From Gammaproteobacteria bacterium (GTDB lineage Bacteria > Pseudomonadota > Gammaproteobacteria > Ga0077536): 64,000 nt of DNA. Positions within the stretch are counted from its first letter, which is position 1. Every line of letters starts with the position of its first letter. Below, piece by piece: positions 1 through 64,000 of this stretch. The position numbers and the translations under genes were made by a program. Under the pieces are notes generated by a model. It saw nothing but the letters and a program-made list of their open reading frames with translations. It ran no database searches and was not told the DNA's origin. Location of the stretch: the NCBI GenBank assembly GCA_021773835.1, contig JAJFJQ010000071.1, positions 1-64,000 of the forward strand, read 5' to 3'.

Positions 1-19
1 CGCGCTGAAGCGATTAGGA

Positions 20-151
20 CGACCGTAGGTCGCCGCGCAGCGGTGATAAAAGCGAGGCTTCGCTTTTTCATCACAATCTCGCGGAGCGAGATTGGACGCC
101 AGAGCGAAGCGGCGGCGCCCCGAAGGGGTAAGCAAACGATACTTCGTTTGC
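20..151. repeat. Tandem array of short perfect hairpins, mostly with GNA loops
   Basis: Seven stem-loops follow one another in about 130 bases: 20-32 (5-bp stem, loop GTA), 33-43 (4 bp, GCA), 48-67 (8 bp, GGCT), 74-94 (9 bp, GGA), 104-110 (GC-GAA-GC), 118-128 (4 bp, GAA) and 132-151 (8 bp, TACT). All stems are perfect. Five loops are GNA triloops, and all four possible GNA loops occur. d(GCGAAGC) is an established, unusually stable DNA minihairpin. No coding frame of note runs through the array. It lies just upstream of tRNA-Arg, and whether it continues to the left of the window is not visible. Confidence 0.75.
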
Positions 152-223
152 GCATCCATCCTTGCGTTGAAAATTAGACAAAATTCATAGGCGGCGTTGG
201 TGTAAAATCACGCTCTGAACATA

Positions 224-300
224 GCGCCCGTAGCTCAGCTGGATAGAGTACCTGGCTACGAACTAGGGGGTCGGAGGTTCGAATCCTTCCGGGCGCGCCA
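224..300 (+). tRNA. tRNA-Arg (anticodon ACG)
   Basis: A 77-nt cloverleaf ending in encoded CCA. The acceptor stem is GCGCCCG/CGGGCGC. The anticodon stem CCTGG/CTAGG encloses the loop CTACGAA, giving anticodon ACG (read as ICG for CGN arginine codons). The T loop is TTCGAAT. A terminator follows at 353. Confidence 0.97.
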
Positions 301-352
301 ATTTTGCACGGTCTGTTCCGGCCACACAGGCAACAGATCGCAACAAGAGCAT

Positions 353-374
353 AGGCCCCAAAAGGGGCCTTTTT
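353..374 (+). terminator. Rho-independent terminator of tRNA-Arg
   Basis: Perfect 7-bp stem AGGCCCC/GGGGCCT with an AAAA loop, followed directly by a T run. It lies 52 bases after the tRNA 3' end. Confidence 0.85.
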
Positions 375-454
375 AATGTGACGCGATAGCAAATGAATAT
401 TCAATCTATCTCATCGCGCCACGCCGTGCGTCCCCACCATCCACCGAGATCACC

Positions 455-2539
455 ATGACGTACCGCATTTCCATCGATACAGGCGGCACCTTCACCGATG
501 CGGTTGTCGCCGATCCCACCGGCATACTCGCGATAGGCAAGGCGCTGACCGACACCGAGCGCAATTTTGTCGGGGTGCAAAACGCAATCAGTGACGCCGC
601 GGGGCAGCTCGGTCGTTCGATGCACGATCTCCTCGTCGAAACGGACGTCTTCATCTATGGCACGACCCGTGCGACCAACGCCATCGTAACGCAGCGCACC
701 GCAAAAACCGCGATGTTATTGACCGAGGGCTTCCCTGATATTCTGGTCTATCGACAAGGCGGAAAGCTGAATGCGCATCAACTGAATGTCGACTATCCGC
801 AACCTTATATACCGCGTCAACTAACCTTCGAAGTGCCAGAACGCATCGATGCCGAAGGCGCGGTCGTCACGGCGTTGGACGAAGTTCGCGTGGTCGAGGT
901 CCTCAGCAGCCTGCGCGATGATAAAATTGAGGCCGTCGCGGTCTGTCTGCTTTGGTCAATTGCCAACCCCGCGCATGAACGCCGCGTGGGTGAACTCATC
1001 GCCACGCATCTGCCCAGGCTGCCGTACACATTGTCACACGAACTCAATCCGGTCTTGCGCGAGTATCCCCGCGCCTCGTCTACTGCGATCGATGCCTCGT
1101 TAAAACCCTTGATGCAGGAGCAGCTGCGGCTGCTTGAGCAAAATCTCGCAGCGTCTGGATACAACGGCGATATTTTGGTCAGCGCCTCGGTCGGTGGCGT
1201 AATGCATGTCGAAGACATGATTGAACGCCCCATCTACCTCGTTAAGTCAGGTCCAGCCATGGCACCGATCGCTGGACTCTCCTACGCCACGATGGAGGCA
1301 TTAGGGCACGATGCCGTGGTCGTAGACACCGGTGGCACAACATTCGACGTAAGTCTGGTTCGCGATGCGCGGGTTACGCGGACACGCGAAACCTGGCTCG
1401 GTGAGATCTACACCGGACACCTGCTCGGCATGGGCTCGGTAGATATACGTTCGATCGGGGCCGGAGGTGGCTCGATCGCTTGGCTCGACCCAGGTGGCCT
1501 ATTGCGCGTTGGCCCACAAAGCGCCGGTGCACGGCCCGGCCCCGCATGCTACGGGCTCGGCGGTGACGCGCCGACGGTCACCGACGCCGCACTAGTCCTT
1601 GGATATTTGAATCCGCAACACTTTCTAGGCGGCAAGATGGCGTTGGATGCAGATGCGGCCGAGCGCGTGCTGGAGCCTGTCGCGGCACAGCTCGGCAAGT
1701 CTATTGTCGACACGGCGCTCGCTATCATCGCCGTAGCCAATGAGAACATGATTAAATCGATCCAGGAAATCACCGTTAAGGAAGGTATCAATCCTGCAGA
1801 TTCCGTATTAGTTGCTGGCGGCGGTGCAGCCGGTCTTAATATCGTTCCCATTGCGCACGCTCTTGGCATGCAACGGGTGCTTATTCCGCGAACGGCGGGC
1901 GCCCTCAGTGCATGCGGCGCACATTTTTCTGACATCGTACGTGAGTTCAACGCCAGCCGGTTCGCCTCTACCGCGAATTTTGATTATGACGCCGTCAATG
2001 ACACGCTCGCTAGTTTGGAGGCACAACTCGACAGTTTTGCCGCCACACTCGAACAGCGCGGTTTGCGGGAATTTCACAAATCGATGTCGGTTGAGGCGCG
2101 CTACGCCGGCCAGATTTGGGAATTGGAGCTGACCCTGCGCGGCTCACGTGTAGCGGACAGCGACGCGCTCCAGACATTAATTGAAGATTTCAATGATGAG
2201 CACGAACGTGTGTTCGCAGTGCGCGACCCGGATAATCCATTGGAATGCATCAACTGGCGCGCGCACATCAGCGGACAACTGCCGCGCGGTTTACAGCAAT
2301 CCGATCGACGAACGCGCGGTGACACGTTAAGGCCTCACCATTTGCGTGACAGCCATTTTGGTCTATTAACGGCAGAGCAGGCACGCGCGGCGGTGTACTA
2401 TGGCGAAGATCTGGTTCCTGGCGATCACATCGCCGGGCCTGCGATCATCGAAGAGCCAACTACCACCATCGTGGTATATCCGGATGCAACCGCGACTGTC
2501 ACGCCCTACGGCCATTATTTGCTAGAGGTTCAAGCATGA
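455..2539 (+). CDS. hyuA: Hydantoinase/5-oxoprolinase subunit A (HyuA family)
   Basis: A 694-residue cytoplasmic protein of the N-methylhydantoinase A / 5-oxoprolinase family, which hydrolyses cyclic amides (hydantoins, 5-oxoproline) or carboxylates ketones with ATP. The N-terminus carries the family DTGGTFTD motif (about residues 8-15), and a second phosphate-binding DTGGTTFD lies near residue 290, followed by glycine-rich GAGGGSIAW. Length is normal for the subunit. The start is the ATG at 455; no strong Shine-Dalgarno sequence is visible. The stop overlaps the next gene by ATGA, so subunits A and B are translationally coupled. The substrate cannot be read from sequence; hydantoinase, oxoprolinase and acetone or acetophenone carboxylase subunits share this fold. 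Confidence 0.92.
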   Translation: MTYRISIDTGGTFTDAVVADPTGILAIGKALTDTERNFVGVQNAISDAAGQLGRSMHDLLVETDVFIYGTTRATNAIVTQRTAKTAMLLTEGFPDILVYRQGGKLNAHQLNVDYPQPYIPRQLTFEVPERIDAEGAVVTALDEVRVVEVLSSLRDDKIEAVAVCLLWSIANPAHERRVGELIATHLPRLPYTLSHELNPVLREYPRASSTAIDASLKPLMQEQLRLLEQNLAASGYNGDILVSASVGGVMHVEDMIERPIYLVKSGPAMAPIAGLSYATMEALGHDAVVVDTGGTTFDVSLVRDARVTRTRETWLGEIYTGHLLGMGSVDIRSIGAGGGSIAWLDPGGLLRVGPQSAGARPGPACYGLGGDAPTVTDAALVLGYLNPQHFLGGKMALDADAAERVLEPVAAQLGKSIVDTALAIIAVANENMIKSIQEITVKEGINPADSVLVAGGGAAGLNIVPIAHALGMQRVLIPRTAGALSACGAHFSDIVREFNASRFASTANFDYDAVNDTLASLEAQLDSFAATLEQRGLREFHKSMSVEARYAGQIWELELTLRGSRVADSDALQTLIEDFNDEHERVFAVRDPDNPLECINWRAHISGQLPRGLQQSDRRTRGDTLRPHHLRDSHFGLLTAEQARAAVYYGEDLVPGDHIAGPAIIEEPTTTIVVYPDATATVTPYGHYLLEVQA

Positions 2540-4338
2540 CCGACCGTTCAAGCGAGGACGCTTTTGACCCTATATTGCTCGCCGTATTGAGCAATCGTAT
2601 GGACGCCATCGTGCGCGAGATGACCAACACGTTGTTGCGTTCGGCGCGTTCGGCGGTTATTGCAATGTCGCGGGATTTCTCCTGTTGTCTCGTGACCGGT
2701 GAAGGCGATCTGCTGGCGACGGCAGAGGCGGCGCCGGTACATGTCTTCGGCACACACTTACAAGCACAGTCGATGGTGGATCTGCATGACGATTTGAGCG
2801 AAGGCGATGCCTTTCTGCACAACGATCCTTATCTGGGTAATACGCACCCGGCCGACCACACCATTTTGGTTCCAGTGTTCTGTGCGGGCGTACATTTATT
2901 CACTGCGGTCGCCAAGGCGCATCAAGCCGACATCGGTAACAGCATTCCCACTACCTATCACGCTGCAGCCAAGGACATCTACGAAGAAGGGGCGCTGATA
3001 TTTCCTTGCGTGCGTGTTCAGCGTGACTTCCAAAACGTAGAAGACATTATGCGCATGTGCCGTCGGCGGATCCGCGTGCCGGACCAATGGTACGGTGATT
3101 ACCTCGCTGCGATTGGTGCCGCGCGAATAGGGGAACGCAGGCTGAAGGCATTGGCCGAACAATATGGCGTCGACACACTAAAAGCTTTTATTAAGGCCTG
3201 GTTCGATTATTCCGAGCGGCGCATCGTACAAGAAATAAAACGCTTGCCCGCCGGCCGACTAGAGAACCACGCCAAACATGATCCGATTCCCGGCGTGGTA
3301 CCCGATGGTATCCCGCTGAAGGTCGTACTAGAGATCGATCCCGATAACGCGTACATCGATATCGACCTTAAAGACAATCCAGACTGTCTTCCGTGTGGCT
3401 TGAATGAGTCTGAGGCGTGTGCGATCAACAATGTAATGACCGGCGTATTCAACTGTCTGGAACCCGACATCCCCCACAACGCAGGCACCTTCCGCCGTAT
3501 TCGTGTACATCTGCGCGAAAACTGTGTCGTGGGTATTCCACGTTTCCCGCACAGTTGTTCGGTGGCGACGACGAACGTCGGTGACCGACTGGTTAACGCC
3601 ACCCAAGCGGCCTTCGCGGGTATTGGCGAGGGCTGGGGACTCGCCGAAGGTAATCCGTCGCTAACGTCCGGATGTGCAGTTGTCTCCGGAGCAGACGCTC
3701 GTCACGACAACCGCGCCTTCATCAACCAAATGTTCTTAATGGGTGGTGGCGGGCCGGCCTCCCCGATCTCCGATGGTTGGATCAATTTGTTGATTCCCGT
3801 TGGGGCCGGGTTACTGTATCGGGATAGTGTGGAGTTGGACGAACAAAAATACCCTCTACTGGTGAAGAGCTTACACCTTATCCAAGACAGTGGTGCCCCC
3901 GGCCGTTTTCGTGGTGCACCGGGCACAGAGGTCGTATACGGTCCGCGTTCGTTACCCTTGCGCGTGGTATCCGCACCAGACGCCTGGCAAACCCCGCCGC
4001 GCGGTGTACGCGGTGGCCACGACGGCACACGGTCCCAAGATCATGTGTTGCATGCAGACGGCAGCGAGGACAAGGTCGAAGGTTTCATTAACGTTGAGCT
4101 GCAACCCGGCGAGTTCATCCGCGGTCGCGACTGCGGTGGTGGTGGCTACGGCTCACCGCTGGAACGCGACCTTGATCGTGTACTACACGATGTACAGGAG
4201 CGTTGGGTGAGCGCGGAACAGGCAGAAACGACATATGGCGTGGTGCTATTGCGTGATGCTAATGGCCGGTATATCGGAGTGGATGCCGCCGCGTCGGCGC
4301 AGCGTCGACAACAAATGGCAGAAAGCGCCTCTCAATAG
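2536..4338 (+). CDS. hyuB: Hydantoinase/5-oxoprolinase subunit B (HyuB family)
   Basis: A 600-residue partner of the preceding gene, with which it shares an ATGA overlap. The family metal-site region is present: a conserved SRDFS near residue 45 and NDPYLGNTHPADH near residue 96 (the common form is NDPY-GGTH-PD). The C-terminal third contains the glycine-rich GGGGPASP and GGGGYGSP segments typical of HyuB. Together with subunit A it probably opens a cyclic amide or carboxylates a ketone in an ATP-dependent way. The substrate is unknown. Nothing in the flanks points to a hydantoin racemase or carbamoylase. Confidence 0.92.
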   Translation: MTDRSSEDAFDPILLAVLSNRMDAIVREMTNTLLRSARSAVIAMSRDFSCCLVTGEGDLLATAEAAPVHVFGTHLQAQSMVDLHDDLSEGDAFLHNDPYLGNTHPADHTILVPVFCAGVHLFTAVAKAHQADIGNSIPTTYHAAAKDIYEEGALIFPCVRVQRDFQNVEDIMRMCRRRIRVPDQWYGDYLAAIGAARIGERRLKALAEQYGVDTLKAFIKAWFDYSERRIVQEIKRLPAGRLENHAKHDPIPGVVPDGIPLKVVLEIDPDNAYIDIDLKDNPDCLPCGLNESEACAINNVMTGVFNCLEPDIPHNAGTFRRIRVHLRENCVVGIPRFPHSCSVATTNVGDRLVNATQAAFAGIGEGWGLAEGNPSLTSGCAVVSGADARHDNRAFINQMFLMGGGGPASPISDGWINLLIPVGAGLLYRDSVELDEQKYPLLVKSLHLIQDSGAPGRFRGAPGTEVVYGPRSLPLRVVSAPDAWQTPPRGVRGGHDGTRSQDHVLHADGSEDKVEGFINVELQPGEFIRGRDCGGGGYGSPLERDLDRVLHDVQERWVSAEQAETTYGVVLLRDANGRYIGVDAAASAQRRQQMAESASQ

Positions 4339-4524
4339 CACGCTATAGTTGTTCCATTGCTGGTCACGCGGGCATAGTAGCCCACCAATTATTTTTGAGG
4401 TGAAATAGTCGACGCCAATATTGCTACGCCCATTCGAATTAAAACCGCGTGCGAAATTCGTCACAGTCTGTGCCTTGCCCGCGTGCTAGTGTCACTCGAT
4501 GCATTAGTTACGGAGGACTCGCGC

Positions 4525-5943
4525 ATGGCCAGATTTTCCCTACCGTTCATCATCACATTTGTCGTTCTCCATCCGATTGTTGCTTCGGCGATCGATCACG
4601 TGGTCACTAACAATTCCGAGTTCAGTGCGGCGCTCTCGATTGCAGCTTCGGGCGATAGCGTATTGTTGGCGCCCGGAACCTATGCTGGTGGAAATTTCGC
4701 CTCAGGATTAACCGGGGTGACTATCCGCAGTCAAAGCGCGACGAGTTTGGCGGTGATCTCGGGTGGGAACGAGGGCCTGCATCTCACTGATGTGACGAAT
4801 GTAACGGTACAAGACCTGATAATCGAAAATTCGCTCTTCAACGGTATTAACATTGACGATGGCGGATCGTTCGCGTCGCCTTCGACGAACGTCACTTTGC
4901 GAAATCTAATCGTGCGCGATATTGGAGGAGGTGGTAACAACGACGGCATAAAACTTTCTGGTGTTACTGGATTTACGATCGAGCGGGTAACCGTTACAAA
5001 CTGGGGTGAGGGTGGCAGTGCGATTGACATGGTCGGCGCGCATAACGGGCTCATAGAAAATTCATCATTTCGTCACGATTCTTTGAGCGGCGGCGGTACC
5101 GGGATCCGGCCTAAAGGTGGTAGTAAAAATATCGTTATTCGTGCGAATCGGGTCGACCTTCCTGGCGGGAATGGCCGCCCTATACAGGCAGGTGGTTCAA
5201 CCGGCGCGGCGTTTTTCCGCTTTATTGATGGTGATAGCGGGTATGAAGCGGATAACATCACAGTTGAAGGCAACGTTATCTTGGGTGGAATCACCGGTGC
5301 GTCGTACGTCAATATCGACGGCGGAAACTTCCACCATAATGTCATTAGTCAACCGACGTCATGGGCTATCCGGATCTTGAACGAGAACACCGGTCTTGTT
5401 GAAACTCAAAACGGCGTGTTTAACGACAACGTCGTGCTGTTCGACGATGGTCTGAGCAGCAGTTTTGTGAACATAGGGCCAAATACGCAGCCGGGAACGT
5501 TTATGTTCGCACGTAACCAATGGTTCAATGTCGACGACCCCGGTTCTAGCACACCAAATCTACCATCCGTTGAAACCGGCGGCATCATCGGAATCGACCC
5601 CGGAATCGACTTGAGCGGTGTCGTAGATTGGGATTTCGACTGGGGGCTTTGGTTAGTCAACGCCAACGACGCGTCGAATAATTTTATTGTTACGGAGCCG
5701 GCAGGTTTTCTGTTGGCAGTTCCGGGTGTTGGCGCTGAATTCGATCCGTTGCTCGGAAATCCCCTGATCGGTGCGTGGACATTAAGCGCGCTGACGGGCA
5801 CCAGCATTGATCTGGCTGCATTTTCTCAAGCAATATTGATAGCGGTGCCAGTGCCCCCCGCGATTTGGTTTGGGATCACGGGGGTGTTGATGTTATCTAG
5901 AGTCGCGCGGCGACCGACCGGACGACTGGGTAGCGAGTATTAG
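4525..5943 (+). CDS. Secreted right-handed beta-helix protein with PEP-CTERM-like (VPxPP) sorting tail
   Basis: A 472-residue exported protein. I place the start at ATG 4525, not the GTG at 4483, because GGAGGA lies 8 bases before it and the N-terminus then becomes a clean signal peptide (cleavage likely after VASA). Residues of about 30-400 are a repetitive Asn/Gly/Ile/Val-rich pectate-lyase-like beta-helix (motifs such as NVTVQDLIIENS and NITVEGNVI). The tail from residue 441 reads VPVPPAIWFG, then a hydrophobic stretch and an Arg-rich end, the layout of the VPLPA/PEP-CTERM signals recognised by exosortases. The likely role is an exopolysaccharide-associated surface or secreted protein, possibly polysaccharide-active. 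No catalytic residues can be assigned. Confidence 0.85.
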   Translation: MARFSLPFIITFVVLHPIVASAIDHVVTNNSEFSAALSIAASGDSVLLAPGTYAGGNFASGLTGVTIRSQSATSLAVISGGNEGLHLTDVTNVTVQDLIIENSLFNGINIDDGGSFASPSTNVTLRNLIVRDIGGGGNNDGIKLSGVTGFTIERVTVTNWGEGGSAIDMVGAHNGLIENSSFRHDSLSGGGTGIRPKGGSKNIVIRANRVDLPGGNGRPIQAGGSTGAAFFRFIDGDSGYEADNITVEGNVILGGITGASYVNIDGGNFHHNVISQPTSWAIRILNENTGLVETQNGVFNDNVVLFDDGLSSSFVNIGPNTQPGTFMFARNQWFNVDDPGSSTPNLPSVETGGIIGIDPGIDLSGVVDWDFDWGLWLVNANDASNNFIVTEPAGFLLAVPGVGAEFDPLLGNPLIGAWTLSALTGTSIDLAAFSQAILIAVPVPPAIWFGITGVLMLSRVARRPTGRLGSEY

Positions 5944-6342
5944 TCAATCAACTCTAGCCCCGATCACCGCGTGTGCCTCAATCTCGATCAACCATTCCGG
6001 GTGAAGTAAGGCCGCAACGACCACTGCGCTCGTTACTGGTTTTGAATTGCGGAAGATGTCCCCGTGGATCTGGGCTACTACATCGGCGTCGGCAGCATCT
6101 ACAAGAAATACTCGAGTGAGAACGACCTCCTCGAGACTCGAGCCAGCCTCCTTGAGCGCGCCCTCAATCACCTCAAAACATCGCCGCGCTTGTGCCGCGG
6201 CATCACCGATACCGACGTTTTTGCCGTCGGCGCCAATCGCAGCACATCCCGCGACAAACACGTGATCGTTAGAGCGCACTGCGCGAGAGAATCCCATCGC
6301 ATCAGCATAAGGGCTTACTGCTGAGACATTTTGTCGAGCCAT
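5944..6342 (-). CDS. RidA (YjgF/YER057c/UK114) family protein lacking the catalytic arginine
   Basis: A 132-residue protein with the RidA fold: FVAGCAAIGADG near residue 30, EEVVLTRVFLVD near 71-82 and the C-terminal EIEAHAV. In imine/enamine deaminases of the RidA subfamily a conserved arginine sits in the P-A-R-S/T segment near residue 105. Here that segment is KPVTSAVVV, with Thr104 at that place, so the arginine is missing. The protein is therefore more likely a divergent Rid subgroup with another role than a classical 2-aminoacrylate deaminase. It is convergent with the beta-helix gene, its stop codon abutting that gene's stop. Confidence 0.88.
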   Translation of the reverse strand: MARQNVSAVSPYADAMGFSRAVRSNDHVFVAGCAAIGADGKNVGIGDAAAQARRCFEVIEGALKEAGSSLEEVVLTRVFLVDAADADVVAQIHGDIFRNSKPVTSAVVVAALLHPEWLIEIEAHAVIGARVD

Positions 6343-6541
6343 ATTTCATTTCTCCAATCAATGTTGTTTGTTCGTTGTGCCGTAACGCCAGGCTGTTGCT
6401 ACTTACCCAAGTGTAAGAACCTTAGGCGATATGCTTACGGTAGCCTGAGCATGCTCCCGGGACAAACAGTGTCCATCGTATTTGCAATACACGCTAGCAG
6501 CATTGAGCCCGATAAGTACTTTGTTTGAACTAGCTTTTATA

Positions 6542-6559
6542 TATTAGAAATATCTTATA
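6542..6559 (+). promoter_or_regulatory. Predicted operator (site 1) of the sulfur regulon, overlapping the promoter of the YeeE/SulP operon
   Basis: TATTAG-AAATAT-CTTATA, an inverted repeat with 6-base arms, 6-base spacer and one mismatch. It is followed by TATAATTGC, also shared with the copy upstream of the sHdr operon. The TATAAT at 6558-6563 is a candidate -10 box, 65 bases before the start codon at 6628. Sites 2 (19868) and 3 (26558) have the same architecture. The rest of 6343-6627 shows no gene. Confidence 0.7.
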
Positions 6560-6627
6560 TAATTGCCGCGCAATCTAGCAACATAGACTGACGGATCTGT
6601 CGGCATGGCCAATTCCTAGGAGATTTG

Positions 6628-7059
6628 ATGGAAAATTTTACCCCCTTCTCGGCGCTACTCGGCGGCGTGTTACTTGGTACCTCGGCCACACTTTTACTGT
6701 GGATGAATGGTCAAATAGCCGGCATTAGCGGCATCTTTCGGGGCGCAATCAAGATGCGCGCACCCGACCGACTGTGGCGCATACTGTTTCTAGTAGGCTT
6801 GGTTTGCGGGGGTGCATTATGGTGGCAGCTTATGGGGCCAAGCTTCATCCCTCGTGACGATTTTCCATTGCCCTTGCTCATTATTGCCGGGATCCTGGTC
6901 GGTTTCGGTAGCCGAATAGGAAACGGGTGCACGAGCGGTCACGGGGTATGCGGTCTCGGTAGAACTTCTGGTCGTTCGGCGGCGTCCACGGCAACGTTTT
7001 TTTCTATCGCACTGGCGACAACGTTCATCGTTCGGCACCTGCTTGGGGGCATATCGTGA
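6628..7059 (+). CDS. YeeE/YedE-family sulfur transporter, first half (PmpA-like)
   Basis: A 143-residue integral membrane protein with about four hydrophobic segments. It matches the N-terminal half of YeeE/YedE (TsuA-type thiosulfate importers), including the signature GNGCTSGHGVCGLGR near residues 98-112, whose cysteines are the family's transport cysteines. The start is ATG 6628 with GGAG five bases upstream; an in-frame TTG just before it is not needed. The stop overlaps the next gene by GTGA. YeeE is a single protein in many bacteria; here it is split into two coupled half-size proteins. The shared operator with the sHdr operon suggests import of thiosulfate or another sulfur species for oxidation. 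Confidence 0.87.
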   Translation: MENFTPFSALLGGVLLGTSATLLLWMNGQIAGISGIFRGAIKMRAPDRLWRILFLVGLVCGGALWWQLMGPSFIPRDDFPLPLLIIAGILVGFGSRIGNGCTSGHGVCGLGRTSGRSAASTATFFSIALATTFIVRHLLGGIS

Positions 7060-7493
7060 AACGACAAATCGTTGCACTACTGACCGGTATTCTGTTTGGC
7101 ATTGGTCTGTCTATATCGCAAATGGTCAATCCTGAAAAGGTGCTCGCATTTCTGGACATCGTAGGAAACTGGGATCCGAGTCTTGCGCTCGTTATGGGCG
7201 GTGCCGTAGGCGTAACCTTGTTGACCTTTCGGCGTGTATTACGGTTGCCGAAACCGCTTTTTGCCAGTCGCTTTGAAGTTCCTGGGACTGATGGGATCGA
7301 CGCCCAGCTGTTAACCGGTGCCGCAATTTTCGGCGTTGGTTGGGGGATCTCCGGCTACTGTCCCGGACCAGCCATCGCGTCGCTGACATTTGGATCGGCG
7401 GAACCGGCGATATTCATCGTAGCGTTTATCATCGGTAACGCTATCGCTATCCGTTGGCAGGCAATCAATAGCGAGCTAATTGCACAACATTAA
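7056..7493 (+). CDS. YeeE/YedE-family sulfur transporter, second half (PmpB-like, DUF6691)
   Basis: A 145-residue membrane protein starting at GTG 7056, overlapping the previous stop by four bases. It carries the other YeeE signature, GWGISGYCPGPAI (around residues 99-111), with the conserved cysteine, and about four membrane segments. With the preceding gene it should rebuild a complete YeeE-like channel in the inner membrane. The substrate is probably thiosulfate or a related sulfur anion (family knowledge plus context). A SulP permease follows after 83 bases on the same strand, probably in the same transcript. Confidence 0.87.
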   Translation: MKRQIVALLTGILFGIGLSISQMVNPEKVLAFLDIVGNWDPSLALVMGGAVGVTLLTFRRVLRLPKPLFASRFEVPGTDGIDAQLLTGAAIFGVGWGISGYCPGPAIASLTFGSAEPAIFIVAFIIGNAIAIRWQAINSELIAQH

Positions 7494-7576
7494 CTTCAGT
7501 GCATTTTAAGTTTCGACATGCTTAGCACGGGTGCGTTTCTAGCGGCGAATGTTGTCGTTGAGCAATCGGTAGGATC

Positions 7577-9337
7577 ATGGATAACAAAATACTAGCGAGA
7601 CTATCGACTTATCTGCCGATACTAGATTGGGGTGCAAAGTACAATCGCGAGGCCGCGTCAAGGGATGCGCTCGCAGCGGTGATCGTGACGATCATGTTGA
7701 TACCACAGTCGCTGGCCTATGCGCTCTTAGCAGGTCTCCCGCCAGAGATGGGCATCTACGCGTCTATCGCACCGATAATTCTATACGCGGTATTCGGAAC
7801 CAGCCGCGCTCTGGCCGTTGGTCCCGTTGCTGTCGTGTCTCTCATGACGGCTGTCGCGATCGGTAACATCGCAGATCAAGGCACCCCTGAACTGATTACC
7901 GCGGCATTGACGCTGGCCTTTCTGTCCGGTCTTTTCTTGCTGCTACTTGGTATTTTCCGACTTGGTTTTCTGGCCAACTTTCTTTCACATCCGGTGATCG
8001 CCGGATTCATCACAGCCTCAGGGATCATCATCGCTGCCAGCCAAATGAAACATATCTTTGGCATCGATGCTGCCGGTAATAACCTTTACGAACTGCTCGC
8101 TGCGCTCTTCAATCATCTTGGGGAAGCTAATTGGATCACCAGTGCGATCGGTGCTGCGACGATCGGTTTTCTTTTCTGGGTTCGTGAAGGTTTAGCGCCA
8201 GTTCTAGTAAACATGGGCATGAAGCCACGTTTATCTGAGATCTTCGCGAAAACTGGACCCGTGGTTGCGGTCGTAGCGACGATTCTCGTAGCCTGGAGAT
8301 TTGACCTTAATGCAAGGGGTGTAGCGGTTGTCGGCGAGGTTCCGCAAGGGCTGCCGTCAATTACTGTACCGTCATTTTCATTGGATCTTTGGACTAGCAT
8401 TGTTGGGTCGGCAATCCTCATCTCGATTATCGGGTTTGTGGAATCAATCTCTGTGGCGCAGACGCTCGCCACAAAAAAACGCCAGCGGATCGATCCGGAT
8501 CAAGAATTGATCGGACTCGGCACGGCTAATATTGGTGCGGCGTTTACCGGCGGCTTTCCCGTTACAGGCGGATTCTCTAGGTCGGTGGTGAATTTTGACG
8601 CTGGCGCCGAGACGCCGGCGGCCGGTGCGTATACTGCTGTTGGGTTGATGATTGCTGCGGTATTTCTGACCCCGGCCATTTATCACCTGCCGAAGGCTAC
8701 GCTTGCGGCAACGATCATTGTTGCCGTGCTCTCTCTTGTAGATTTTTCTATCCTGAAAAAAACCTGGGTATATTCGAAAGCTGACTTTGCGGCGGTAACT
8801 GCCACTATCATCGTAACGTTGGCATGGGGAGTTGAATCCGGCGTGAGTTCCGGCGTTGCCATCTCAATACTAATTCATCTATATAAATCGTCTAGGCCAC
8901 ATATTGCAGAAGTTGGGCGCATTCCGGGGACTGAACATTTCCGTAACGTGATGCGCCACGATGTAACAACCTATGACAACATATTCACACTGAGAGTCGA
9001 CGAAAGTCTTTACTTTGCGAATGCTCGATACCTGGAAGACTACATCTATAGTGCGATGGCAATGCGCCCGAAATTAGAGCACGTCGTCCTCATGTGCTCG
9101 GCGGTGAACGATATCGATATGAGTGCACTCGAGTCGATCGAGGCAATCAATGAGCGGCTTGGTACGGTGGGCATTAAGTTTCATCTCAGCGAAGTGAAGG
9201 GTCCGGTAATGGATCAGCTGAAGCGAACGGCGTTCCTTGAACATTTGAGCGGTGCGGTATTTTTGAGCCAACACGAAGCGACGCTGCAACTCGCAAATGG
9301 GAGCTCAACGGGTGAGCGGTCTGAGGAATATCACTGA
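7577..9337 (+). CDS. SulP-family anion permease with STAS domain
   Basis: A 586-residue inner-membrane transporter of the SLC26/SulP family (sulfate, bicarbonate or other anions). The N-terminal SulP signature MLIPQSLAYALLAGLPPE is at about residues 40-57, followed by around 10-12 membrane segments. The C-terminal STAS domain spans roughly residues 465-570, with the typical NDIDMSALES turn. GTAR- and GFPVTGGFSRS-type motifs characteristic of the family are present. The position downstream of the split YeeE transporter and behind the operator at 6542 suggests export of sulfate or sulfite produced by sulfur oxidation, or uptake of a sulfur anion; direction and substrate are inferred. Confidence 0.92.
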   Translation: MDNKILARLSTYLPILDWGAKYNREAASRDALAAVIVTIMLIPQSLAYALLAGLPPEMGIYASIAPIILYAVFGTSRALAVGPVAVVSLMTAVAIGNIADQGTPELITAALTLAFLSGLFLLLLGIFRLGFLANFLSHPVIAGFITASGIIIAASQMKHIFGIDAAGNNLYELLAALFNHLGEANWITSAIGAATIGFLFWVREGLAPVLVNMGMKPRLSEIFAKTGPVVAVVATILVAWRFDLNARGVAVVGEVPQGLPSITVPSFSLDLWTSIVGSAILISIIGFVESISVAQTLATKKRQRIDPDQELIGLGTANIGAAFTGGFPVTGGFSRSVVNFDAGAETPAAGAYTAVGLMIAAVFLTPAIYHLPKATLAATIIVAVLSLVDFSILKKTWVYSKADFAAVTATIIVTLAWGVESGVSSGVAISILIHLYKSSRPHIAEVGRIPGTEHFRNVMRHDVTTYDNIFTLRVDESLYFANARYLEDYIYSAMAMRPKLEHVVLMCSAVNDIDMSALESIEAINERLGTVGIKFHLSEVKGPVMDQLKRTAFLEHLSGAVFLSQHEATLQLANGSSTGERSEEYH

Positions 9338-9419
9338 CTAAGATCGTTGGGTAAGGAAAACGCGCCTAATCGGTTCTTAGGAGAAGACTAAGCCTCGATG
9401 GGCTTGCTGGAGAAAGCAC

Positions 9420-10529
9420 ATGAGAAAGCAACTCGCTGCTTTAGCCTTTGGCCTTTGCGTGACGGTTGTACACGCGGATCCATTTGACGATGCGCTTGCC
9501 GCTTATGAGGACGGTAATTACGCCCTTGCTTTGCAGTTATTTAGCCCGTTGGCCGCTGCCGGGAATGCGAAGGCGCAGGGCAATCTGGGCAATATGTACG
9601 CCCAGGGCCAAGGCACGCCGCAAGACTATGGCAAAGCGCTGAAATGGTATCGGTTGGCAGCTGAACAGGGAATCAGTCAGTCGCAAAATAACCTGGGCTT
9701 TATGTACGACTACGGCAAAGGTGTCCATAGGGACGACGTTGAGGCATCGAAATGGTTTCGATTAGCCGCAGATCAAGGCAATGCGACTGCGCAATTCAAC
9801 CTTGGCTTGATGTATAAAAGCGGCCATGGCGTAGAGAAAGATGAGGGCGAAGCCCTGCTATGGTATCGCTTAGCCGCTGAACAAGGGCACGCCAAAGCAC
9901 AAACGATGTTGGGTGTTGTGTACCGCGAAGGTTGGAGCAATTTATACGGACAAGACCACGGCGTACCGCACGACTATGTCGAGGCGTTGAAATGGTTTCG
10001 ATTAGCGGCCGATCAGGGGAATGCGGTCGCACACTTCAATCTTGGTCTGATGTACGACAAAGGCCAAGGTGTGCAGCAAGACGAAGAAGAAGCGCTAAGG
10101 CGGTTCAGCTTAGCCGCCGAGCTCGGACATTCCGAGGCACAAACGATGCTGGGGCTCGCGCACGAGGGAGGCTGGGGCAACATATTCGATCAAGGCTACG
10201 GATCGGTGCAAAACAAGGGTGAAGCGCTAAAGTGGTTTAGACGCGCGGCGGAACAGGGCAATGCGACCGCGCAATACACCCTCGCCACCATGTACGACCA
10301 AGGACGAGGTGTAAAGCAAAACTACGTTGAGGCCCACAAATGGTACAGCCTTGGTGCGAGTCGAGCTGTTAACGAGGCCGGCAGAAAGCGGGCTCGCAGG
10401 AAGCTCATCGATCTCGAGTGGTTAATGACACCCGCGCAGGTAGCAGAAGCACGGAAGTTGGCCGCCGAGTGGCAGGAAGCACATCCGCGCGGCGCTGAAA
10501 AGACTCACGAATTACGGGCAATGGATTGA
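9420..10529 (+). CDS. Secreted Sel1-like repeat protein
   Basis: A 369-residue protein with a signal peptide (cleavage probably after VVHA, residue 19), placing it in the periplasm. Seven Sel1-like repeats run from about residue 30 to 320, each with an A-QxxLGxMY... GV..D...A..WxxxAAxQG core. Repeats 3-4 and 5-6 resemble each other as pairs, each pair having one normal and one elongated repeat, so a unit of about 78 residues was probably duplicated (DNA about 9777-10012 and 10013-10252). The start is ATG 9420 with GGAGAAAG just upstream. Sel1 proteins act as scaffolds for protein-protein contacts; the partner is unknown. Confidence 0.9.
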   Translation: MRKQLAALAFGLCVTVVHADPFDDALAAYEDGNYALALQLFSPLAAAGNAKAQGNLGNMYAQGQGTPQDYGKALKWYRLAAEQGISQSQNNLGFMYDYGKGVHRDDVEASKWFRLAADQGNATAQFNLGLMYKSGHGVEKDEGEALLWYRLAAEQGHAKAQTMLGVVYREGWSNLYGQDHGVPHDYVEALKWFRLAADQGNAVAHFNLGLMYDKGQGVQQDEEEALRRFSLAAELGHSEAQTMLGLAHEGGWGNIFDQGYGSVQNKGEALKWFRRAAEQGNATAQYTLATMYDQGRGVKQNYVEAHKWYSLGASRAVNEAGRKRARRKLIDLEWLMTPAQVAEARKLAAEWQEAHPRGAEKTHELRAMD

Positions 10530-10715
10530 TCGACTGCGTCCGCGCTCCTTCAATTATCTCCGAGGTCTGGCGTAAAATTCATCGTGACGCCGCTATCAGT
10601 GGCAGTCCACGCCCGTGCTATCGTATACCCCACCATAACCGAGCCGGCCGACCCTTGCGTTGCAAAGTAGCGTAAAAAATATCGCGCGGATTGGCTGGAG
10701 GGAGGAAGCAGACAA

Positions 10716-12380
10716 ATGACGGGTAGTCAGTACCTCAGCGACATGATCAAGGGATACGGTATCGAGCACGTATTCGTAATGCCTTACATTCTGACGCCAG
10801 TGCTGCGCGACCTCGAGCGCCTCGGCGTTCGCCGCATCATGTGTCACAGTGAGAAAGGCGCCGCCTATATGGCTGATGCCTACGCGCGCATACGTCGCGC
10901 GCCCGCCGTGTGCATGGCGCAATCTGTTGGGGCGGCAAATCTGGCGGCGGCACTGCAGGACGCGTGGCTCGCCTGCTCTCCGGTCGTTGCACTTACTGGA
11001 CGACTCGAACAGGGAAAGCAGGACCGTAACGCTTACCAGGAGATCGACCATCATGGTCCATTCTCGGCGGTGACTAAATTTAGCGGGCTAGTAACGAGTG
11101 TGGATGAGTTGCCGCATTTCCTGCGCCAGGCCTTTCGGGAAGCAACGACCGCGACACCAGGTCCGGTACACCTCGATATTAGCGGCTTTGATGGCACGGT
11201 GGTCGCCAACGCGGTCGCGGACCTCGAACCGATAGTAGAAGACACTTTCACCAAGCTGCCGCCATATCGACCAGAGCCCGATCCGCGTTCGGTGCTGGGC
11301 GCGCTGCAGCTGCTGGTTGCAGCAGAGCGGCCGATCATTGTTGCCGGCGGCGGCGTGATTGCGTCCGGGGCCGAGGCAGAATTGGTCGCCCTCGCCGAAA
11401 AACTTTCTATCCCTGTCGCCACCTCGCTTAACGCAAAGACTGCCATGCCCTGGGATCATCCCTTGGCGGTAGGTGTGCCAGGCAGCTACTCGCGGGCCTG
11501 CGCCAATCGTGCGGTGTGTGAGGCCGATCTCGTGTTTTTCGTCGGCAGCCATACTGGCGGGCAGGTGACGCATGACTGGCGCATCCCGCCGGCAGGAACG
11601 CCGACCATTCAACTCGACATCAATCCTGCCGAGCTTGGGCGGTCGTATCCAGTCAAAGTTGGCATACAGGCGGATGCCCGCGCGGCCTTACGTCGGATGA
11701 TTGATGCCGCGGATACGGCCGCGCCACGGCAACAGTGGATTGAGCGGATCCAGCATCTGGTTCGGGAGTGGCGTGAGGAGACTGCCCCACACGTCAACTC
11801 CGACGAAGTGCCGATGCGGCCCGAGCGTCTGTGCCGGGAGCTGAGCGACTTGCTCCCTTCCGATGCGGTGCTGGTATCAGATACCGGGCACGCCGGCATA
11901 TGGACCGGTTGCATGATCGACCTTAAGCACCCCGCGCAATCGTACCTCCGCTGCGCTGGATCACTCGGCTGGGGGATCCCGGCGGCAATCGGCGCCAAGT
12001 GTGCGGTACCAGATCGTCCGGTCATCTGTTTCACTGGCGACGGCGGGGTTTACTATCATATGACAGAGCTAGACGTTGCCCTGCGCAATGGCATCAACAC
12101 CGTGACGGTCATCAACAACAATGGTTCTTTGAACCAAGAGCGCGATCTTGTCGAGGCGGTCTATGGGGGCGCCGAGCGTGGGTCGGACCAGTTGTGGAAG
12201 TTGTCGGAGCTCGATTTCGCTGCGATGGCGCAATCGATGGGTTGCTTCGGTGTGCGGGTTGATCAACCCAGTGAACTCGCAGGTGCGCTGGACCAGGCAT
12301 TGAACTGCGGTCTGCCAGCGGTGGTCGATGTCACAACCGATGTCGAAGGCATTGCACCAGGCGCTTGGTTACCGGACTAA
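10716..12380 (+). CDS. Thiamine-pyrophosphate enzyme of the acetolactate-synthase-like family
   Basis: A 554-residue cytoplasmic enzyme with the three-domain TPP fold. The N-terminal domain has CHSEKGAAYMADAYAR, where the Glu activates TPP. A central Rossmann-like domain follows (PIIVAGGGVIASGAEAEL). The C-terminal TPP-binding motif starts with GDGGVYYHM near residue 443 and ends with INNNGS. An AGGAGG-like ribosome site (GGAGGAAGC) precedes the ATG. It is not a clear IlvB (no IlvN neighbour). Relatives include sulfoacetaldehyde acetyltransferase, oxalyl-CoA decarboxylase and benzoylformate decarboxylase, and I cannot choose among them. It converges on the sHdr operon; a functional link is possible but unsupported. 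Confidence 0.85.
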   Translation: MTGSQYLSDMIKGYGIEHVFVMPYILTPVLRDLERLGVRRIMCHSEKGAAYMADAYARIRRAPAVCMAQSVGAANLAAALQDAWLACSPVVALTGRLEQGKQDRNAYQEIDHHGPFSAVTKFSGLVTSVDELPHFLRQAFREATTATPGPVHLDISGFDGTVVANAVADLEPIVEDTFTKLPPYRPEPDPRSVLGALQLLVAAERPIIVAGGGVIASGAEAELVALAEKLSIPVATSLNAKTAMPWDHPLAVGVPGSYSRACANRAVCEADLVFFVGSHTGGQVTHDWRIPPAGTPTIQLDINPAELGRSYPVKVGIQADARAALRRMIDAADTAAPRQQWIERIQHLVREWREETAPHVNSDEVPMRPERLCRELSDLLPSDAVLVSDTGHAGIWTGCMIDLKHPAQSYLRCAGSLGWGIPAAIGAKCAVPDRPVICFTGDGGVYYHMTELDVALRNGINTVTVINNNGSLNQERDLVEAVYGGAERGSDQLWKLSELDFAAMAQSMGCFGVRVDQPSELAGALDQALNCGLPAVVDVTTDVEGIAPGAWLPD

Positions 12381-12384
12381 ACGC

Positions 12385-12424
12385 AAAAAGGTGACGAAGG
12401 GTTTAAGGGTCAGTTACTTTTTTT
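12385..12424. terminator. Probable bidirectional terminator between the TPP gene and arsR
   Basis: An 11-bp stem, AAAAAGGTGAC (12385-12395) with GTTACTTTTTT (12413-12423), containing two G-T pairs and a 17-base loop, followed by further T residues on the plus strand. The mirror strand also ends in T-rich sequence. It sits between convergent genes and overlaps the end of arsR. Confidence 0.45.
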
Positions 12425-12723
12425 GCGCCTGCGCCGCAGAAGTACTCGTATAAGGTCCCCATTATTTCTTGTGCAGGTTCATTCGCGAGGCTATAAAAAA
12501 TGGTCTGCGAACTCCTACGGGTCGAGACAATTCCGTCTCTTCGCAGTACTGCTAGGTGTTGCGACAATGCCGATTGGCTGAGGTCGAGGTGTGATTGCAG
12601 CTCACCGACCGACTTTTCACCGTCAGCTAGGTGGCACAATATCAACAGACGCGATGCGTTTGACATCGACTTAAGAAATTTAGCCGCGTCGCCCGCTCTG
12701 TCTCTAAGTTCTGCTACTTCCAC
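12403..12723 (-). CDS. ArsR-family sulfur-sensing repressor (SqrR/BigR/sHdrR type)
   Basis: A 106-residue winged-helix repressor with the ArsR recognition helix around residues 48-62 (LSQSALSQHLAVLRRDG). Cys30, in LLILC before the DNA-binding helices, and Cys96, in the last helix (EYFCG), are 66 residues apart. That is the spacing of the paired cysteines in SqrR-type regulators, which form a di- or polysulfide bridge in response to persulfides and so leave the DNA. No metal-binding ELCVCD motif of arsenic sensors is present. It is the last gene of the sHdr operon, 33 bases after lbpA, so it is probably co-transcribed and gives negative feedback. It is the best candidate to read the operators at 6542, 19868 and 26558. 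Confidence 0.9.
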   Translation of the reverse strand: MEVAELRDRAGDAAKFLKSMSNASRLLILCHLADGEKSVGELQSHLDLSQSALSQHLAVLRRDGIVSTRRSSQTIFYSLANEPAQEIMGTLYEYFCGAGAKKVTDP

Positions 12724-12756
12724 AAAGAATTCCTATCTCTGACCAATATACCTTTA

Positions 12757-13197
12757 CTATTCGCAGCCATCGAATCCGTCCGCATCCATTTTGGCTTCGT
12801 ACGGTGCGGCTACATCTGCTCCTGCAACTAGATTCGGTTTTACGCTATCCCAATCTTCCCCTTGGATGATGACCATCCAACCTGCCTCGTACGGGTCATC
12901 GTTGGCTAGGCTTGGGTTCTCGACCAACTGCGCGTTTACTTCCAAGACTTCACCACCAACGGCCGATTTTGCCGGGCCAACCCACTTCCCGGATTCCACC
13001 GTGGCACATGATTTTCCGGGTTTTACCGATCGTCCAACTTTCTTCGGTGTGAAGGCTACGAGTTGGCCTGCCATTGCGGTCGCCACTGCAGTCATCCCAA
13101 TTTTAATGCGTCCGTCACCCACTTCCTGCAGCCAAATATGGTTTTCGACGTCGTAGAGACGATCTTCTGCTAGGTTACATCCCCGAACGTTAGGCAT
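12757..13197 (-). CDS. lbpA: LbpA, lipoate-binding protein of the sHdr pathway (GcvH-like)
   Basis: A 146-residue GcvH-fold protein whose lipoyl lysine is Lys71 in VESGKWVGP. That context differs from glycine-cleavage GcvH (ESVK) and is typical of LbpA, which carries sulfur intermediates on lipoate for the sHdr complex in the cytoplasm. An extra cysteine lies at the extreme C-terminus (Cys145). Strong ribosome site GGAGG six bases before the ATG. The start overlaps the end of the upstream 147-aa gene by eight bases. The dedicated lipoate-assembly genes at 20.6-25.3 kb should modify it. A conventional GcvH is encoded separately at 60013. Confidence 0.95.
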   Translation of the reverse strand: MPNVRGCNLAEDRLYDVENHIWLQEVGDGRIKIGMTAVATAMAGQLVAFTPKKVGRSVKPGKSCATVESGKWVGPAKSAVGGEVLEVNAQLVENPSLANDDPYEAGWMVIIQGEDWDSVKPNLVAGADVAAPYEAKMDADGFDGCE

Positions 13198-13633
13198 CGG
13201 TTACCTCCGATAGGTCATTTATTTCTTCATGCAGTGGTTTTGCTGAACAACAGAATTCACCAAGCCCTGCTTCTTGCATTTTACCGCCAACAAACAGCAC
13301 TAAATGATTCGCGATCAATGCCATCATTTGCAAGCTTGATTGCGCGTCATCTGTATCTGCACGCAGTTCAGACATTAAATTGAAATGGTAGACGAGTTCA
13401 CGGCAGGTTTCCCGGCACGCATTAAAACTTGCATCGCCGCGCGCTCCCTGCCGGTGCAGTGCGAGTATACGGAAACCTTCGTGTTCGTCGTTCGTCGGGT
13501 CTTCGCCCCTAACCGTGATCCAATGTTCCAATACCGCTTCGCCGCATTCGAGCAGTTCTTCGGCGCTCGTGGGTTCACCTCGTTCGGTAATAATGTCTTC
13601 CAAACGTGCTTCCAGTTCTGCGAGCGATCTCAC
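13190..13633 (-). CDS. Unknown 147-aa protein embedded in the sHdr operon
   Basis: I do not recognise this family. The protein is acidic and mostly helical by appearance, without signal peptide or membrane segment. It has cysteines at LLECGEA, in the pair ACRETC, and in the adjacent pair EFCCSAK near residue 128. It starts with GTG overlapping the hdrB2 stop (GTGA) and ends eight bases inside lbpA, so it is translationally tied to both. The usual description of the core is hdrC1B1A-hyp-hdrC2B2-lbpA, so this gene is an insertion between hdrB2 and lbpA. Possible roles are an adaptor between sHdr and LbpA or a helper for cluster or lipoate loading; this is guesswork from position. Confidence 0.85.
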   Translation of the reverse strand: MRSLAELEARLEDIITERGEPTSAEELLECGEAVLEHWITVRGEDPTNDEHEGFRILALHRQGARGDASFNACRETCRELVYHFNLMSELRADTDDAQSSLQMMALIANHLVLFVGGKMQEAGLGEFCCSAKPLHEEINDLSEVTDA

Positions 13634-14565
13634 GCCAGTCCCTTTTCCTTTAGTAGCCCGAGGGAATCCGAGATATTCTCATGTATCCCAACCTTCTTTG
13701 GCTTTAAGCCCAAGGCGAGGCCGAGCAATTGCGTAAAGTAGATGATCTTCACCTTGGTCTCGACGCCGAAGCGTTTTTGTGCGCGGATCTGATGCATCTC
13801 CAATCCAGAGTGGCAGGTCGGGCATTCCGTCGCGATGACATCCGCACCGGCGGCTTCGGCGGCTCGGATAATATTCAAAACTAGCTTGGTCGACATGTCA
13901 CTGTCGGACAAAGTGTGGGCGCCACCGCAACACGCGGTTTTGAGCGGGAACTCGACATTGACGGCGCCGGCTGCCGCGAGGAGGTCGTCCATAAAATGTG
14001 GTTTTGAGGTCGACTCGCTACCTGGACCTTGGTCTTTTTCCGGGAAGATATGTCGCGGTCTGGTGTACATACAACCGTAGTAATTCGCAATCTTTAAGCC
14101 TTTGAGCGAATTTTTAACACGTTCGCCTAAGCCTTTCTCGCCAATGGTGTCGCGGATCCAATCGAGCGCATGGATTGTTTCGACCTGGCCCGACGCATAG
14201 GTCGCATGTCCTGCCTTTTCCGATAGTTTGCCCACGACCTCGCGTGAGTTTTCGTCGTTTTTAAGGTCGTACTCGGCCTTTTTTAAATTGTGATAGCAGC
14301 CATTGCACGGTGCCATGACGACATCCATGTCCATTTCGTTGGCGGCGATCGACATGACCCGCGAGGATAGATAGGTTTGGATCTTCGCATCGATGTTTTT
14401 TACCTCCATCGCGCCGCAACAGTTCCAGTCTTTTACGTCGACGAGATCGAGACCCAAGGCTTTGCCGACCGCCCTAGTCGATCGATCGTAGGCTGTTGCA
14501 CTACCTTCTAATGCGCACCCGGGATAGTAGGCGACCTTTTGGTATTTGGCTTTCTTGTCCGTCAT
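13630..14565 (-). CDS. hdrB2: HdrB2, sulfur-oxidizing heterodisulfide-reductase-like subunit B2
   Basis: A 311-residue cytoplasmic subunit with two CCG-type domains that hold non-cubane iron-sulfur clusters in HdrB proteins: PGCALEG with NCCGAMEV near residues 15-52, and TACCGGAHTL with ECPTCHSGLE in the C-terminal half. Its start abuts the hdrC2 stop (TAGATG, no gap), and its own stop overlaps the next gene by GTGA. In the sHdr complex HdrB2 with HdrC2 handles sulfane sulfur bound to a carrier (LbpA or a thiol), producing sulfite overall. Length is normal. Confidence 0.94.
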   Translation of the reverse strand: MTDKKAKYQKVAYYPGCALEGSATAYDRSTRAVGKALGLDLVDVKDWNCCGAMEVKNIDAKIQTYLSSRVMSIAANEMDMDVVMAPCNGCYHNLKKAEYDLKNDENSREVVGKLSEKAGHATYASGQVETIHALDWIRDTIGEKGLGERVKNSLKGLKIANYYGCMYTRPRHIFPEKDQGPGSESTSKPHFMDDLLAAAGAVNVEFPLKTACCGGAHTLSDSDMSTKLVLNIIRAAEAAGADVIATECPTCHSGLEMHQIRAQKRFGVETKVKIIYFTQLLGLALGLKPKKVGIHENISDSLGLLKEKGLA

Positions 14566-15342
14566 CTACTGTTCCTGGCTAGTCAGTTCTTGTTCGGCCA
14601 TGGCAACGAGCTCGTCGAGATTAAGCGCCTTGCGATGCTTGGCTTGTTGTTCATCTTGATATTCTTGGATTGCCGCGCCCGCCTTTGACCAACCTCGGGT
14701 TCGTGGCGCAAGCACACTGCCGATCCCCATTTTGGTCAACATCTTAAGCGGCAGATTGGTTAGCAATTTCTTACCCATTTCAACGATCCAGTCTTGCATC
14801 AGCGGCTGTGCAGTACGTCCTAGAAAGCGACGTAGTGTGCGTCCTTCTTCGATTTTGCCAGTCGCGATTACCTGCTCGGTAAACACTTCATCGAACACCA
14901 TCGATGGTGATTTCGGTGTATGTCCTTTTAACTCCAACCAATGCGCCGTCGCCTTCATTACACCTTCGGGGAATACATCTCGGGGGCAAGCGTAGGTGCA
15001 TTGGTTACACGACACGCATTGCCAGATGCGTTCTTTGTCGCGCAACAGTTCTTCTTCCATACCCGTGCGGATGAGGTAAATCCAAAAACGCGGATTGAAC
15101 TCTGGGTCGATCGCATTGACCGTGCACGAGTTGGTGCATGATCCACATTGCCAGCAGCGATGAATATATTCCCCGCCTGGCAAGGCCGCGATTTCCTCTT
15201 CCAATTCCTCGTTGTAGTCGGTGACGACTCGCGGTTCGATGAACGTGCTCCAATGTCCTGAGACATCGACACCATCGATCACTAACTCCTCTTGAACAGT
15301 GATGTTCTCCTCGCGGATCAGTGATTTTTCATGGATAGGCAT
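14566..15342 (-). CDS. hdrC2: HdrC2, iron-sulfur electron-transfer subunit
   Basis: A 258-residue soluble ferredoxin-like protein with two 4Fe-4S motifs: CWQCGSCTNSC near residue 58 and CVSCNQCTYACP near residue 103. It passes electrons between HdrB2 and the HdrA flavin in the sHdr complex. The gene lies between the conserved hyp gene and hdrB2, with 12 bases before it and none after it. The long N-terminal region before the first cluster is usual for sHdrC2. Confidence 0.94.
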   Translation of the reverse strand: MPIHEKSLIREENITVQEELVIDGVDVSGHWSTFIEPRVVTDYNEELEEEIAALPGGEYIHRCWQCGSCTNSCTVNAIDPEFNPRFWIYLIRTGMEEELLRDKERIWQCVSCNQCTYACPRDVFPEGVMKATAHWLELKGHTPKSPSMVFDEVFTEQVIATGKIEEGRTLRRFLGRTAQPLMQDWIVEMGKKLLTNLPLKMLTKMGIGSVLAPRTRGWSKAGAAIQEYQDEQQAKHRKALNLDELVAMAEQELTSQEQ

Positions 15343-15354
15343 AGCAAACGTTCT

Positions 15355-16230
15355 CTATTCGAGGAGGTCGGGATTTTCTTCGATGACGTAGGCTTCGCCA
15401 TCGATCGCCTTGAGACGCGTGCGGTCGGTACCGGCGCGTACGCCGTCCAAGCCAAGCAAGCGCCTCGCATGCTGCATGGGATCATCCGGTGAGCTGAAAT
15501 CCGCCCGCAGGTAACTGCCACCCTGAGCGCAGATGTAATCCGCGTATATCTGAGCACAAATAAGGTCGATATAAATCATCACATCGCTAAACACGCCGTT
15601 CTCTGTTAGAAACTGACTTAGCTCTTCACGTAACATCAGAAACGTTGCGTAGTTACTCGGTACATCGATGGTGATGTGATCGACATCGTCGGCAAACCAA
15701 ATTTCACGCAACACGCCAGTATTCGATTTGCGGTCCCAGACCCATCGACACATCAAAGGATAGCGTTCTGGATAGGTGTTATGCAGAAGCTCAGCGGCGA
15801 GGTCGCGCACCCAACGGTGCGATTTATCATTGGGGAAACGGCCACAGAAAGTTTTGATGCGTGCATCCGTCGCGGCCGTATCGGTAACCCCAGCCAGTAG
15901 CTCCCCGATAGCACCACGCAGTAGGGGAAACTTATCTTCTTCTAGATAGGCGCCAATGCGTCGGCGGATGCTCGCCATGAATGGGCACAATGCCTGAAAC
16001 GTCGCTAGCTCTAAGGTACGCCCTTCGGATCCACGAAGCGCCTCTTGAAACAAAGTGTTTTTAAGCCGCAGTGCCTCGACATAACGCTCGATACCGCCGA
16101 GCGCTTCGCTTCCAGCAAGCAGGGCTTCGAATGCCTGGGTCAGGCGCGGACCACTCAGATCGAGGTGGGGTCGTTCGAGCTCGTCTGGTACAGGCGCCAA
16201 CGCCGACGTCACTGCTTGGAGCAAGGACAC
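15355..16230 (-). CDS. Conserved sHdr-associated protein (HdrHyp)
   Basis: A 291-residue cytoplasmic protein occupying the 'hyp' position between hdrA and hdrC2 that is conserved in sHdr operons. Visible features are a helical N-terminal half, a Trp-rich central segment (YPLMCRWVWDRKSNTGVLREIW) and a tyrosine-rich stretch (YIDLICAQIYADYICAQGGSYLRAD). No known catalytic motif is seen. It starts with GTG, five bases after the hdrA stop. Its exclusive association with sHdr suggests an essential partner of the complex, of unknown biochemistry. Confidence 0.88.
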   Translation of the reverse strand: MSLLQAVTSALAPVPDELERPHLDLSGPRLTQAFEALLAGSEALGGIERYVEALRLKNTLFQEALRGSEGRTLELATFQALCPFMASIRRRIGAYLEEDKFPLLRGAIGELLAGVTDTAATDARIKTFCGRFPNDKSHRWVRDLAAELLHNTYPERYPLMCRWVWDRKSNTGVLREIWFADDVDHITIDVPSNYATFLMLREELSQFLTENGVFSDVMIYIDLICAQIYADYICAQGGSYLRADFSSPDDPMQHARRLLGLDGVRAGTDRTRLKAIDGEAYVIEENPDLLE

Positions 16231-16236
16231 GGCTTA

Positions 16237-17289
16237 CTACCCCGCGGCGGCTGCGTCTGGTGTGTGTACTTGCGCAAGCGCCGCCATCGCGGCGGCAGTC
16301 GCCTGTGAAATTGAATCGTCGATCGTCTCGGGGCCGGTCGCCGCGCCGGCAACAAATACACCGGGGCGGGACGTCTCGCCCATGTTGCCGTACGAATTTC
16401 CGCGATCGATAAAACCGTTCACCTCAAGGTCGATGCCGAACACTTCTGCTAGGTTTTTATTGTCAACGTTCGGATCCATACCGATGGCGTGGACCACCAT
16501 GTCAAATGGGATCGTGATCGGCCGTTTCACCAAAGTGTCTTCACCCTTGACGATTAGACGTTCACCGTCGGAAGTTACCTCGGCAATTCGTGACTTGATG
16601 TACTTGACTTTAAATTCTTCTTGGCTACGCCAATAGTATTTCGTTTCGTAAAGACCGAAGGTGCGGATATCCATGTAGTAGATGTAGACGTGGCAATCGG
16701 GCAACTCTTCGCGGATCTCCATCGCGATATTGGACGAGACCGTGCAGCAGATCTTCGAACACCATTCGCGACCGATTTGTCGATCGCGGGAACCCACGCA
16801 CAATAAAATCGCAACCCGCGATGGCTTGCGCCCATCGGAAGGGCAGCGAACGCCCTTACCGGAGGAAATCATTTGCTCCACTTGGGTCGTGGTCACCACA
16901 TCCTCATAAGTTCCAAAGCCCCATTCGGGTTTATTAACCGAATCGAAATGTGTGAATCCGGTACACAAGACCGCGGAGCCGACTTCAATTTGATCGCCGC
17001 TTGAGAGCTTCGCCGAAAAATTTCCCGGTTGGCCGCTGAACTCGGTGATACGCGTTCCCTCGCGCACGTCAACCAGCGGACTTTGAACACTACGTTCTAC
17101 CATCCTGCCAATTGCGTCCTTCGCCCACTCGTCACTCGGCACGAGCCGGGCGTAGCCCGACAAAATCGGAGCGCCGCCAAGGGTGTCTTCTTTTTCAACG
17201 AGGATCGACGGTTGTCCCACCGCAGCGAGTGCGTGAGTAGCCGCGAGGCCGGCCGGTCCAGCGCCGACTACAAGGATCGGTTTCGTCAT
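16237..17289 (-). CDS. hdrA: HdrA, FAD-binding subunit of the sHdr complex
   Basis: A 350-residue flavoprotein. The N-terminal GAGPAGLAATHAL is the FAD Rossmann motif. The middle carries CVGSRDRQIGREWCSKICC (about residues 164-182), the HdrA 4Fe-4S binding motif, and the C-terminal GVFVAGAATGPETI closes the FAD site. It is the short sulfur-oxidizer form without the extra ferredoxin inserts of methanogen HdrA. The start overlaps hdrB1 by ATGA. It links the two HdrB/C arms and probably passes electrons on from sulfane-sulfur oxidation in the cytoplasm. Confidence 0.95.
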   Translation of the reverse strand: MTKPILVVGAGPAGLAATHALAAVGQPSILVEKEDTLGGAPILSGYARLVPSDEWAKDAIGRMVERSVQSPLVDVREGTRITEFSGQPGNFSAKLSSGDQIEVGSAVLCTGFTHFDSVNKPEWGFGTYEDVVTTTQVEQMISSGKGVRCPSDGRKPSRVAILLCVGSRDRQIGREWCSKICCTVSSNIAMEIREELPDCHVYIYYMDIRTFGLYETKYYWRSQEEFKVKYIKSRIAEVTSDGERLIVKGEDTLVKRPITIPFDMVVHAIGMDPNVDNKNLAEVFGIDLEVNGFIDRGNSYGNMGETSRPGVFVAGAATGPETIDDSISQATAAAMAALAQVHTPDAAAAG

Positions 17290-18656
17290 GCTTGATGCTC
17301 GATGCGGATCCCTTTGAATCCTGGCCCCGAGGTAACCATACGCCGTGGGTCGTATAAATTATCTTGTGCACCGCCGGCTTCGATTTGTTTCAGGTAGGCC
17401 TCAAATTCTGCCTTCTTGGCTTGCCAATCGATACCGAGTTTCTCCATCAAGGTTTCAGTCGAGGACGCATGCCAATGCGATTGCACGATCTTATAAGGGT
17501 GGGCGCCGCACACCAGCGCGGCGAATTGACAATCCGCGAGCACCGGCAAGTCATAGCCCTTGCCTGCGGCTTTGCCGATCCATTGATTCTTATCCAAGGT
17601 GGTGATGCAGCCAGTATCGTGTCCGATCATCATGTCGGCATTCGCCTCTTCGACCGCAACTTTGACTTTCCGATCAATGGCGAATGAGCGGGTAAATTCA
17701 CGCTCCGAAATAATATGCCGAAAGCCGAACCCACAGCAGTCGTACCAGGTCTTATAATCGATGACTTGAGCGCCCAAGGCCTCAATGAGGCCGGTGGATA
17801 CAGCGACCCGATTGCCCTCTAAGATATCGTCGTCGTAGATCGCATCTTCCGGCACCATTTTGTACACGTGACATGCAGGGTGGATAGTTGCGCGAATTTC
17901 CGATGCGTCGATGATCTGGCGCTCGGCAATTTTATCGCGCATGACGTGCAGCCATTCAGAATAGTGCACGACTTCTTCCGGGATGAGTAACTTGCCGTCA
18001 ACGAGACGCCCAAGCTTTCCGAGGATCTGCTTCGTGCGCTCGCGCAGTTTCGCCGAATGCATCAAGTAACTGCGCACTTCTTTGTAGTTGCCAAATGAGG
18101 TGCCGCAGTGGACTAAGGGATAGTAATAACTTTCCGGTAGACCCTGTGCCTTGGCCGATACATAGGCCTGGTGAAAGTTACGCAGGAACACAGCGGCCAA
18201 GCTCTCGATGTTACCGATCCCGGAGCCGTGATAATTCCATGCCGTGCAAGAAGTCTGATCGGTCTCGTCTAAGTATTCAATGTTGAGTTCGTTCATCAAC
18301 CACAGCAGAGAGGCCGGGTAGCCAGGAATATTGCCGCACTGTCCACAAGACTTGTGGTGCCAAAGCTGCTTGGTCGGGATCTTCTTATCCCAACCGTAAA
18401 GCGTCTTCACCATCACCGGTTCGTGTTCGTCGGCAACGCGATGCACGACGATCTCACCTTCCTTTTCCAGCTGCCACATGATGTCACGCACGTCTTCAAC
18501 GCGATCCTTATTCGTCAACATCGATCGCTTATCGATCTTCTGTTCGACCCAGCTTGTCGCAGTAGCCGCTTCCGTTGGGCTCAGATTCGAATCGCGCCAT
18601 TCTGCGCCGTGGCCGGTAAATCGTTCGCCAGGTGGGTTGTCTATCGGTGTGGTCAT
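17286..18656 (-). CDS. hdrB1: HdrB1, sHdr subunit B1
   Basis: A 456-residue subunit with HdrB-type cysteine motifs: HKSCGQCGNIPGYP near residue 103, a CCGFGFRHI (CCG domain) near residue 310 and several single cysteines (PACHVYK, ADCQFAALVCG). Strong ribosome site AGGAG seven bases before the ATG. It overlaps hdrA by ATGA. HdrB1 with HdrC1 forms the first catalytic arm of sHdr; B1 proteins differ from B2 in having only one full CCG motif, as seen here. Confidence 0.92.
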   Translation of the reverse strand: MTTPIDNPPGERFTGHGAEWRDSNLSPTEAATATSWVEQKIDKRSMLTNKDRVEDVRDIMWQLEKEGEIVVHRVADEHEPVMVKTLYGWDKKIPTKQLWHHKSCGQCGNIPGYPASLLWLMNELNIEYLDETDQTSCTAWNYHGSGIGNIESLAAVFLRNFHQAYVSAKAQGLPESYYYPLVHCGTSFGNYKEVRSYLMHSAKLRERTKQILGKLGRLVDGKLLIPEEVVHYSEWLHVMRDKIAERQIIDASEIRATIHPACHVYKMVPEDAIYDDDILEGNRVAVSTGLIEALGAQVIDYKTWYDCCGFGFRHIISEREFTRSFAIDRKVKVAVEEANADMMIGHDTGCITTLDKNQWIGKAAGKGYDLPVLADCQFAALVCGAHPYKIVQSHWHASSTETLMEKLGIDWQAKKAEFEAYLKQIEAGGAQDNLYDPRRMVTSGPGFKGIRIEHQA

Positions 18657-18683
18657 GACATATCTCCTAGGGCGCGGTGGCCA

Positions 18684-19436
18684 TTAATCGTCGTCGTCAT
18701 CTTCTTCTTCAAGGAAGTCTTCCCAGTCTTCGCGTTTCTCATCCATGATGTCGGTGATGACGTCAAATAGGTTCTCATCGATGGTCTCGAGTTGGTCGAG
18801 TACGCCAGTTGCTTCCCAGATCGTGTAGAGCTCGACCGAGGTCTTTAGGTTGACCTCCCAAGCGGTCTTCGTGGTGTTCAGGGTCGGCATTGGGATCGCC
18901 TTGCGTAGGATGGCTAGCGGCGCATCGATTTTGGAGACGTTCGGTCCCCAATCAGCAAAATGGTCGGCCGTAATCATATCGGGCGCCAACTGATTGCCAG
19001 TAGAAATAAGTTTCAGCATGACCCGGCTAAACGGGCGCAGCACGTTTTTTGCCGACTCCATGCCGTGCTTGATTGCCGCCTCACGCATTAGCATGATCAA
19101 ACCACCTGGGGAGTTGCCAAACGGGCAACGCGCCGCACAGGTATAACATTGTGCGCAGGCCCAGATCTTCTCCTGCATCGCGTCATAAATGCCTTCGAGA
19201 TTTTCCGTCCACAAAAGTTGGACAATCTCGCGCGGGCTAAAATCGTAATAATGAGCGGCTGGACAGGTCGCAGTGCAGATGCCGCAATTGAGACAACCAT
19301 TTAGTTCATGGTCGTAGCGAAAATCCGCCTGGATGTCGGCGAAGATATCTTCGAGTTCCGCGCGTGGAACGGGTGCTTCATCGGAAACTGGATCGCCGAT
19401 GAAGGTTTCTACTCTCGTGGTGGTGGCGGTTGTCAT
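18684..19436 (-). CDS. hdrC1: HdrC1, iron-sulfur electron-transfer subunit
   Basis: A 250-residue protein with two 4Fe-4S motifs, CLNCGICTATCP (near residue 47) and CAQCYTCAARCP (near residue 92), and a striking acidic C-terminus ending in a run of Glu/Asp. It is the first hdr gene of the operon, 20 bases after dsrE and 27 before hdrB1, and serves as the electron wire of the B1/C1 arm. Confidence 0.94.
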   Translation of the reverse strand: MTTATTTRVETFIGDPVSDEAPVPRAELEDIFADIQADFRYDHELNGCLNCGICTATCPAAHYYDFSPREIVQLLWTENLEGIYDAMQEKIWACAQCYTCAARCPFGNSPGGLIMLMREAAIKHGMESAKNVLRPFSRVMLKLISTGNQLAPDMITADHFADWGPNVSKIDAPLAILRKAIPMPTLNTTKTAWEVNLKTSVELYTIWEATGVLDQLETIDENLFDVITDIMDEKREDWEDFLEEEDDDDD

Positions 19437-19456
19437 TTACCTTTCGATAGTCCGTT

Positions 19457-19834
19457 CTAGTAGGTCAAAACTTTGCAGTCGTCTTCCATGATTTGTTCGA
19501 TCAGGTGCGCGCCACCGACGATGCCCTCACACTCCGGTACGAGGTCGTCTTTCGTCATATCGAATAGGTCGAGATTAGGTGAGCAGCAGTAGAACTTAAC
19601 GCCGGCTTCGTGCGCGTCTTTGATGAAGTCGTAAACCGATTTGGGTGAGCCTTCTTTGACAAATAAAGTTTCAGCGACGCCTTTTTTCATCAATCTGCCG
19701 GAAGTTGCCGTGCATATTACATCTACGTCGTATTCCATAGCGGCGGCGACGGTCGCCTGGAATATTGGTGCACCGAGTTCTTCGCCGTTCCGAGGATCGG
19801 TATTGGCCATCACTATCACGAGTTTCTCAGCCAT
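19457..19834 (-). CDS. DsrE-family sulfur-relay protein, first gene of the sHdr operon
   Basis: A 125-residue DsrE/DsrF-like protein with the N-terminal VIVMANTDP strand-loop and a vicinal cysteine pair, Cys83-Cys84 (FYCCSP), at the position where DsrE proteins bind persulfide. Other cysteines are 41, 102 and 120. In sulfur oxidizers such proteins exchange sulfane sulfur with TusA and deliver it to the oxidation machinery. It opens the sHdr operon about 35-40 bases downstream of the predicted promoter and operator at 19868-19909, with AGGG before the start. Confidence 0.9.
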   Translation of the reverse strand: MAEKLVIVMANTDPRNGEELGAPIFQATVAAAMEYDVDVICTATSGRLMKKGVAETLFVKEGSPKSVYDFIKDAHEAGVKFYCCSPNLDLFDMTKDDLVPECEGIVGGAHLIEQIMEDDCKVLTY

Positions 19835-19867
19835 CGTTGCTACCCTTAGTATCCTCGTTCATAAGTT

Positions 19868-19909
19868 TATTAGATAAGACTAATATAATTGCGTTGTAGC
19901 AGCAAGCAA
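19868..19909 (-). promoter_or_regulatory. Promoter and operator (site 2) of the sHdr operon
   Basis: On the minus strand, TTGCTT (19909-19904) and TATATT (19887-19882) form a -35/-10 pair with a 16-base spacer. The -10 overlaps a perfect inverted repeat, TATTAG-ATAAGA-CTAATA (19868-19885). The operator plus the flank TATAATTGC matches site 1 at 6542 almost base for base outside the spacer. A repressor bound here would block RNA polymerase, fitting an ArsR-type regulator released by persulfide. The rest of 19835-19950 holds no gene. Confidence 0.75.
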
Positions 19910-19950
19910 TGCGGCTAAATGTTGCGCTGCGATATTGGTGCGAATTCGAA

Positions 19951-20646
19951 TTAAGTTTGCATCAAACGTGTCAGTTGTACGAGTCCAGTCATTATAGGGA
20001 CAAGTGCGTCTTCTATTTCCGTTTTCATTGCTCGCAACGTATCAAGCTGTGGCGCGGGAGCAGCCGGTCCGTCCTCGAATTCCATTAACAAATCTTCTGC
20101 CATTGCGAGCTTGGCGCCAGGGTGACCGGTAAATCCGAACGCGTTGTCGCCGATCTGGAACAGCGCTGGACGCCCGTGTGCGTCGATCGAGAGGATTGTG
20201 GCGTCGGTCGGTGGTTGCGGCCGATCGCGCATATATTCCACGAGCGGGTAGCGCTCCGGTAGATACCCGTTCAGCGCCGCTGATGTCGTGCGTTCAGCAT
20301 AGCCGACAGTAAAGCTCAGTGGCGCTTCGATGGATGTCCCACCAGCAGCCAGGGCGAGGATCTGCGCGCCGAGTCCAATTCCAATCACAGGCAGGTTCAG
20401 CTTAAGACATTCGTAGGTCAACTCGACTTCTTCGATCAGGCTAGGCACGTTCCTGATCCCAGCCGTGCCCCACGGGCCACCACCAAGCAGTACCAATCCA
20501 TCGCCGACCCGCTTTAACAATGGTACGGCGCCCTGTTCGGTAAACGGTCGCGAGTAGTTAAACCGAATACGGCGACCTTCGAGGTGGTCTTCAAGCAAAC
20601 CAAGATAGTCCGCGGAGGTGTGCTGGATCGCGGCAAGTGATTTCAT
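19951..20646 (-). CDS. Degenerate class I glutamine amidotransferase-like protein in the lipoate-assembly operon
   Basis: A 231-residue protein with the class I GATase fold. The nucleophile elbow, normally GICLG, reads GIGLGAQ, so Gly91 replaces the catalytic Cys. The His-Pro-Glu of the triad reads GHPGAK (His175, with Gly in place of Glu). It therefore cannot hydrolyse glutamine by the usual mechanism and is probably a pseudoenzyme with a binding or scaffold role. It is the last gene of the lipoate-assembly operon, nine bases after lplAB, and its conserved genomic company suggests a part in LbpA lipoylation. Confidence 0.87.
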   Translation of the reverse strand: MKSLAAIQHTSADYLGLLEDHLEGRRIRFNYSRPFTEQGAVPLLKRVGDGLVLLGGGPWGTAGIRNVPSLIEEVELTYECLKLNLPVIGIGLGAQILALAAGGTSIEAPLSFTVGYAERTTSAALNGYLPERYPLVEYMRDRPQPPTDATILSIDAHGRPALFQIGDNAFGFTGHPGAKLAMAEDLLMEFEDGPAAPAPQLDTLRAMKTEIEDALVPIMTGLVQLTRLMQT

Positions 20647-20655
20647 GGAAATGTG

Positions 20656-21729
20656 CTAGGCACGCTTACGTGCAAGCGCCGCGTCGAAGGCGGCGACGAA
20701 ATCACCGGCCGCCACACTGAGTAGATCGACCTCAGTTTCATCAAAAAACGTGTGCACCGATTCCGCAAACGCATCGACGCTGACACCGCGCAAACGCGCT
20801 TCTAGGTCCCAGATGAACCGCGGCGGTGTAACGAAGAAATCACCGGTGAGTAAGATCTCCCGGATCCGATTTTGGCGAGAGCCTTCTAGGCGTACATAAC
20901 AGGTTATTGTACCCCCGGCGCCAGTATGCGATCCCTCGTAGACATCGGCGTCCAAGCTTGGATCATCGATCTCCGCAACAAACTCGTCTGTGCCTACTTC
21001 GTCTGCGAAAATTTGGCGTGCTGTGTCCTCCTCCTGCGCGCTAACTTCGCCAATGAGCGGTGTGATCTCGAGCGTTTCAGTGAAGCCTTCGATCAACGCC
21101 GCCTTTATGGCGGTCAAATCCGGTGTCTGGTCTCCCAGCAGCTCTTTTAAAGTCACGATCCTTTGGGCGGCTGAATCGATCCCGCGTTTGCCGAGTTTTG
21201 CGGCAGGTACACGCAGCGCCCTAACCATGTCGGCTGGATTCATGTCGACAAGCACCGTTCCTTGATAAAACAATGTGTCGCCGTCAAAGAAGCCTCCGGT
21301 GCCGCTGATCTTGCGCCCGTTAACCTCAATATCGTTGCGTGGTCGGTAGCGGGCATCGACACCGAGACGGCTAATACCGTTGGCCGCCGCCTCGCAGATA
21401 TCGCGTGCGAGGATCTCGAGGGATGCGATGCCTAGAGTTGCTCGGTGAAATACGAGTGACCAACCCAGTTGCCCCTCGTCGAAATAGATCGCACCACCGC
21501 CGGTGATACGGCGCGCGATCCCGATATTATTTTGCTGGCAGTAATCGACTGAAACTTCGTGATTGAGTGCTTGGTGACGACCGATGAGCGCGGTCGGCGG
21601 AAATCGGATAAATCGGATGCTGTCGGGGATCTCGCCTGCTCGATGCAATTCGATCATGGCCTGATCGAAGGCGATGTTCTGGCGCCCTTCGCGAACGCCG
21701 GTGTCGATGACGCGGAAGTTGGATGTCAT
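20656..21729 (-). CDS. lplAB: Lipoate-protein ligase sLpl(AB)
   Basis: A 357-residue enzyme of the BPL/LplA/LipB family. It has RRITGGGAIYFDEGQLGWS (the lipoyl-binding RR-x-GG-GA motif) near residue 73 and GRKISGTGGFF near residue 133, whose Lys is the ligase lysine. The C-terminal third corresponds to the accessory LplB-like domain, consistent with the fused sLpl(AB) form. It should attach octanoate or lipoate to Lys71 of LbpA with ATP. Its start overlaps the stop of a 54-aa small ORF by ATGA. Confidence 0.93.
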   Translation of the reverse strand: MTSNFRVIDTGVREGRQNIAFDQAMIELHRAGEIPDSIRFIRFPPTALIGRHQALNHEVSVDYCQQNNIGIARRITGGGAIYFDEGQLGWSLVFHRATLGIASLEILARDICEAAANGISRLGVDARYRPRNDIEVNGRKISGTGGFFDGDTLFYQGTVLVDMNPADMVRALRVPAAKLGKRGIDSAAQRIVTLKELLGDQTPDLTAIKAALIEGFTETLEITPLIGEVSAQEEDTARQIFADEVGTDEFVAEIDDPSLDADVYEGSHTGAGGTITCYVRLEGSRQNRIREILLTGDFFVTPPRFIWDLEARLRGVSVDAFAESVHTFFDETEVDLLSVAAGDFVAAFDAALARKRA

Positions 21730-21890
21730 GTGGTCACTGATTCCGGCCTAGGTGACCTCCAGGGTCGCTCCATGGCTTCCTGCCATCGCGCCATTTGTGC
21801 ATCCGTGCACATCAGGTGGCGGAAATGCATTGGGTGTGCAGGACTAAGCCATGCCGGAAACGATGGCCTGCCGAACACCAGAAAATTCAC
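21726..21890 (-). CDS. Small unannotated ORF (54 aa) filling the lipS1-lplAB gap
   Basis: A 54-codon frame starting at GTG 21890, eight bases after the lipS1 stop, with GAGG six bases upstream. Its TGA overlaps the lplAB start codon (ATGA), so it fills the only sizeable gap between the two genes. The product begins MNFLVFGRPSFPAWL, is rich in Trp, Met and Arg, and has one Cys (Cys28). There is no membrane segment and no recognisable family. Four-base stop/start overlap plus a ribosome site argue for translation; the alternative is a non-coding spacer with a fortuitous frame. Confidence 0.55.
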   Translation of the reverse strand: MNFLVFGRPSFPAWLSPAHPMHFRHLMCTDAQMARWQEAMERPWRSPRPESVTT

Positions 21891-21898
21891 CTGACGCC

Positions 21899-23158
21899 TC
21901 AGCGCACAACAACCGGAATATCCAGTTGGCGACGGATCTTCTTGAGATCCTTTTTTTTGGGTTGAAACGGGAAGCTCGCAATATTGCTTGGTGGGGAATC
22001 ACCGTACGGTCTATCACAAGCAGAGATGTCTTCCTGGAACTTACCCGGACAACCCGAAGTGCGAAACGCGATCCCGGCGTCGATGACATCACTCAGTTCG
22101 GAGCTCGCGAGCCCGTAGTCTGCTACGCGACCCTCGCCATCAAAAGTCATGTGCTCGACTCGCACGTCTCGATAATCGATCAAATAGCGTGCAAGTTGTA
22201 CCCGACGCCACTGATCACGTGGTGTGGCCGGCAGGTGATCCATGAGTGAGCCTTGCTCGGGAAAGAAGCAGAACATGTGGCTATGCCCACCAAGATCGAC
22301 GAGCTGTTGGACAAGCTGGAGTACGTCGTACTCCGTTTCACCCATGCCCACGATGATGTGCGCGCCAAATTTTTGTGCGCCAAAAACCTCTCGCGCATCA
22401 TGCAATATTTCCCAATACTTCGACCATTTATGCGGTGACTGTACGCCTTTACCGCGAGTGCGATCGAATATCTCTGGGGTGGCCGCGTCTAAGGCGACGG
22501 TAAAGATGTCTGCACCCAAATCTTTCAGCGTTACGACATCGTCGCGCGTCATTGTGGTTGGATTCGACAATATCGAAACGGGTAGGGCGCTCGGATCGAT
22601 GCGGTCGGTCCATTTTTTTAAAACAGAGACCGTGTCACGATCAGATTTCGGATGGGTAATCATCGAGATACACATCCGATGGAAGGGCGTGTTATCAACG
22701 TCGCGGGCCACGATGTCAACGATGTCGTCGATCGGTACGGCCGGCCAATCAACCCGGATAAAATTGCGATCTGCGTAGTCCCGTTCCGCTTCCCGGTGTC
22801 GTGCGAGGCCACAATAGGCGCAGTTTGCCCGACAACCCTCGGGATAGGTCAGCAACAGATTTAGGCAACGTGTGCAGTCACAGCGGTACATCTTGCCTTG
22901 CATGATGCCGAGGGTAATCGCCGCGGCGGTCGAGAGCTGCACGTAATCCGGCGATTGCATGTGCGGCGCGAGAAGATTGTTGTTCGGTTTATAAATACCG
23001 GTTGGGTCTACGGCGTTGGCCTTAACCCGACCGCCGTTGCGTAATTCTTTCGGCGTTGGGTTTGGCGCTCGCGGCTGCATCACGCTACCCGCGTTAAAGT
23101 CGCGACCGTCTGCACCACTGTCGGATTGCGTTGACTCTGATGCTTTTACGCAGCTCAT
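21899..23158 (-). CDS. lipS1: LipS1, radical-SAM lipoyl synthase component
   Basis: A 419-residue radical SAM protein. The SAM-cluster motif is CRANCAYC (Cys109, 113, 116). Just before it is a CDCTRC motif (Cys93, 95, 98) that can hold the auxiliary cluster consumed for sulfur insertion. I start it at ATG 23158, because GGGGAG lies 6-7 bases upstream and a longer frame would run 113 bases into lipT. LipS1 and LipS2 together insert the two sulfur atoms into octanoyl-LbpA, replacing LipA. Gene order lipS2-lipT-lipS1-lplAB supports this. Confidence 0.92.
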   Translation of the reverse strand: MSCVKASESTQSDSGADGRDFNAGSVMQPRAPNPTPKELRNGGRVKANAVDPTGIYKPNNNLLAPHMQSPDYVQLSTAAAITLGIMQGKMYRCDCTRCLNLLLTYPEGCRANCAYCGLARHREAERDYADRNFIRVDWPAVPIDDIVDIVARDVDNTPFHRMCISMITHPKSDRDTVSVLKKWTDRIDPSALPVSILSNPTTMTRDDVVTLKDLGADIFTVALDAATPEIFDRTRGKGVQSPHKWSKYWEILHDAREVFGAQKFGAHIIVGMGETEYDVLQLVQQLVDLGGHSHMFCFFPEQGSLMDHLPATPRDQWRRVQLARYLIDYRDVRVEHMTFDGEGRVADYGLASSELSDVIDAGIAFRTSGCPGKFQEDISACDRPYGDSPPSNIASFPFQPKKKDLKKIRRQLDIPVVVR

Positions 23159-23180
23159 GGTTTCTCCCCAGTTTGTTTCA

Positions 23181-24254
23181 TCAAGCAGCCCAATATTCCG
23201 GGTAGGCGATCCATGCCGAACGCAAATCGAGCTGCGTTGGGCCGGAACCTGTGTGATATCGCGACAACAACGTTTGTCGTCGCCGAACGGCACGCGCTAA
23301 TGCAGTGCCAAATAGGTCGTGTAACTCCTCGACATAATCCATCGCCGACTCCGTGTCTCCTTCGAGCACGCCATATGCGCTCTCGCCGGCAAGCATGCCG
23401 GACAGCACGGCGGCGCTAATGCCGGCACCGGTTATCGGATTGGTTAAACCTGCCGCGTCACCGCAAAGTAAGACGACAACTTCACCGAGTTTGCCGTGCG
23501 GATTTGTCATGCCACCGACCGGAATGGTGCCGCCGGTGCGGTGCAGTACCTCGCGACCAACACGGCCTGCCGCGACCATCGATCGATGTAAGTCATCTAG
23601 TAAGGACGTTAACCTTGCAAGCGCTTGGGGAACTACACCGATACCGAGATTTGCGATACCGCCTCGCGGGAATAGCCATCCATAGCCGCCGCGATAATCG
23701 CTAGACAGAAATATGTCCGTGGCGCTATGCGCATCAGTGAGCGCTACGGTCAGTTGTCGGGCAACAACGATGTCACGATTCTTTGAATCGATCGCAGCGC
23801 CGATCCGAGATCGGGGTCCGTCTGCGCCGATCAAGACTTGAGATTTGATCTGCTCACCGGTGCTTAGCTGTACGGTCCCGGCCGGATCCAGCTTGGCGAC
23901 GGTTACGCCGAATCGACAATCCGCGCCTGCGTCCTTTGCCGCGGCGACCAACTCCTGATCAAACTTCGCGCGATCGACCATCACTCCGGGGAAGTTATTT
24001 TTCCGATCCGGTGGCGCATTTTCGACGAAGGTTTGCATCGACTTGATGCGCTGGCATTTCGCTTGATTCACGGCATCTACCGTGGGACTCAACATGGTCG
24101 GCACAAACTCCGCGCATTGAACCGGTATTCCAGCTTGCTGTTTGCGATCTATAGCGACTACCCGACAACCGGCACGGGCGGCGCTGTGTGCGGCACTCGC
24201 GCCAGCCGGGCCGAGGCCAACAACTAAGACATCGGTTGAGCGTATCTGGGTCAC
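23181..24254 (-). CDS. lipT: LipT, FAD-dependent oxidoreductase of lipoate assembly
   Basis: A 357-residue flavoprotein of the geranylgeranyl-reductase-like group. It has the N-terminal FAD motif VGLGPAGASAAHSAARAG, an internal GADGPRSRIG and a C-terminal GDAAGLTNPITGAGI. In the sHdr-linked lipoate pathway LipT is proposed to reduce or supply electrons for the two-component lipoyl synthase; in other contexts the fold reduces isoprenoids. The start overlaps the lipS2 stop by ATGA and lipS1 follows after 22 bases, so it belongs to the lip operon. Confidence 0.9.
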   Translation of the reverse strand: MTQIRSTDVLVVGLGPAGASAAHSAARAGCRVVAIDRKQQAGIPVQCAEFVPTMLSPTVDAVNQAKCQRIKSMQTFVENAPPDRKNNFPGVMVDRAKFDQELVAAAKDAGADCRFGVTVAKLDPAGTVQLSTGEQIKSQVLIGADGPRSRIGAAIDSKNRDIVVARQLTVALTDAHSATDIFLSSDYRGGYGWLFPRGGIANLGIGVVPQALARLTSLLDDLHRSMVAAGRVGREVLHRTGGTIPVGGMTNPHGKLGEVVVLLCGDAAGLTNPITGAGISAAVLSGMLAGESAYGVLEGDTESAMDYVEELHDLFGTALARAVRRRQTLLSRYHTGSGPTQLDLRSAWIAYPEYWAA

Positions 24255-25291
24255 GCTACCGACAAGCGAGCAGATCGCATCTGTGCTTGGGTGCTACCGA
24301 GCTTGATCGAGCAGCACGCGTGTTCTTGGCTGTAGGATCTGCCGATCGTTTTGGCGACGGCAACGGCGCCATCAGCTGGAAAGGCGATCCCGTCGATACC
24401 AGCCATCACCGCATAGGTATCGGTCACCCGTTTATGCATGCCTGGAGGGCGGGCGCACCCCAGCAGAACTTGTCGCTCGGGCAACATCGCACGCGCCTGC
24501 AAAAATATCCCGCCAACATCGTGCGTCGATGGGACTTCGAACGTTCCGGGTCGCGCATAGAACGGCATTACGACGACCAATACAAGTGCGGAAACAGGAT
24601 GTCGCGCAACGATTTCAAGTGCGTTTGATTCTCCGAGTAGACGGCCATAGTGCAGGCCGATAACAATATGCGGTGTCACCTCCATGTTGGTGTTGCATAA
24701 GGCAGTGAGCGTCTGTTCAAAGTCACCGACGGGACGATCCAAATGGTAGACATCGCGGATCGTCTCCTCGGCACCGATAACGTCCATCATGGCAGTGTCG
24801 ACCCCCGCAGATTCCATTGCTCGGGCGCCTGTGTCGTCGGTCAAGGCGGTGTGGATCGCGATCTTTAAGTGCGGGTAGTCGCGTTTTAAATTTTCGATGA
24901 CGGGATAGAAGCGCTGGTAGCGGATCTCGTTGCGTCGATTGGAGCCCCCGGAGAGTAGAAATCCTTGTAGATTTTGTTGCTCAATGAGTCGACGGACTTT
25001 GCTATCCAGCATTTCGGGGGTGGTCGCCGGCAGCATTGGTTCGAGGATCTTTGCCTGACAGTGGTCACAATCGAGCGCGCAGGCGCCGGCCGTGATTGAA
25101 AATGCCGGGAAACTGTTTTTGCCGCATCCCTGTAACTCGGCGCTGGCATAGTCCTTAAACGTTGGCGTGGAAAAGCGGATAGGTGGCAGGACTTGTGAGC
25201 TAAATTGCGACTCCATCCGGTGGACTAACTCGGCGCTGAAATCGGCGTCCTCAAGTTCCTCTATCGCGCGAATTGAATCAAGCCAGCTCAT
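24251..25291 (-). CDS. lipS2: LipS2, radical-SAM lipoyl synthase component
   Basis: A 346-residue radical SAM enzyme with the motif CALDCDHC (Cys71, 75, 78) and a further Cys at 56. The C-terminal region has a vicinal cysteine pair (EHACCSIK) that could ligand an auxiliary cluster. Together with LipS1 it forms the two-protein lipoyl synthase acting on octanoylated LbpA. It overlaps lipT by ATGA, and its own start overlaps the stop of a 34-aa ORF by ATGA. Confidence 0.92.
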   Translation of the reverse strand: MSWLDSIRAIEELEDADFSAELVHRMESQFSSQVLPPIRFSTPTFKDYASAELQGCGKNSFPAFSITAGACALDCDHCQAKILEPMLPATTPEMLDSKVRRLIEQQNLQGFLLSGGSNRRNEIRYQRFYPVIENLKRDYPHLKIAIHTALTDDTGARAMESAGVDTAMMDVIGAEETIRDVYHLDRPVGDFEQTLTALCNTNMEVTPHIVIGLHYGRLLGESNALEIVARHPVSALVLVVVMPFYARPGTFEVPSTHDVGGIFLQARAMLPERQVLLGCARPPGMHKRVTDTYAVMAGIDGIAFPADGAVAVAKTIGRSYSQEHACCSIKLGSTQAQMRSARLSVA

Positions 25292-25392
25292 CGGAGTTCC
25301 GTTTTATGGTTTCGTGGATCGCCCATGGTAGCGCCTATTGCGACCAAAATCGTATCTATCGACCCGAACATTTGACCCACTGAATTCATCAT
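25288..25392 (-). CDS. Micro-ORF (34 aa) joining the HDAC-like gene to lipS2
   Basis: A 34-codon frame whose ATG overlaps the stop of the HDAC-like gene (ATGA) and whose TGA overlaps the lipS2 start (ATGA). The product begins MMNSVGQMFGSIDTILVAIG, with a short hydrophobic stretch, and ends with a charged tail. With ATGA junctions at both ends it bridges the 97-base gap exactly, which supports continuous translation across the operon. It may be a real small protein or a coupling ORF that keeps ribosomes moving to lipS2. No family is recognised. Confidence 0.5.
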   Translation of the reverse strand: MMNSVGQMFGSIDTILVAIGATMGDPRNHKTELR

Positions 25393-26519
25393 TGCGAAGT
25401 GACACCTACTCGGTCCGCAATACTCGACATCCAAACGCTTTGCATATCGTCTTCGTCAATGAGATCGCACGCCAGAGCAGCTAAGATCCGTTGTGCGGCG
25501 CCGGGCAGTACAGATGGGATCTCAAACTCGGCAAGGCGTGCCCACAATCCAACCCAACACCGAGCAAGTGTCCACGGGTTATAGCCACCGCCGCCGAGCA
25601 CCACCACTGCTGGCGCGAGGGCGGAAAAGTTTTCGACAGCTTGCCATAGTGCAACGTTACTGAGGCGCATCGAAGACAGCGGATCACCGGCAAGGCCGTC
25701 GGCACCGCAGGTGATGACGATTGCCTGCGGCGCAACATCAACCGCGAACGGTAGCGCGATATCGGCCATTAGGGTTCCAAACATTTGGTCCCCGCAGCCC
25801 TTCGCGACGGCTAAGTTACAAATTCGCGGATTAGCGTTTTCACCACCCGTGTATGGCCAGCGGTCTACTTCGTGCACCGATAGAAGATGGACCCGGGGAT
25901 CGGACTCGAATGCCGCCTCGACGCCATCGCCGTGATGTGCGTCAAGATCGATATACAGCACGCGCTTGAGCCCGGCGTCGAGCAACGTGAGTAAGGCGAA
26001 CACGGGGTCGTTGAAATAACAAAATCCACTTGCGCGCCCCGGTCTACCATGATGGGTGCCGCCGGCGGGATGAAATACGACGCGGCCTTCAAGGCTAAGT
26101 TCAGCCGCCAGTATCGAACCACCTACCGCCGTCGACGCGCGTTCAAACACGCCGTCGAACAAGGGATTCTCCATCGTTCCAAAGCCGTAGCGCAAACGAC
26201 AATCGCGACCGACTTTGCCTGCGTGATCGGCACTTCGTAGCGCCGCGACGTAGTCTTCATCATGGAATCGGCTGAGCGTTGTGGGTGACGCTGGTCGGCT
26301 GGTCTCTAGCGCTGCTTCGGGCAGCCAGCCAAGCGCTCGGGCCAGCCTGCCAACCGTCTCGGTACGCGCAATTGCCAATGGATGTTGCGAACCATAGGCC
26401 GTGCGGCTGAACACGGGACTGTCGACGTACAAAGCGTGGCGAGATCCGACGCCGCGCAAGCTATCGTCCATGGGCAAACTTGGGCAGGTCCTCGGCTTGT
26501 GCGGGACGGACGATTGCAT
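25389..26519 (-). CDS. Histone-deacetylase-superfamily zinc hydrolase
   Basis: A 376-residue cytoplasmic enzyme of the HDAC/AcuC/acetylpolyamine amidohydrolase fold. It has GGTHHGRPGRASGFCYFND (catalytic His pair), DLDAHHGDGVE (zinc Asp and His), CGADGLAGDPLS (second zinc Asp) and GGGGYN before the transition-state Tyr region. These residues look intact. It is the first gene of the lip operon, joined to lipS2 by a micro-ORF, and is divergent from dsrE3A-tusA. It might remove an acyl group from a lysine, for example on LbpA, or a small amine; this is inference from context. The start could also be the Met at 26471, as neither candidate has a strong ribosome site. Confidence 0.88.
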   Translation of the reverse strand: MQSSVPHKPRTCPSLPMDDSLRGVGSRHALYVDSPVFSRTAYGSQHPLAIARTETVGRLARALGWLPEAALETSRPASPTTLSRFHDEDYVAALRSADHAGKVGRDCRLRYGFGTMENPLFDGVFERASTAVGGSILAAELSLEGRVVFHPAGGTHHGRPGRASGFCYFNDPVFALLTLLDAGLKRVLYIDLDAHHGDGVEAAFESDPRVHLLSVHEVDRWPYTGGENANPRICNLAVAKGCGDQMFGTLMADIALPFAVDVAPQAIVITCGADGLAGDPLSSMRLSNVALWQAVENFSALAPAVVVLGGGGYNPWTLARCWVGLWARLAEFEIPSVLPGAAQRILAALACDLIDEDDMQSVWMSSIADRVGVTSQ

Positions 26520-26557
26520 GTACGGCGGCGGCCTTGGGTGTCACGGAAGATTTACTA

Positions 26558-26575
26558 TATTCGATTTCCCTAATA
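26558..26575 (+). promoter_or_regulatory. Predicted operator (site 3) upstream of dsrE3A-tusA
   Basis: TATTCG-ATTTCC-CTAATA: same arm length and 6-base spacer as sites 1 and 2, with one mismatch in the left arm. It overlaps a candidate -10 TATATT (26556-26561), which has TTGGGT 16 bases upstream. It lies 55 bases before the dsrE3A start and between divergent transcription units, so it could also affect the HDAC-lip operon. Confidence 0.65.
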
Positions 26576-26629
26576 AATGTAATTCATATATAGTCGGCCG
26601 AACAACCCACCAAAACGAGGGACAAAGCA

Positions 26630-27118
26630 ATGTCTGTTGAATCCAAGAGCATGTCCATCATCGTTACCAAGGGCTCGCTTGATTGGGGCTACCCACCGTT
26701 CATTCTCGCCACCACTGCCGCCGCGATGGGGCTGAACGTGACCATGTTTTTCACTTTCTATGGTCTGTCACTTCTACTGAAAGAATTTAACCCACAAATT
26801 TCGACACTCGGGAACACTGCGATGAAGTTGCCGATGGGGGGCATGCATATGTCAATGCCAAATATGTTGTCCGCGATCCCTGGCGTCGACGCAGCGGCTT
26901 CGGTGATGATGAAGAACCTTATCAAGAAGAAAGGCGTTGCATCGCTTGAGGAACTACGTGAAGCGGCGGTTGATTCGGAGGTCCGGCTAATTGCTTGTCA
27001 AATGACAATGGACTTATTCGAGTACGGACTCGAAGATATGATTGAAGGCCCTGAACTTGGCGGGGCAGCGACTTATATTGAGTGCGCGACGCAATCGGAT
27101 ATTAACCTGTTTATTTGA
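26630..27118 (+). CDS. DsrE3A-like sulfurtransferase (DsrE2/DsrE3 family)
   Basis: A 162-residue protein of the DsrE-like group found with TusA in sHdr organisms. It begins with SIIVTKGSLDWGYPPFILA and carries Cys123 in LIACQMTMD, the family's conserved persulfide cysteine; Cys152 is second. A Met/Gly-rich hydrophobic middle (LPMGGMHMSMPNM) is usual for DsrE2/3 and may contact membrane or partner. The role is to receive sulfane sulfur and pass it to TusA for delivery to the sHdr system. tusA follows after 44 bases. Good ribosome site GAGGGAC. Confidence 0.92.
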   Translation: MSVESKSMSIIVTKGSLDWGYPPFILATTAAAMGLNVTMFFTFYGLSLLLKEFNPQISTLGNTAMKLPMGGMHMSMPNMLSAIPGVDAAASVMMKNLIKKKGVASLEELREAAVDSEVRLIACQMTMDLFEYGLEDMIEGPELGGAATYIECATQSDINLFI

Positions 27119-27162
27119 GAGGCAACGACCAACAAATGTTGCCTAACTTGTGGAGAACGTAA

Positions 27163-27390
27163 ATGGCTGACGAAGTACTGGACGCAAAAGGTTTAAATTG
27201 CCCGCTGCCTATTTTAAAAGCTAAAAAAGCGCTCAACAGTGTGCCAACGGACGGTACCCTTGAGGTGTTAGCGACCGACCCTGGATCGGTTGCAGATTTT
27301 CAGGCGTTCTGCCGCACAACCGGCAACGATCTCGTTGAGCATGACCAAACCGGTGATGTGTATCGGTTTCTGATCAAAAAAACTGCGTAA
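27163..27390 (+). CDS. tusA: TusA sulfur carrier protein
   Basis: A 75-residue TusA with the signature LNCPLPILKAKKAL, Cys13 being the persulfide-carrying residue before PLP. In sulfur oxidizers TusA accepts sulfur from DsrE-type proteins or rhodanese and donates it to the oxidizing complex; in other bacteria it serves tRNA thiolation. Its place behind dsrE3A, and the shared operator with the sHdr operon, point to the oxidative role. Confidence 0.96.
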   Translation: MADEVLDAKGLNCPLPILKAKKALNSVPTDGTLEVLATDPGSVADFQAFCRTTGNDLVEHDQTGDVYRFLIKKTA

Positions 27391-27451
27391 TGACGAGATC
27401 TCGTCTGCTATCGGTGGACTAACGCATGCACCGCTGAGTTTGCTCAGACAT

Positions 27452-27976
27452 ATGCAAACCATAGGAAACCAGCGCGGCTTGAATGACCCACGAGCACTTC
27501 GGAATCTGCCCGCGCTTGTAGCCGTGGCAGCGTTCGCCATCGTGGCCGCAGTACCGATGGCACAGGAGTCTGACAATCCAGCAGTTGACCACGCGGTTAC
27601 CGCCTCACCAGTGACAGCTAATGTGGAAGAAGAAAAAAAAGCACCGGCACAAGCTAATCAGCATGTGCAGCCAGCATCCGATGAACATGATCCCAGTCGT
27701 TCACCATCGCCTAGTACGCCGGAACAGTCTGACATCTTGAAGATCAGTTGCGGTAAAGCGAAACAAGCGGTATCGCGCCACTGGATGGATGTCATCGTCT
27801 ATGGCCGTTGCGACCATGCCCTGCGCGAGGACGCGGAGGCTTGGGCCATCTCCAAATTGGTTGCGGAGGTGGTACTAAGGAACCCATTATGTATCACTAA
27901 TGCACGCGGTGCGGCATATAAGATCAGTGAATCTAGATATTTATCCTACGCAACTTGCTGGCTAGCCGGGCGCTAA
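27452..27976 (+). CDS. Unknown secreted or membrane-anchored protein in the dsrE3A-tusA operon
   Basis: Unrecognised, 174 residues from ATG 27452 (an in-frame TTG lies 12 bases earlier). Residues 15-35 are hydrophobic (LPALVAVAAFAIVAAV), forming a signal peptide or anchor. A low-complexity Glu/Pro/Ser/His linker extends to about residue 90. The C-terminal domain has four cysteines (ISCGK, GRCDH, LCITN, TCWLAG) that could form two disulfides. It lies 61 bases after tusA on the same strand, with a small CTGAG-TTTG-CTCAG hairpin (27434-27447) between. If cotranscribed it belongs to the same sulfur regulon. Confidence 0.65.
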   Translation: MQTIGNQRGLNDPRALRNLPALVAVAAFAIVAAVPMAQESDNPAVDHAVTASPVTANVEEEKKAPAQANQHVQPASDEHDPSRSPSPSTPEQSDILKISCGKAKQAVSRHWMDVIVYGRCDHALREDAEAWAISKLVAEVVLRNPLCITNARGAAYKISESRYLSYATCWLAGR

Positions 27977-28007
27977 GGGCGGCGGATAGCGAGCTGAACG
28001 ATTGAGT

Positions 28008-28238
28008 TCAAAGCTGGGATACGAGTTTCGCTTCGGGGATCTTCTCCCGTAGTGCATCCGCGACCTTGACACGGATCCCTCGCAGCGGCCGCACCGATGT
28101 CCATAACAGATTGCGTGCAATCACCAACTCGGCAAATACGATGGCATTAGCAAAACCGTCAAATACCTCATGAATGTCCTGGACCGTGCACGTTCCAAGT
28201 AAGCTGTCGATAAAGGCGCGTGCTATCGTCCGTCGAAT
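28008..28238 (-). pseudogene. C-terminal remnant of a paralog of the 30696-31028 gene
   Basis: The minus strand encodes about 58 residues ending in EKIPEAKLVSQL that align, ungapped, with the C-terminus of the gene at 30696-31028 (ending DKIPEAKLVSHL; most of FAEL, RNLLW, SVRP and GIRV are shared). The frame is closed upstream by a TAA at 28239-28241 and contains no usable start codon. The cydA start at 28255 cuts off any longer gene. The match runs in the same orientation as the intact copy, so the two flank cydAB as a diverged direct repeat. This accounts for most of the 27977-28254 gap. Confidence 0.75.
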
Positions 28239-28254
28239 TTATAGGACCAAGTAG

Positions 28255-29622
28255 ATGTCCACATTGGACGCTATTGACCTTGCACGAATTCAGTTCGCGT
28301 TAAATATCAGCTTCCATATTTTGTTTCCGGCGATTTCGATCGGTCTGGCCTGGATTTTATTGTTCTTCCGCTTAACCTACACGATGACGGGCAATCAGCT
28401 GTGGGAATATGCGTACTATTTTTGGGTAAAGATCTTCGCGCTGACCTTCGCGATTGGGGTCGTCTCCGGGGTCACCATGAGCTTCCAGTTCGGCACAAAC
28501 TGGCCTGGATTTATCGAGAAGGCCGGCAATATAGCCGGACCATTGCTGGGGTACGAGGTACTCACGGCATTCTTTCTCGAGGCAACATTTCTCGGGGTCA
28601 TGTTGTTCGGAAAGCAACGCGTGTCGAATCGGACCCATTTATTTTCTTCGGCCATGGTCGCGATTGGCACGGCTATTTCGGCATTCTGGATCCTGAGTCT
28701 CAACTCCTGGATGCAAACACCGCAAGGCCACGAAATTATTGAAGGAATATTTTATCCCGTCAGCTGGTGGCAGATTGTATTTAACCCATCGTTCCCGTAT
28801 CGCCTCGCGCATATGCTGAATGCGTCGTTGCTAACGAGTGCCTTTTTAATCGCGGGGGTCAGCGCGTGGAGAACGGTGCGGCAAGTCGATGGTCCAGCAA
28901 CGCTGGCGGTGCTTAAAACCGGGGTTGTGCTGGCCGCGGTTCTGTCCCCGGTCCAAGTCATTCTCGGTGACCTTCATGGCCTCAATACACTCGAATATCA
29001 GCCGGCGAAGATTGCGGCAATTGAGGGCCTATGGCACACGGAAAGTGGCGCCCCACTTACCCTCTTTGGTTTCCCGGATGAAGATCAACGCAAAACGCAC
29101 TATGCGCTAAAGATACCAAAAGCAGCGAGCGTTATATTGACGCACACGATCGACGGTGAGCTGATGGGCCTTGATGAGTTTGAAGGTCATCATCCGCCTG
29201 TCGCATTTGTTTTTTGGTCTTTCCGCGTAATGGTTGGCGTTGGGTTTCTTATGATCGCCGTGTCTTGGTGGGCCGCGTGGTCGATTTTTCGCAAGGGGCT
29301 AGCCTCCGCCTTGGTTTTACGGGCGCTATCGTGGATGACATTTGCCGGGTGGGTGGCGACTTTGGCGGGGTGGTATGTAACCGAAGTTGGCCGCCAACCC
29401 TGGCTTATCAGTGGTCTATTAAAGGCGGCTGACGTTGTGGCGCCGCATTCAAGTGCAACCGTGGCAGGGACATTGATTGGTTATGGACTGCTGTATGCCT
29501 TTCTTTTGATTTCGTACATCGGAACCCTGCGCTATCTTTCGACCAAACCCGCTGCTTCCCTGAGCATTCAAAATGCTGCCTCAAATCCGCCGCATGATCG
29601 GCCTCCCGCGGCGCGTCCATAG
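28255..29622 (+). CDS. cydA: Cytochrome bd-type quinol oxidase subunit I (short Q-loop, CioA-like)
   Basis: A 455-residue inner-membrane protein with about nine membrane helices. His21 in FHILF is the heme b595/d-side ligand, and the family GRQPW motif follows VTEV near residue 380. It is shorter than E. coli CydA (522 residues), the difference falling in the Q loop, so it belongs with the short-loop, cyanide-insensitive-oxidase-like group. With subunit II it reduces O2 to water with quinol electrons. It could receive electrons from sulfur oxidation at low oxygen. One base overlaps cydB. Confidence 0.95.
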   Translation: MSTLDAIDLARIQFALNISFHILFPAISIGLAWILLFFRLTYTMTGNQLWEYAYYFWVKIFALTFAIGVVSGVTMSFQFGTNWPGFIEKAGNIAGPLLGYEVLTAFFLEATFLGVMLFGKQRVSNRTHLFSSAMVAIGTAISAFWILSLNSWMQTPQGHEIIEGIFYPVSWWQIVFNPSFPYRLAHMLNASLLTSAFLIAGVSAWRTVRQVDGPATLAVLKTGVVLAAVLSPVQVILGDLHGLNTLEYQPAKIAAIEGLWHTESGAPLTLFGFPDEDQRKTHYALKIPKAASVILTHTIDGELMGLDEFEGHHPPVAFVFWSFRVMVGVGFLMIAVSWWAAWSIFRKGLASALVLRALSWMTFAGWVATLAGWYVTEVGRQPWLISGLLKAADVVAPHSSATVAGTLIGYGLLYAFLLISYIGTLRYLSTKPAASLSIQNAASNPPHDRPPAARP

Positions 29623-30623
29623 TGGAGAACGTTCTACCACTTATTTTCATGGGGATCATGGGTTTTGCACTGTTGGTCTACGTGATCCTTGACGGCTACG
29701 ACCTCGGTATTGGCCTTCTGCTGCCATTAGCAACAGATGAAGAAAAGGACATCATGATCGCATCGATCGGTCCGTTTTGGGATGCCAATGAAACATGGCT
29801 AGTGCTCGGTGTTGGCGTCCTGTTGATTGGATTTCCGGCGGCCTACGCGATGGTATTAACCGCTCTGTACCTGCCTGTGACAATAATGTTGTCCGGTCTG
29901 ATTCTGCGAGGCGTTGCGTTCGATTTTAGAGTCAAAGCAAATGCAAAGCATAAGCATCTCTGGAACCGCGCCTTCGCGCTTGGTTCTGGAATTGCCGCAG
30001 CCGCCCAAGGTTGGATGCTTGGAAGCTATATCACCGGCCTCTCGCCGGGAATTATGAACACGGGTTTTTCCTGCTTAATTGCGCTAACCATGCCCGCGCT
30101 CTACGTCGTTCTTGGAGCGGGGTGGCTTATGATCAAATGTGAGGACGCACTGTTTGACAAGGCTGCCCGTTGGGGAAGAAATGCGATGCCCTTAATGGGT
30201 CTCGCCTTGTTGGCAATTTCTGTCTCAACTCCGATCGTCAGCTCAACAATTGCCGAGCGTTGGTTCACACTGCCAAATCTCATTGGACTGGCGCCGATCC
30301 CCCTCACCACGGTAGTGGCCTTCTTCTCAGTTTATTGGGTGTTATACAAGGCCGAAATAGCGCATGCGGGATATGCGTGGTTGGTGATGGCCGGCACTAT
30401 TCTGATTTGCATCATGGCGACCCTTGGTCTCGCGTATAGCCTCTATCCATATGTCGTGTTGGATCAACTGACCGTTTGGGAAAGCGCAGCGGCACCACAA
30501 TCGCTTAAGTTTGCGTTATGGGGCGTCGCGCTCGCGGTACCGGCAATCATGGTCTATACAGTTTTCGTGTATAGCGTATTCCGCGGGAAGGCGTCTGCGC
30601 TTAACTACGGTCAAGACGAATGA
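29622..30623 (+). CDS. cydB: Cytochrome bd-type quinol oxidase subunit II
   Basis: A 333-residue integral membrane protein with about eight to nine helices and the family N-terminus (YVILDGYDLGIG, FWDANETWLVLG). It starts at GTG 29622, sharing a base with the cydA stop (TAGTG), a tight coupling. Length suits the CioB/CydB family. No CydX-like small subunit or cydDC genes are seen next to it. Confidence 0.95.
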   Translation: MENVLPLIFMGIMGFALLVYVILDGYDLGIGLLLPLATDEEKDIMIASIGPFWDANETWLVLGVGVLLIGFPAAYAMVLTALYLPVTIMLSGLILRGVAFDFRVKANAKHKHLWNRAFALGSGIAAAAQGWMLGSYITGLSPGIMNTGFSCLIALTMPALYVVLGAGWLMIKCEDALFDKAARWGRNAMPLMGLALLAISVSTPIVSSTIAERWFTLPNLIGLAPIPLTTVVAFFSVYWVLYKAEIAHAGYAWLVMAGTILICIMATLGLAYSLYPYVVLDQLTVWESAAAPQSLKFALWGVALAVPAIMVYTVFVYSVFRGKASALNYGQDE

Positions 30624-30695
30624 CTTACGATTATCAATTTCCGAATTAAAATTCTGCGATGGCCTCGGCTGGCAATCTTTCTGGTACGAGTGAAC

Positions 30696-31028
30696 TCACA
30701 GGTGCGATACGAGTTTCGCTTCGGGAATTTTATCCCTCAGCGACGCCGCAACTGCTACACGGATCCCTGGAGTCGGGCGCACCGATACCCACAGCAAATT
30801 GCGCGAAATAAGCAACTCGGCAAATACGACGGTCGTTGAAAATCTACCAAGGACGTCGTGAATATCTTGGATCGTGCGATTGATCTCGATTCTTGATTTA
30901 TCACGTAGGCCGGGCATTAGTACCATCAAATCACCAAGTGGCTTTCCGTGTTCGTCCTGCGTCGGCACGCGACCTAGCAGCGGTTCATTAGCCGCACTAA
31001 TTTGTAGGCTGACTTTAGGTAATGTCAT
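30696..31028 (-). CDS. Conserved protein of unknown function (intact paralog of the 28008 remnant)
   Basis: A 110-residue soluble protein from ATG 31028, preferred over an upstream ATG at 31121 because GGAG lies just before it. I do not recognise the family. The N-terminus looks beta-rich (LPKVSLQISA...PLLGRVP). The C-terminal 60 residues (IQDIHDVL, FAELLISRNLLWVSVRP, DKIPEAKLVS) are the part duplicated on the other side of cydAB. There is no signal peptide and no cysteine. It is convergent with cydB and divergent from the epimerase gene. Confidence 0.7.
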   Translation of the reverse strand: MTLPKVSLQISAANEPLLGRVPTQDEHGKPLGDLMVLMPGLRDKSRIEINRTIQDIHDVLGRFSTTVVFAELLISRNLLWVSVRPTPGIRVAVAASLRDKIPEAKLVSHL

Positions 31029-31218
31029 CGCGCTCCGATTTGCGCTAAGCGATTTTGACGCGGTGTGTACCGTACCGCAGCGTAACTCTATGCTGCGCGG
31101 GTGCGCAATCGAAAGAGACATTAAACAGCGCTCGGTATTGAGGTTATCGATTTAATATATCGCGCTGGTTAACATGGATGAGATACCCATAATTTGAAAT
31201 ATTTTGACGGAGAACAGT

Positions 31219-32319
31219 ATGCATGCGTTGGTCGTGGGTGGGACTGGCCCGACCGGGCCCTATATTGTCAATGGCTTGCTGGAACGCGGCTACAACGTGG
31301 CGATCTTTCATCGCGGAACGCATGAAATTCCTGAGATCCCACCTGAGGTTGAGCATATTCATGGCGATCCGCACTTCCCTGAGACCATCGAGGAAGCACT
31401 CGCAGGGCGCACATTTGACCTAGTTATCGCTACCTATGGCCGCGTGAGATTTTTGGCGCAGGCCTTGGCTGGAAAAGTTGGGCGGTTTATTAGCGTTGGC
31501 GGCGTTGCGAGTTACCGGGGCTATCTTAACCCGGAGAGCTTGTTCCCACACGGGATGTCGGTACCTGTTGCAGAACACGCGCCCGTTGTCGCCGATGAAG
31601 CAGAGCACCGCTTCTCCTATCTTATCGCGCAAACCGAGCAGGCAGTATTTCAATACCATCCGCAAGCTGCGCATTTTCGTTACCCCTACGTGTACGGTCC
31701 GCGGCAACTCATACCGCGTGAATGGTCGGTCATCCGACGGATCCTAGATGGACGATCACACATGATACTTGCCGATGGTGGGTTGACCTTAACGACGCGT
31801 GGTTACGTGGCAAACCTTGCACGTAGCGTGTTGCTGGCTGTCGACAAGCCCGCTGCATCGGCAGGGCAGATTTACAATTGTGGCGACGAACAGCAATTTA
31901 CCTTCGGTCAAGTCGTTGCAATGATTGCCTCTTATATGGGTCGTGAACTTGAAATTGTCAGCATACCGTACGACCTAGCGTTGCCGGCAAGGCCGTACAT
32001 TAGCGAACAAACGACCCATCACCGATTGATGGACACGAGTAAAATTCGAACTCAGCTTGGTTATCGAGATGTGCATCCAAGCGCGGCAGCGCTCGGCTTG
32101 GCCATCGACTGGTTATTGGAAAATCGCCCCGAGCCCGGTGGCGATCTCGAGCAGAGGCTGCAAGATCCGTTTGACTACGATGGTGAGGACCGTGTGATTG
32201 ACATGTGGCGAGGCGTTACTGAACAGTTGGAGAACGTCCACTTCGAGTCAGTTTCAGAACGACATCACCCTTACGCCCACCCAAAAAAAGCGGGCGAGCG
32301 CGATCACCGTAATCGTTGA
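31219..32319 (+). CDS. NAD-dependent epimerase/dehydratase family protein
   Basis: A 366-residue Rossmann-fold protein of the extended SDR group. The N-terminal VVGGTGPTGPYIV is the dinucleotide-binding motif, with acidic or polar residues after beta-2 (FHRGTHE). The catalytic Tyr-x-x-x-Lys is not clear; a YPYVYGPRQLIPRE segment typical of epimerases follows near residue 160. I place the start at ATG 31219 (GGAG six bases before) and not at the TTG at 31204. Substrate unknown. Confidence 0.86.
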   Translation: MHALVVGGTGPTGPYIVNGLLERGYNVAIFHRGTHEIPEIPPEVEHIHGDPHFPETIEEALAGRTFDLVIATYGRVRFLAQALAGKVGRFISVGGVASYRGYLNPESLFPHGMSVPVAEHAPVVADEAEHRFSYLIAQTEQAVFQYHPQAAHFRYPYVYGPRQLIPREWSVIRRILDGRSHMILADGGLTLTTRGYVANLARSVLLAVDKPAASAGQIYNCGDEQQFTFGQVVAMIASYMGRELEIVSIPYDLALPARPYISEQTTHHRLMDTSKIRTQLGYRDVHPSAAALGLAIDWLLENRPEPGGDLEQRLQDPFDYDGEDRVIDMWRGVTEQLENVHFESVSERHHPYAHPKKAGERDHRNR

Positions 32320-32343
32320 TCGCCGCATCGGCGACGCTCCCTA

Positions 32344-33603
32344 TTAAAAGAACCCGTTAATCGGAAGCTTCTCGCCGTTGGCGAGATAATCGCCGAGCGC
32401 GCGAGCCTTATACGCGGTCGGATTATGGGAAGACAAGGTACGAATATTTCGCCAATGCCGATCGAGATCCGCGCTTTGTTTTATCGCCGAGGAGCCGCCC
32501 ACATCAAACAGCATGGTTGCCGCCCGCGGCGCGAGCTCATCGACGATAACCTTTGCTTGTGCGGCGAGCACGGAGCCGTGGTGGGCAATATCAAAATCAG
32601 CAACGCCGTTCACCATTGACGCCAGCGTATTGTCATGTGCGTCGGCGGCGGCCAATACAGCGGACTCTGCCGCCATGGTGCTAGCTGAGATCCGCCCAAT
32701 GATTTCTTGTAACAGCGGATCCGCTGCGGCGGTCTCGGCACTTCCATGGGAATAAGTACGTGCACGTTCGCGCACAACGCGCGCTGCATCGCTAACAACG
32801 TTGCGCATAATACCCACGATGATGGCGGTTAGAATCAGCTGACAAAGTTGTCCGATGACATAGGTTTTGATTTCGACGGATGCGTCTTCGGTAGTGAATG
32901 CGCTAGTCTCCTGCAGGACTTCGTCGGCGTTTACCGATACATTCGTAAATGTTCCGGTTCCGCTACCCGTTAGTCGTTGTCCGATCCCGTCCCAATCGTC
33001 CTCAAGCACAACCCCCTCACGGTTGGTGGGAATCACGCTCGCCACGACCTCGTCTTTTTCATTCGATGCCTGAACGCTGACCCAATCTGAGTACAGGCTA
33101 CCGGTTACATAGTATTTTTTCCCATTAAGAACATAACCATCGCCCTGTGACAGAAGTTTGGTCTGCATGATCCAGGTGCCGACTGCGGCGCTGCCGCCAA
33201 GTTCGGTTACGGCATTGCCGAAGATGTCGCCAGCGACAATCCGTTCTATCCAACGGGCACGCTCCGGTGCATTGGTCGAGCGCAAGCGATCTTCGACAAA
33301 CCAATAGTGCGTTCGCAAGATGTGTGGGATATCGGGCGCCACTTCCGCGAGATCGATGAGGGTCGCGAACAACTCACGGACGCTGCATCCGCCACCGCCA
33401 TCGGCTTGTGGTACGCGTATCGCGCCCAAGCGCGATTTCCGCACGAGGTCGATGGCGGCATGCGGATTTATGCCCTCGCGTTCACTCTCCGCGACGCTGC
33501 GCCCAATCTCGTCGATGACTCGACGTAATTCTGGTGTACCGAATCGAACTGGACTTTGTTCTCGTTTCGCAGCCGAGGATGCCAGGTTTGATGCTCTGTT
33601 CAT
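32344..33603 (-). CDS. Acyl-CoA-dehydrogenase-fold flavoprotein, DszC/SfnB-like monooxygenase
   Basis: A 419-residue protein of the acyl-CoA dehydrogenase superfamily, closer to the FMNH2-dependent monooxygenase branch (DszC, SfnB, dibenzothiophene or sulfone monooxygenases). Features are GGGGCSVRELFATLIDLAEVAPDIPHILRTHYWFVE near residue 62, NAVTELGG, LNGKKYYVTGSLYSDWV and GQRLTGSGTGTF. The catalytic Glu of true dehydrogenases is not recognisable. It may act in organosulfur use, which would fit the sulfur theme, but substrate assignment is inference. Divergent from the PadR gene. Confidence 0.82.
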   Translation of the reverse strand: MNRASNLASSAAKREQSPVRFGTPELRRVIDEIGRSVAESEREGINPHAAIDLVRKSRLGAIRVPQADGGGGCSVRELFATLIDLAEVAPDIPHILRTHYWFVEDRLRSTNAPERARWIERIVAGDIFGNAVTELGGSAAVGTWIMQTKLLSQGDGYVLNGKKYYVTGSLYSDWVSVQASNEKDEVVASVIPTNREGVVLEDDWDGIGQRLTGSGTGTFTNVSVNADEVLQETSAFTTEDASVEIKTYVIGQLCQLILTAIIVGIMRNVVSDAARVVRERARTYSHGSAETAAADPLLQEIIGRISASTMAAESAVLAAADAHDNTLASMVNGVADFDIAHHGSVLAAQAKVIVDELAPRAATMLFDVGGSSAIKQSADLDRHWRNIRTLSSHNPTAYKARALGDYLANGEKLPINGFF

Positions 33604-33801
33604 GGTCGCTCCTCCGGGGCCATGGTGTGCGCGAAGATGGGGTCGCCATCGGCAGTATGTCCAATCGTCGAAAGGTGGGCAACAGATACGTGTTGGCGAG
33701 CCGTCGATGGTGATTGTGCACCGTATTCGCGCTGAATTTCAGTTTATTGCGCGGCATAAGCGCGTTGTTATACTTGGTGGCACCATCAACGGGGAGCAAA
33801 T

Positions 33802-34347
33802 GTGGCTCTGAGATATGCGATCCTCGTGTCGCTGCACGATAAACAAGGTACCGGCTACGAGATCGCTAAAGAATTTGATAATGGCGTGGGCTATTTTTGG
33901 AATGCCACTTCGCAACAGATCTACAATGAGTTGGGCAAGCTCGCGCGGGATAATCTGATCAGTTTCAAGGTCGTGCCCCAGCGCGATAGGCCGCAAAAAA
34001 AAATATATCGGATCACGAGTGCGGGTAAGAAGGCCTTGGTCGAATGGTTGTCGCAGCCTACAAAGATTCAACCGATCCGCGACCCGCTACTGATCAAGCT
34101 ATTTGCAAGCGATCTCATCCCGCCTTCTGTATTGCTTGAAGATATCGAAACCCACCGAAAACTTCGAACGCAACTACTCGCCAATTTGGAGGCTCTGCGA
34201 GATCGAAAAACAGCTAGCGGTAAAAAAATTCCTAAGGCGCTTCGCTACAAATATTTTACCCTCTTGCGCGGAATCGGTGCGCTGCAGGCTTGGCTAGATT
34301 GGTCGACGGAGGTCGTGCAAAGTCTCCGAAGCGAGAAAAGACCGTAA
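33802..34347 (+). CDS. PadR-family transcriptional regulator
   Basis: A 181-residue winged-helix regulator: N-terminal PadR domain (LRYAILVSLHDKQGTGYEIAKEF, QQIYNELGKLARDNLI, wing KKIYRITSAGKKAL) and the C-terminal helical Vir_act_alpha_C dimerisation region. It starts at GTG 33802 with GGGAG five bases before; the overlapping out-of-frame ATG at 33800 hits a stop at once. It is divergent from the DszC/SfnB-like flavoprotein and upstream of the DUF1329 gene. The palindrome at 34445 is a candidate target. Confidence 0.92.
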   Translation: MALRYAILVSLHDKQGTGYEIAKEFDNGVGYFWNATSQQIYNELGKLARDNLISFKVVPQRDRPQKKIYRITSAGKKALVEWLSQPTKIQPIRDPLLIKLFASDLIPPSVLLEDIETHRKLRTQLLANLEALRDRKTASGKKIPKALRYKYFTLLRGIGALQAWLDWSTEVVQSLRSEKRP

Positions 34348-34444
34348 ACCCGCAGAAACGGCGTTTCAATTTGTAGCGCGATGACAACTGCGGCGAATGG
34401 CGCGCTGTGGTGCTTTTCCTTCGGTGATTATGTGCAATATGGTG

Positions 34445-34466
34445 CATATGCAATTAATTGTATATG
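34445..34466. promoter_or_regulatory. 22-bp near-perfect palindrome, candidate operator upstream of the DUF1329 gene
   Basis: CATATGCAATT-AATTGTATATG: 10 of 11 positions pair between the two halves, with no spacer. It sits in the 225-base gap between padR and the DUF1329 gene, 107 bases before the latter's ATG, in the region where a promoter is expected. The PadR protein is the nearest candidate binder, but PadR sites usually have spaced ATGT/ACAT arms, so another regulator is possible. Confidence 0.5.
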
Positions 34467-34572
34467 ATTCACATTCGACCCAACACAAGCTAGTCAAGTC
34501 TCTTACATTGCACTGGCCAAGCGGTTCACCACAACGGTCTGTGGCCATCTTCTGATTGAAAGGAGTGTTCCC

Positions 34573-35895
34573 ATGGTTTCTATAGGTTCTCCGCTACCAA
34601 GATTCGAATTCCACACAGTTATTTCCATACTCAGTTTGATCTTGGTGCTTGCGTGCATTGTTGCACCTGTCCGCGGAGATGAATTTGATATTGATCTGGA
34701 CCAAATCGTAGCAGTCGCGCCACCAGTCGGCACTGTTATCGGGGTCGACAACGTTAAGGAGTATCTCGGTGTTATCGATGTCGACCTGGCTGCCTTGATT
34801 GCTCAAGGGTGGCTCACGATCACCGTCGGTGAGCCCTTGTCATTTCGGCCCCATGACGCCTACGTCGCCGCTACGGAGCAATACGGCAGCGGAACGCAGT
34901 TAGGAAGCAACCCCGGAGAGCTCCTTAATTACATCGCCGGTAGACCGTTTCCCGGGATCCCGTCGTTAGATGACCCAAGAGCCGGAGAAAAACTTGCTTG
35001 GAATATGCGCTACATCTATTCCGGTGATTCGTCGGAAGTCCCAGAAATGTACTGGCACTACATCGATATGAACAGTCAAAAAGTCGAGCGGGTGCTGGAG
35101 TTTGTTGGCAGCCAAATGCGCTTCAAACATCGTCACGTACTTGAGCCGATTCCTGAAGTAAAAAGGAATTCACATAACGTTTACAACTCGGTGGTTTTGG
35201 AAGCGCTCGATCCTGGAGACGTAGCGGGAACGAAACTGCTGATATTTTATAACAGCGACGATACCCAAGATGAGCAAGGTTGGATGTACGTACCGCTGTT
35301 GCGTCGTGTGCGCCGCATCGCAACGACTGCACGTACCGATTCGTTTCTCGGTAGCGATTTAATGATCGAGGATTTTTTCGGCTACAGCGGTCGAATCATG
35401 GATATGGATTGGACGTACAAGGGTATGCAGTATGTATTGCTACCAATGTACAGCCATGCCGATACGCAAGCATCGGGTCGTAAGGCGCGCAAACACGATT
35501 TTCATTTTGCTGGTTTTCACGGCCACTCGGGTTGTTTTCCGAATGTAACCTGGCAGGTGAGAAAAACCTATGTCATCGAAGGTAGTCCGAAGCGTTCAAG
35601 TCATCCCATAGGCCGTCGCTATGGCTACATCGACGCGCAAACTATGGTTCCCGTATTTGGTAAGATTTACGACCAGGCGGATGTCTTGTGGAAGTTTCTA
35701 TTGGGTGGATTGGCACACCCGGATACGCACCTACAAAGTAACCATAGTACCGGTGTACCAATGCTCGATACCTCGATGGCTATTGACGTGCAGAACATGC
35801 ATTGCACGGCCATTCAGTTTCTGACCGTTGCGAATGTGGGAAAAGTACGGCGAAAGGCGTTTGAGCCTTCAGAACTGAATGTCGGCGCACGCTAA
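34573..35895 (+). CDS. DUF1329 family secreted protein
   Basis: A 440-residue exported protein. The hydrophobic segment at residues 15-35 (VISILSLILVLACIVAP) ends in VRG, a likely signal peptide. The DUF1329 body is recognised by GEKLAWNMRYIYSGDSSEVPEMYW near 140, DEQGWMYVPLLRRVRRI and the DSFLGSDLMIEDFFGYSG motif. Family members resemble lipoprotein-binding LolB/outer-membrane lipid-handling proteins and often accompany RND or MMPL exporters and aromatic or steroid degradation genes. No exporter lies next to it here. A clear AAAGGAG site precedes ATG 34573. Confidence 0.87.
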   Translation: MVSIGSPLPRFEFHTVISILSLILVLACIVAPVRGDEFDIDLDQIVAVAPPVGTVIGVDNVKEYLGVIDVDLAALIAQGWLTITVGEPLSFRPHDAYVAATEQYGSGTQLGSNPGELLNYIAGRPFPGIPSLDDPRAGEKLAWNMRYIYSGDSSEVPEMYWHYIDMNSQKVERVLEFVGSQMRFKHRHVLEPIPEVKRNSHNVYNSVVLEALDPGDVAGTKLLIFYNSDDTQDEQGWMYVPLLRRVRRIATTARTDSFLGSDLMIEDFFGYSGRIMDMDWTYKGMQYVLLPMYSHADTQASGRKARKHDFHFAGFHGHSGCFPNVTWQVRKTYVIEGSPKRSSHPIGRRYGYIDAQTMVPVFGKIYDQADVLWKFLLGGLAHPDTHLQSNHSTGVPMLDTSMAIDVQNMHCTAIQFLTVANVGKVRRKAFEPSELNVGAR

Positions 35896-36091
35896 GTTCG
35901 GGGCTCAATTTCCACAACTATTCAGAAGTTTTGGAGGATCGGAGTTTAGTCTTCGTAGAACGCTTTAGTTGCTAGAGAATTTCCTAAATTGGGCGCACAA
36001 TCCCTGTTGAGGTCGTTTGCGGAAGATCTACGCGTACTTGGGCGCGCAATATTCGCGTCGGATCGAAACCGCAAGATTGAGGAGGCGCGAT

Positions 36092-36496
36092 GTGACTGAA
36101 TCCGAACTCAATGCGTGGTTAGACAAACTCGGTGACGCGTGGGAGAGCCAGAACGCGGACGCGGACGCGGCCGCTGCGATATTTACCGAGCAAGGGACCT
36201 ATGCCTGGGGGCCCTTCACCGATCCGATCCGCGGCCGCAAGGCGATCCACGCAGCGTGGGAACATGCGACCAAGGGGCAGCAAGAAGACATCAAATTTGG
36301 GTATGAAACTCTCGCCGTAACCGACACGCGCGGTATTGCGAGGTGGTGGGCATCGATGACCGTAAAGTCGACCGGGCAGTTGGTCCGCATGGAAGGGATC
36401 TTTCTCGTGACCTTAACCGTGGACGGCTTGTGCAGTGAATTTCGCGAGTGGTGGAATGAAGATCCACCGGCGACTGGCGTGGCCGAATATCAATAA
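36092..36496 (+). CDS. SnoaL/NTF2-like fold protein
   Basis: A 134-residue cytoplasmic protein with an NTF2-like alpha+beta barrel pattern: LDKLGDAWESQNADA, FTEQGTYAWGPF, IRGRKAIHAAWEHA, RWWASM and the C-terminal FREWWNED. I start it at GTG 36092 because AGGAGG is six bases upstream; a longer TTG start at 36017 would add a basic, uncharacteristic leader. The family includes ketosteroid-isomerase-like enzymes and ligand-binding proteins; function here is unknown. Confidence 0.8.
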   Translation: MTESELNAWLDKLGDAWESQNADADAAAAIFTEQGTYAWGPFTDPIRGRKAIHAAWEHATKGQQEDIKFGYETLAVTDTRGIARWWASMTVKSTGQLVRMEGIFLVTLTVDGLCSEFREWWNEDPPATGVAEYQ

Positions 36497-36685
36497 GCAG
36501 CCGAAGTCGTATTGTTCCGGGCGCTTTCTGCTCATGCGCCGGACGCCGAAATTGCAAAATCTTGTGCATAAGTCGACGGATTGGACGAATTCACTTCGCT
36601 AGTCACGCTTATTTTTATATCATCGCCGGTCCTTTGACTGCCGCTCCCAAGCGGTACTTAGACATCCTTGTATGAGAGATCAATC

Positions 36686-38887
36686 ATGAACCTAGGCACG
36701 GGCAAAGCCAGTAGTACCCACATCGCGATAAGCGACACGAATCTAGAGGTCTGTAAACCTCTTGTCGATCTGGTGACAAACGAAATATTGCCTGACCTTG
36801 GGATTGAGGCGGTGACTTTTTGGCGGATCCTCGAAGAGGTCCTCACTGAGATGGCTCCTAAGAACAATATCTTGCTTTTAAAGCGTTATCAGCTCCAGGC
36901 AGAGATCAACACGTGGCATCAAGCGCGCTGTGATGCGCCACATGATCCGGCTCAGTACAAGAAATTCCTTCAGAAAATCGGTTATCTGTTGCCCGAAGGT
37001 CCGAGCTTCACGATCACCACAGAAAACGTTGATGAAGAAATCGCAACGATTGCGGGGCCGCAGTTGGTGGTTCCGGTAAACAATGCGCGGTATGCGTTGA
37101 ACGCAGCCAATGCCCGTTGGGGTTCGCTATATGATGCGCTGTACGGCACCGATAGCATCCCGGAAAGTGACGGCGCCGAGATCGGTGATCAATATAACCC
37201 GATACGCGGCGCCAAGGTCATTGCCTATGGGCGACAACTATTGGATGAGATTGCACCGTTAGCGGCTGGATCGCATGCCGAGGCAACAGACTATTCTGTC
37301 GCGGATAGGAATTTAAAAGTTTTGTTGCGTGATGGTACGGTCACGAGCTTAGATCAGCCTGAAAAATTCGCCGGCTATAACGGCCGTGGCGACGCGCCAT
37401 CTGAGATTTTACTTTGCAATAATAATCTTCACGTAATTCTCCAGATCGATCCTAGTCACCCAATTGGTGCAGCAGACGCCGCGAACGTAAAAGACATTGT
37501 ATTAGAATCCGCGGTCACCACAATCCAGGACTGCGAAGACTCGGTCGCGGCTGCGGATGGCGAAGATAAAGCCGAAGTCTACCGCAACTGGTTGGGCTTG
37601 ATGCGTGGTAATTTAAGCGAGACCTTTGTTAAAGGCGGGAAACCGATTACCCGTACGCTCAATCCGGATCTGCATTTTTTGGATCCAACCGGACAACAAA
37701 TAACGCTGCATGGTCGCTCAATGTTGTTGGTGCGCAACGTTGGACATTTGATGACGAATGAAGCCGTGTTGTTAAACGGCCAAGAGGTGCCGGAAGGGAT
37801 CCTTGATGCGGTAGTAACGGCAACAATTGCACTCTACGATCTCAAACGTCTCAATCAAATGCGCAACTCACGTTGCGGTTCGATGTACATCGTCAAACCA
37901 AAAATGCACGGGCCCGAAGAGGTCGCTTTTGCATGCGATCTGTTTGCAAAAGTCGAAGATGTGCTCAAGCTGCCGCGCTATACGCTCAAGATCGGCATTA
38001 TGGACGAGGAGCGTCGAACGACGATTAACTTAAAAGAATGTATTCGGGTTGCGAAGGACCGCTTGATCTTTATCAATACCGGATTCCTCGACCGTACCGG
38101 TGATGAAATCCACACTTCCATGGAAGCCGGGGTGATGGTGCGCAAAGCGGATATGCGACAGGAGAACTGGATAACCGCCTACGAAGATTGGAATGTCGAT
38201 GTCGGGTTGGCATGCGGACTACAAGGCGTTGCTCAAATCGGTAAGGGTATGTGGCCAAAACCAGACTTAATGCGTGAAATGCTCGACACCAAGCTCCAAC
38301 ATTTGGACGCCGGGGCGAATACCGCATGGGTCCCGTCGCCAACTGCCGCGACATTACACGCGATGCACTATCACAAGCTGTTAGTTAGTGATCGGCAAGA
38401 CACGCTTAAGCATCGCCGTCGCGCGAGCCTCGACGATATTCTGACAATTCCGCTGTTAGGCGAACAGCAATTGACCGATGAAGAGATCCAAGCTGAGCTA
38501 GACAACAATTGTCAGGGAATTTTAGGTTACGTGGTCCGCTGGATCGAACTTGGCGTCGGTTGCTCAAAAGTACCGGACATCGATGACGTCGGCCTGATGG
38601 AAGACCGCGCCACGTTGAGAATTTCAAGTCAACATGTCGCCAATTGGCTGCGTCATGATTTTGTCGGACGCAAACATGTCTTGGAAACGATAAAAAAAAT
38701 GGCAGCCGTTGTCGATCGACAAAATGCGCACGATCCACTGTACCAACCGATGGCGCCAAATTTCGACGATTCGATTGCGTTTCAAGCAGCCTGCGAATTG
38801 GTCTTCGGCGGGGTGCACCACCCGAATGGATATACCGAGCCGGTGCTGCACCGTCGACGGATCGAACTGAAGGCCAACGAGCGATAG
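36686..38887 (+). CDS. glcB: Malate synthase G
   Basis: A 733-residue single-chain malate synthase G condensing glyoxylate and acetyl-CoA to malate. Visible family features include [50 protein letters not shown] (metal/glyoxylate Glu) and [21 protein letters not shown]. The start is ATG 36686; the TTG at 36668 lacks a ribosome site. It supports growth on C2 units such as acetate or glycolate. No isocitrate lyase or glycolate oxidase genes are in the window. Confidence 0.97.
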
Positions 38888-38913
38888 CGTACTTTAGTTC
38901 TCCAGTGTGGGAA

Positions 38914-39795
38914 TTAGGACGGCGGTGCGTCCACTGCGCCTTCACCTTTGACCGTAGTGCGATGCGCGCGTCGGATTTCCCGTTCCGGGATCACAGTCGC
39001 ACGATGCAGCGTACAACGGTTATCCCACAAGACTAGATCGTCTTGTTCCCACCGGTGGCTATAGACATATTCCGGTTGTGTGCACCATTCGATTAGTTCG
39101 GTGGCGAGTTGCCGTCCTTCATCGACCGGCATACCGACGATCGATTCGATATGTCCGCTGACAAATAGACTTGTCTCGCCAGTGCCCGGATGGACCCGCA
39201 CGATAGGGTGTTGGCTCGGCGGAAGACTATCGAGTTCTGCCTGCGGTACACCACCGTCGCCGATCAGATTCAAGGAATAGCCATAGTGATGGACTGCAAT
39301 TAACCCACGCAATGCATCGCGACGCTGTTGTGGTAGACGCGCGTAGCCAACCCGCATCGATGCAAAATCCGTGTCGGCGCGCTCGGTTGAGGGAATTTCG
39401 CGGCCGGACAGGATCGATGCCATCGCCGGTACCGGCTTAAACGAGCTGTCCGTGTGCCAGCGGGAGTTTACTTTGAGAAAGACGCGCTTTTTCGAATCGC
39501 TGGCCAGTAGGCGACCATTTTCATCGACATTAGATAAGTGATAGACGTAGGGGTTTTCTGCGGCGACGGAGAACGTTATCTTTTCTAGGTCATTAAAACG
39601 GCGACTGAATTGGACCTGCTGATCGTCATCTATCGCCTGGTTACGAAACACCAACACAGAATGCCGGTTGAACGCTTCGCGTATTTGAGCAAAGTCAGAT
39701 CCGCTGAGCGGTTGGGTAAGGTCGACGCCACTGACTACGGCACCGATGTGCGGATGGAGTTGTTTGATATTCACAGTGGTTGGTCGATTCGTCAC
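38914..39795 (-). CDS. TauD/TfdA-family Fe(II)/2-oxoglutarate dioxygenase
   Basis: A 293-residue enzyme with the facial triad: WHTDSSF (His-x-Asp, near residue 113) and distal His in NRCTLHRATV near residue 264, followed by Arg for 2-oxoglutarate binding. The family hydroxylates substrates such as taurine, alkylsulfonates or 2,4-D. The substrate here is unknown. It follows the GST-like gene by 21 bases on the same strand, so the two likely form an operon. Confidence 0.92.
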   Translation of the reverse strand: MTNRPTTVNIKQLHPHIGAVVSGVDLTQPLSGSDFAQIREAFNRHSVLVFRNQAIDDDQQVQFSRRFNDLEKITFSVAAENPYVYHLSNVDENGRLLASDSKKRVFLKVNSRWHTDSSFKPVPAMASILSGREIPSTERADTDFASMRVGYARLPQQRRDALRGLIAVHHYGYSLNLIGDGGVPQAELDSLPPSQHPIVRVHPGTGETSLFVSGHIESIVGMPVDEGRQLATELIEWCTQPEYVYSHRWEQDDLVLWDNRCTLHRATVIPEREIRRAHRTTVKGEGAVDAPPS

Positions 39796-39816
39796 GGCAA
39801 TGTCATATATCAGGGC

Positions 39817-40650
39817 TCAAAAGACGATCGGCAGCTCTAGATATTTTTCATAGATATAGTCACGGTGCTCCAACAGCAGCGTCGATAACACGGCCCTAAC
39901 TTCTTCGTCCGGGTTATTGTATGGCCAGTCACCCATCGGACACAGCGCCGGTGACAATGGCTGCAATAGCGCAACAAAGCAGGCCCAATAGATGTCGAGT
40001 GCGGATAACTGATTGCCAATGAAATAATGGCTGCCGGCCATTTTCTGCGCTTCAAGGCGTTGGTCCATGTGGGCGACGATACTTGCCATGCGCCTTGGAG
40101 CAGCGGCACCGAGCTCTGGGGTGTAGAGGTACTTTTGGCCGACATGCACCCACAGCGAACGCCCGAGATCATCGGGATCCATCTCTGTCAGTGCCCGATG
40201 CAGTATCGCAATACGTTTGGTCCAACCAAAACCTCCTTCGCCGGCGAGCAATTGGATCAACCCAAACATAACGGTTTGGTCGGCCACCGAGACTGGGATC
40301 AGCGGGGGATCCGGGTTCAGTAGCTCGGCCAGGTGTAGTTGATCTGCCCAGTTTATGCGGGGACGCTCGTTGTTCCACAGCGCGACCGGTGCGCTAGATT
40401 GACCGGTCCATGCGCGAAGCTCCGCATCGGCGCCGTTGCGCCCGAAGTCGAGGTCGCTAAATCCTTCGCCGCTGGTCACCACCGGGGTGTAGGGAATGCG
40501 TTTGACGTGGAATAGGCCCTTGCATGATTCACGCCACGGGCCCGGGATCGCATACGCGCCCAGTACCAGCCGCAAACCGGACATCTTGCGTGCCTCGGCG
40601 ATGCTCGCATAGTCGAGATTGACGTCGGTTAATTCGACTCTTGCCGCCAT
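39817..40650 (-). CDS. Glutathione S-transferase-like protein
   Basis: A 277-residue protein. The N-terminal thioredoxin-like half has GPWRESCKGLFHVKRIPYTPV, where the Ser/Cys region would contact glutathione. The C-terminal helical domain has the N-capping-box-like FIGNQLSALDIYWACF near residue 212. It belongs to GST-type proteins without a named class. Operon with the downstream TauD-like gene; detoxification or ring-opening roles are possible. Confidence 0.8.
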   Translation of the reverse strand: MAARVELTDVNLDYASIAEARKMSGLRLVLGAYAIPGPWRESCKGLFHVKRIPYTPVVTSGEGFSDLDFGRNGADAELRAWTGQSSAPVALWNNERPRINWADQLHLAELLNPDPPLIPVSVADQTVMFGLIQLLAGEGGFGWTKRIAILHRALTEMDPDDLGRSLWVHVGQKYLYTPELGAAAPRRMASIVAHMDQRLEAQKMAGSHYFIGNQLSALDIYWACFVALLQPLSPALCPMGDWPYNNPDEEVRAVLSTLLLEHRDYIYEKYLELPIVF

Positions 40651-41002
40651 GCTCAGGTTGCCTCAATTCGTCGTGTAACCGTAGCGCCAGAGTTCGACAA
40701 ATGCCAGTGCCGCGGATTGGAAGCTGCTACACGATTCGGGCACCGATGGTTCGATTAACCTATTTACAGTCGATGCACAATTCGGAAATATTTGGACCTT
40801 CGAGCAAGCGCGTCTATGATCATATGCGTCATGGGGAGACCCCGTAGTTGATCAGGGGATCTTACCAACGTCCAATGCCGCATGGCCTCAAACACACAGA
40901 TTGGCAAGATTGTTGTCGACGCAGGACGAACCTGTTCCAACCCACCCGGGCCAATGTCAGACAATTGATTAGTGCTATATTTCGAGGGATGGAGAGAAGC
41001 GA
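40651..41002. other. Non-coding region between divergent gst and amidohydrolase genes
   Basis: 352 bases without a credible gene. It contains a short GGGG-AGA-CCCC hairpin near 40833 and a TATATTTC, 30 bases before the start of the next gene, that could be a -10 box. The ribosome site is GGAGAG just before 41003. No repeat or RNA motif is recognised. Confidence 0.5.
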
Positions 41003-42124
41003 ATGCTAAAACCGATCATATCGGCCGATAGCCACGTCTGCGAACCGCCGAATTGTTATATCGATTTTATTGACGAAAAATTCAAAGCGCGTGCGCCGCG
41101 TCTCGTCAATGACCCAAAGCGTGGCGATGTATTTCGCGTGGAAGGCAGTAGGCACTCTATCCCAATGTCGTTGATTTCGGCTGCCGGCAAGACGGCGGAG
41201 GAACTATCGGTGAGAGGTGCACGTTTCGAAATGCTCCACCGCGGCGGGTGGGAGCCACATGCGCGGGTCAAAGACCAGGACATCGATGGCGTAGCGGCGG
41301 AAATTATTTATCCATCGGTCGGGATGGAGATCTGTAACATTCCTGACATCGATCTGAAGCAAGCCTGTATGGAGGCTTACAATCGCTGGCTGGCGGAATT
41401 TTGCGCACCCTATCCGGACCGGCTGATCGGACTAGGGCAGTGCGCCGTACGCTCTCCTGATGAGGGGATCAAGGAACTCGAGGCGATCCGCCACTACGGA
41501 TTTAAAGGCGTCATGCTGCCAGGGCTGCCGGGGCAAGAAGACTATGCCCACGCGATGTACACGGAATTCTTCGATGCGCTAGTTGAGCTTGGGCTCGTTC
41601 CCAGTTTTCACATCCTGACCTCAGGTGAAGGCCTGACGCAAAACTTCCGCGGCTCGAAGATCAACGGCTTCATGTCGGTCGTGCGTGGCAATCAAGAACT
41701 GATGAGCATGTTCGTGTTTGACGGCATTTTTATGCGCCATCCGAAACTAAAGATTGTATCGGCAGAGGCGGACGGGGGCTGGATCCCGCATTATATGTAT
41801 CGAATGGACCACGCCTACGACAGGCACCGGCATTGGATGCGCGGCCAGGAACTTGACCGGATGCCAAGCGAATACTTCCGCGAACATATCTATTTTACGT
41901 TCCAGGACGATTACACGGCATTTCAGTTCAAGGATCATGTCAATATCGAACGAATGATGTGGGCCAACGATTTCCCGCATTCCGATTCGACTTGGCCGTC
42001 GTCGCAGCAACTGCTAAAAGATAGCTTAGGTCACATGACGGACGCAGAGAAAAATTTGATTTTGCACGAGAATGTCGCCGCGTTATATGGTCTAGATACG
42101 TCTGCTTTGGAAGTTGCGGCCTAG
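41003..42124 (+). CDS. Amidohydrolase 2 (ACMSD-like) family metal-dependent hydrolase
   Basis: A 373-residue TIM-barrel protein. The N-terminal ISADSHVCEPP carries the modified metal motif (D-x-H) of the amidohydrolase-2 family. Later features are KGVMLPGLPG, SFHILTSGEG (metal His), EADGGWIPHYMYRMDHAY and MWANDFPHSDSTWP (metal Asp near the C-terminus). Relatives decarboxylate or hydrolyse aromatic or amino acids. Substrate unknown. The SDR gene follows on the same strand after a probable terminator. Confidence 0.9.
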   Translation: MLKPIISADSHVCEPPNCYIDFIDEKFKARAPRLVNDPKRGDVFRVEGSRHSIPMSLISAAGKTAEELSVRGARFEMLHRGGWEPHARVKDQDIDGVAAEIIYPSVGMEICNIPDIDLKQACMEAYNRWLAEFCAPYPDRLIGLGQCAVRSPDEGIKELEAIRHYGFKGVMLPGLPGQEDYAHAMYTEFFDALVELGLVPSFHILTSGEGLTQNFRGSKINGFMSVVRGNQELMSMFVFDGIFMRHPKLKIVSAEADGGWIPHYMYRMDHAYDRHRHWMRGQELDRMPSEYFREHIYFTFQDDYTAFQFKDHVNIERMMWANDFPHSDSTWPSSQQLLKDSLGHMTDAEKNLILHENVAALYGLDTSALEVAA

Positions 42125-42139
42125 AGGCTGATGCCGGGT

Positions 42140-42174
42140 AAGGACGGAGTCGATCGATTGCGGCCGCCGTCCTT
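42140..42174 (+). terminator. Possible terminator after the amidohydrolase gene
   Basis: Stem AAGGACGG (42140-42147) with CCGTCCTT (42167-42174), 8 bp, with a 19-base loop and an A/T-rich stretch starting a few bases later. The T tract is not immediate, so efficiency is uncertain. Confidence 0.4.
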
Positions 42175-42255
42175 GAAACCAAAATTTTTCAGAAACATAC
42201 CGCTTCGTAGTGGTAGATTATCGGATCACTAAAAATACTAGAACGGAGGAAACGA

Positions 42256-43176
42256 GTGGCTGATTCACAAATGTTAAAGGACAAGGTGGCACTGGTCACC
42301 GGAGCTGGTCGCGGGATCGGCAAAGAAGTAGCACTGTTAATGGCCGAGCACGGCGCGAGTGTTGTCGTGAACGATCTTGGCGGTGGCGTGGACGGCAGTG
42401 GATCAGACACTGGACCGGCGACGGAGGTGGCCGAAGAAATTATCGCAAAGGGTGGTAGGGCAATCGCCAATACGGGATCTGTCGCTGAACGCAAAGATAC
42501 CGAAGAGATGATGCGAACGGCGATCGAAACCTTTGGTCGCATCGATATCGTGGTTAATAATGCCGGGATCCTACGCGATACGATCTTCCATAAGATGAGT
42601 GAGCCGGACTGGGATTCGGTGCTTACGGTCCATCTGAAGGGTTCGTTCAATGTCAGTCGATCGGCGGCGACTTATTTTCGCGAACAGGAAGGTGGCGCTT
42701 GTGTACATTTTACCTCGACGTCAGGGCTGATCGGTAATTTCGGTCAAGCGAATTACATGGCGGCCAAACTTGGTATCGTCGGTTTGTCTAAAGGGATCGC
42801 ATTGGACATGCAGCGTTATAACGTCCGTTCGAATTGTATCTCTCCGTTCGCTTGGAGCCGCATGATAGGTACGATCCCCGACAATACGCCGGAAGAGAAA
42901 GCGCGGGTTGAAAAGATCAAACAGATGAAACCAGCGCACCAGGCGCCGCTTGCAGTGTATCTCGCCAGCGACGCGGCTAAAGATGTAACGGGCCAAATAT
43001 TTGGCGTGCGCATGAATGAGATTTTTCTTTTTAATCAACATCGCCCGGTCCGCTCGGTGCATCGCAGTGAGGGATGGACGCCGGAGACGATCGCCGACCA
43101 TATGACACCGGCATTGAAAACCAGCTTTACCGCGCTCGATCGTTCGGCCGATATCTTTAGTTGGGATCCGATCTAG
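42256..43176 (+). CDS. Short-chain dehydrogenase (HSD17B4/MFE-2-like)
   Basis: A 306-residue classical SDR: TGAGRGIGKEVA cofactor motif, NNAGILRD, catalytic Ser in FTSTSG and YMAAKLG (Tyr-x-x-x-Lys). The NDLGGGVDGSGSD segment after beta-2 is typical of the peroxisomal multifunctional enzyme type-2 group that oxidises 3-hydroxyacyl-CoA. It starts at GTG 42256 after GGAGGAAAC. A strong terminator follows at 43208. Likely role: beta-oxidation-type step on an acyl-CoA or steroid-like substrate. Confidence 0.93.
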   Translation: MADSQMLKDKVALVTGAGRGIGKEVALLMAEHGASVVVNDLGGGVDGSGSDTGPATEVAEEIIAKGGRAIANTGSVAERKDTEEMMRTAIETFGRIDIVVNNAGILRDTIFHKMSEPDWDSVLTVHLKGSFNVSRSAATYFREQEGGACVHFTSTSGLIGNFGQANYMAAKLGIVGLSKGIALDMQRYNVRSNCISPFAWSRMIGTIPDNTPEEKARVEKIKQMKPAHQAPLAVYLASDAAKDVTGQIFGVRMNEIFLFNQHRPVRSVHRSEGWTPETIADHMTPALKTSFTALDRSADIFSWDPI

Positions 43177-43207
43177 GCGACGGAAGTAGAAAACACGACT
43201 GGATAAC

Positions 43208-43249
43208 GTGGGAATTCCGCGACGTTGGGAGCAACGTCGCGGAACCCAC
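43208..43249 (+). terminator. Strong hairpin terminator after the SDR gene
   Basis: GTGGG then 13-bp TTCCGCGACGTTG, loop GGAG, and CAACGTCGCGGAA then CCCAC. 18 bp pair, with a two-A bulge on the left, followed by AGTTTT. It separates convergent transcription of the SDR gene and the small membrane protein gene. Confidence 0.75.
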
Positions 43250-43253
43250 AGTT

Positions 43254-43607
43254 TTAATCGTCTGGTTTAACGGCAACAGGCAGTAGCGACGCGATGAGTC
43301 CTGAAAATAGGTAGCCCAGATTCAGGAATCCGATCACGCCAAGCCATCCGGCTTCACCAATCAAAAATAGGCCGATCGGAAAGAACGACGCGAAAAACAA
43401 CACAATCAAGGTTATCCCATGGCCGTGATAGGCGGCTAAGACCGCGATGCCGGCCAGCATCGCCATCATCAGTGCAACCGCAAATCCAAATCCCGACAAG
43501 TGCAGCGCAGGCGTCGGTGACCACATCTCGACCATCCACGCCGCACACGCGCCGACCCCAGAAATAATTCCAACGGTCTTTCCAATGAGTTGAACAATTG
43601 ATGTCAT
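43254..43607 (-). CDS. Small membrane protein of unknown function
   Basis: A 117-residue hydrophobic protein with about four predicted membrane segments (residues near 7-28, 38-60, 65-82 and 88-108). The sequence is mostly Gly/Ala/Leu/Ile, with no family motif that I recognise. It lies 9 bases downstream of the DUF2277 gene on the same strand, so probably in one operon with it. Confidence 0.7.
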   Translation of the reverse strand: MTSIVQLIGKTVGIISGVGACAAWMVEMWSPTPALHLSGFGFAVALMMAMLAGIAVLAAYHGHGITLIVLFFASFFPIGLFLIGEAGWLGVIGFLNLGYLFSGLIASLLPVAVKPDD

Positions 43608-43616
43608 GTTGATGAT

Positions 43617-43904
43617 TTAGTCCTGGGTTTGCGTAATGTGACCGAACCGTGCTGTCGTGCGGGCACGTGCCTTCGCCGCTACGAGTTCACGATTTTTGGC
43701 TGGAGCAGTGGTTACAAGATCGGCCATAAGTGTTCGTACCACCGCGGCAACATCCCCTACCGCCCGCTCAAATACAATTTCGTTTGCTTTCGAAGGCTTG
43801 GTGGATCCGGTGATCTTCCGCACGAACTGCAATGACGCAGCATGAACCTCGTCGTCCGTAGCCGGTGGCTCGAAGTTGTAAAGCGTCTTGATGTTTCTAC
43901 ACAT
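43617..43904 (-). CDS. DUF2277 family protein
   Basis: A 95-residue cytoplasmic protein with the family N-terminus MCRNIKTLYNFEPPATDDEV and LQFVRKITG. I start it at ATG 43904, with GGAGGG eight bases upstream. The C-terminus is Ala/Arg-rich. Function is unknown across the family. Confidence 0.88.
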   Translation of the reverse strand: MCRNIKTLYNFEPPATDDEVHAASLQFVRKITGSTKPSKANEIVFERAVGDVAAVVRTLMADLVTTAPAKNRELVAAKARARTTARFGHITQTQD

Positions 43905-43929
43905 CAACTTATCCCTCCAATATTTTGTT

Positions 43930-44403
43930 CTAATTACTTTGCGCTCGCGCGATTACCGTTTCAACGTGGTGCTTGAACCCTTCGTCATAGACGAATCCGC
44001 AGTACTCCCACATCTGCGCAAAGGCCGGAGTATGGCGCATTAATAATTCGTACCCGTGGATAACCAACTCCCACTTTTCTCGGTCGAGCAGCGACAATTT
44101 GTCGTTAGTGAACGCGACATTCCATTGGGTGAAGTGGTTATAAAATACCATTTGCAAACGCAGTAGTTCCGCAGAGCTGAGTGAATCGAAATCTTGATTC
44201 GCTCGATCGATGAGTTCCGATACTGCCGGATCATCGGATAGACCACGGTTTACGTTTACTTGGGTATCGACCCACTGTTGATAATTCGATGCGCGTGATG
44301 CAATCGTATTTTGTCGGATCTGTAGTCCAACGTATATCAACGAGACGATCACGCCAATTGCGCCAACGGCCTCTGCAATGCCGCTGATAGCCTCCCAATT
44401 CAT
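43930..44403 (-). CDS. Single-span membrane protein of unknown function
   Basis: A 157-residue protein with one N-terminal membrane segment (AVGAIGVIVSLIYVGLQI, residues about 12-29), followed by a soluble helical domain. The pattern I-x-x-x-Q-I-R-Q-N-T after the span is common to a large uncharacterised bacterial family. The start is ATG 44403 with GAGG upstream. It lies 25 bases upstream of the DUF2277 gene and 22 bases after the acyl-CoA dehydrogenase, on the same strand. Confidence 0.72.
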   Translation of the reverse strand: MNWEAISGIAEAVGAIGVIVSLIYVGLQIRQNTIASRASNYQQWVDTQVNVNRGLSDDPAVSELIDRANQDFDSLSSAELLRLQMVFYNHFTQWNVAFTNDKLSLLDREKWELVIHGYELLMRHTPAFAQMWEYCGFVYDEGFKHHVETVIARAQSN

Positions 44404-44425
44404 GAACACCTCATAATCGAATGTC

Positions 44426-45631
44426 TTAAGCTGCGTGCTCGCGGATCACCTGCTTTCCTAGTGCCATCATGTGCACTTGGTCTGGACCGTCGGCCTGACG
44501 GCACCAGCGCGCGTAGTTGAATGCCTCGGCCATAAAGTAATCACCGGTGAGTCCGCCGGCGCCGTGGATCTGCATGCAGCGGTCGATGACTGTTTGCGCC
44601 ATCATCGGTACGGCGATTTGTCCGGCGGCGATCAGATCGCGCGCATCCTTGGCACCGACCTCGTCCATTTTTGTTGCGGTTTTTAGCGTTAATAGACGGG
44701 CTTGTTCGATTTCACAATATGATTTCGCGATGTCTTCGAGAACTGATTGGTGTTGGGAAAGTTTCTTCCCGAATGTTGATCGTGAAACCGCGCGACGACA
44801 GGCGAGTTCGAGTGCGCGTTGGGCGCAACCGATAAGCCGCATACAATGGTGAATGCGGCCGGGACCGAGGCGCCCTTGAGCGATTTCGAAACCGCGACCT
44901 TCGCCAAGCAACATGTTCTCGACCGGGACCCGCACGTCCTCCAACAATATTTCCGCATGACCTTGAGGCGCATCATCGTAGCCCAAGGTCGTTAGCGGTC
45001 GCACAAAAGTGAGGCCTGGTGTCTCGCGTGGCACCAAGATTTGGCTCTGTTGGATATGGCGATTGGGGTTGTCCGGGTCTGACTTACCCATAACGATAAA
45101 AATCTTTGTGCGTTCGTACATCGCGTTGGTGATAAACCATTTGCGCCCGTTGATCACATACTCGTCGCCATCTCGCTTTATCGATGTTTGCACGTTGGTT
45201 GCGTCGCTCGATGCGACATCAGGTTCGGTCATCGCGAAAGACGAACGAATTTCGCCGGCCAAAAGCGGTTTTAACCATTGCTCCTTCTGCTTTTCACTAC
45301 CGTATTTCATGAAGACTTCCATGTTGCCGGTATCCGGTGCATTACAGTTGAAAACCTCCGGGCTCCACAGGACCCGGCCCATGATTTCCGCCAGTGGCGC
45401 GTAATCGGCGTTGCTCAGCCCGCCATGATCAACCGGCACGAATAGGTTCCACAGGCCGGCGGCGCGGGCCTTTGCTTTAAGCTCCTCCATCAAAGGTACG
45501 GTTTGGAAACGATTCGCTTGCGCATTGAGCTGTTCGTGATAGATGGATTCATTCGGGTAGATATGCTCGTCCATAAAGGCGAGTAGGTGATCTTTCAGCT
45601 CTTGTGCGCTGGCGTCGATAGTCGCGTACAT
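44426..45631 (-). CDS. Acyl-CoA dehydrogenase
   Basis: A 401-residue FAD enzyme. I start it at ATG 45631: AAGGAAC lies eight bases before it, and a longer frame would enter the coding region of the upstream gene. The family signatures [15 protein letters not shown] and the C-terminal [22 protein letters not shown] are present. [26 protein letters not shown] places it near the ACAD10/11-like and long-chain group; the catalytic base position is not assigned with certainty. Oxidises acyl-CoA to enoyl-CoA. Third gene of a minus-strand operon with the flavin hydroxylase and the aldolase. Confidence 0.92.
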
Positions 45632-45659
45632 GTAGATGTTCCTTAAAAGTTGATCAGCA

Positions 45660-46862
45660 CTAGTGAAGTCCCAGTAGCTGCATCGTTGCACCATCGGGCA
45701 CATGGCCCATGAGCACCTTGCCGCAGTCTTGGACGATTTGGTCGGACAACAGGACATGCTGTAGGCCTGCATGAAGATCACGGTAGGCACGTTGCAGCGG
45801 ACTAGGGCGCAATGCGATACCGCCGCCACCCTTGTAGGCAAATGTGGTGACCTCATCCATTACGTCATGAGAGTAGCGAAAGGCGAGTTTGATCAGAGCG
45901 ATCTGTTCGTTGGTCGGTGGTTCTTCGTTGAGCAATGTTTCATCGAGGTCGTTCCAGGCGGAATAGACCAGTGCTCTCGCGGCACGATACTGTGCTTCGG
46001 CGTGCGCGTATTTTTCTTGGAAGCTCGGCGAGTCGGCAAGGATCCCGAAAGGTCCGGCTTTTTCCCGCGCGATTTCCGCAAGTAGATCTAATGCGTGCCG
46101 GCCAACCCCTAGCGCAAACGAGGTATGGCCCCAGGCTGTGAAGCCGACGATGCCGAGCGAATAATGGTAGCCGCCGCGTTCGACGGTATTTTTACTGTAG
46201 ATGTAGGTGAGATCATCGGGTACGAAACGTTCTTCGGCGATGGAGTAGTCGAAGCTGCCGGTGCCACGTAAGCCCATGACGTCCCAGTTGTCCTTAAGCT
46301 CAATGGCATCGCGCGGAACGTAAGTGATCACCATAATTGGAGCACCATGGTCCATCACAGGTTGACCATCTTCCATCAGAATGCAGCCGCTGTGGACCCA
46401 GTTCGAATGGAAGATCCCGCTGGCATAGCTCCAGTCGCCTTTTATCATATAGCCACCGTCGACCTTGCGGGCGACGCCGCGTGGTATGCCTTGGCCGGCA
46501 ACATTCGTGTCAGGGCCGGCGCCAAACACCTCTTTGCTCCCCGCCTCGGTGATTAAGGATCCGCAGGTCCCGTGCTGCACCCCATAAACCATCACGTTCC
46601 AACCGGTCGAGCCATCGATTCTGGAAACGCGCTCAGCAATCTCAAGTCCATCTGAATAGGCAAGCTCAGAGCCGCCGAGCGCGCGTGGCGTCATCATATG
46701 AATGAGGCCCTTTTCACGCAGAGCGGTGTACGTGGCATCGCTCATATGCCGAAGCTTTTCAGCCTCGTCGGCTTCGCGCGCGATCAGATCCTCTAGGCTT
46801 TCCACGCTTTGTAATAGTTCGCCATAGCCCGGCGCCACCGATGGGGCGATTGCTTGGTTCAT
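45660..46862 (-). CDS. Flavin-dependent hydroxylase, HsaA/group D type (acyl-CoA dehydrogenase fold)
   Basis: A 400-residue protein from ATG 46862 (AGGA upstream). It has the short N-terminal helical domain, [40 protein letters not shown] and [16 protein letters not shown], all typical of the two-component hydroxylases (HsaA, HpaB-like group D, p-hydroxyphenylacetate hydroxylase C2). These use free FMNH2 or FADH2 from a reductase to hydroxylate phenols or other substrates. No reductase gene is adjacent. Substrate unknown. Confidence 0.85.
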
Positions 46863-46950
46863 TTCATTGTCCTCATGAATTGAGACAGCAGATAGTTGCC
46901 GGATCATGCCATTCGGGAGCCATTACCGCGACCTTAGCTAGCACGGGTAG

Positions 46951-47703
46951 TTAGTTTTCGCGTAATGATGCGGCAAGCTGCGAGACACTCGCACGCAAAA
47001 GCACGACATCGACACTGCATGCGACTAAGGAAAACCCCTGGTCGATGCGTTTCTTGGCGTCATCGACATCAATGCAAAATATCCCGGCGGGTTTGTGTGC
47101 TCCGGCAAATGCCGAGGAAATGCGTTCGATCGCGGCGTTCACGTCCGGATGGTCGAGCTGCCCTGGCAGGCCCATGCTCGCGGACAAATCGTATGGTCCG
47201 ACAAACACCCCATCGATGCCGTCGACCTCTGCAATCGCACTGGCATTAGTCAAGGCATCGACGTGTTCCGCTTGGACCATTACGGCGGTCCCGGCGTTTG
47301 CGCCGTTAAGATAATCGCCGACCGCATAACCGTAGGCATTCGCTCGACTGACGCCGACCCCGCGGGTACCGTCTGGGGTGAAGCGCGCCGCTTGCGCGAT
47401 TGCGGCGGCCTCCTCAGCGCTATTGACCTGTGGCACGATGATCCCGGCGGCGCCGAGATCTAAGGCGCGTTTTATCCATGTGGGTTCGTGGTTTGGCAAT
47501 CGCACTAGACACGGTGTGGTGCCGGCTGCTACGAGTAGGCGTTCGAGTGACCCCATGCCGATCGGTGCGTGTTCGGCCTCGATGAAGATCCAGTCGAGTA
47601 ACCCGCTTGCGAGTATTTCCATCACCGCGATCGAATCAATGCTCACAATCGTGCCTATGAGTCGTTCGCACTGTCGCAGTCGATCGCAAAATTCGCGGTT
47701 CAT
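46951..47703 (-). CDS. HpcH/HpaI-family aldolase
   Basis: A 250-residue class II (metal-dependent) pyruvate aldolase. It has IFIEAEHAPIGMGSLERLL (metal Glu region), VRLPNHEPTWIKRALDLGAAGIIVPQVNSAEEA, MVQAEHVDAL and VFVGPYDLSASMGLPGQ (metal Asp). It cleaves 4-hydroxy-2-oxo acids to pyruvate and an aldehyde. First gene of the three-gene minus-strand unit with the hydroxylase and acyl-CoA dehydrogenase, consistent with aromatic or alicyclic degradation. Confidence 0.92.
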   Translation of the reverse strand: MNREFCDRLRQCERLIGTIVSIDSIAVMEILASGLLDWIFIEAEHAPIGMGSLERLLVAAGTTPCLVRLPNHEPTWIKRALDLGAAGIIVPQVNSAEEAAAIAQAARFTPDGTRGVGVSRANAYGYAVGDYLNGANAGTAVMVQAEHVDALTNASAIAEVDGIDGVFVGPYDLSASMGLPGQLDHPDVNAAIERISSAFAGAHKPAGIFCIDVDDAKKRIDQGFSLVACSVDVVLLRASVSQLAASLREN

Positions 47704-48016
47704 TAGGGTTGCCTGTTGTTGATTAGCCGCAGTGATTATATAGCGCGTAGCCGCACACAGTTATCCCGGTCCCGGCGTAATTCAAGGTGCTGATATCGCG
47801 TCAATTTGGACCGGCGGATGGTGTATGATGCCAGGACCATAGTGGTCCACAAACCGCTGGATCCATGCCGCAAAAATTGCGCCTATCGCACCTGATTCCA
47901 TTAATGAGATCACACGCAGGAGCGGTCTGAACAGTATCCACGGCTGCCATTTGGAGCGCGGTGAGGACGCGGCTTTGAGTTGGCGATAAGCTCCCCAGGG
48001 AAATGACCGAGCGGAG
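47704..48016. other. Intergenic region before the second SulP gene
   Basis: 313 bases without a convincing gene. It includes a compact hairpin, GGACCA-TAG-TGGTCC (47834-47848), and no copy of the TATTAG-N6-CTAATA operator. The SulP start has GGAGATG-type spacing just upstream (CGGAG). Confidence 0.5.
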
Positions 48017-49594
48017 ATGACAGAAAACCAAACTACGAAATTCGGTCAATTTAGCATTGCGGATATTGTCGCCGGGATCAGCGTCGGGCTTGTACTCGTG
48101 CCGCAGTCTATGGCCTACGCCGCACTGGCCGGTTTGGCGCCAGTGCATGGTCTCTACGCTGCGGCTATTGCGCCCATTGCCGCTGCATTTTTTGCCTCTT
48201 CACCTTTCCTACAATCGGGCCCGGTTGCGATGACCAGCGTGTTGAGCTTCGGTGCCTTGACTGCCATTGCTGTGCCGTTGACGGAAAGCTACGCCATGCT
48301 GGCGGCGTTATTAGCCCTTATTGTCGGTGTCGTGCGGATCGTTTTCGGAATGCTGCGAGCAGGGTTTGTCTCGGACCTGATGTCGCAGCCGATCACGATG
48401 GGATTTAGTCGTGCGGCTGGCCTTTTGATCATTGGTTCGCAATTACCCAAGTTTCTGGGGGTGGAGGTACCGGTTACAGGCATCGTAAGTTCCGTGATAT
48501 GGACACTGTCGAATCCTAGCAGCTGGTCGTTGGAAGCAACCATGATTGGTGGAGCAACGCTTGCGTTGATCGTTCTCGGGCGACTATTGCACACCCTGTT
48601 TCCGGGGGTGCTGATTGCTGTTGCTGTTGGGATCGGCTACAGCGTATGGACAGGTTATGCGGGTCCAGTTGTCGGCGATGTACCGTCTACTTTGCCGTCG
48701 ATCTCATTGGCCCTGCCATGGGCTTCATTGCCACATTTAATTTTCCCGGCCGTCGTAATCGCACTTGTGGGGTTCGCCGAGCCAGCAGCCATCGCGCGCA
48801 CGATGGCTGCGCAGACCCGCACCCGTTGGAGTCCAGACCGTGAACTCATATCACAGGGAGCGGCAAACTTCGCCTCGGGTTTAGTCGGCGGTTTTCCGGT
48901 CGGGGGTTCGTTTTCGCGGACGCTGGTTAATCGCAGCGCAGGCGCGAACTCACGCTGGAGTGGCTTGATTACAGGGCTGTTCGTATTGGGGGTTTTGCCG
49001 TTGGCGACGTATTTTGCGCCGTTACCACTCGCGGTACTCGCGGCAATCGTCATTCACGCGGTGTTCAAACTGATGGATTTTAGGCGCCTGATCCGCCTCC
49101 TACGCATATCGCCGCCGCAAGCGATCGTCGGTTGGACAACCTTTGGGCTGACCCTGGTGTTGGCGCCGCGTATCGACCTTGCGGTCATGATTGGAATCGG
49201 TTTCGGCGTTGGTGTGCACCTATGGCGCGAACGAAATGTTTATCTCAATACGGTCTACCGGGACGGTGAGTTAACCCTGGAACCGGTAGGCGTCATTTAC
49301 TTCGGTTCGGTCACCTCGTTCGACGATGCGCTGATCCGCGAACTGGCATTGCACCCAAATGCGAAGCGTCTAGTGATCGATCTGCGTAAGATCGGTCGTC
49401 TGGATTTTACTGGCGTACAGACCTTGCGCGATTTGGCTGCTGATGCGACTTCTGCAGGCCTGTCGGTGCGCATCATTCCCGGGCATGCCGTGCAAGGGAC
49501 GAAAGTACTTAAGCGGGTGATCGGTGAGGACTCGAAATACTTGGAATCCGATCAAGAAGTCAAAATTGATAATGGCGTAGAACGTTCCGATTGA
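48017..49594 (+). CDS. SulP-family anion permease with STAS domain (second copy)
   Basis: A 525-residue inner-membrane transporter. LVPQSMAYAALAGLAPVHGLYAA near residue 28 is the SulP signature. About 10-12 membrane segments follow, then a STAS domain from about residue 410 with LDFTGVQTL. It is shorter and clearly diverged from the copy at 7577. It lacks the shared operator and sits alone, so it probably serves another anion or condition. Confidence 0.92.
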   Translation: MTENQTTKFGQFSIADIVAGISVGLVLVPQSMAYAALAGLAPVHGLYAAAIAPIAAAFFASSPFLQSGPVAMTSVLSFGALTAIAVPLTESYAMLAALLALIVGVVRIVFGMLRAGFVSDLMSQPITMGFSRAAGLLIIGSQLPKFLGVEVPVTGIVSSVIWTLSNPSSWSLEATMIGGATLALIVLGRLLHTLFPGVLIAVAVGIGYSVWTGYAGPVVGDVPSTLPSISLALPWASLPHLIFPAVVIALVGFAEPAAIARTMAAQTRTRWSPDRELISQGAANFASGLVGGFPVGGSFSRTLVNRSAGANSRWSGLITGLFVLGVLPLATYFAPLPLAVLAAIVIHAVFKLMDFRRLIRLLRISPPQAIVGWTTFGLTLVLAPRIDLAVMIGIGFGVGVHLWRERNVYLNTVYRDGELTLEPVGVIYFGSVTSFDDALIRELALHPNAKRLVIDLRKIGRLDFTGVQTLRDLAADATSAGLSVRIIPGHAVQGTKVLKRVIGEDSKYLESDQEVKIDNGVERSD

Positions 49595-49641
49595 TCAGCG
49601 GGTTTATGTAAGCCGGTATTCGCCACAAATCCATGGGCAGG

Positions 49642-49714
49642 TGGATCCCGGCCTTCGCCGGGATGACGTCGGGACTGAAACTAGACTCGTCATCCCGGCG
49701 AAGGCCGGGATCCA
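49642..49714. repeat. 27-bp perfect inverted repeat with self-complementary arms (REP-like)
   Basis: Arms 49642-49668 and 49688-49714 are exact reverse complements around a 19-base spacer. Each arm has its own inner palindrome, ATCCCGGC-CTTC/GAAG-GCCGGGAT. This ATCCCGGCGAAGGCCGGGAT-type element is widely dispersed in proteobacterial genomes. It lies 48 bases downstream of the SulP stop and may act as a terminator or mRNA 3'-end protector. Confidence 0.85.
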
Positions 49715-49841
49715 GTCGACCGAGACGAGCGACCGATGCGATTGTGATCCGGTACGACCTTATTAATGCCGAGCAGCCTGATGGATTTAGACGATGTCGC
49801 CCGTTATGCTGAGTGAAAATACCAACTCCAAAGGGAAGCCC

Positions 49842-50921
49842 ATGAAATACAGCCTACATGTCTCGACTCGCATTTCTGACTGGAAATTTATCAAGGAGCT
49901 TGAGGACCTCGGTTACGACGCCGCCTGGGTGCCGGATTCGCAAATGATCTGGTCCGATTGCTACGCCACGATGGCATTGGCAGCGGCGAATACGTCCCGG
50001 ATCAGAATTGGTACGGGGGTTGCAATACCAGGCACCCGGATCGCCCCAACCAGTGCGGCGGCGATTTCATCGATTAATCAGATCGCGCCGGGCCGGATCT
50101 TTTGGGGCGTGGGAACCGGGCATACGGCGATGCGGGTGATGGGCCAAGATCCGATGCCGATCAAGGAATTCCGTGAGTATCTGCGGGTCATGCGAGCGCT
50201 GCTCGATGGCGAGGAGGTCGACTATACCTACCGAGACAATACCGCACCGATCAAGTGGGGCGATCACGGCGAAGGCTTCCGCAACGTCGAAGATCGCATT
50301 CCGATTTATGTCGCCGCCAATGCGCCGATGGCCTTGCGCACGGCCGGCAAGATCGCTGACGGCTTGATTGCAGTGTTCAACGAAAAGCCCGACGTCCTCA
50401 ACTACCATATGGACTATGTAAACGAAGGTGCGGAAAAATCAGGACGCGCCTTGCCGGACGATTTTCACACCGTATCGCTGACCAACGCGGTTGTCTTGGC
50501 ACCAGGAGAAAAACTCACCGATGATCGCGTCATCGACGATGCCTCCTCTTGGGCCATCGCCGCCTTACATTTCGTCTACGAAATTTGGCAGTTCAGACAG
50601 GACGATTCCGTGGTACCCGATTACATGAAGGGCATCTGGGAAGAGTACCTAGACCACGTCGCTGAAATGGATGTACCACGTGAAAAACTTCATCAAGTCG
50701 TACATACCGGACATTGTAGTTTCTGTCCGCCGTCCGAACGGCGTTTTATTACGCCTGAAATGATCACGGGAACGGGGATGGCGGGTACGCCGGAAGAATT
50801 GGCCGAGCAAGTCCGCGTGGCCGAAGCGGCCGGACTGAAAGAGATCAGTCTCATTCCCGGTATTAACTATACGCGCCAAACCGCGCGTGACTTCATGGAG
50901 AAAGTAGTACCACTGATATGA
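49842..50921 (+). CDS. LLM-class flavin-dependent oxidoreductase
   Basis: A 359-residue luciferase-like TIM-barrel protein using FMN or F420. Features are GYDAAWVPDSQMIWSDCY, RIRIGTGVAIPGTRIAP, APGRIFWGVGTGHTAM and EFREYLRVMRALLDGEEVDY. I choose ATG 49842 (AGGGAAG upstream, family-like N-terminus) over ATG 49794. The stop overlaps the FAD-GcvT gene by ATGA, so both work together, probably in oxidation of a methylated or cyclic amine; inferred. Confidence 0.88.
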   Translation: MKYSLHVSTRISDWKFIKELEDLGYDAAWVPDSQMIWSDCYATMALAAANTSRIRIGTGVAIPGTRIAPTSAAAISSINQIAPGRIFWGVGTGHTAMRVMGQDPMPIKEFREYLRVMRALLDGEEVDYTYRDNTAPIKWGDHGEGFRNVEDRIPIYVAANAPMALRTAGKIADGLIAVFNEKPDVLNYHMDYVNEGAEKSGRALPDDFHTVSLTNAVVLAPGEKLTDDRVIDDASSWAIAALHFVYEIWQFRQDDSVVPDYMKGIWEEYLDHVAEMDVPREKLHQVVHTGHCSFCPPSERRFITPEMITGTGMAGTPEELAEQVRVAEAAGLKEISLIPGINYTRQTARDFMEKVVPLI

Positions 50922-53365
50922 TGACAGCACTGCCGAAAACGGCTTCCGTCGTGGTCATTGGTGGTGGCGTTGTTGGCTGCTCCGTCGCCTATCACCTAAC
51001 CGAGGTCGGTATTACAGACACGGTACTGCTTGAGCGCAAACAGCTGACATCTGGTACGACGTGGCATGCCGCGGGCCTAGTCGGTCAACTGCGCGGTTCG
51101 CAGAACATGACGAAGCTGGCACGTTACACCGCAGATCTCTATCGCGATCTGGAAACCAAAACCGGGCAGGCCACCGGGTTCAAGCAAAACGGCTCGATTT
51201 CAATTGCGACGACAGAAGGTCGTTTTGAAGAATTAAAACGTATGGCGTCGATGGCCAAGGTCTTTGACCTCCCGGTCCATGTTATTTCCGTAGACGAGGT
51301 GCGGGAACGCTATCCGCTTATTACAACCGACGATGTCGTCGGCGCGATCCGCATTCCGTCAGACGGGCAAACGAATCCGGTCGACGTCACCCAAGCTCTC
51401 GCGAAGGGCGCGCGCATGGGCGGGGCACGGATCTTCGAGGACACCAAGGTTACTGCTATCCATCACGAGCGCGGACGTATCACCGGGGTGAGTACGGACG
51501 CGGGAGACATCAAGGCCGACTTCGTGGTGATCTGCGGTGGCATGTGGACGCGAGATTTGGCGGCGACGATTGGGGTCGATGTACCACTGCATGCCTGCGA
51601 GCATTACTACATTGTCACCGAGCCGATCCCCGATCTTCCGCGTGATTTACCATCGGTGCGCGACTATAACGCCTGCGCCTACTACAAGGAGGATGCAGGC
51701 AAGATCTTGCTCGGCGCCTTCGAGCCTAAATCGAAACCGTGGGGGATGGACGGGATCCCGGAATCGTTTTGTTTTGACCAGTTGCCCGATGATTTCGACC
51801 ACTTCCAACCGATCTTAGAAATGGCCATGCGCCGCATGCCGATCTTGGAAGACGTCGGCATCCAAACTTTTTTTTGCGGGCCAGAGAGCTTTACCCCGGA
51901 TGTTCGCTACAACCTCGGTGAAGCGCCGAACATGGCGAATTGTTTTGTCGCCGCCGGATTGAATTCGATTGGTATTCAATCTGCAGGAGGGATTGGACGG
52001 GTGTTGGCCGATTGGATCAAGCACGGTCATCCGCCGATGGATTTATGGGAGGTAGACGTACGGCGCAACCTGCCGTTTCAGACGAATCGCAAGTATCTCC
52101 GCGACCGGGTCAGCGAGAGCTTGGGCCTTTTATACGCCATGCACTGGCCGTTTCGACAATACGAGACCGGTCGCGGCGTTCGCCGTTCGCCACTCTACGA
52201 TCGCGTGCAGGCGGCCGGCGCCTGCCACGGTTCGGCATTTGGATGGGAGCGCCCAAATTGGTACGCGCCGGCCGGTGTTGAGCCGCGATACGAATATAGC
52301 TACGGGCGGCAGAACTGGTTCGAATACTCAGCAAGGGAACATCTAGCGGTTAGGCAAAATGTGGCGCTATTCGACCAATCGTCGTTCGCGAAGTTTCGAC
52401 TTAGGGGCCCTGACGCGATGCGTGAACTCAATCGCATCTGTGCGAATAACGTCGACGTCGCGCCCGGTCGGATCGTCTATACGCAGTGGTTGAACGACCG
52501 TGCTGGTATCGAGGCGGATCTGACCATCACCCGCATCGCCGAAGACGATTATATGGTTGTCACCTCCGGCGAGACCGAGGTGCGCGATTTTGCTTACCTG
52601 CAACGCAATCTTAGTGACGGCGCTAGGGCGCAATTGTTCAACGCCACTTCCGGGCTTGCCGTTATTTCGGTTATGGGACCACGCTCGCGGGAGTTGCTAC
52701 AAACGCTTACCCCAGATGACCTATCCCATGCGGCGTTTCCGTTTGCAACGAGCCGCGAAATCGAGCTTGGTTACGCGCGTGTGCGCGCATCACGTATCAC
52801 CTACGTTGGAGAGCTCGGTTACGAACTTTATATCCCTAGCGAATTTGCCGTCGGCGTTTACGACACGTTGATCGATGCCGGACGCGCCTTCGATTTGGTG
52901 CATGCCGGGTATCACGCGCTCGATTCCTTGCGCATCGAGAAGGCCTACCGTCATTGGGGGCATGACGTGTGTGATGAGGACTCGCCATTAGAGGCCGGCC
53001 TAATGTTTGTTGTGCGACCCGACAAGCCCGGTGGTTTTATCGGTCGCGATGCCTTGCTGCATCAGATGGAACAGGGCCGTCGGCGTGCTTTAGTGCAATT
53101 CCTTTTAGATGATCCTGAGCCCTTGCTCTATCACAATGAGCCGATCTGGCGCGACGGCGAAATCGTCGGCTATATCTCGTCCGGCAACTATGGCCACAGT
53201 CTGGGGGCGGCGGTTGGTCTTGGCTATGTAGGTCATGGTGATGGCGTTAGCGATGAGTTTGTACTTTCAGGGACCTATGAAATCGAGGTGGCTTGTGAGC
53301 GGATCGGCGCAAAGGCGTCGCTGGTGCCGCTATACGACCCGGATAATCGCCGGATCCGAGCTTGA
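50918..53365 (+). CDS. FAD-dependent amine oxidase fused to GcvT domains (dimethylglycine/sarcosine dehydrogenase-like)
   Basis: An 815-residue protein. Residues 1-370 form a DAO-type FAD domain: GGGVVGCSVAYHL, then SGTTWHAAGLVGQLRGSQN, whose His is the residue that binds FAD covalently in dimethylglycine dehydrogenase. A linker domain follows, then GcvT-like folate domains from about residue 430 (RQNVALFDQSSFAKFRLRGP, GELGYELYIP, HAGYHALDSLRIEKAYRHWG). Such fusions demethylate N-methyl amines and pass the one-carbon unit to tetrahydrofolate. Coupled by ATGA to the LLM gene; an aminotransferase follows. Confidence 0.93.
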   Translation: MMTALPKTASVVVIGGGVVGCSVAYHLTEVGITDTVLLERKQLTSGTTWHAAGLVGQLRGSQNMTKLARYTADLYRDLETKTGQATGFKQNGSISIATTEGRFEELKRMASMAKVFDLPVHVISVDEVRERYPLITTDDVVGAIRIPSDGQTNPVDVTQALAKGARMGGARIFEDTKVTAIHHERGRITGVSTDAGDIKADFVVICGGMWTRDLAATIGVDVPLHACEHYYIVTEPIPDLPRDLPSVRDYNACAYYKEDAGKILLGAFEPKSKPWGMDGIPESFCFDQLPDDFDHFQPILEMAMRRMPILEDVGIQTFFCGPESFTPDVRYNLGEAPNMANCFVAAGLNSIGIQSAGGIGRVLADWIKHGHPPMDLWEVDVRRNLPFQTNRKYLRDRVSESLGLLYAMHWPFRQYETGRGVRRSPLYDRVQAAGACHGSAFGWERPNWYAPAGVEPRYEYSYGRQNWFEYSAREHLAVRQNVALFDQSSFAKFRLRGPDAMRELNRICANNVDVAPGRIVYTQWLNDRAGIEADLTITRIAEDDYMVVTSGETEVRDFAYLQRNLSDGARAQLFNATSGLAVISVMGPRSRELLQTLTPDDLSHAAFPFATSREIELGYARVRASRITYVGELGYELYIPSEFAVGVYDTLIDAGRAFDLVHAGYHALDSLRIEKAYRHWGHDVCDEDSPLEAGLMFVVRPDKPGGFIGRDALLHQMEQGRRRALVQFLLDDPEPLLYHNEPIWRDGEIVGYISSGNYGHSLGAAVGLGYVGHGDGVSDEFVLSGTYEIEVACERIGAKASLVPLYDPDNRRIRA

Positions 53366-53453
53366 CCAGAGACGCCGGTGAGGTTCACAGTAACGGTGCC
53401 GTCCTAGGAAACTGACCGATTATTAACGACTAGAATGGCAGAGGAGCGACCGT

Positions 53454-54800
53454 ATGAACGAACCTGTCGAACAATTATTTCCCGAACCGTCTGAGCTTAA
53501 CCTCGATCCGCTGTGGATGCCTTTCACCCACAACCGATATTTCAAGAAGCACCCGCGTTTGGTCGTCGGCGCCGAGGGTGTGCATTACACCACCGACGAT
53601 GGTCGTCAACTCATCGATGCCCTATCCGGGCTGTGGTGTTGTAACGCGGGGCACCGGCATCCAAAGATCATTGAGGCGATAAAATCGCAACTGGACACCT
53701 TGGATTATGCAGTTGGCTTTCAGGCGCACCATCCGAAGGCCTTCGAGTTGGCGGATCTTCTTTGCGATCGCGCACCCGAGCCATTCAAACACGCATTTTT
53801 CACAAACTCCGGATCCGAGGCCTGTGATACCGCGCTCAAGATCGCGCTTGGGTACCATAAAGCGCGCGGTGACGGTTCGCGCTTTCGTTTAATCGGACGC
53901 GAAAAGGGCTACCACGGGGTGGGATTCGGCGGTATGTCGGTTGGTGGCATGATGCCGAATCGGAAGGCGTTCGCGAGTGCGATGATCCCTGGCGTGGATC
54001 ATCTGCCGCATACGCATAGTATCGAGCATATGGCATTCACCCGGGGACAGCCCGAGTGGGGCGCACATCTGGCAGAAGATCTCGAACGGATCATCGCGTT
54101 ACACGATGCATCGACGATCGCCGCGGTGATGATCGAACCGATGCAAGGATCTGGTGGGGTGATTGTACCGCCGATCGGTTATCTCGAGCGGATCAGGGAG
54201 ATCTGCACGCAACATGGGATCCTGCTGATCTTCGACGAGGTCATCACAGGCTTCGGCCGCATTGGTGAGATATTCTCGCCGGATCGTTTCGGGGTGATGC
54301 CGGATTTAATCACGTTTGCAAAAGGCATCACCAGCGGCATGGTGCCGCTCGGCGGCGTTCTGGCGACGGCCGACATTTACGACGCGTTCATGCAAGGCCC
54401 TGAACACATGGTGGAATTCTTCCACGGTTACACCTACTCGGGTCATCCACTCGCGACCGCCGCTGGCATCGCGACGATCGGCGTGTATGAATCCGAGGAT
54501 ATGTTCGCCCGCGCACGCGCGCTTGAGCCGGTGCTTGAAGATGCCGTGCATTCGCTTCGCGGTGAACGGAATGTTATCGACGTTCGCAATTGTGGTCTCG
54601 CCGCCGCGATAGAATTATCACCGCGCGACGGTGCCCCGAGTGCCCGGGCGATGGAGGTGTTTCATTGGTGTTACGACAATGGCGTGATGGTGCGCTATGG
54701 CGGTGATGTTATCGCGATCGGCCCGCCCTTGACGATTTCGGAAGAGCAGATAGCGACAATCGTCGACACAATCAAACAGGCAATCCGCGCGACCAAATAA
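53454..54800 (+). CDS. Class III PLP-dependent aminotransferase (omega-amino acid:pyruvate type)
   Basis: A 448-residue enzyme with the PLP lysine at 290 in TFAKGITSG, the preceding Asp in LIFDEVITGFGR, and the N-terminal LWMPFTHNRYF typical of beta-alanine/omega-amino acid:pyruvate aminotransferases. The HGYTYSGHPLA segment near residue 322 supports this group. It lies 88 bases after the FAD-GcvT gene and likely belongs to the same amine catabolism unit. Confidence 0.94.
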   Translation: MNEPVEQLFPEPSELNLDPLWMPFTHNRYFKKHPRLVVGAEGVHYTTDDGRQLIDALSGLWCCNAGHRHPKIIEAIKSQLDTLDYAVGFQAHHPKAFELADLLCDRAPEPFKHAFFTNSGSEACDTALKIALGYHKARGDGSRFRLIGREKGYHGVGFGGMSVGGMMPNRKAFASAMIPGVDHLPHTHSIEHMAFTRGQPEWGAHLAEDLERIIALHDASTIAAVMIEPMQGSGGVIVPPIGYLERIREICTQHGILLIFDEVITGFGRIGEIFSPDRFGVMPDLITFAKGITSGMVPLGGVLATADIYDAFMQGPEHMVEFFHGYTYSGHPLATAAGIATIGVYESEDMFARARALEPVLEDAVHSLRGERNVIDVRNCGLAAAIELSPRDGAPSARAMEVFHWCYDNGVMVRYGGDVIAIGPPLTISEEQIATIVDTIKQAIRATK

Positions 54801-54813
54801 CGCGCGGCGCAGG

Positions 54814-55590
54814 CTAGGGCTGCGGCAGCCATCCGCCGGTTGCTTGCAGTGGTGCCTGCATGCCCCGACGACTTACCCACGCAACAAGCCCGTAGCGGGG
54901 CGCGGCAATATCCGTTGTCGGTAGCCGAGATTGGGATCGATAACCGTCACTGTCGCGCTTGAAGTTCATCGACTCGACACCGAGCACAATGAAATCGTGC
55001 GCTAGCTTTCGCCCGCGATTCTCTCCTGAGGTGACTTCCGAGCTGAGATCGAACGCCAACAGTGCGATGTTCAGGATCAAATTATCATGGGTCTCGGTCT
55101 GCGGCACAAATTCGGCGTTCGCGAGCCCGTCTTTAACATCAAGCTTCAATACACCTGGATTATTCCCTACGGGTAGGTCGATGAAACGACGAATGAACCA
55201 GCCGCGCCACTCCTTGCCGTTGTATAAAAATCCGGGCGTGTAAACCGTTTTAAGCGATTGTTCGCGTGCGTATTGGCGTTGGCGGTTACTGTTTATCGGT
55301 GAGGCGAAGCGATCTGCCCAGCCGATGTAATCCCAATAGTCGACATGGAAGGCCAGCGGGATGAATTCTCGCCAAAGCCCGTCCTCGTTTTTCAAGGAAC
55401 TTAGCCACGAGTCCGCCGGCGGGCAGCTACTACAGCCTTCGGACGTATAGAGTTCCAGTATTCCCGTTTGCGCAGACGTGCTTTTAAAGCTTACCGCTTG
55501 GTCTAAGGGTGCGGCATTAATCGCTACAGCGGCTCCGCATAACGCAATAAATAGGATTAACCGGCCGACAACTGCCATCAACAATGACAT
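54814..55590 (-). CDS. DUF1223 secreted thioredoxin-like protein
   Basis: A 258-residue exported protein: hydrophobic signal at residues 5-25 and likely cleavage after INAA. The DUF1223 core has ELYTSEGCSSCPPADSWL, with a CxxC pair as in thiol redox proteins, plus LAFHVDYWDYIGWADRFASP and YTPGFLYNGKEW. Probably periplasmic. The redox partner is unknown. Convergent with the aminotransferase gene. Confidence 0.92.
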   Translation of the reverse strand: MSLLMAVVGRLILFIALCGAAVAINAAPLDQAVSFKSTSAQTGILELYTSEGCSSCPPADSWLSSLKNEDGLWREFIPLAFHVDYWDYIGWADRFASPINSNRQRQYAREQSLKTVYTPGFLYNGKEWRGWFIRRFIDLPVGNNPGVLKLDVKDGLANAEFVPQTETHDNLILNIALLAFDLSSEVTSGENRGRKLAHDFIVLGVESMNFKRDSDGYRSQSRLPTTDIAAPRYGLVAWVSRRGMQAPLQATGGWLPQP

Positions 55591-55705
55591 ACAAGATAGA
55601 CCACTAAAGAAGTTGCGAAGTTGGAGTGCAGCGAGACCGTGAGGTTCAAAATAATATACTTGGCTTGTTGCCAGATGAACGGCACCTGCACTATTCGCGG
55701 TTAAA

Positions 55706-55729
55706 TCCGGGCGTCAAACGACGCCCGGA
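55706..55729 (-). terminator. Terminator of the CpxP/Spy-like gene
   Basis: A perfect 10-bp stem, TCCGGGCGTC/GACGCCCGGA, with a 4-base loop. On the minus strand it is followed by TTTAA, 16 bases after the stop of the gene at 55745. The T tract is short. Confidence 0.6.
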
Positions 55730-55744
55730 ATTCGGGCCTTTTGA

Positions 55745-56257
55745 TTACATCGCTTCGCGTTCCTCGCGGTGTCGGCGGTGTCTTTCGCGGCGTTTTTCCT
55801 GGCGTTCTTCGATCATGTCGGCGAGTTGTTGACGTTGTTCATGAGTGAGAATCGCGCTGATATCGGCAAACGTTTTAGCCGTTGCCAGAAACATTTGTTC
55901 GGCGTTTTCCGCCTGCTTTAAAGCCAAGGCCTCGATTTGGCTTGGATCGTAGTCGTCGCTGGTCAGGATCGCGTGTAGTGCCTGCTTACCATCCATCATG
56001 TCGAACATGAATTCGCGCATCACGGGTCGATGTTCGTCCATTATCTCGCCGATCGCCGTGCGTTGCTCCCGGGTGACATCGAGTTGGTGCAATAGTTTAA
56101 ACAAACGATGCGGGCCGAAATCGCGTGAGGTATGTCGAAATGCTTTGCCGTCTCGCCACGTCGACTCAGCCAATGCTTGATGTGTTATCAATGCGCCTGA
56201 AGTGACCACGAGAACGATGGTCACAAAGCGAACGAGTGAATAAATTTGCCTATTCAT
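55745..56257 (-). CDS. CpxP/Spy-family periplasmic stress protein (LTxxQ)
   Basis: A 170-residue protein from ATG 56257 with a signal peptide ending ...HQALA (residue about 30). Mature part: two LTxxQ-like motifs, VTREQR near residue 64 and LTHEQRQQL near residue 142, on a highly charged helical scaffold ending in Arg/His/Glu repeats. CpxP/Spy proteins inhibit the CpxA sensor or act as ATP-independent chaperones. It is divergent from cpxR, and a CpxR-box match lies 108 bases upstream. Confidence 0.88.
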   Translation of the reverse strand: MNRQIYSLVRFVTIVLVVTSGALITHQALAESTWRDGKAFRHTSRDFGPHRLFKLLHQLDVTREQRTAIGEIMDEHRPVMREFMFDMMDGKQALHAILTSDDYDPSQIEALALKQAENAEQMFLATAKTFADISAILTHEQRQQLADMIEERQEKRRERHRRHREEREAM

Positions 56258-56364
56258 TTTGCTATGCCTCAAAACTGTTTCAATCACGAATGGTGATAGG
56301 AAATACTGTAGCTAAGGATAACGAAATGGTGCGTTACACGCTTGTAAATTGCGTTCGATTTTAT

Positions 56365-56379
56365 GTAAATGTGTGTAAC
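56365..56379. promoter_or_regulatory. CpxR-box-like site
   Basis: GTAAA-TGTGT-GTAAC, matching the established E. coli consensus GTAAA-N5-GTAAA at 9 of 10 fixed bases. Another GTAAA lies at 56344. It sits in the 437-base gap between the divergent cpxP-like and cpxR genes, nearer cpxP (108 bases). The rest of the gap shows no credible gene; ATATATAG near 56460 may be a promoter element for cpxRA. Confidence 0.6.
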
Positions 56380-56694
56380 GTGCCGCCTACGGTATTCCTT
56401 CGACAGTAGCTTAATGAAACACTAGGGTTGGTCGAACTTTGGTGTGCGCAACTGTCGAGTATATATAGCAGTAATGAAGGCGCGAGGAGAGTAGTTTGGT
56501 CATTCCAATTGAACGAGTAGTAGCATTGAGTAACGCGTCTTTATTCTCAAGGCGAAGGGTTGGGACGATTTTTGCCATCGTTTGTACTGTCCTTCGCTTA
56601 TGTAGTGTGACAACACGGCGCGCACCCTGCGTTGCTGCGGGCAAAAATAGACTCCGGCCACGGCGCACGCGAAGCGTTGTCAAACCATAGCCAG

Positions 56695-57408
56695 ATGAAA
56701 TACAAACTGCTAATCGTGGATGACGATGTGGCGTTCTGTGAGCTTCTGTCGGACTATCTCGCCGGTGAGGACTTTGATGTCGATACGGCACACGACGGTC
56801 GTGCTGCGATTGACAAGATTCGAACAGCCGCAATCGATATTGCGATCCTCGACGTCATGATGCCGGTGATGAATGGTCTCGACGTGCTGCGCGAACTGCG
56901 AAATTTTAGCCAAGTTCCGGTGTTGATGTTGACTGCGCGCGGCGAAGATATTGACCGCATCGTCGGCCTTGAATTGGGCGCGGATGACTATGTCGCCAAG
57001 CCGTGTAATCCGCGTGAAATCGTCGCTCGCGTGCGCGCCATATTGCGTCGGGCGCAGGCGACAAGCGCGCTACCGATAACTGCTGCGCCGCCGGTGCTGG
57101 TCGATGATGTCGAACTACGGCCAAATGAACGGGCGGTTTATCAGGCGGGTCAGGCAATAGAGTTGACGTCTACAGAGATCGATGTGCTCGCTGTGTTACT
57201 GCGCAATGCCGGCAGTGTCGTAGAGAAGACAACGGTGTCGAACGAGGCATTAAGGCGTAAGTTGGGGCCCTACGACCGGAGTATTGATATGCATATTAGT
57301 CGACTGCGCCGCAAACTTGGATCGCTACCGGACGGCGGCGAGCGGATCAAAACCGTGCGTGGTACCGGATATTTATACGTGAGACCAACGGACAATGGTG
57401 GATCCTAG
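56695..57408 (+). CDS. cpxR: OmpR-family response regulator, CpxR-like
   Basis: A 237-residue regulator: receiver domain with acidic pair VDDD, phospho-acceptor Asp53 (ILDVMMPVMNG) and Lys in DDYVAKPCNPREIVARVRAILRR, then an OmpR-type winged helix (TSTEIDVLAVLLRNAG, DRSIDMHISRLRRKLG, GTGYLY). The KPxNPREL-like segment is characteristic of CpxR. The start is ATG 56695, since the longer frame adds a basic leader not seen in the family. It is 30 bases upstream of the kinase. Confidence 0.92.
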   Translation: MKYKLLIVDDDVAFCELLSDYLAGEDFDVDTAHDGRAAIDKIRTAAIDIAILDVMMPVMNGLDVLRELRNFSQVPVLMLTARGEDIDRIVGLELGADDYVAKPCNPREIVARVRAILRRAQATSALPITAAPPVLVDDVELRPNERAVYQAGQAIELTSTEIDVLAVLLRNAGSVVEKTTVSNEALRRKLGPYDRSIDMHISRLRRKLGSLPDGGERIKTVRGTGYLYVRPTDNGGS

Positions 57409-57438
57409 CGAGCCCGCCAGACCGCTGATCCGCCGCCT

Positions 57439-58836
57439 ATGAATCGTCTATTCGCGAAGATATTTTTTTGGTTCTGGTTGACCACGATTGCGGTCGTGGT
57501 TGTGACTGCAATCGCTACCGTGCAATTGAACCGATCGATGAATCGAGATCCGTTGCAGGTACATTTTCAACGGACACAGTCGGCCTATGCGCAGGCCGCC
57601 GCCTCAATCCTTGATACCCAAGGCCTGGATGCGCTCGGCCGTTGGATCGATGAATTGCAGGGCCCCGGCGGGGCGCAGGGAAATGTTCAATTACTTGCTG
57701 ATCAAGGCGAGTCGGTTTTTGGTGTAGAGACCGCCGAGGATATTCGTGCCGCACTCGCAACCCGCGGTAGCGGGATCTCGTCCCCAATTTCCCTCGATGG
57801 GGTCTTTTTCGATCCGATATATGCGCCGGATGGCGAGCGTTTCTGGTTTGTCAGTGATATGCGTCCTGCCGCCCATATGGGCAAGGTGTTTCGTTGGCGC
57901 CGGCATACCCCCGGGATCGGCGGTTTCCGTTTTATCGTTGCGATAATCGTCAGTGGTCTGGTGTGCTACGGCCTTGCGCGATATCTAACCACACCGATCC
58001 GACGCCTTCAGGTGGCCAGCGCGGAGATCGCGAACGGCAATTTTGGAGTGAGGGTTGACGATGGTCGTCGCCATGATGAACTTGGCGATCTTGGCCGTGA
58101 CTTTAATCGCATGGCGGTGCAACTAGAGCGCCTCGATGCATCGCAGCGACAATTGTTGCGCGATGTCTCTCACGAACTACGTTCGCCCCTCGCGCGTTTG
58201 CAGGTCGCAGTCGGGCTGGCGCAACAGCGGAGCGGCGAAGTGGTCGGCCCAGAGCTTGAGCGGATCGAACAAGAAGCTGAAGCACTTGAGCAGCTCATTG
58301 CACAATTGCTATCGGTCGCGCGCCTAGAATCCGGTACGGTCGAGCTCGCTAACGACGAGGTCGTGATAGACCAATTGCTTGAAGACATCGTACGCGACGC
58401 AAATTATGAGGCCGGCAATGGCGGCAAGTCGGTTAATATTGCAGGCAGGTGCGCGGCGATAGTTCGCGGGGACGGTGCGCTGTTGAAAAGTGCGTTCGAA
58501 AACGTAGTACGCAACGCGATCACGCATACCCAAGAACATACGGCCGTGGATATAACCGCGAATTTAGCCGCGGACGGCCGCACAGCAGCGGTCCGTGTCC
58601 GAGATCGTGGCGCCGGGGTGGCAGCGGAAAAAATCAGCGATTTGTTCAAACCGTTCGTGCGTGGCGACTACGCGCGTGACCGCGACAGTGGTGGCTACGG
58701 CATAGGATTGGCAATTGCCGACGCGGCGATCCGGCGCCACGGCGGTACGATCGGCGCCTACAATCATGTCGACGGCGGGCTGTGCGTTGAGATTGCATTG
58801 CCGTGCGAGGCGCGCGTAGACCCAGCGGATACTTAA
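57439..58836 (+). CDS. cpxA: Sensor histidine kinase, CpxA-like
   Basis: A 465-residue membrane kinase with two membrane spans (near 8-28 and about 158-178) enclosing a periplasmic sensor loop. A HAMP domain follows, then HisKA with His245 in RDVSHELRSPLARLQ, and an ATPase domain (FENVVRNAI N-box, VRDRGAGV G1, GYGIGLAIAD G2). SHELRSPLARLQ is the CpxA form of the H-box. Paired with CpxR; senses envelope or periplasmic protein stress. Confidence 0.92.
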   Translation: MNRLFAKIFFWFWLTTIAVVVVTAIATVQLNRSMNRDPLQVHFQRTQSAYAQAAASILDTQGLDALGRWIDELQGPGGAQGNVQLLADQGESVFGVETAEDIRAALATRGSGISSPISLDGVFFDPIYAPDGERFWFVSDMRPAAHMGKVFRWRRHTPGIGGFRFIVAIIVSGLVCYGLARYLTTPIRRLQVASAEIANGNFGVRVDDGRRHDELGDLGRDFNRMAVQLERLDASQRQLLRDVSHELRSPLARLQVAVGLAQQRSGEVVGPELERIEQEAEALEQLIAQLLSVARLESGTVELANDEVVIDQLLEDIVRDANYEAGNGGKSVNIAGRCAAIVRGDGALLKSAFENVVRNAITHTQEHTAVDITANLAADGRTAAVRVRDRGAGVAAEKISDLFKPFVRGDYARDRDSGGYGIGLAIADAAIRRHGGTIGAYNHVDGGLCVEIALPCEARVDPADT

Positions 58837-58867
58837 AAAGCGTATCCATAAACGTTATGCTGGCAGC

Positions 58868-59404
58868 ATGCAGTACTGTCCCCATTGCCGAAAACCACTC
58901 GAGAAACTTTTCCTTGGTGAACGTGACCGCCTTGCATGCCCCGACGTGCAATGTGGGTTTGTACATTGGAACAATCCGATTCCGGTTGTGGCGGGTATCG
59001 TAGAGCACGACGACCACATTGTGCTGGTACGCAACGTCGGCTGGCCCGAGACCTGGTACGGACTGGTAACCGGATTCCTCGAGGCGGGGGAGATGCCGGA
59101 GGAGGGGGTACTGCGCGAGGTCGAGGAGGAGGTTGGCCTTAAAGGGACGCTCGGATCCTATGTCGGAATGTACGAGTTTTATCGCCAAAACCAGTTGATC
59201 ATTACCTATCATGTCGAAGTGGATTCACACGACGTTCGGATCCCTAAGCACGAAATTGCCGACTATAAGTGGGTGCATATCGAGAAGGTGCAGCCGTGGA
59301 CGGCCGGCACCGGGCAGGCCTTGCGAGATTGGTTGGCGACCCGGGGGATCGACCGCGGTATGGTTGAATTCGGCAGCGCGAATCTTGAGGACCGCGGTGC
59401 CTGA
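58868..59404 (+). CDS. Nudix hydrolase with N-terminal zinc ribbon
   Basis: A 178-residue protein. Four cysteines (4, 7, 24, 29) form an N-terminal zinc ribbon, as in NudC-like pyrophosphatases. The Nudix box fits G-x5-E-x7-REU-x-EE-x-GU exactly from GFLEAGE to REVEEEVGL, at about residues 74-96. It hydrolyses a nucleoside diphosphate linked to another moiety; the SQPWPxPxS motif of NADH pyrophosphatase is absent, so the substrate is open. Confidence 0.92.
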   Translation: MQYCPHCRKPLEKLFLGERDRLACPDVQCGFVHWNNPIPVVAGIVEHDDHIVLVRNVGWPETWYGLVTGFLEAGEMPEEGVLREVEEEVGLKGTLGSYVGMYEFYRQNQLIITYHVEVDSHDVRIPKHEIADYKWVHIEKVQPWTAGTGQALRDWLATRGIDRGMVEFGSANLEDRGA

Positions 59405-59420
59405 GGGCGTCGCAGTTGTC

Positions 59421-59693
59421 CTAACGCCGTGTTGCTGGGACTCTGACGTTCGGCGGTACAGGGTCAAAGCCGCTAGTGCCCCAGGGATTGCAGCGCACAA
59501 CACGTTTTAACCCGTAGTAGCCACCTTTAAATGGGCCATGCTGCTCAACCGCTTCGATAAAATATTCGGAACATGTTGGTAGGTGTCGGCAACTTGGCGC
59601 GAGCATCGGGGAGATGCCGAGCCGGTAGGCCTTAACCGAGGCAATCAGTGCCCACTTAAAGGCGCGTATCACCGGGTCGTAGATCCGGATCAC
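59421..59693 (-). CDS. yidD: YidD, membrane protein insertion efficiency factor
   Basis: A 90-residue protein starting at GTG 59693, overlapping the stop of the zinc-finger gene (GTGA). Signature: amphipathic YRLGISPMLAPSCRHLPTCSEY with the three conserved cysteines region, then GGYYGLKRVVRCNPWGTSGFDPVP. YidD assists the YidC/Sec insertion of membrane proteins at the inner face of the membrane. A longer frame to 59924 overlaps the zinc-finger gene and is not credible. Confidence 0.94.
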   Translation of the reverse strand: MIRIYDPVIRAFKWALIASVKAYRLGISPMLAPSCRHLPTCSEYFIEAVEQHGPFKGGYYGLKRVVRCNPWGTSGFDPVPPNVRVPATRR

Positions 59694-59899
59694 AGACTCT
59701 CGCTCGCACCCTTCGGTTTCAAGGCGCGCGCTTTCGCGAAGCGGCGGCTGCAGTAATAGCAATCGACAATATCGCCCTGGTCGAACGTTAGATACACCAT
59801 GGGATGACCGAGCGTGCCGCCACCGTCGCAGCCAGTGGTTTCGGTATCGTCGTCGACTTGAACTATTTCGCGTGAATCCATATTTTCTACGTCCGCCAA
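59690..59899 (-). CDS. Small zinc-finger protein (zf-CHCC/NDUFS6-like)
   Basis: A 69-residue cytoplasmic protein with the CHCC pattern: Cys in TTGCDGGG, His in LGHPMVYLTF and CYYC in DIVDCYYCSRRF. The family binds one zinc and resembles the NDUFS6 accessory subunit of complex I. It overlaps yidD by GTGA and is read in a different frame from the long spurious frame that covers it. Confidence 0.87.
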   Translation of the reverse strand: MADVENMDSREIVQVDDDTETTGCDGGGTLGHPMVYLTFDQGDIVDCYYCSRRFAKARALKPKGASESL

Positions 59900-60012
59900 T
59901 TGAGGACATTTTATCCGGCTTCATCGTTTCCGGATAGTACGAGCGAGGCGAATAATGATTGTAGCCCGAAGTTATCCTAATATTGCGCTAGCGAATGAGA
60001 GGAGCAAAGACT

Positions 60013-60393
60013 ATGGCCGAGATGCTGTATAACGAGGAACATCTCTGGGTTCGCCTCGATGACCATGGGATGGCGGTTGTCGGGATCTCGGAACACGCCC
60101 AGGAACAACTCGGCGATATTGTCTATGTCGAGCTACCCGACGTCGGCCGTGAAGTCATCGTTGACGAGGAGATCGCGCTGATTGAGTCGGTCAAGACCAC
60201 CAATGAGATCAACGCACCCGTTTCCGGGACCATCCTCGAAATCAATGAAGAGCTGGCTGAGCGGCCCGAATTGATCAATGAATCGCCGCTCGACGACGGA
60301 TGGCTAATGCGAGTAGAGCCCGACGACAGCGAGGATACGAATGCGACCATGGATGAGGATGAATACAAAGAATTTGTCGATCTTGAAAACTAG
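60013..60393 (+). CDS. gcvH: Glycine cleavage H protein (GcvH)
   Basis: A 126-residue lipoyl carrier from ATG 60013 (GGAG eight bases upstream). Lys61 in IESVKTTNEINAPVSG is the lipoylation site, and VGISEHAQEQLGDIVYVELP is the conserved H-protein core. This is the conventional form, unlike LbpA at 12757. No gcvT or gcvP gene is adjacent; the FAD-GcvT fusion is 7 kb away. The rest of the glycine cleavage system must be outside the window. Confidence 0.95.
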   Translation: MAEMLYNEEHLWVRLDDHGMAVVGISEHAQEQLGDIVYVELPDVGREVIVDEEIALIESVKTTNEINAPVSGTILEINEELAERPELINESPLDDGWLMRVEPDDSEDTNATMDEDEYKEFVDLEN

Positions 60394-60407
60394 TCGATTA
60401 CCTCGAA

Positions 60408-61781
60408 TTACAGATCCTTTTTGCGTAAAAACGCTTCGATGTCGCTGCCGATCGAGATCTGCGGATCCGACGGCTTTTTCCCCTCCTCGTTTTCGCGCTT
60501 ACCGACGATCTCTCGAGCCAGCGCGAACGCGGTAACGAAAGACGGTGATTGCCGGAGCGCTTGAGCAAAATAGGCATCGCCGAAATAGGTCCATTCATTT
60601 TCATGGGCGCACCCGAAAGAGGTGCGATCCGCTGCGGCGGCGGTGATCACCAAAGTTGTCGGCGACGCGAGGGCGTCGATGAAGCTACCAGAATAGCAGG
60701 CGGAGACGACAACTATCCGCCATTTGATTGCTGCGCTGTCGAATATCTCTCGCACCTCAGCAGCCCTGAGATCATTTAGCCCAAAGCCCGGCAGGTCGAC
60801 CGAAATAGTTGCATCCTCACCGCCGTGGGAACTCAAAAACAATACGACGACGTCTTCGGCCGGATCGATTTTCTCGCCCAGTGCATGGATTATTTTCTCT
60901 AAATTGTGGCGGCTTGCAATCGGCGTATTAGCAAGCGTGCTGTGATTATTTATTAGAGAGATAGTGCGACCGATCGCGTTAAATTGCTGCTCGATGATAA
61001 CGCTGGCTTGTTCAATCTCGCGCTTGAACACATCTTGTCGGCCGTAAGCCGCAAACCCGACGAAGTACAAATCGGTGCTGCCCGGTCGTTGTGGCGATAA
61101 GGCATACAAGCTTTGCCGTAATAGGTTTGTTTGCGCGTAGTAGGTTGCTTCGACGTTGACTCGCGCGTGATCGCTTTCGGGCGGAACCCACGGTTCAATA
61201 AACAGCGGGCTATGTGGCAGATAATTTAAGGTCGCATAGACGCTTAGTCCGTAGATGGCGGTGTGTAGCACAGCGCGATACCACCGCGTTCCGAACACCG
61301 TAAACAAGATCCGAACGAACACTACCAGCTCCCACGCGAGGAATGCGTGCCAAAGGGTGTCGAAGTTGTCGTGGTAGGACTCACTTTCGATGCGGATCCA
61401 TACGCTTGTGACGACGGCCCATACGACTAGGATCCACAGCGTCACGCTAGCCATGCACACGGCGAGGTGTAGAAATTCCCGGGGACGGCGATCGAGTAAG
61501 ACGATAAGCGCCAAGGTTGCCATCCACAGATAACTCGCCGCGGCCTGTGAAACGAGTCCCCAGGCGGAGAATTCAACCGGCAATCCCGATCCGAACAGAT
61601 CATTGGCCGCCGATACTAACCAGAGGCCAAGCACCAACGCGACGAATTGCCCGAGCGACAAATCGAGAGAGCTCGGCGCTGCGCGCCATGGGAGTGTGAG
61701 CCGTAAGCCGGCCACGAGATTACGGTAAAACGCGTTAAGTCCACGGACGAGCGGGCGATATATTAATTGCACTGAATACAT
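60408..61781 (-). CDS. Membrane-anchored C13 (legumain/caspase-like) peptidase
   Basis: A 457-residue protein. The first 190 residues contain several membrane segments (FVALVLGLWLVSAAND, AASYLWMATLALIVLL, SVTLWILVVWAVVTSV, LVVFVRILFTVFG). The C-terminal domain, probably on one face of the membrane, carries the clan CD dyad: His319 in FLSSHGGED and Cys362 in VVSACYSGSFIDAL. This matches the Peptidase C13 group. Substrates usually follow Asn or Asp. No adjacent partner or inhibitor is evident. Convergent with gcvH. Confidence 0.9.
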   Translation of the reverse strand: MYSVQLIYRPLVRGLNAFYRNLVAGLRLTLPWRAAPSSLDLSLGQFVALVLGLWLVSAANDLFGSGLPVEFSAWGLVSQAAASYLWMATLALIVLLDRRPREFLHLAVCMASVTLWILVVWAVVTSVWIRIESESYHDNFDTLWHAFLAWELVVFVRILFTVFGTRWYRAVLHTAIYGLSVYATLNYLPHSPLFIEPWVPPESDHARVNVEATYYAQTNLLRQSLYALSPQRPGSTDLYFVGFAAYGRQDVFKREIEQASVIIEQQFNAIGRTISLINNHSTLANTPIASRHNLEKIIHALGEKIDPAEDVVVLFLSSHGGEDATISVDLPGFGLNDLRAAEVREIFDSAAIKWRIVVVSACYSGSFIDALASPTTLVITAAAADRTSFGCAHENEWTYFGDAYFAQALRQSPSFVTAFALAREIVGKRENEEGKKPSDPQISIGSDIEAFLRKKDL

Positions 61782-61919
61782 CGTAAGTCAGTTATCGCGT
61801 AGTTTTGAAGCATCCGCCATCGCTTAAAATTTCATGTACTCTGTTCGGTTGAAGTCAAATATACTGCCGCTAAAAGTAATATCTGGAATCTTCCTACTGT
61901 AACGGAAAGAATCAATTAG

Positions 61920-62201
61920 ATGGAATTAAACGCGGCAACAAAGAAACGACTGCGTGCGCGAGCACATCCACTCAAACCAGTGGTCATGATTGGACAACAT
62001 GGGTATTCGGCCGCGGTTGCGGCGGCGATAGACGAGGCCTTGGGTGATCATGAATTGATCAAAGTCCGCTTACGGGGTATTGAACGCGAACAGCGCGGCC
62101 CCGTTGTCTCGGAGATTTGCCGTGATTTAGACGCGGCGCTTGTTGGCCTCGTTGGCGCGGTGGCGACATTATTTCGACCACTTCCGGACAAACACAAATG
62201 A
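61920..62201 (+). CDS. yhbY: YhbY-family (CRS1/CRM) RNA-binding protein
   Basis: A 93-residue CRM-domain protein with LRARAHPLKPVVMIGQHGYS (GxxG loop region) and HELIKVRLRG. YhbY binds pre-50S ribosomal particles. It overlaps the dihydrolipoamide dehydrogenase start by ATGA, an unusual pairing, since yhbY more often accompanies rrmJ/ftsH. Confidence 0.92.
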   Translation: MELNAATKKRLRARAHPLKPVVMIGQHGYSAAVAAAIDEALGDHELIKVRLRGIEREQRGPVVSEICRDLDAALVGLVGAVATLFRPLPDKHK

Positions 62202-63619
62202 CCGATCTGCAAGTAGATGTCGTGGTGCTCGGCTCTGGCCCTGGGGGCTATACGGCGGCATTTCGTGCGGCCGACCTGGGATTGACCGTTGCATTGGTCG
62301 AGCGCGATCAAACCCTGGGCGGGGTTTGTCTCAACGTCGGTTGTATCCCGTCGAAGGCGCTTCTGCACGCTGCGAATGTTGTTAGCGAAGTGCGTGAAAT
62401 GGCCGCACACGGGCTGACCTATGGCGAACCAACAATCGATTTACAGAAACTGATCGGATGGAAGTCGAAGATTGTCGGCCAACTTACGTCAGGGCTGGCC
62501 GCATTGGCGAAGCAACGTAAGGTACAAGTCGTCGAAGGTAGCGGCACGTTTACCTCGCCGACCGGAATGCGGGTAAGCACTGCGAACGGCGAGACCGATA
62601 TCGAATTTAAACACGCAATCGTTGCCGCAGGTTCGGAGCCGGTGCAACTGCCAGAATTTCCAAACGATGATCCGCGCGTGATCGATTCAACCGGGGCCTT
62701 GGCGCCGACCGATATCCCCGCGCGTTTGCTGGTGATCGGCGGGGGTATCATTGGTCTTGAAATGGCCACCGTCTACATGGAACTCGGTAGCGCGGTGACG
62801 GTGGTTGAACTACTCGACGGGTTAATGACAGGCGCCGATCGCGATCTAGTAAAGCCGCTTGAGCGCCGCATGAAAAAACAACTCAAGGCAGTGTATACGA
62901 GTACGCGGGTGACTAAAGTAGAGGCGCAAGCAGAGGGATTATCGGTCCATTTTGATGGGGCAGGTGCGCCTGCCACCGATACCTACGATAAGGTTTTGGT
63001 CGCCGTTGGGCGCAAGCCCAACGGCAATGGTATCGGTTTGGAGCATGCCGGTGTTATCGTCGATGAGCGTGGATTCGTTCCGGTGGATAAACAACAGCGG
63101 ACGAATGTCGCAAATATTTTCGCGATTGGCGATATTGTCGGCCAGCCCATGTTGGCGCATAAAGCGACTCACGAAGGAAAAGTTGCCGCGGAAGTGATTG
63201 CGGGGCACAAGGCCGCCTTCGATGCTCGCGTTATCCCTTCCGTTGCCTACACCGATCCCGAAGTGGCGTGGGTAGGACTCACGGAAACCGAGGCGGAGAT
63301 ACAAGGGATCGAGTTTGAGAAAGGTGTCTTTCCCTGGGCTGCGAGTGGTCGCGCGCTGACCTTGGGTCGCAGTGAAGGCACGACGAAGTTATTGTTTAAT
63401 CCACAAGACGGGCGCCTTATCGGTGCTGGGATCGTTGGCTCGAATGCAGGTGATCTGATCGCCGAGGCGGCATTGGCAATCGAGATGGGCTGTGATGCAA
63501 GCGACATCGGGCTGACAATCCACCCGCATCCAACCTTATCTGAGACCGTGGCAATGGCTGCGGAGGCCTTCGACGGCACCATCACGGATCTCTATATGCC
63601 AAAGAAAGCGCGCAAATAA
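62198..63619 (+). CDS. lpdA: Dihydrolipoamide dehydrogenase
   Basis: A 473-residue FAD/NAD disulfide oxidoreductase. GSGPGGYTAAFRAADLG binds FAD, the redox cysteines are Cys44 and Cys49 in GGVCLNVGCIPSKALLHAA, GGGIIGLEMATVYMELGS binds NAD, and the C-terminal HPHPTLSET carries the catalytic His. It reoxidises dihydrolipoamide on GcvH, 2-oxoacid dehydrogenase E2 or possibly LbpA. No pdh/E2 gene is adjacent; it is coupled to yhbY by ATGA. Confidence 0.96.
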   Translation: MTDLQVDVVVLGSGPGGYTAAFRAADLGLTVALVERDQTLGGVCLNVGCIPSKALLHAANVVSEVREMAAHGLTYGEPTIDLQKLIGWKSKIVGQLTSGLAALAKQRKVQVVEGSGTFTSPTGMRVSTANGETDIEFKHAIVAAGSEPVQLPEFPNDDPRVIDSTGALAPTDIPARLLVIGGGIIGLEMATVYMELGSAVTVVELLDGLMTGADRDLVKPLERRMKKQLKAVYTSTRVTKVEAQAEGLSVHFDGAGAPATDTYDKVLVAVGRKPNGNGIGLEHAGVIVDERGFVPVDKQQRTNVANIFAIGDIVGQPMLAHKATHEGKVAAEVIAGHKAAFDARVIPSVAYTDPEVAWVGLTETEAEIQGIEFEKGVFPWAASGRALTLGRSEGTTKLLFNPQDGRLIGAGIVGSNAGDLIAEAALAIEMGCDASDIGLTIHPHPTLSETVAMAAEAFDGTITDLYMPKKARK

Positions 63620-63723
63620 TCCGCTGCCGCTGAGCTCAAGGCGATTGCTGTTGCGGTGCAACATTAATCACCTGCATAATCGCAGCTGACCGACGCCACT
63701 AAGCACGTTGGATGGAGACTACG

Positions 63724-64000
63724 ATGGCAAGTGAGCCCACCATACCCGATATCGATCCCACTGAGCTGTCCGAGGCGGTGATGAATATCGCCGCGCAAAG
63801 CCACGAGTTGTTACGTGAATTTATGCGTGCACACGGGGTCGATTTGGAGGCGGAACCGGATCCGTTTGGCTTGCTCCCGGCATTCATTGAATTGACGGCC
63901 AGTTGGGCGCGGGATCCAGTCAAGCTGCTTGATGCCCAATTTCATGCATGGCAGTCCTACATGGCGTTGTGGCAGACCAGCGCGCAGGCGTTGATGGGGA
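63724..64000 (+). CDS. phaC: Class I poly(3-hydroxyalkanoate) synthase PhaC, N-terminal part (cut by window end)
   Basis: The frame from ATG 63724 is open to the window edge, giving 92 residues. It includes HELLREFMRAHG, DPFGLLPAFIELTASWARDPVKL, and a QFHAWQSYMALWQTSAQALMG end, the N-terminal domain pattern of class I PHA synthases (LxQxQxxLWQxxxxLWQ...). The catalytic lipase-box Cys lies beyond the edge. It polymerises 3-hydroxyacyl-CoA into storage granules. Confidence 0.87.
   Translation, partial: MASEPTIPDIDPTELSEAVMNIAAQSHELLREFMRAHGVDLEAEPDPFGLLPAFIELTASWARDPVKLLDAQFHAWQSYMALWQTSAQALMG

Follow-up and report, generated by a model that had tools for sequence, protein, structure and literature searches.

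The tyrT repeats of Escherichia coli have been known for more than 40 years, and we know of no agreed origin or role for them. The 178-bp repeats of the tyrTV region comprise, in this order, GGTTCGA, a hairpin, GTTGCC-GCA-GGCAAC, CCC-GAA-GGG, GCGC-GCA-GCGC and TAATCCTTCCCCCACCACCA. The rtT sequence was found to be similar to a BIME cluster in enterobacteria (PMC2965389), and RtT RNAs near tRNA genes were detected on Northern blots in Actinobacillus pleuropneumoniae (PMC4986893).

The hairpin array at the start of the window, that is, of the whole 64-kb stretch of DNA analyzed here, belongs to a family which shares with the E. coli tyrT/tyrV repeats GGTTCGA, four hairpins in the same order, GCA and GAA triloops and a subsequent tRNA 3' end with its CCA; tandem units trailing a tRNA, of about 178 bp in E. 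coli, also occur in relatives of the window, at 166–184 bp. As in rtT, T-arm halves surround four ordered hairpins beside a tRNA. A model built without the E. coli units (R1) matched these units in register, with 26.4, 24.7, 21.4 and 15.6 bits over a background of 7.5. In the opposite direction, the Rfam RtT family (RF00391; gathering score, 45 bits) scored 133–138 bits in E. coli and 27.7–36.9 bits, below the gathering score, in relatives of the window, while no match was found in the window itself (none at E ≤ 0.5 for L001), where the tRNA was the only Rfam match at gathering scores. Based on this anatomy and on the weak reciprocal profile evidence, the window array is a distant rtT relative and not a member of RF00391. 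It differs from E. coli rtT in that two cores are fused in one T-loop, upstream of an intact tRNA and tied to Arg, and the family differs from it in using many tRNAs and in being located usually behind a terminator. AaHKsRNA22 (RF02902), an sRNA from Aggregatibacter, matched the arrays of one related locus (L131) over their full length with 38.6 and 38.1 bits (gathering score, 39.8) and had no match in the window.

With regard to other known elements, the arrays resemble REP/BIME sequences in being short extragenic palindromes, but they are tied to tRNA T-loops, number about 14 per genome instead of hundreds and have no RAYT gene beside them. Integron attC sites are also folded hairpin sites, and genes lie between arrays at two loci (L131 and L134); however, the array edges (GGTTCGA and ATCC) lack the RYYYAAC/GTTRRRY core boxes and are anchored in tRNA T-arms. 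Island and phage attachment sites at tRNAs, such as that of phiPSA1, share the tRNA genes and the duplicated tRNA ends, whereas these phage attP sites contain no hairpin core. No paper on the wider family was found in the literature searched, which lacked most subscription papers.

Anatomy of the array and the surrounding tRNA-Arg

Positions 20–151 contain six perfect hairpins (stem of at least 4 bp, loop of 3–4 nt) with a total of 38 stem bp and four GNA loops (Table 1). An earlier note, made from the letters alone, had counted seven perfect hairpins; six of them stood, and the remaining one, which carries the second GAA loop, turned out to be imperfect. Its observation that hairpin density is far above that of the rest of the window was borne out: neither the hairpin count nor the stem total nor the GNA number was matched by any of 1,931 132-base windows elsewhere in the sequence (maxima of 5, 21 and 2, respectively) or by any of 1,000 shuffles. 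Folding of positions 1–180 gave z-scores of -4.4 as DNA (0 of 200 dinucleotide shuffles) and of -3.6 as RNA.

The first base of the window is also the start of contig C69, and this edge cuts a further hairpin (ATCGC...GCGAT) which is complete on contigs C67 and C58, so that the whole array comprises eight hairpins. The first 124 bases of C69 also open C67 and C58, and its first 200 bases also close C58, so that a repeat has broken the assembly at the start of C69. The array follows ...GGTTCGACATAT on C67 and C58, and the first five bases of core 1 (CATAT), which lie beyond the contig edge, are found there directly after the GGTTCGA of a truncated tRNA-Arg.

A covariance model from relatives (R2; 127 sequences, the window core among them) matched positions 67–164 with 66.4 bits (E 3.9e-15), its sole match in the 64-kb window, and recognized core 1 with 44 bits on the other contigs (C67:43-136 and C58:43-136). 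Since both parts are matched by R2, the array can be read as GGTTCGA / core 1 (...CATCA) / core 2 (CAATCTCGC...GCATCC) / ATCCTT. The two cores abut without T-arm sequence between them and are four-hairpin cores of about 80 bp each, placed end to end in one T-loop. An independent stacked pair was observed in L263, from a different class of the phylum (GGTTCGAC...GGAGTCA / TCAATTGGC...GAATCA / GTCCCG). Tandem units of the ~178-bp type, which include the tRNA 3' end, are present in relatives; in the window, only the cores are doubled.

Table 1. Features at the start of the window (positions in the window)
Feature	Position	Strand	Stem	Loop	Details	Basis
Core 1	1–73	+			HP1' (...CGC / GCGAT at 10–14), HP2' 20–32, HP3' 33–43, HP4' 48–67, end CATCA
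Core 2	74–157	+			HP1 74–94 (CAATCTCGC GGA GCGAGATTG), HP2 97–114 (imperfect), HP3 118–128 (CCCC GAA GGGG), HP4 132–151, end GCATCC
Perfect hairpin	20–32		5 bp	GTA
Perfect hairpin	33–43		4 bp	GCA
Perfect hairpin	48–67		8 bp	GGCT
Perfect hairpin	74–94		9 bp	GGA
Imperfect hairpin	97–114				outer CGCC/GGCG, AGA bulge, inner GC-GAA-GC
Perfect hairpin	118–128		4 bp	GAA
Perfect hairpin	132–151		8 bp	TACT
Right-hand T-arm half of tRNA-Arg, array end	158–163	+			AATCCTTCC; ATCCTT	sequence
Spacer and leader of second tRNA copy	164–223	+			presumed promoter
tRNA-Arg, intact, second copy	224–300	+			anticodon ACG

On C67, GGTTCGA ends a tRNA-Arg(ACG) piece which is identical to nt 1–59 of the gene, and the array starts directly after nt 59. 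The ~1.3 kb upstream of this piece (C67rc 94-1451) is homologous, with ~71% identity, to the region before the tRNA-Arg(ACG) gene of some 15 relatives, so that the array cuts the ancestral tRNA-Arg after nt 59. The truncated 59-nt gene on C67 is thus the ancestral copy, and the intact gene in the window a second copy with its own leader. The spacer and leader sequence recurs before a tRNA-Arg variant at the end of C58, with one difference in 200 bases. C67 also holds, within positions 1–1500 (L007), a segment of ~1.4 kb that separates the tRNA-Arg fragment from the ancestral upstream region. This segment, which is absent in relatives and contains a gene resembling GNAT/FemAB-type transferases, is another insertion at the same tRNA-Arg.

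Distribution and tRNA linkage of the hairpin family

By DNA and model searches, the core was detected in 24 of the 36 genomes of the family (up to 14 matches), in 115 of 369 genomes of Gammaproteobacteria and in 69 of 398 across Pseudomonadota, three counts which rest on different models and thresholds; it almost always lay at a tRNA. The named relatives are uncultivated gammaproteobacterial MAGs; MAG records which are titled Klebsiella pneumoniae (L045, L049, L052, L053, L057 and L068) cluster with such relatives of the window and are probably mislabelled. No arrays were found in phages or plasmids by blastn, and of seven pattern matches in viral sequences only one had a model match, a weak one (20 bits).

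An intact tRNA on the same strand was located within 600 nt of 93 of the 127 arrays in the fetched loci, with 70 arrays downstream of the tRNA (median, 76 nt) and 23 before it. The right flank of the array matched the 3' end of the neighbouring tRNA over a mean longest stretch of 10.8 nt, compared to 5.1 nt for other tRNAs, and a match of at least 8 nt was shared with the own tRNA in 66 of 93 cases and with other tRNAs in one of 93. Each core lies between the two halves of a T-arm within a partial copy of a neighbouring tRNA gene, with TTCGA immediately on its left and ATCC immediately on its right. Of the suggestions in the earlier note, that of a palindromic repeat element is supported, here as one tied to a tRNA. 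Neither of the two findings which the note named as refuting was made: the core recurs in relatives and is conserved in structure through compensatory changes, and the array lies within no coding gene.

Two layouts were observed. In the first one, an intact tRNA is followed by a terminator, often by an inverted tRNA 3' end with the snap-back GAACC-GGTTCGA, and then by the array and ATCC...CCA, frequently in tandem with a period of 166–184 bp. In the second one, represented by the window, L050 and L129, a tRNA 5' part ending in GGTTCGA precedes the array, a leader and an intact tRNA. Outside Gammaproteobacteria, cores likewise adjoin tRNA-Ser, Arg, Gln and Asp, except for the copies in one genome of another class (G408; L265 and L266), where single cores are dispersed (11 matches) and L265 lacks GGTTCGA; the core may thus also live away from tRNAs.

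Comparison of the locus among relatives revealed that presence of the array is polymorphic: at syntenic tRNA-Arg(ACG) genes, it was found in G010, G012, G014 and G025 and not in G006, G008 and G028. No close pair with everything but the array unchanged on both sides was found among the relatives compared. In G014, the only tRNA-Arg(TCG) found carries an array within its T-loop (L133, G014:C19:15710-15852), while four congeners have an intact copy; at a genome completeness of 96%, this means either loss of the tRNA or something out of the ordinary. At two loci (L131 3009-8213, G149:C11, and L134 2659-7666, G014:C19), arrays bracket genes over 1–5 kb whose sequences resemble those of toxin-antitoxin pairs (AbrB/HigBA and DUF5615/DUF433), an LRR protein and rhodaneses. 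These could be cassette cargo or, alternatively, islands inserted among arrays.

The plain motif GACCGTAGGTCG was discarded as diagnostic, as its matches on C53 and C59 look like chance and that on C68 is another hairpin repeat. The latter (L016, G000:C68:201200-201500) is a different repeat of ~108 bp which contains GACCGTAGGTCG beside a tRNA-like piece (ACTTGAACCACCGACCTC).

DNA-type and RNA-type features of the stems

Across 115 distinct arrays, 97% of cells were paired and changes on both sides occurred in 24 of 26 pairs, values reached by none of 500 shuffles, in an alignment which was fitted to structure and hence leans toward pairing. Departures from Watson-Crick pairing in the array stems comprised 31 G-T and 22 A-C, in contrast to 31 and 0, respectively, in the stems of neighbouring tRNAs. 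Since a stem of one-strand RNA should tolerate G-U but not A-C, this balance argues for DNA, or for processes that act on both strands. The loop of HP3 was GNA in 104 of the 115 arrays, and GNA triloops are stable in single-stranded DNA. Furthermore, of the 49 relatives with an array behind a tRNA, 29 have an intrinsic terminator separating the two. Taken together, covariation, triloops, the near-equal departures and the terminators point to a DNA-level structure.

These features also bear on the reading of the arrays as RNA elements, in which tRNA read-through would be processed to a structured trailer RNA of the rtT/RttR type, serving as an sRNA or sponge, with the hairpins kept for RNA function. 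This reading, which we consider rather unlikely, draws on an anatomy equal to that of E. coli rttR, an annotated ncRNA, on the sub-threshold matches of RtT and AaHKsRNA22 to related arrays and on the A. pleuropneumoniae Northern blots; since E. coli rtT is transcribed according to the literature, RNA roles have to be reckoned with, which counts against a DNA cassette. However, G-T departures hardly commoner than A-C are unexpected for a stable RNA, the triloops are GNA and not GNRA or UNCG, many arrays are preceded by terminators, and the window array comes after a dead tRNA fragment and ahead of the leader of the next tRNA gene. On the last two points, the proposal in the earlier note of a structured 3' end of an upstream transcript also found no support. 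Rfam sX4 (RF02223) matched tRNA-Ser with an inverted trailer below its gathering score (L039, L104, L129, L131 and others), and this family may partly consist of such tRNA trailers.

The DNA-type signature could alternatively stem from template-switch repair of palindromes. The arrays would then be passive repeats, in which palindromic T-arm and terminator sequences cause template switching during replication, so that tRNA pieces are duplicated and hairpins become perfect, with neither a moving enzyme nor a function. Perfect palindromes with both strands equal, tandem periods of 165–195 bp and the inverted tRNA 3' end that many units contain together with a snap-back at GAACC...GGTTCGA are in line with such an origin. 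Nevertheless, we regard it as unlikely, given that the four-hairpin order is kept phylum-wide on different tRNAs with free sequence exchange in every stem, and that the stacked cores of the window and L263, with exact edges and no T-arm between them, look like insertion.

The neighbouring conjugative element, candidate enzymes and proposed origin

Contig C58 (71,046 b) begins and ends with the array. One end also has a tRNA-Arg variant and a tyrosine integrase gene, and the contig carries conjugation genes, namely traC (TIGR03744, 1331 bits), traD (TIGR03754) and matches to TIGR03752/TIGR03755. It is an integrative conjugative element; the contig joins agree both with its insertion between C67 and C69 and with a circular form. 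The position of the array as the junction of this 71-kb element with the chromosome is supported. C58 also encodes ParM-like and ParB-like proteins, and its tRNA-Arg variant beside the integrase has an altered D-arm (GCTTAAGCCAGG).

No enzyme tied to the arrays was found among the two types examined, P0001-type integrases and Y1/RAYT transposases. The nearest Y1/RAYT gene in the own genome is 7 kb from the array on C48, and none was close in 15 other genomes; presence of Y1/RAYT and of arrays was associated by genome (OR 2.8, p 5.5e-5), an association probably confounded with genome size. As for P0001-type tyrosine integrases, the idea that the array is the attachment site of islands carrying them, here as a direct repeat flanking the 71-kb C58, agrees with the arrays at both ends of this contig and with integrase genes directly adjoining arrays on C58, C60 and G014:C19, but it is largely refuted as a general account and in our view very improbable, as arrays do not occur wherever such an integrase does, no association by genome was detected (11 observed versus 13.4 expected; OR 0.73, p 0.48), the tRNA attP sites of related phage integrases lack an array, and most arrays have no integrase nearby.

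Our preferred reading is the serial insertion of folded-DNA cassettes at T-loops, with the window array as two tandem cores of a tRNA-linked hairpin family that is distant kin of E. coli tyrT/rtT; our confidence in this interpretation is evenly balanced. Here, each core would be a small cassette which, folded as single-stranded or cruciform DNA, inserts into tRNA T-loops or recombines at them by means of an enzyme presumably supplied from elsewhere. The cassette would bring or duplicate a part of the tRNA, either the 3' half with terminator or the leader with the 5' half, so that an intact tRNA remains, and it would leave landing sites where islands and further cassettes pile up. A broader claim, which we put forward tentatively and consider doubtful, is that T-loop hairpin cores constitute a previously unrecognised minimal mobile DNA, cassettes of ~80 bp integrated as folded single strands at tRNA T-loops across Pseudomonadota, which stack, at times carry cargo such as toxin-antitoxin pairs, and have one fossilised member in the E. 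coli tyrT repeats.

In this comparison, the tyrT repeats of E. coli appear as one local case of a family that is bound to tRNAs throughout the phylum, with exact edges at T-loops and covariation of a DNA type, and because of this membership their origin becomes testable by strain comparison. As a caution, RtT, AaHKsRNA22 and similar sRNA families may in part represent a DNA repeat. Furthermore, tRNA T-loops stand out as places at which small structured DNA builds up next to islands.
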